Assembly (NCBI GenBank): GCA_003647385.1
Contig: QMMT01000014.1
Location: 1 to 13,031 of the forward strand
Length of the DNA stretch: 13,031 bases
Reading direction: 5' to 3'
Source of the DNA: Deltaproteobacteria bacterium
GTDB lineage: Bacteria; Desulfobacterota; Desulfobacteria; Desulfobacterales; Desulfobacteraceae
Positions 1-13,031 of this stretch are shown here, in pieces. A program made the translations under genes and the position numbers. The notes below the pieces were generated by a model, which worked only from the letters and a program-made list of their open reading frames with translations, made no database searches and was not told where the DNA came from. Position 1 is the stretch's first letter. Each line of letters starts with the position of its first letter.

Positions 1-1043
1 ACCGAAACAGGGGTTTTTAGTTCATGGGCAAGATGGTTAATCACTTTATCTTTTGCATTATTCAATATTTTCAAATCTTTATAAGACTTTCTCAACTCTT
101 CATGTATCCGGGTATTTTCAATGGGCAACGCTATCGTACCGGTCACCATGCTCAAAAGTTCGGTATCGGTGGTATCAAAGTCACCATGATGTTTGTTGAC
201 AACGGCAACCACACCAATGGCCCGGTCTTTGAGCTTAATGGGGACAGACAGCATGTTCCTTGTGACAAGATCGGTTTCTTCATCCACCCGTCGCAGAAAA
301 AAAGAACATTTGGACACATCTGGAATCATGATGGGTTCTCCGGTTTTATAAACACGTCCGGAAACACCCTGGTCAGCCGGAAATCTGATTTTCTTAAATT
401 TCTTTTCTGATTCAAGATTCCGGTACTGGGCAGAAAAAAAATAGAGTTGATCTTTTAATTCATCCGCTAATAGAATAAAAGTGCCTTCCACTGATATCAG
501 TTTTTGTATTTCCCTGGTGATAAGGGCGATAAGATCCCCAAGCTTCTGATAATGGTGCAATGCCTTGGAGATCCTGAACATGATCTGGTTGCTCTTGGCC
601 ATTCGCTTTTCAACGGTCATATCCCGCAGTATCAATACCTGTCCTGCAGGTTTATTATGTTCATCATATAAGATTGAGCCATTAATCAATATATCAAGAA
701 TACGCCCGTCTTTCGTGTATCTCTGAGTTTCAAAATCATGAACCGCACGGTGTTCGTAGAGTTGTTTTGTTCCCTTCTTTGCCTGATCAATCAGGTGATC
801 GGGAATGAATGTAATATTTTTCCCTTTCACCTCTTTGAGGGTCCATCCGAAAACTCTTTCAAAGGCCGGATTAATGTATTCAACTGTGTTGTCAAGACTG
901 AAGGCAAAAACCGGGTCCGGAAGAAATTTAAGGAGTGTATTGAGCCGATTTTTTGCCATACGGCTTTCCTGATATAATTGTGTGGCTGACTTTTCCGCGT
1001 TCTGTTCATCTTTGAAAGCGGGTGGTTTATCCGTCAATTTCAT
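1..1043 (-). CDS. PAS-GAF sensor histidine kinase, C-terminus beyond window
   Basis: A two-component sensor kinase, cut by the left window edge; 347 residues are visible and the frame is open to the edge. There is a short helical N-terminus, then a PAS domain at about residues 29-147 (FLPDPVFAFSLDN, later the PAS-exit motif LRDMTVEKR). A GAF domain follows at about 165-310 (GVSGRVYKTGEPIMIPDV, then NMLSVPIKLKDRAIGVVAVVN). The HisKA H-box HLAHELKTPVS then begins, with His340 the expected phosphoacceptor. No membrane segment is visible, so it is probably cytoplasmic and senses a small molecule or redox state through PAS/GAF; the ligand is unknown. The ATPase domain must lie beyond the window. 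The ATG at 1043 is chosen because AAGGTG sits 6-7 nt upstream and no earlier in-frame start fits. It is divergent from the transposase remnant. Confidence 0.9.
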   Translation of the reverse strand, partial: MKLTDKPPAFKDEQNAEKSATQLYQESRMAKNRLNTLLKFLPDPVFAFSLDNTVEYINPAFERVFGWTLKEVKGKNITFIPDHLIDQAKKGTKQLYEHRAVHDFETQRYTKDGRILDILINGSILYDEHNKPAGQVLILRDMTVEKRMAKSNQIMFRISKALHHYQKLGDLIALITREIQKLISVEGTFILLADELKDQLYFFSAQYRNLESEKKFKKIRFPADQGVSGRVYKTGEPIMIPDVSKCSFFLRRVDEETDLVTRNMLSVPIKLKDRAIGVVAVVNKHHGDFDTTDTELLSMVTGTIALPIENTRIHEELRKSYKDLKILNNAKDKVINHLAHELKTPVS

Positions 1044-1255
1044 TTACACACCTTGGAAAACATAACTATTAATGATTTTTGACACTTAGTTTGTACTTAA
1101 GACTGCTGCCATGTTTTCAATATGATATCTTAAAAAAACAAAAGGTGCCATAAAATCCTGTTAAACGATACATAAAAAAATAATTTCCTGAAATGATTGA
1201 ACATTTTTTTAATTCATGCCATGTTTAGGTATCATCAATCCAAGTGAGGTGACAC
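1044..1255. other. AT-rich divergent intergenic region
   Basis: A 212-bp AT-rich gap between the left kinase (minus strand) and the transposase remnant (plus strand). It should hold the promoter of the kinase and the left end of the former insertion sequence. I could not pick out a convincing -35/-10 pair or a terminal inverted repeat. A 10-bp direct repeat (TGCCATGTTT, starting at 1107 and 1217) is present but may be chance. Confidence 0.4.
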
Positions 1256-1738
1256 ATGAGTTTTAAATCCGGCAAGCAAACGCTTTCATTTTCCGATCTG
1301 GAACTGTCCCGGAAAAAAGTAAAGAATAATACCCTTGAATACTTAAAATACCTTGGCCAAAGTATAAAATGGACCCCAATTAAATTTACCCTGCTGGAAA
1401 ACTATCCCATTGGGAAAAACAAAAAAGGGCCGCAGGCCTACCCTCCCTTAATGCTATTCAAATGCATGCTGCTTAAGAACTGGTTTCAAATCAACTCTGA
1501 TGTTGAGCTGGAAAGCCTGATCAACGACCGGTTTTCCTTTAAAAAATTCATCGGCCTGCCAGTAAACAGCTCAGCCCCTGACAGTTCAACTTTTTCAAGG
1601 TTCAGGAAAAGACTTACTATAGAAAAATACCAACTGGTTTTATCAGATATCTCAGACCAGTTATCCTTTAAACGTATTATTATTAACATGGGCAGTATCT
1701 CAGACATTCGGATCATCAAATCAACTAAGCCGGAATAA
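1256..1738 (+). pseudogene. IS5-type transposase, N-terminal fragment (truncated)
   Basis: This 160-residue frame carries the N-terminal transposase domain (DUF772 type) of IS5/IS1182-like elements: YPPLMLFKCMLLKNWFQ, then a DRFSFKKFIGLP block and the hallmark PDSSTFSRFRKRL. Intact members are usually over 300 residues with a DDE catalytic triad. Here the frame stops just after GSISDIRIIKS, which aligns with the block holding the first catalytic Asp (normally like GSIVDATII). The second Asp and the Glu are therefore absent. The stop is only 23 bp from the end of copA, so the 3' half and right terminal repeat were probably deleted. The start is supported by GAGGTG at 1246-1251. It may still be expressed but cannot transpose by itself. 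Confidence 0.8.
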
Positions 1739-1761
1739 GCCTGGTGCCTGACCGAAAAGCA

Positions 1762-4209
1762 CTAATTGATCTTGGCATTATACAGCCGCAAACTATTGGT
1801 CACAACTGATATGCTGCTGGCAGCCATGGCAAGCGCGGCAAGAATCGGATGAAGCTGCCTTAAAAATTGTGGAAACATATCAAACGGCGCCAGGATTCCG
1901 GCTGCAACAGGGATCAGAATAATATTATAAATAAATGCCATAAACAGATTCTGCTTGATGGTGGCAATGGTTTTCCGGCTGATTATAATGGCTTTGGGGA
2001 TACCGGTCAACTTCCCGCTTGAAAGAATTACATCGCCTGTTTCAATGGCCACATCGGTTCCAGTACCAATGGCAAATCCAATATCAGCCTGGGCAAGTGC
2101 CGGAGCATCATTGATGCCATCTCCCACCATCCCGACCAGGACATTATCCTGCTGAAATGATTTTACCGTTCCGGATTTCTCTTCGGGCCTCACCTCTGCT
2201 TTTACATCATCTACATTTACTTCTTTTGCAATGGCATTGGCTGTCTGTAAATTATCACCCGTCAGCATGACCACTCTTAAGGATTCTGCATGAAGCGCTA
2301 TAATGGCTTGTTTGGACTCGGGTTTTAAGACATCGGATACCGATATAATGCCTAGGACATCTTTATCCTTTGCCAGCACCATGACGGTTCTGCCTTTATT
2401 CTGCAATTCTTTTATTCCTTCTTGAACGGTATCCGGCAGACCTGAATCCTGTTCAAACCATTTCGGTTTTCCAAACCTGAAAACCTGGGATCCAAGCTTT
2501 GCCTCTACCCCATATCCACTGTAGGCTTTAAAATTTTTCGGATCATTCAAGGTAAGACCTTTTTCCATTGCAAACGCGACAATTGCTTTTCCAATGGGAT
2601 GTTCAGACCCTTTTTCCAAGGAGGCTGCAAGGGTCAGGAGTTCATCGGAAGACAAACCAGACATTTTGGCAGGAATCTGATCCACTACTGTTGGTTTACC
2701 CATGGTTATCGTACCGGTTTTATCCATCACAATCGTCTCAAGCTTAGCAGCATTTTCAAGGGCTTCACTCTTTTTAAACAAAATTCCATTCTCAGCGCCT
2801 TTACCCGTACCTGCCATAATAGCTGTCGGTGTTGCAAGACCTAAGGCACACGGACATGCAATGACAAGAACCGCAACCATTCTGATCATTGATGGGACAA
2901 ACTCTCCGGTGATTGCCCACCAGATACCAAAAGTAACCAAAGCAATAGTGATAACGGCCGGAACAAATACAGCAGCCACTCTGTCTGCAAGCGCCTGGAT
3001 CGGGGCTTTGCTCCCCTGGGCTTCCTGGACAAGCCGTATGATCTGGGCGAGAGCTGTATCTTTGCCTACACGTGTGGCAGTAAATTTTAAAAGTCCCTCG
3101 CCATTAACAGTACCACCGGTAACCTTATCATCCTTTGTTTTATCAATTGGAATGGGTTCTCCGCTGAGCATGGATTCATCAACTGCTGATCTGCCTTCAA
3201 TAATCACACCATCAACCGGGATCCTTTCGCCGGGCCTGATAACAATGATATCACCCACTTGAACCATGGATAGGGAAATTTCTTTTTCCACACCATCCTC
3301 GATGACAAAGGCTGTTTTTGGTTGAAGTCCAATCAATTTTTTTATGGCACCGCCTGTTTTACCTTTGGTCCTGGCTTCAAGAAGCTTACCCAGTTTAATC
3401 AAGGTGATGATCACGGCAGAGGTCTCAAAATAGACATGCCCGGAAATCCCCGGCAGCACAAGGATGGCCAGTGAATAAAAATAAGCCACCGAGGACCCCA
3501 GTGCAATCAGAACATCCATATTGGTGCTCTTGTTTTTTAAACTCTTATATGCACCTATATAATAGTCCAGCCCGGTATAAAACTGGACCGGTGTAGCAAG
3601 AAATAGAAAAAACCAGTTCATCCAGAGTGCATGACTCCAGGAGCCGATCAGACCAAAATCCCTTGACATGCTGATGATGAACAAAGGCAGGGCAAACACA
3701 ACGCCGATAATAAACTTTTGCATCTGATCTTTTATTTCTGCATGTCTTGCAATCTCTTCCACATCTGCTTCGTCTTCGCCTTCATCTGCGACAATTAAAT
3801 CAAACCCGATATTTTTGACCTCTGCGGCAATGGCGTCAAGAGCGACAAGGGAAGGGATATAATCAATCAGCAGTCTTTGTGAAGCAAAATTCACCGATGC
3901 CGATACCACCCCTTCTACTTTTTTATTTAAAGTTCGTTCTATGCTAGCTGCGCAATTGGCACAACTCATGCCGGTAACCGGCAGTTCTTTTCTGTGCACA
4001 GGGACTTTAAACCCCAAATCATGAATTTTATGAATAATATCTTTTGATTGAATTTTATCTGTATCAAAGGACACGATTGCCTGTTCAGCGGCAAAATTTG
4101 TATTGGCATCTGTCACACCAGGAAGTTTGCTGACAGTTTTGGTAATATTTGCAGCGCAGTTAACGCAGCTCATCCCGGTAACCGGAAGCGTCAAGGTCTG
4201 TTCATTCAT
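1762..4209 (-). CDS. copA: Cu(I)-exporting P1B-type ATPase
   Basis: An 815-residue inner-membrane pump that exports monovalent copper (possibly silver) from the cytoplasm using ATP. Two heavy-metal-binding domains sit at the N-terminus, with GMSCVNC (residues 12-18) and GMSCANC (80-86). The core has the actuator LSGEP (349-352), the membrane metal site CPC (452-454), the phosphorylated Asp in DKTGT (496-500), the nucleotide-domain SEHP (535-538) and GDGIND (696-701). YN in helix 7 (761-762) and M795 with SS798-799 in helix 8 complete the P1B-1 copper signature. Length is normal and all key residues are intact. The start at 4209 is preferred over an in-frame start at 4251: it has GGGAG about 8 nt upstream and begins directly before the first metal-binding domain. 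No CsoR, CueR or CopZ gene is visible next to it. Confidence 0.96.
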
Positions 4210-4230
4210 ACAAGTCTCCCAAAAAATAAA

Positions 4231-4246
4231 ATTGTCATCAGACAAT
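4231..4246. promoter_or_regulatory. Perfect inverted repeat, candidate operator in the copA/AEC gap
   Basis: ATTGTCATCAGACAAT is a perfect 6-bp inverted repeat with a 4-bp centre. It overlaps the predicted -10 and start region of copA and lies in the divergent gap shared with the AEC transporter. The position suits a repressor or activator site. It does not match the CopY-type TACAnnTGTA box, so the binding protein is unknown. A small hairpin in the leader RNA is an alternative. Confidence 0.4.
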
Positions 4247-4269
4247 ACCACTTTGTGTCATTGTTTCAA
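4242..4269 (-). promoter_or_regulatory. Probable copA promoter
   Basis: On the minus strand, TTGAAA (4269-4264) and TATTGT (4247-4242) are separated by 16 bp, an acceptable sigma-70 arrangement 33 nt upstream of the copA ATG. The -10 element overlaps the inverted repeat at 4231-4246. Predicted by eye only. Confidence 0.5.
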
Positions 4270-4275
4270 TATAAT
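4270..4275 (+). promoter_or_regulatory. Consensus -10 element upstream of AEC permease
   Basis: A perfect TATAAT lies 43 nt upstream of the AEC start codon, but no good -35 hexamer is found 16-18 bp upstream. If used, the promoter may need an activator. The AT-rich context also makes a chance match possible. Confidence 0.35.
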
Positions 4276-4318
4276 CATAAATAATTCATTTGCAAAAAAA
4301 GAAAACTTCCCATATTTT

Positions 4319-5239
4319 ATGCCAATGATTGTTTTGAATGCCATATTTCCAATATTTTCATTACTCTTTCTCGGCTGCCTTCTCAAACACTTTGGTATCA
4401 CCAATGAATCCTTTTTAAAAACCTCTGACAAATTAGTGTACTTTATTTTTTTCCCTGTCATGCTGTTCTGGAAAATCGGAAGTTCACCCCTGGACAAAGG
4501 TGCCAGTGTTGATTTATGTCTTGCCTCTATTCTGGCTGTGATCATTGTTTATCTCTTAAGTCTTCTTGCCATTCGATTGTTTCATATCACAAGTTTTCAG
4601 GCAGGCACATTTTCCCAGGCCTGCTACCGGTTTAACACGTATATTGGTGTGGCCATTGTCATGACGACCCTTGGTGAGCCGGGTATTAAATATTTTGGTA
4701 TCCTGATCGGATTTGCCATTCCCATTATTAACGTCCTGGCTGTTTCTACCTTGATCTGGCATTCCGGGGATAAGGGAACCTTTGGACAAAACCTTAAGGT
4801 CCTCTTAAAGGCATTAATTTCCAATCCTTTAATCCTCGGCTGCATTGCCGGCATTCTTTTTTCCAGGTCCAACGCCTATTTCCCTGTTTTTATCGATAAT
4901 ACCTTCAGCCTTATGACCGCTGTGACCATGCCTCTCGCCCTTATCTCCATTGGTGGTTCATTAACGCTTGCCGGGCTTAAACATCATTCAAGAAACGCTT
5001 TTTTAGCGTCTATACTGAAAGGATTGATCCTGCCAATCATTGGGTTTTCCCTTTTAAACGCATTATCTGTTACAGGGATTGCCTTTAAAGCAGGTATGAT
5101 TTTTTTTACCCTGCCCACTTCAACCGCCATATATGTTCTTTCCGCCCAGTTGAACAGTGACACACAACTGGCATCTGCTACGATCATGCTGTCAACCCTG
5201 CTCTCTGTTATCTCCATCTCTGCTGCACTTTTAATTTAA
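4319..5239 (+). CDS. AEC-family transporter (auxin efflux carrier / malonate permease type)
   Basis: A 306-residue, very hydrophobic protein with about ten membrane helices arranged as two five-helix halves, as in the AEC (PF03547) permeases. Family features include the N-terminal FPIFSLLFLGCLLKHFG helix, KLVYFIFFPVMLF in helix 2, the Asn-containing CYRFNTYIGVAI segment and NPLILGCIAGIL at the start of the second half. Bacterial members move carboxylates such as malate or malonate, but the substrate cannot be read from sequence. The frame extends upstream to 4103 over copA, but the family N-terminus starts at ATG 4319 or ATG 4325. The ribosome binding site is weak (A-rich, AAAGAAAA). It is divergent from copA and followed by a promoter for the next operon, so it is probably transcribed alone. 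Confidence 0.87.
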   Translation: MPMIVLNAIFPIFSLLFLGCLLKHFGITNESFLKTSDKLVYFIFFPVMLFWKIGSSPLDKGASVDLCLASILAVIIVYLLSLLAIRLFHITSFQAGTFSQACYRFNTYIGVAIVMTTLGEPGIKYFGILIGFAIPIINVLAVSTLIWHSGDKGTFGQNLKVLLKALISNPLILGCIAGILFSRSNAYFPVFIDNTFSLMTAVTMPLALISIGGSLTLAGLKHHSRNAFLASILKGLILPIIGFSLLNALSVTGIAFKAGMIFFTLPTSTAIYVLSAQLNSDTQLASATIMLSTLLSVISISAALLI

Positions 5240-5257
5240 ACTTATTTTGTTCTTGCT

Positions 5258-5286
5258 TTGGCAATCTCTAAAAATTTATGTATACT
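5258..5286 (+). promoter_or_regulatory. Sigma-70-like promoter of the binding protein/kinase operon
   Basis: TTGGCA at 5258-5263 and TATACT at 5281-5286 are 17 bp apart, each one mismatch from the sigma-70 consensus. Transcription would begin near 5293, giving a leader of roughly 65-70 nt before the binding-protein gene. No terminator hairpin was seen between the AEC stop and this promoter. Confidence 0.65.
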
Positions 5287-5361
5287 TATTATTCGTATGC
5301 TAATAGTTGAGTGAAAGATATTAAACTTATGCCGGATAGACTTTAAAAAAGGATGCCCCGG

Positions 5362-6981
5362 ATGATGAAAATGCCTACCATTTTTACCTTCTTTTTGACA
5401 ATTGTCACCTTTTTAACTTTTTCCCAGGCCAAAGCCGATTCGACACAAATCTCAAATGACCGAATTCTCAAATTTGGCATTCATGTCAGCGCCATGGGAA
5501 AACTGGATCCCCATTTTGCGGCAGGCTCACAGGACAGGGCATTTGCCGACATGGTCTTTAACGGGCTTTTAAGGTACGAACCGGGCAATGCCCCCAGAAT
5601 AGAACCGGATCTTGCTCAAGAAACACCTGAATTCAAACTGATTGACGGCAAACAGGTCTGGACAATCCTTCTTCGAAAAGGTGTGATGTTTCATGCAGGT
5701 CCTAAAACCGAACCATATGAATTAACCGCTGATGATGTGGTCTTCTCCTTAAATAAATCCAAAGACAAAAAATTGTGTGCCTATGCCGGAGGCTATGCTG
5801 ATATAACGGTTAAAAAAATTGATCTATATACAGTTCAGATTATCCTGGACAAACCTGTTTCACCGATTCTTTTTTTCCCGAAAATTGCCAATTACGGCGG
5901 AGGCTTCATTGTGAGTAAAAAAGCCATTAAAACCATGGGATATGATGGGTTTAAACGACACCCCGTCGGAACCGGCCCATTTGCCTTTGAAGCGCTTGGA
6001 AAAAAGTACCTGTCATTAAAAACCCACGACCGGTATTTCAGGGGAAAACCCCTGCTGGATGGTGTACAGATCTATTTTATTCCGGATATCAAGGATCGTG
6101 AGAAAGCGTTTGAAAGAGGAGACCTGGATGTTATAGCGGCGTCCAATAAAAAAGGATGGATGGAGTCTCTTCAAAATAAAGAGAATATGATCATTGACTC
6201 CCACGGCGTAGGGGAAGTTGCCACCATTCATTTTAACACACAAATTAAACCCCTGGACGATATCAGGGTACGGCAGGCCATTGCCTTTAGCTTAAGCCGC
6301 CAGGGTTTTCTTGATACAACAAATCCTAAATTTTCAGGAGGTGTCTATTCCCCTGTGCCGGAACAATTTTTACCCGGAGGATTATCTTTGGAGGATGTCA
6401 GGCTATTAGGTCTTGAATACCCCCAAAATATTGACAAAGCACGGCAGCTGCTAAAAGACGCAGGGTATCCGGCCGGTTTTACGCTGGATCTTGTCTCTTC
6501 GGAAAAACGAGTGTATCGAACCTATTATGATACACTTAAAAAACAGCTCGCAAAAGTCAACATTACCTGCAACGTCAAGATAGTAACACATTCTTCCATG
6601 CACAAACAGATCCGAAAAAGTTCTAAACCTATTGTCATTTACCCTGCCTGGCGCCCCAATGCGGATGTGTATTTGACCCGGTTTTTCCATTCAGATTCCA
6701 TTGTTGTCACCGGCAAAAAGCCGGACACTAATTTTTCTCATTATAATAAAATTGACAAATTAATTGAAGCAGCAAGGCTTGAAATCGACCCGAAAAAACA
6801 AATCAATCTATGGGTTCAGGCTCAAATCAGAATATTAAATGACATGGTTGCCTATCCCATCATGTATACAAAGCAATTATTTATCAGAAAAAAATATGTG
6901 GATTACGGCCATGCCCTTATTTCAACCATGGCCCTCTATCCCCAGTTTACAGAAAAAACAAATTTGAATAAAAACAACTGA
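5362..6981 (+). CDS. Periplasmic solute-binding protein, SBP_bac_5 (peptide/nickel type)
   Basis: A 539-residue binding protein of the dipeptide/oligopeptide/nickel family. It has a Sec signal peptide (Lys3, hydrophobic stretch 7-20, likely cleavage after AKA at 25). No lipobox Cys is present, so the mature protein should be soluble in the periplasm. Family signatures follow: DMVFNGLLRYEPG near the N-terminus, LRKGVMFHAG, LTADDVVFSL, HPVGTGPFAFEAL in the middle, and DDIRVRQAIAFSLSRQGF. Length is typical. ATG 5362 is preferred because AAAAAAGG ends 9 nt upstream; an in-frame ATG at 5353 abuts that purine run directly. No permease or ATPase genes flank it. The next gene, 10 nt downstream on the same strand, is a membrane sensor kinase, so it more likely presents ligand to the kinase than serves an importer. 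The ligand is unknown. Confidence 0.9.
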   Translation: MMKMPTIFTFFLTIVTFLTFSQAKADSTQISNDRILKFGIHVSAMGKLDPHFAAGSQDRAFADMVFNGLLRYEPGNAPRIEPDLAQETPEFKLIDGKQVWTILLRKGVMFHAGPKTEPYELTADDVVFSLNKSKDKKLCAYAGGYADITVKKIDLYTVQIILDKPVSPILFFPKIANYGGGFIVSKKAIKTMGYDGFKRHPVGTGPFAFEALGKKYLSLKTHDRYFRGKPLLDGVQIYFIPDIKDREKAFERGDLDVIAASNKKGWMESLQNKENMIIDSHGVGEVATIHFNTQIKPLDDIRVRQAIAFSLSRQGFLDTTNPKFSGGVYSPVPEQFLPGGLSLEDVRLLGLEYPQNIDKARQLLKDAGYPAGFTLDLVSSEKRVYRTYYDTLKKQLAKVNITCNVKIVTHSSMHKQIRKSSKPIVIYPAWRPNADVYLTRFFHSDSIVVTGKKPDTNFSHYNKIDKLIEAARLEIDPKKQINLWVQAQIRILNDMVAYPIMYTKQLFIRKKYVDYGHALISTMALYPQFTEKTNLNKNN

Positions 6982-6991
6982 TTTAAACCCC

Positions 6992-9367
6992 ATGAAGATC
7001 TATACAAAAATAATTATTACAACACTTCCCATCGTCTTTTTCTTCCTTATTGCAACCGTTGGCATCTCTTACTATTTTTCACGCAACGCCCTGACAGAAC
7101 TTGCAGAAGAGTGGCTGTCCACCAGGTCTTCTGAAGCTTTGGAAATTGTAAAAAAACAGGAGGGCATCCTGCATAGATACGGTTTGGAAAAAATACCTGC
7201 CAGTATTTTAAAAGCCAAGCTGGATGCCATAAAAGAGATCTCTTCCATTAAAATTGGAAAACAAGGTTACCTTTTAGGAATTGATACCCATGGTGCCATT
7301 ATATTTCATCCCAACAAATATCTGGTAGGCATGGATGTCAGCAATGAAAACTGGTTTCAACAGCTGAAAAAAGAAAAAAACCGTATATTTTTTACACTTG
7401 AAAATGAAAAAAATATTGGTATCTACAACTTTTTCCCTGAATGGGACTGGTTCCTGTTCGCCGTAGACCCTGAAAAAGAAGTGTATGGACTGGCAGACCG
7501 GATGAAGCCTTACCTCCTATCTCTTGGTGTCATTGCAGCCATAATTGTTTCTTTTGCACTGATGCTGTTAACACAGCGCATCATACAGCCTTTATTATCT
7601 CTGGTAAGGGGTGCTGCAAGGATTGGGAAAGGTGACCTGGAAACAAAGATCTCAATAAAAACCCATGATGAGTTTGCCGACCTTGCCAGAGAATTCAACC
7701 GGATGACTTCCCGGTTAAAAGAGACACAGACTGCCCTGAAATACAGTGAAGAATATTTCAGGGCCTTGATTGAGAACGCCAATGATGTTGTCATTATTAC
7801 TGACTCTAAAGGAAATATTATTTACACCACTCCTTCCATAAAAAAAATCCTTGGGTATGGCACCAGCGATTTGATTGGCACCAGTATATTCGAGCATGGC
7901 CATCCTGATGAAAAAAAAGAACTTATTAAAATATTTCATAAACGAATCCGATCCGAGATTCCCACGCATGCTGTCGAAGCAAAGTTCAAGCATCATGACG
8001 GATACTGGTGCACCATGGAATACATCAGCAAAAATCTCCTGGATCACCCGGCTGTCAATGGATTTGTTATCAATTCAAGAAATATCAGCATGAGGAAAAA
8101 AGCTCAGGAGGCTTTAAAAAAATCCCATGAGGAGCTTGAACAGCAGGTTAACTTAAGAACCAAAGAGCTTATTTTATCAAATCAAACCCTGATCAATGAA
8201 ATCCAGACACGGAAAATCAAAGAGACTGAGTTGGAAAAGGCCAATCGTGTAAAGAGTGAATTCCTTGCCAATATCAGTCATGAAATCCGAACGCCTTTAA
8301 ATTCTGTTATCGGTTTTAGTGAACTATTATCAAATATGATAACCAAAAAAGAAGAAAACAGCTATTTAAATGCCATCCAACTTGCCGGGAACAATCTATT
8401 GTCTCTAATTAATGATATTCTCGACCTGTCAAAAATGGAGGCCGGTAAACTTGAACTCAATAAGATTGTTGTAGATATCAATGCGTTATTTGATGATATC
8501 TGTCAGATATTTGAATCAAAAATCAAAGAAAAGCCCATACGATTTATTAAGAATCTGGATGATCAAATCTCCTCTTCACTTCTTTTGGATGATATCCGTC
8601 TTCAGCAGGTGATGGTAAACCTGCTGGACAATGCCATCAAGTTCACAGACAAAGGCTATGTTAAACTGACAACAAAAATAATAAAATCATACCCAGACAA
8701 CCGTAACCTGAAGGTCACACGCAACCCCAAGGTCACACGTAACCTGAAGGTCACACGTAAAATTGATCTGGCGATTTCCATCGAAGACACCGGCATCGGG
8801 ATTCCTGTAGACAGACTGAATATTATTTTTGACTCGTTTCAACAAGCCTCTTCACGAACCAGCAGGGAATATGGCGGAACCGGGCTTGGGCTTTCCATAT
8901 GCAGACATCTTGTGGAATTAATGGGCGGCCGGATTCAGGTTGAGAGTACGGAGGGAAAGGGCACTGTTTTCAACGTTATTCTACCTGAAATTGAAATCAG
9001 TCAACGCACTGCTGACATCCAAAAAATTCCGTCAAATACTATGGACACCAGCAAGGAACCGAAAAATTCGAAAAAAATACTATCAACAGAACTATTAAAA
9101 AAGTATTGCGCTGAAAACAAAACCTTAAAAAACCAGATCAAGTCTCATATTTTCCAGCTCATACCCGAATTTCAAGAGGGTATAAAGATAAAAGATGTTC
9201 AACATATCATAGAAAATATTATTTCTATCGGGGATAAATTTCACATACCGGAACTCACAGAATTCGGCCGGGAACTTTCTGACTATGCCCAATCCTTTGA
9301 TATCGAAAAACTGGATATAAACTTACAAAAACTTTACAATATTTTAAAATCAATCCCCTTAAATTAA
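6992..9367 (+). CDS. Membrane Cache-HAMP-PAS sensor histidine kinase
   Basis: A 791-residue sensor kinase. In order: membrane helix at about 8-28; periplasmic single Cache domain at about 30-170 (GKQGYLLGIDTHGAIIFHP); second helix 174-194; HAMP at about 195-247; PAS at about 252-370 (YFRALIENANDVVIITDSKG); coiled coil 370-418. The HisKA domain has phosphoacceptor His430 in SHEIRTP, and the HATPase_c domain has N-box NLLDNAIKF (Asn547), EDTGIGIP and YGGTGLGLS. All catalytic boxes are present. Two things are odd. Residues 571-590 are three copies of a six-residue repeat encoded by the 18-bp DNA repeat. The last 95 or so residues look like the HPt-like helical tail of hybrid kinases, but no receiver domain precedes them and no HPt-type His is evident. 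It follows the binding-protein gene by 10 nt with no clear Shine-Dalgarno, suggesting coupled translation. No response regulator is adjacent. Confidence 0.94.
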   Translation: MKIYTKIIITTLPIVFFFLIATVGISYYFSRNALTELAEEWLSTRSSEALEIVKKQEGILHRYGLEKIPASILKAKLDAIKEISSIKIGKQGYLLGIDTHGAIIFHPNKYLVGMDVSNENWFQQLKKEKNRIFFTLENEKNIGIYNFFPEWDWFLFAVDPEKEVYGLADRMKPYLLSLGVIAAIIVSFALMLLTQRIIQPLLSLVRGAARIGKGDLETKISIKTHDEFADLAREFNRMTSRLKETQTALKYSEEYFRALIENANDVVIITDSKGNIIYTTPSIKKILGYGTSDLIGTSIFEHGHPDEKKELIKIFHKRIRSEIPTHAVEAKFKHHDGYWCTMEYISKNLLDHPAVNGFVINSRNISMRKKAQEALKKSHEELEQQVNLRTKELILSNQTLINEIQTRKIKETELEKANRVKSEFLANISHEIRTPLNSVIGFSELLSNMITKKEENSYLNAIQLAGNNLLSLINDILDLSKMEAGKLELNKIVVDINALFDDICQIFESKIKEKPIRFIKNLDDQISSSLLLDDIRLQQVMVNLLDNAIKFTDKGYVKLTTKIIKSYPDNRNLKVTRNPKVTRNLKVTRKIDLAISIEDTGIGIPVDRLNIIFDSFQQASSRTSREYGGTGLGLSICRHLVELMGGRIQVESTEGKGTVFNVILPEIEISQRTADIQKIPSNTMDTSKEPKNSKKILSTELLKKYCAENKTLKNQIKSHIFQLIPEFQEGIKIKDVQHIIENIISIGDKFHIPELTEFGRELSDYAQSFDIEKLDINLQKLYNILKSIPLN
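8702..8760 (+). repeat. 18-bp tandem repeat, copy A (three units, inside the Cache kinase gene)
   Basis: Units at 8702-8719, 8720-8737 and 8738-8755 read CGTAACCTGAAGGTCACA, CGCAACCCCAAGGTCACA and CGTAACCTGAAGGTCACA, followed by a partial CGTAA. Each unit is an imperfect palindrome (GTAACCT, centre GA, AGGTCAC). Because 18 is divisible by three, the frame is kept and the units encode RNLKVT or RNPKVT. They sit between the N-box and the G1 box of the kinase ATPase domain. The same repeat recurs at 9469-9504 and 11447-11487. Confidence 0.95.
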
Positions 9368-10122
9368 ATTTCTTTTTTAGGAAAAATCAAAGACCTGATC
9401 CAGCCAAAAAGAGTGTTGTTTTGTAAATTTTCTTTTTCTGCTGATTCAAGGAGGTGTGTCATTTTACTTGTGACCTTCAGGTTACGTGTGACTTTCAGGT
9501 CATCGGTATCTGAAAACCTGTCTTTTCGCGTGATGATGGATTGATCCGGGTCAAGTTTTTTAATTATTTTAGCAGGGTTTCCAACAGCAATGACATTGGC
9601 GGGGATATCACAAGTCACTACTGATCCTGCACCAATAATACTGTTTTTACCAATGGTCACCCCCTTACAGATAATGGCACTGTCCCCCACCCATACGTTC
9701 TCTTCCAGAATAACGCAGGAAACCTCTTTAGACGGCATGGATCTGTCGTAAATGCCATGCCAGTCTGAATCGGTAATATAGACATGGCTTGCCAGCATGC
9801 AGGAGTCTGCGATTAAGATATGGTTAGCGGCACTGATCCTGACCCCGGGAGAAATCAGAACATGATCACCAATAATAATCCCCCGTATATCTTTTTTGTC
9901 CGACCACACCGTCAACCGTGTCTTTTTATCAGAACATCCTAAAAGAGTAATATTATTCCCAATGCTGACCGGGCCGCCAAATATTTCAATGTGCCAGGGC
10001 TTTACAATGAACGGATTTTTTCCAAGGGACTTCAACTGGGGAGAAAGTTTATGGCGGATATAGAAATGCAGGAATCTGTACCATATCTTTTTGATATAAT
10101 AGGGTCTATAATCTTTTATCAA
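9364..10122 (-). CDS. Left-handed beta-helix (hexapeptide repeat) acyltransferase
   Basis: A 252-residue O- or N-acyltransferase of the trimeric hexapeptide-repeat class (maltose/colanic-acid acetyltransferase-like). It probably transfers acetyl from acetyl-CoA to a sugar or lipid-linked acceptor. Hexapeptide rungs run from about residue 50 to 190: IGDHVLISPGVRI, then VWVGDSAIICKGVTIGKNSIIGAGSVV, ending with the typical VGNPAKIIK. The likely catalytic His is His122 in DSDWHGIYD. The start appears to be TTG at 10122, overlapping the TGA of the upstream gene (TTGA), so translation is probably coupled; no ATG lies in the conserved N-terminus. Residues 207-220 are two copies of the repeat peptide (DDLKVT, RNLKVT), in the tail after the beta-helix. 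Its stop overlaps the kinase stop by four bases. The acceptor substrate is unknown. Confidence 0.9.
   Translation of the reverse strand: MIKDYRPYYIKKIWYRFLHFYIRHKLSPQLKSLGKNPFIVKPWHIEIFGGPVSIGNNITLLGCSDKKTRLTVWSDKKDIRGIIIGDHVLISPGVRISAANHILIADSCMLASHVYITDSDWHGIYDRSMPSKEVSCVILEENVWVGDSAIICKGVTIGKNSIIGAGSVVTCDIPANVIAVGNPAKIIKKLDPDQSIITRKDRFSDTDDLKVTRNLKVTSKMTHLLESAEKENLQNNTLFGWIRSLIFPKKEI
9469..9504 (-). repeat. 18-bp tandem repeat, copy B (two units, inside the acyltransferase gene)
   Basis: On the minus strand the units are GATGACCTGAAAGTCACA (9504-9487) and CGTAACCTGAAGGTCACA (9486-9469), followed by AGTAAAAT. They are inverted relative to copy A but lie in the sense direction of their own gene, in the same reading frame as copy A (DLKVT-RNLKVT). 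Both copy A and copy B are followed by GTAAAAT, which hints at a defined end of the element. Confidence 0.93.
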
Positions 10123-11168
10123 TTGACAAGACCCGTATAAACAAATCCATCCCAGGACTTATGACAAAAAAGACCTGAGGCAGGTGTTAAACCGTACACT
10201 GCATCTGCTGCCATTAGCACCACTGCATTGGTCCATGAAATTTTTTCTTCCGGCCAGATCACCATATCAGGATAAGTGTACCCACACCAATATGTTTTAT
10301 CATCATATATTCTGTCCTGGATCCAGGAGAATACAATATTGGCTTTTTCAACACATCCCATACCATTTAACGCAAGAACAAGTTCCGAGGTTTCCGCAAT
10401 GGTCACCCAGGGCTGATCAGATACGCATCTTGCCCCTTGTCCTTCTATGACATACTTGTTCCAGTATTTTTCAATTCTGCGTTCTGCTTTTTCTCCTGTC
10501 AGTGCACCGCTTAATATGGGGTAAAACCAGTACATGGAAAACCGGGATTTGCTGACATTATAATGATGGATATCTTCCCTGATTGATTTACCCAGTTTCT
10601 CAAAGGCTGTTTCCCATGAAATTTTGCGCTTTCCAAGGATGCCTGCAATGGTCAGGGCACATTTTAAACTCATGAAAATGGAACTTGCACCTGTTAAAAG
10701 AGACATGGGATCAACCTTGCCTTCAGGACTCTTGGCCCAATAGATCTCACCGCTTTTTGTCTGGAGGCTGAGGGCATAATTAATCCCTTTTTCCATCGTC
10801 GGCCACATTAGTTCAAGAAACGCCGTGTCCTTATTCATTAACCAGGTATGAAAAAGGCCTACCGAGATATAGGCCGCCATATGTGTTTCACAGGTTCGAT
10901 CCCCTGGTTTCCCGTTGATATAGGAAGAATAGCAGGAACCATCCGAATTCTGGATATTTCGCAGCCATTCAAATGCCAGGTATGATGCATCAAAGCGCTT
11001 TCCAATATTCAAACCCATAATTGTTTCTACAAGATCCCAGGGATCTGTTTTCCCGTCTGTATGCCAGGGGATATCTCCGGTTCCCTTTTGAAGCGTCACT
11101 ATAAAACTAACAACTGAGTCGATGTTCAGGGTATCGGAAGGTCGGATCTTGGGGTCTTTTAGCGCCAT
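10119..11168 (-). CDS. Alpha/alpha-toroid protein, prenyltransferase-like, function unknown
   Basis: A 349-residue protein rich in aromatic residues and helices, resembling bacterial proteins loosely annotated as prenyltransferase or phenyltransferase domain proteins, with a squalene-cyclase-like alpha/alpha-toroid fold. Visible features include FIVTLQKGTGDIPWHTDGKTDPWD near the N-terminus, AFEWLRNIQNSDGSCYSSY, LSLQTKSGEIYWAKSPEG, the SRFSMYWFYPILSGALTG segment, CVSDQPWVTIAETSELVLAL and YPDMVIWPEEKISWTNAVVLMAADA. The repeated Q...GEI.W and QNSDGS motifs match the toroid repeats. There is no signal peptide or membrane helix, so it is cytoplasmic. The ATG at 11168 has GGAG 7 nt upstream, better than an in-frame TTG at 11171. 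It is translationally overlapped with the acyltransferase, implying a shared role, perhaps in surface glycan or lipid processing. The activity itself cannot be assigned. Confidence 0.82.
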   Translation of the reverse strand: MALKDPKIRPSDTLNIDSVVSFIVTLQKGTGDIPWHTDGKTDPWDLVETIMGLNIGKRFDASYLAFEWLRNIQNSDGSCYSSYINGKPGDRTCETHMAAYISVGLFHTWLMNKDTAFLELMWPTMEKGINYALSLQTKSGEIYWAKSPEGKVDPMSLLTGASSIFMSLKCALTIAGILGKRKISWETAFEKLGKSIREDIHHYNVSKSRFSMYWFYPILSGALTGEKAERRIEKYWNKYVIEGQGARCVSDQPWVTIAETSELVLALNGMGCVEKANIVFSWIQDRIYDDKTYWCGYTYPDMVIWPEEKISWTNAVVLMAADAVYGLTPASGLFCHKSWDGFVYTGLVN

Positions 11169-11256
11169 CAAATGTCTCCGGTTAAAAAAATATCCTTAAA
11201 AATTACAACGTCACATTATCAGGACAATTTTTTTTTTACAAGAAATTTGAACTCTT

Positions 11257-11279
11257 ATTCATGAATGGCTATTCATATC
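11257..11279. promoter_or_regulatory. Overlapping inverted repeats, FadR(TetR)-like operator candidate 1
   Basis: ATTCATGAATGGCTATTCAT contains three alternating half-sites: a 10-bp perfect palindrome (11257-11266) overlapping a perfect ATGAAT/ATTCAT inverted repeat with a 4-bp centre (11261-11276). The 18-bp stretch 11262-11279 resembles the Bacillus-type FadR operator (from memory, TGAATGAnTAnTCATTCA) at 12 of 16 defined positions. It lies 94 bp upstream of the toroid gene start and could act on either divergent unit. Confidence 0.4.
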
Positions 11280-11400
11280 AATATTTTTTTATTTAATGAT
11301 CTGTCCACTGAACAAACTTTAAGAAACGATTATATCTAACAGTTTGAAATTGAATGCATATTTTTCTGATTGATCTAAGGAGTTTCCTAAATTATTTTAC

Positions 11401-11428
11401 TTGACATCCTGGATGATTATCTGTTAAT
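11401..11428 (+). promoter_or_regulatory. Candidate promoter of the 3-hydroxyacyl-CoA dehydrogenase gene
   Basis: A perfect -35 TTGACA at 11401-11406 is followed after 16 bp by GTTAAT at 11423-11428 (4 of 6 to TATAAT). The leader would be roughly 90 nt. The -10 is weak, so this is moderately supported. Confidence 0.5.
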
Positions 11429-11430
11429 CA

Positions 11431-11448
11431 AAAATGAACACTCATTCA
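11431..11448. promoter_or_regulatory. FadR(TetR)-like operator candidate 2
   Basis: AAAATGAACACTCATTCA starts 3 bp after the predicted -10 of the beta-oxidation gene. It has a perfect right half-site TCATTCA and a 5-of-7 left half-site when compared with TGAATGA-n4-TCATTCA. Its position over the transcription start suits repression relieved by acyl-CoA, as known for TetR-type FadR regulators. No such regulator gene is in the window. Confidence 0.45.
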
Positions 11449-11487
11449 TAACCTAAAGGTCACACGTAACCTAAAGGTCAAACGTAA
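11447..11487 (+). repeat. 18-bp tandem repeat, copy C (two units, in the leader of the FadN-type gene)
   Basis: Units CATAACCTAAAGGTCACA (11447-11464) and CGTAACCTAAAGGTCAAA (11465-11482) are followed by CGTAA. They share the consensus with copies A and B but carry A for G at the palindrome centre (CTAAAGG versus CTGAAGG). The array begins at the end of operator candidate 2 and ends 24 bp before AGGAGG, so it would be transcribed in the mRNA leader. Confidence 0.92.
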
Positions 11488-11522
11488 TTGTTTAATAACA
11501 ACCCTTGAAACAGGAGGAAATC

Positions 11523-13031
11523 ATGATAAGAAAAGTCAGAAAGGCTGCAGTCATCGGGTCTGGAATTATGGGAGGGGGTATTGCTGCCCTTCTTGCCGCT
11601 GCCGGTGTAAAGGTGCAGCTTTTGGATATCGTTCCATTTGATTTAAAAGAGGATGAAAAAAAAGACCCGGCTGCCCGGAACCGGATGGTAAAAGCAGGGC
11701 TTGATGCAGCGCTGGCCTCAGCTCCTTCTCTGTTTTTCAACAAAAAAGATGCCGGCCTTATCTCCATTGGCAATCTTGATGATGATATTGAAACACTGGC
11801 CGACTGCGACTGGATCATTGAAGTTGTTGTTGAAAACCTTGGTATCAAAAGAGATCTTTTTACAAAAGTCGAAAAATTCAGAAAACCGGATTCCATCGTT
11901 ACCACCAATACATCCGGTATTCCTTTGAAAGACATTTGTGAAGGCTTTCCCCAAAATTTTAAAGAACATTTTATGGGAACCCACTTTTTTAATCCTGTCC
12001 GTTATATGCACCTTCTTGAGTTGATCCCGGGCGCTGATACGCTTCCTGAGATCCTTGAATTTGTTGCCGCGTTTGGTGAGAAAAACCTGGGTAAAGGGAT
12101 TGTCTGGGCAAAGGACACCCCCAACTTTGTGGGTAACAGGATCGGTATCCAGGGAATTGGAGCCATCATGAAAGCCATGGTGGAAGATCAGATGACCATC
12201 CCTGAAGTGGATGCCATATTCGGTCCTGCCCTTGGCCGGCCCAAAACAGCCATTTTTAAAACAGTTGACCTGGTTGGCCTTGATACGGTGATCCATGTCT
12301 GTAAAAATTCCTATGAACTCTGCCCGGATGATGAGCAGAGAGAGGCATTGGTCCTGCCTGAGTTTATCGGGGAAATGGCCCAAAAAAATCTTCTGGGTAA
12401 TAAGACACAGGCAGGTTTTTATAAAACCGAACTGACTCCTGAGTGGAAAAAGCTGCGAAAAGTTCTCAATCCCTCTACCATGGAGTATGAAGACCTTGTA
12501 AGGCCGAGCTTTCCCTGCATTGATGAAGCAAAAAAGAAAGCCACCTTAAAAGAAAAAATAGACTGCGTTCTCAAAGGGGATGACAAAGGGGCAAAATTTG
12601 CCTGGAAAATGGCTGCCAACAGTTTTTTGTATGCTGCCAACAGGGTTCCTGAAATTGCCGATACCATCATTGAAATCGACAACTCCATGAAATGGGGATA
12701 CAACTTTGAAATGGGCCCCTTTGAACTCTGGGATGCCTATGGCGTTAAAGAGGCAGTTGAACGGATAGAAAAAGAAAGCCTTGATATTCCCGCCCATGTG
12801 AAAGAGATGCTGGCAAAGGGCAATACCTGCTTTTACAAACTTGAGAACGGTATCAAATATTATTATGATTTTGCATCCGCTTCTTACAAAGAAATAGCTA
12901 TCAGCAAAAACATGGTTTCCATTGCAGCGGCTAAAGGCAATAACAAGACGGTTATGGAAAACAACTCTGCCAGTCTTGTGGACATTGGGGATGACGTCTT
13001 CTGTATTGAATTTCATACAAAGATGAATGCC
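11523..13031 (+). CDS. 3-hydroxyacyl-CoA dehydrogenase / enoyl-CoA hydratase (FadN-type), C-terminus beyond window
   Basis: A bifunctional fatty-acid beta-oxidation enzyme; 503 residues are visible. It oxidises 3-hydroxyacyl-CoA with NAD+, and the crotonase half would hydrate enoyl-CoA. The Rossmann motif GSGIMG is at residues 12-17. The catalytic His154 in GTHFFNPVRY pairs with Glu166 in LELIPG, the 12-residue spacing expected for this family, and DTPNFVGNRI (198-207) closes the NAD domain. A second C-terminal dehydrogenase lobe follows (WGYNFEMGPFELWDAYG). The window ends in SLVDIGDDVFCIEFHTKMNA, the opening strand of the crotonase domain. Dehydrogenase-first order matches FadN-type proteins of about 800 residues rather than FadB/FadJ, where crotonase comes first. 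ATG 11523 has a perfect AGGAGG 5 nt upstream. The promoter and FadR-like site upstream suggest fatty-acid control. Confidence 0.93.
   Translation, partial: MIRKVRKAAVIGSGIMGGGIAALLAAAGVKVQLLDIVPFDLKEDEKKDPAARNRMVKAGLDAALASAPSLFFNKKDAGLISIGNLDDDIETLADCDWIIEVVVENLGIKRDLFTKVEKFRKPDSIVTTNTSGIPLKDICEGFPQNFKEHFMGTHFFNPVRYMHLLELIPGADTLPEILEFVAAFGEKNLGKGIVWAKDTPNFVGNRIGIQGIGAIMKAMVEDQMTIPEVDAIFGPALGRPKTAIFKTVDLVGLDTVIHVCKNSYELCPDDEQREALVLPEFIGEMAQKNLLGNKTQAGFYKTELTPEWKKLRKVLNPSTMEYEDLVRPSFPCIDEAKKKATLKEKIDCVLKGDDKGAKFAWKMAANSFLYAANRVPEIADTIIEIDNSMKWGYNFEMGPFELWDAYGVKEAVERIEKESLDIPAHVKEMLAKGNTCFYKLENGIKYYYDFASASYKEIAISKNMVSIAAAKGNNKTVMENNSASLVDIGDDVFCIEFHTKMNA

Follow-up and report, generated by a model that had tools for sequence, protein, structure and literature searches.

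Among the small repeats of bacterial genomes, Rickettsia palindromic elements are not known to be tandem, and no enzyme is known for the small dispersed repeats of cyanobacteria. The latter, SDR5 and its kin, were reportedly treated by Elhai et al. 2008, Genome Res 18:1484. Excerpts of two papers describe them as about 20 bp long, tandem in varying number and possibly mobile (PMC2884548), and SDR5 as inserting precisely between nucleotides 3 and 4 of HIP1 (PMC4390886). The Rickettsia palindromic elements appear, in the passages used of PMC10969869, as a ~150 bp mobile repeat found in frame inside unrelated protein genes. REP and REPIN sequences are short imperfect palindromes, dispersed and sometimes in inverted pairs, whose movement is proposed to be RAYT-aided (parts of PMC3116915 and PMC3733652); REPs form hairpins of 20-40 bp that carry a GTAG or CGTC tag (abstract of PMC3733652). 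MITEs span 70-300 bp (excerpt of PMC3733652) and have terminal inverted repeats and target duplications (excerpt of PMC10969869). The TAACTGA direct repeats of Beggiatoaceae, Cyanobacteria and Bacteroidetes lie mostly in leaders, some over stop codons, and the abstract and passages of PMC4679880 consider their mobility, with no evident mechanism.

The repeat described here, TAACCTGAAGGTCACACG, is a real, very small mobile repeat. It is best explained, at a probability of about 0.82, as a very small non-autonomous mobile DNA unit that is inserted at new places and whose arrays also grow locally.

Repeat Arrays and Their Reading Frames

The window, i.e., the whole stretch of 13,031 nucleotides analysed, contains six matches to the 18-mer at ≤3 mismatches compared to 0.01 expected from shuffles. 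Tandem Repeats Finder independently reported period-18 arrays at 8702-8760, 9464-9500, and 11449-11487, in agreement with a preliminary description of three, two and two tandem units at three loci in both orientations. In the unit phase beginning at TAACC, array A (8704-8757, + strand; right flank TAAAATTG) has three 18-bp units, the middle one degenerate, in the gene of a Cache/HAMP/PAS histidine kinase (6992-9367, +), where the insert falls within the HATPase_c match (residues 533-666). Array B (9467-9502, - strand; right flank on that strand TAAAATGA) has two units in the C-terminal part of a hexapeptide acetyltransferase gene (hexapeptide-repeat transferase, 9364-10122, -), past the hexapeptide match (residues 137-171). 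The two units of array C (11449-11484, +; right flank TAATTGTT) are in the leader of a 3-hydroxyacyl-CoA dehydrogenase gene (11523-13031, +) that extends beyond the window edge. Array C adjoins a conserved palindrome-like stretch in this leader. An Rfam search of the window gave no matches.

The moving unit is 18 bp and begins at TAACC, not at CGTAACC as previously suggested. Both genic arrays use the same sense frame, as had been noted, and translate in frame to NLKVTR (NRNLKVTRNPKVTRNLKVTR for the kinase, DDLKVTRNLKVTS for the acetyltransferase). The remaining two sense frames do carry TAA or TGA, to which it should be added that two of the three antisense frames are open. The string GTAAAAT indeed follows copies A and B, but the TAAAAT in it is more plausibly the target of insertion than repeat sequence. 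The unit has an imperfect dyad (12/18 positions in the best rotation), and a single unit with its flanks folds no better than shuffles on either strand.

Two properties make such a unit tolerable: i) 18 bp equal six codons with a single open sense frame (NLKVTR); and ii) the unit starts with TAA, hence a TAA stop codon can take an insertion with no change to the protein. Copies of either orientation lie within genes and leaders, at stop codons, in phage genes and in a transposon; among the hosts are FeoB, DNA polymerase III delta, a transposon integrase and a cluster of phage head genes. Within unrelated proteins they are read in three different frames, an in-frame placement like that of the Rickettsia palindromic elements. 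Single units are the majority (121 of 178 arrays). Forty-five of the 111 flank-distinct arrays (44/103 by locus cluster) are inside an ORF of at least 80 aa, a count that may include spurious short antisense ORFs, and 37/111 are intergenic, where random positions give 9.9% and random TAAA 14.7%.

Distribution Among Genomes

In the host genome, 41 places match the 18-mer with at most 3 mismatches, far above the three loci of the window, and the reversed-pattern control has one. Together with the empty orthologues described below, this upholds the proposal of a small spreading repeat that proteins tolerate. Of the 26 genomes of the genus, which appears to be Desulfobacula, 24-25 contain the 18-mer; elsewhere it is sparse. 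Its abundance is clade-limited, and the control for the 21-mer gave zero hits among 389 genomes. Copies per genome range from 0 to 70 in a graded set of relatives, most of the genomes compared being incomplete metagenome bins. In a tree of one syntenic region, the copy-poor genomes G002, G013 and G017 group together, as do six copy-rich genomes; the deeper forks are weak. The 111 flank-distinct arrays form 103 locus clusters of unrelated places. With its size of ~20 bp, its dispersal in one genome and its frequent tandem arrangement, the unit matches very small mobile repeats of the SDR type. The unit and peptide strings had no match in the literature searched, where coverage of subscription journals is thin, and searches by repeat and genus names had nothing on Desulfobacula repeats among the matches listed.

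Empty Sites, Ends and Target

Orthologues without the unit exist for all three window sites, and the same peptide at the same place, which the preliminary description wished to see checked, is lacking there. At the array A site the kinase has no unit in genome G019 (L172, L195), one in L194, two in genome G020 (L193, L175) and four in L167. Acetyltransferase orthologues are empty in L167, L169, L171 and L179, and have one unit in L191, two in L170 and L173, three in L177/L097, and two units plus 3 bp in L193/L175/L054. Among 14 other rows with both flanks of array C, 12 have no unit, L174 has one, and L183 about two, one with a small deletion; the AT-rich spacer adjoining the array differs by 1-3 bp among rows.

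An empty orthologue was found for 17 filled sites at 16 loci, picked with a residual within 3 bp; the residual is 0 in 14, -1 in two and +1 in one. The unfiltered pairwise length differences are exact multiples of 18 in 171 of 244 cases, and 73/244 are not. For example, polymerase III delta reads YENN[NLKVTR]KMNLKNM in L127 and YENNKMSLKNM in the empty L070, with a flank identity of 95-98%. Such precise presence or absence at orthologous sites is again as in SDR-type repeats.

At 38 flank-distinct sites that were not selected by the right flank itself, this flank is TAA in 25, CAA in four, TGA in three, CAG in two and others in four (YAA 29/38), against a background of 2.0% for TAA and 4.3% for YAA. 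Counting one per locus cluster, the numbers are TAA 22, CAA 4, TGA 3, CAG 2, and others 4. The unit mostly inserts before YAA, in most cases TAA, without clear target-site duplication. Where the target is TAA, an 18-bp insert looks the same as a 15-bp insert with a 3-bp duplication, so the absence of duplication rests on L194, with CAAAATTG after the unit versus GCAAAATTG in the empty orthologue, and on nested sites. The latter comprise four loci (L005, L007, L039, and L146/L149/L123, which are orthologues) where one unit is embedded antiparallel in the middle of a second, at CTT^CAG. This simple picture fails for some arrays: L007 and L012 have partial first units and L076 a mixed order.

Array Growth and Copies in Other Elements

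Neighbouring units of arrays share 18 variants compared to 5.6 in shuffles, none of 2000 shuffles being as high, so arrays also grow by local duplication. Unit number differs even between close orthologues (4 vs 2 in L106/L134; 3 vs 1 in L077/L141).

A multi-copy transposon of G195, whose copies carry the repeat, was considered as the source and rejected. It is taken as a passenger since the repeat occupies the start of the integrase and is missing from most of the homologues listed, the offsets step by six residues, and the transposon ends look unrelated to the unit. Among 120 integrase homologues the DDRF/L offset is 6 in 54 and 8 in 14, versus 12 in 16, 14 in three and 18 in two. A Pfam search of this integrase (P0001) gave no match. 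The copy at L277 may lie in the 3' part of 23S rRNA, reverse strand, judging by a sarcin-ricin loop sequence, but Rfam gave no match there at either threshold, and three conserved 23S strings are absent.

Models for Movement of the Unit

A trans-acting enzyme would join the unit, without target-site duplication, to the strand opposite TAAA where this is cut at (T)TTTA. As the unit itself begins with TAA, existing arrays could be entered head to tail as well. Selection would then keep the copies in tolerated places, namely intergenic DNA, stop codons, and the NLKVTR sense frame or the two open antisense frames, with in-protein copies retained in loops and ends. The simplest view is that of a selfish or neutral repeat. 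Tentatively, the 18-bp unit itself may be the transposed entity, whole 18-nt units being added to a TTTTA end by an unrecognised enzyme, either a single-strand transposase outside Y1 or one of short-RNA-templated synthesis, which would also target the unit's own centre antiparallel. Few known mobile DNAs would then be as small.

Two engine-candidate families, PF01797 and PF00078, were compared with copy number, and neither follows it. PF01797 has no match in 9/26 genomes, some of them incomplete bins. Four of these are copy-rich (G000, G010, G011 and G023, 21-32 copies; G011 and G023 are 96% complete each), and the family is present in the copy-free G014. PF00078 is absent from the copy-rich G011 and G020 and present in the copy-poor G002 and G017, although the copy-free G014 lacks it too. 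The latter distribution speaks against RNA-templated repeat addition, a doubtful model in which a nick leaves a TTTTA 3' end that a reverse transcriptase elongates by copying a short RNA, and the TTA end of the product re-anneals to add units, telomerase-like. On that strand the unit has the same 3' end, TTA, as the target, and the process would yield head-to-tail 18n arrays without target duplication. The strand of a three-unit array starting CGTGTGACC also has an RNA fold of -25.8 kcal/mol versus -15.0 for its complement (z -5.8 vs -1.7), but this is the product strand, not the template, whose locus was not found, and open-ended extension would not predict that most single units end exactly on either side. 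Less probable still is movement as single-stranded DNA by a Y1 HUH transposase of the IS200/IS605 or RAYT type, as proposed for REP/REPIN. Y1 HUH enzymes insert DNA without target duplication at a fixed one-strand target; the inserted DNA has a target-like end and one strand that forms a hairpin. The repeat has no clear duplication, a fixed target on one strand, a unit end like the target, and in arrays a hairpin-forming strand (DNA fold -8.3 vs -4.6 kcal/mol; z -1.9 vs 0.2). Against it stand the distribution of PF01797 given above and the lack of a GTAG-type tag.

Models without transposition fare far worse. That the repeat is a family of regulatory binding sites, or an ancestral peptide motif kept by selection, might be read from the imperfect dyad, the intergenic excess and the position of array C beside a palindrome-like leader stretch. 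Three different frames in unrelated proteins, copies in phage gene clusters and orthologues without copies make this highly improbable; it is largely refuted for the family, though individual copies could be recruited. Least probable of all is an ordinary minisatellite, with arrays that slippage created on the spot and that have stayed there. Variable unit number between close orthologues and variants shared by neighbours are as expected of slippage, but the 18-mer is at about a hundred unrelated places, single units dominate and unit-free orthologues exist. As a complete account it is refuted, and it is part of the story for array growth.

The mobile unit opens an old question to clean comparison: how ~20-bp repeats, too short for an ordinary transposon, reach new places. 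As unit ends, target, empty sites, nested sites and graded genomes are all defined, comparative genomics can be used to look for the enzyme, and candidates can be put to the test. The unit also shows how unrelated proteins, DNA polymerase III delta included, acquire an identical stretch of six residues, and how a repeat beginning with TAA can enter stop codons unnoticed.

Comparison with Known Systems

The interpretation of the preliminary description holds in outline. The analogy that it draws with Rickettsia palindromic elements is fair, in that both are in frame in unrelated protein genes, but the repeat is not such an element, being 18 bp with an imperfect dyad compared to the ~150 bp given in the excerpt of PMC10969869. 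Minisatellites share the tandem unit of variable copy number, but not the spread beyond a locus of origin. REP/REPIN sequences are mainly extragenic, unlike this unit (45/111 arrays in ORFs), and their GTAG types have a linked Y1 gene; the unit here has neither tag and no link to a Y1 (RAYT) transposase, as judged by PF01797 matches in 26 genomes, some of them incomplete bins. MITEs are likewise small non-autonomous mobile DNA, but of 70-300 bp and with target duplications, whereas this one is 18 bp with no clear duplication. The TAACTGA repeats are also short, tandem and start with TAA, but have a 7-bp unit closed in all forward frames, and the passages used of PMC4679880 hold no empty-site evidence. 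The closer analogue, in size and behaviour, is the small dispersed repeats of cyanobacteria. SDR5, as far as the excerpted description goes, has in common a precise fixed target; it differs in belonging to another phylum and in its HIP1 target, which here is YAA, and the present repeat has many in-frame protein copies.

The repeat and its distribution

The 18-bp repeat is inserted as whole units, in both orientations and with a preferred target; units nest in one another, and arrays grow locally. The window has 6 matches to the 18-mer at up to three mismatches (0.01 in shuffled sequence). Tandem Repeats Finder returns three period-18 arrays, in agreement with the three tandem loci of the preliminary description: A in a histidine kinase gene, B in a hexapeptide acetyltransferase gene and C in the leader of a 3-hydroxyacyl-CoA dehydrogenase gene. 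The genome-wide search proposed there, at the same threshold, gives 41 places (25 forward, 16 reverse) in the host genome, a 3.07-Mb draft, 81% complete, of which the window is contig 14 (13,031 bases); the pattern read backwards gives 1.

A 16-mer core (up to one mismatch) is present in 25 of the 26 genomes of the genus, apparently Desulfobacula, at 0 to 70 copies, and in 5 of 32 genomes outside it. Of 389 genomes drawn from the class, 38 have a 21-mer (up to two mismatches): 24 of the 26 members of the genus, 10 from elsewhere in the family and 4 from elsewhere in the order; a control 21-mer matched none of the 389. Scanning of genome contigs with the 21-mer gave at least 115 stretches. Among the 80 listed by title, 43 are Desulfobacula. 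Of the 37 remaining, L061 (Syntrophaceae) and L111 (Patescibacteria) have titles that may be naming or binning errors; all others are titled Desulfobacterales, Desulfobacteraceae, Deltaproteobacteria or unspecified proteobacteria.

Filled and empty sites

Comparison of orthologues, also suggested earlier, revealed, for each of the three window sites, relatives without a unit. At the kinase site (three units in the window) relatives carry 0, 1, 2 or 4 units; at the acetyltransferase site (two in the window) they carry 0, 1, 2 or 3, and one has 3 extra bp. At the leader site, where the window has two, 12 of the 14 other rows with both flanks lack the unit (e.g., ATTCATAATT), one row reads ATTCA[TAACCTGAAGATTACACG]TAATT and one other has about two units. 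The 178 de-duplicated arrays (195 loci) comprise 121 of one unit, 37 of two, 15 of three and 5 of four, counted as whole-number length in units, so that a 71-bp array falls among the threes.

When each flank was compared on its own, 171 of the 244 length differences between pairs came to an exact multiple of 18, from at most eight orthologues per site and with related rows recurring. When stretches of genome G008 were added, an empty orthologue existed for 17 filled sites at 16 loci. The residual, the insert length difference minus the nearest multiple of 18 bp, is exactly 0 at 14 of these 17, only residuals within 3 bp having been retained. The cleanest pairs are L157, TTTAGTCTA[unit]TAAATAG, against the empty L216, TTTAGTCTATAAATAG, and L127 against L070, with flanks 95-98% identical. 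In L277 (G009:C40) and L157 (empty in L216, G008) a unit lies in a stretch that, from a sequence motif, may be the 3' portion of a 23S rRNA gene; Rfam gave no match for this supposed context.

Target site

The right flank was tallied at only the 38 flank-distinct sites retrieved without demanding that flank: TAA 25, CAA 4, TGA 3, CAG 2 (each a nested site), with single cases of TCA, TTA, TAG and GGA. With one site per locus cluster (n=35) the counts are TAA 22, CAA 4, TGA 3, CAG 2 and others 1 each. The trinucleotide background in the repeat loci is 2.0% for TAA and 4.3% for YAA. The base preceding the insert is A at 64% and T at 25% of 107 sites.

At TAA targets, insertion of 18 bp would look the same as insertion of 15 bp with duplication of 3 bp. 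After its unit L194 reads CAAAATTG; the corresponding sequence of the empty L172 is GCAAAATTG. At four loci (L005; L007; L039; the orthologues L146/L149/L123 as one, with two nested units in L123 and one in L149) an antiparallel unit is nested in the centre of another as CTT[TAACC...]CAG. Because of the L194/L172 flanks and these nested loci, an 18-bp insert is favoured, with no clear target-site duplication apparent in the sequences. Nesting in L289 is similar, with an extra base; the mixed unit order of L076 is not explained by antiparallel nesting.

Units in genes and at stop codons

Relative to ORFs of at least 80 aa, 45 of 111 flank-distinct arrays lie within, 29 at an edge and 37 outside (47, 27 and 37 by a second classifier; 44, 26 and 33 with one array per locus cluster, n=103). 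By chance, 88.6% of random positions and 83% of random TAAA would fall within; coding places are therefore depleted yet common. All 26 sense arrays within ORFs use the NLKVTR frame, as they must: in either of the remaining sense frames the ORF would stop and the array would count as an edge. The RNLKVT frame is the only stop-free sense frame, as first described. The 19 antisense arrays use two open frames (12 and 7), and some antisense ORFs near the 80-aa limit may be spurious.

In 58 of the 111 arrays the unit is entered by an ORF of 80 aa or more: in sense, 19 are open, 15 end at the unit's TAA and 8 are truncating; in antisense, 14 are open and 2 closed. Of the 15 that end at the unit's TAA, 11 also have TAA directly after the insert, and hence were inserted at a TAA stop codon, leaving the protein unchanged. 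TAA phases in six window ORFs are 10 stop (inflated, one ORF start being approximate), 69 truncating and 82 open; by comparison, stop codons are over-represented among insertions.

Pfam supports 9 of 10 scanned host genes (histidine kinase, hexapeptide transferase, FeoB, apolipoprotein N-acyltransferase, penicillin-binding transpeptidase, glycogen debranching enzyme, FMN oxidoreductase, DNA polymerase III delta and ABC transporter); the tenth, the window's third gene, had no Pfam match. Its relative in L183 has gained a unit, IRENIH[NLKVTR]NYNVSK (IREDIHHYNVSK in the window). Array C is inserted at the edge of a palindrome-like stretch, TGAACACTCATTCA, at 11435-11448 in the dehydrogenase leader. 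This stretch is conserved as TGAATACTCATTCA or close to it in aligned relatives and resembles an operator of a fatty-acid regulator.

Growth of arrays in place

In 44 arrays whose left flanks differ from one another, adjacent units within an array have non-consensus bases in common 18 times vs 5.6 in shuffles, none of 2,000 shuffles reaching 18. Thus, slippage or unequal exchange adds units once one is present. The L070 and L127 arrays contain a sub-family, TAACATAAAGGTCACACG, three times within them, a local variant being copied. In one gene region, the relatives L069 and L081 have single units in opposite orientation at positions 6 bp from each other, where L060 is empty; these apparently reflect two insertion events that hit almost the same spot.

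Units on phages and a transposon

Two viral contigs carry units; there, as in the transposon described next, the repeat is taken to be a passenger. L214 encodes portal, terminase, minor head and head protease proteins, and one unit provides the stop of the head protease gene; L215 encodes a major head protein and a tape-measure protein. A ~4.6 kb transposon (L279, L297, G195 generally; L159, L285) has a unit at the start of its integrase, for which there was no Pfam match; genome G195 has 11 places with the unit. Among the 120 integrase homologues listed of 681, the DDRF/L offset moves in six-residue steps, NLKVTR is missing from some at offset 12, 28 have no DDRF/L up to residue 60 and 3 have other offsets. 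A 160-aa ORF at 1256-1738 of the window, with a DUF772 transposase domain alone, is probably a truncated insertion sequence.

Possible mechanism of movement

Read on the strand opposite TAAA, the target is TTTTA^ and the unit CGTGTGACCTTCAGGTTA, with a 3' TTA as in the target. A three-unit array folds to -25.8 kcal/mol on the CGTGTGACCTTCAGGTTA strand vs -15.0 on its complement as RNA, and -8.3 vs -4.6 as DNA; a single flanked unit has no notable folding on either strand. One strand would be active, and the target end, unit end and array folding would suit a single-strand transposase or templated extension. Two families tried as movers, PF01797 (Y1 transposase) and PF00078 (reverse transcriptase), do not track copy number among genomes. 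The closed genome G008:C1 has 30 reverse-transcriptase matches, most equal in score and clustered (2.36-2.43, 3.05-3.26 and 3.59-3.64 Mb), and five further partial matches 19-24 kb apart.

Relation to known repeats

In the literature, small dispersed repeats are some 20 bp and might be mobile (Elhai et al. 2008 as cited in PMC2884548), SDR5 inserts precisely (Elhai et al. 2008 as cited in PMC4390886), and Rickettsia palindromic elements are ~150 bp and in frame (PMC10969869). REP, REPIN and RAYT are covered in PMC3733652 and PMC3116915, and TAACTGA repeats in PMC4679880. The unit's sequence strings had no match in the literature searched, which is thin in subscription journals. We place the unit with the very small mobile repeats, as a variant not previously described.
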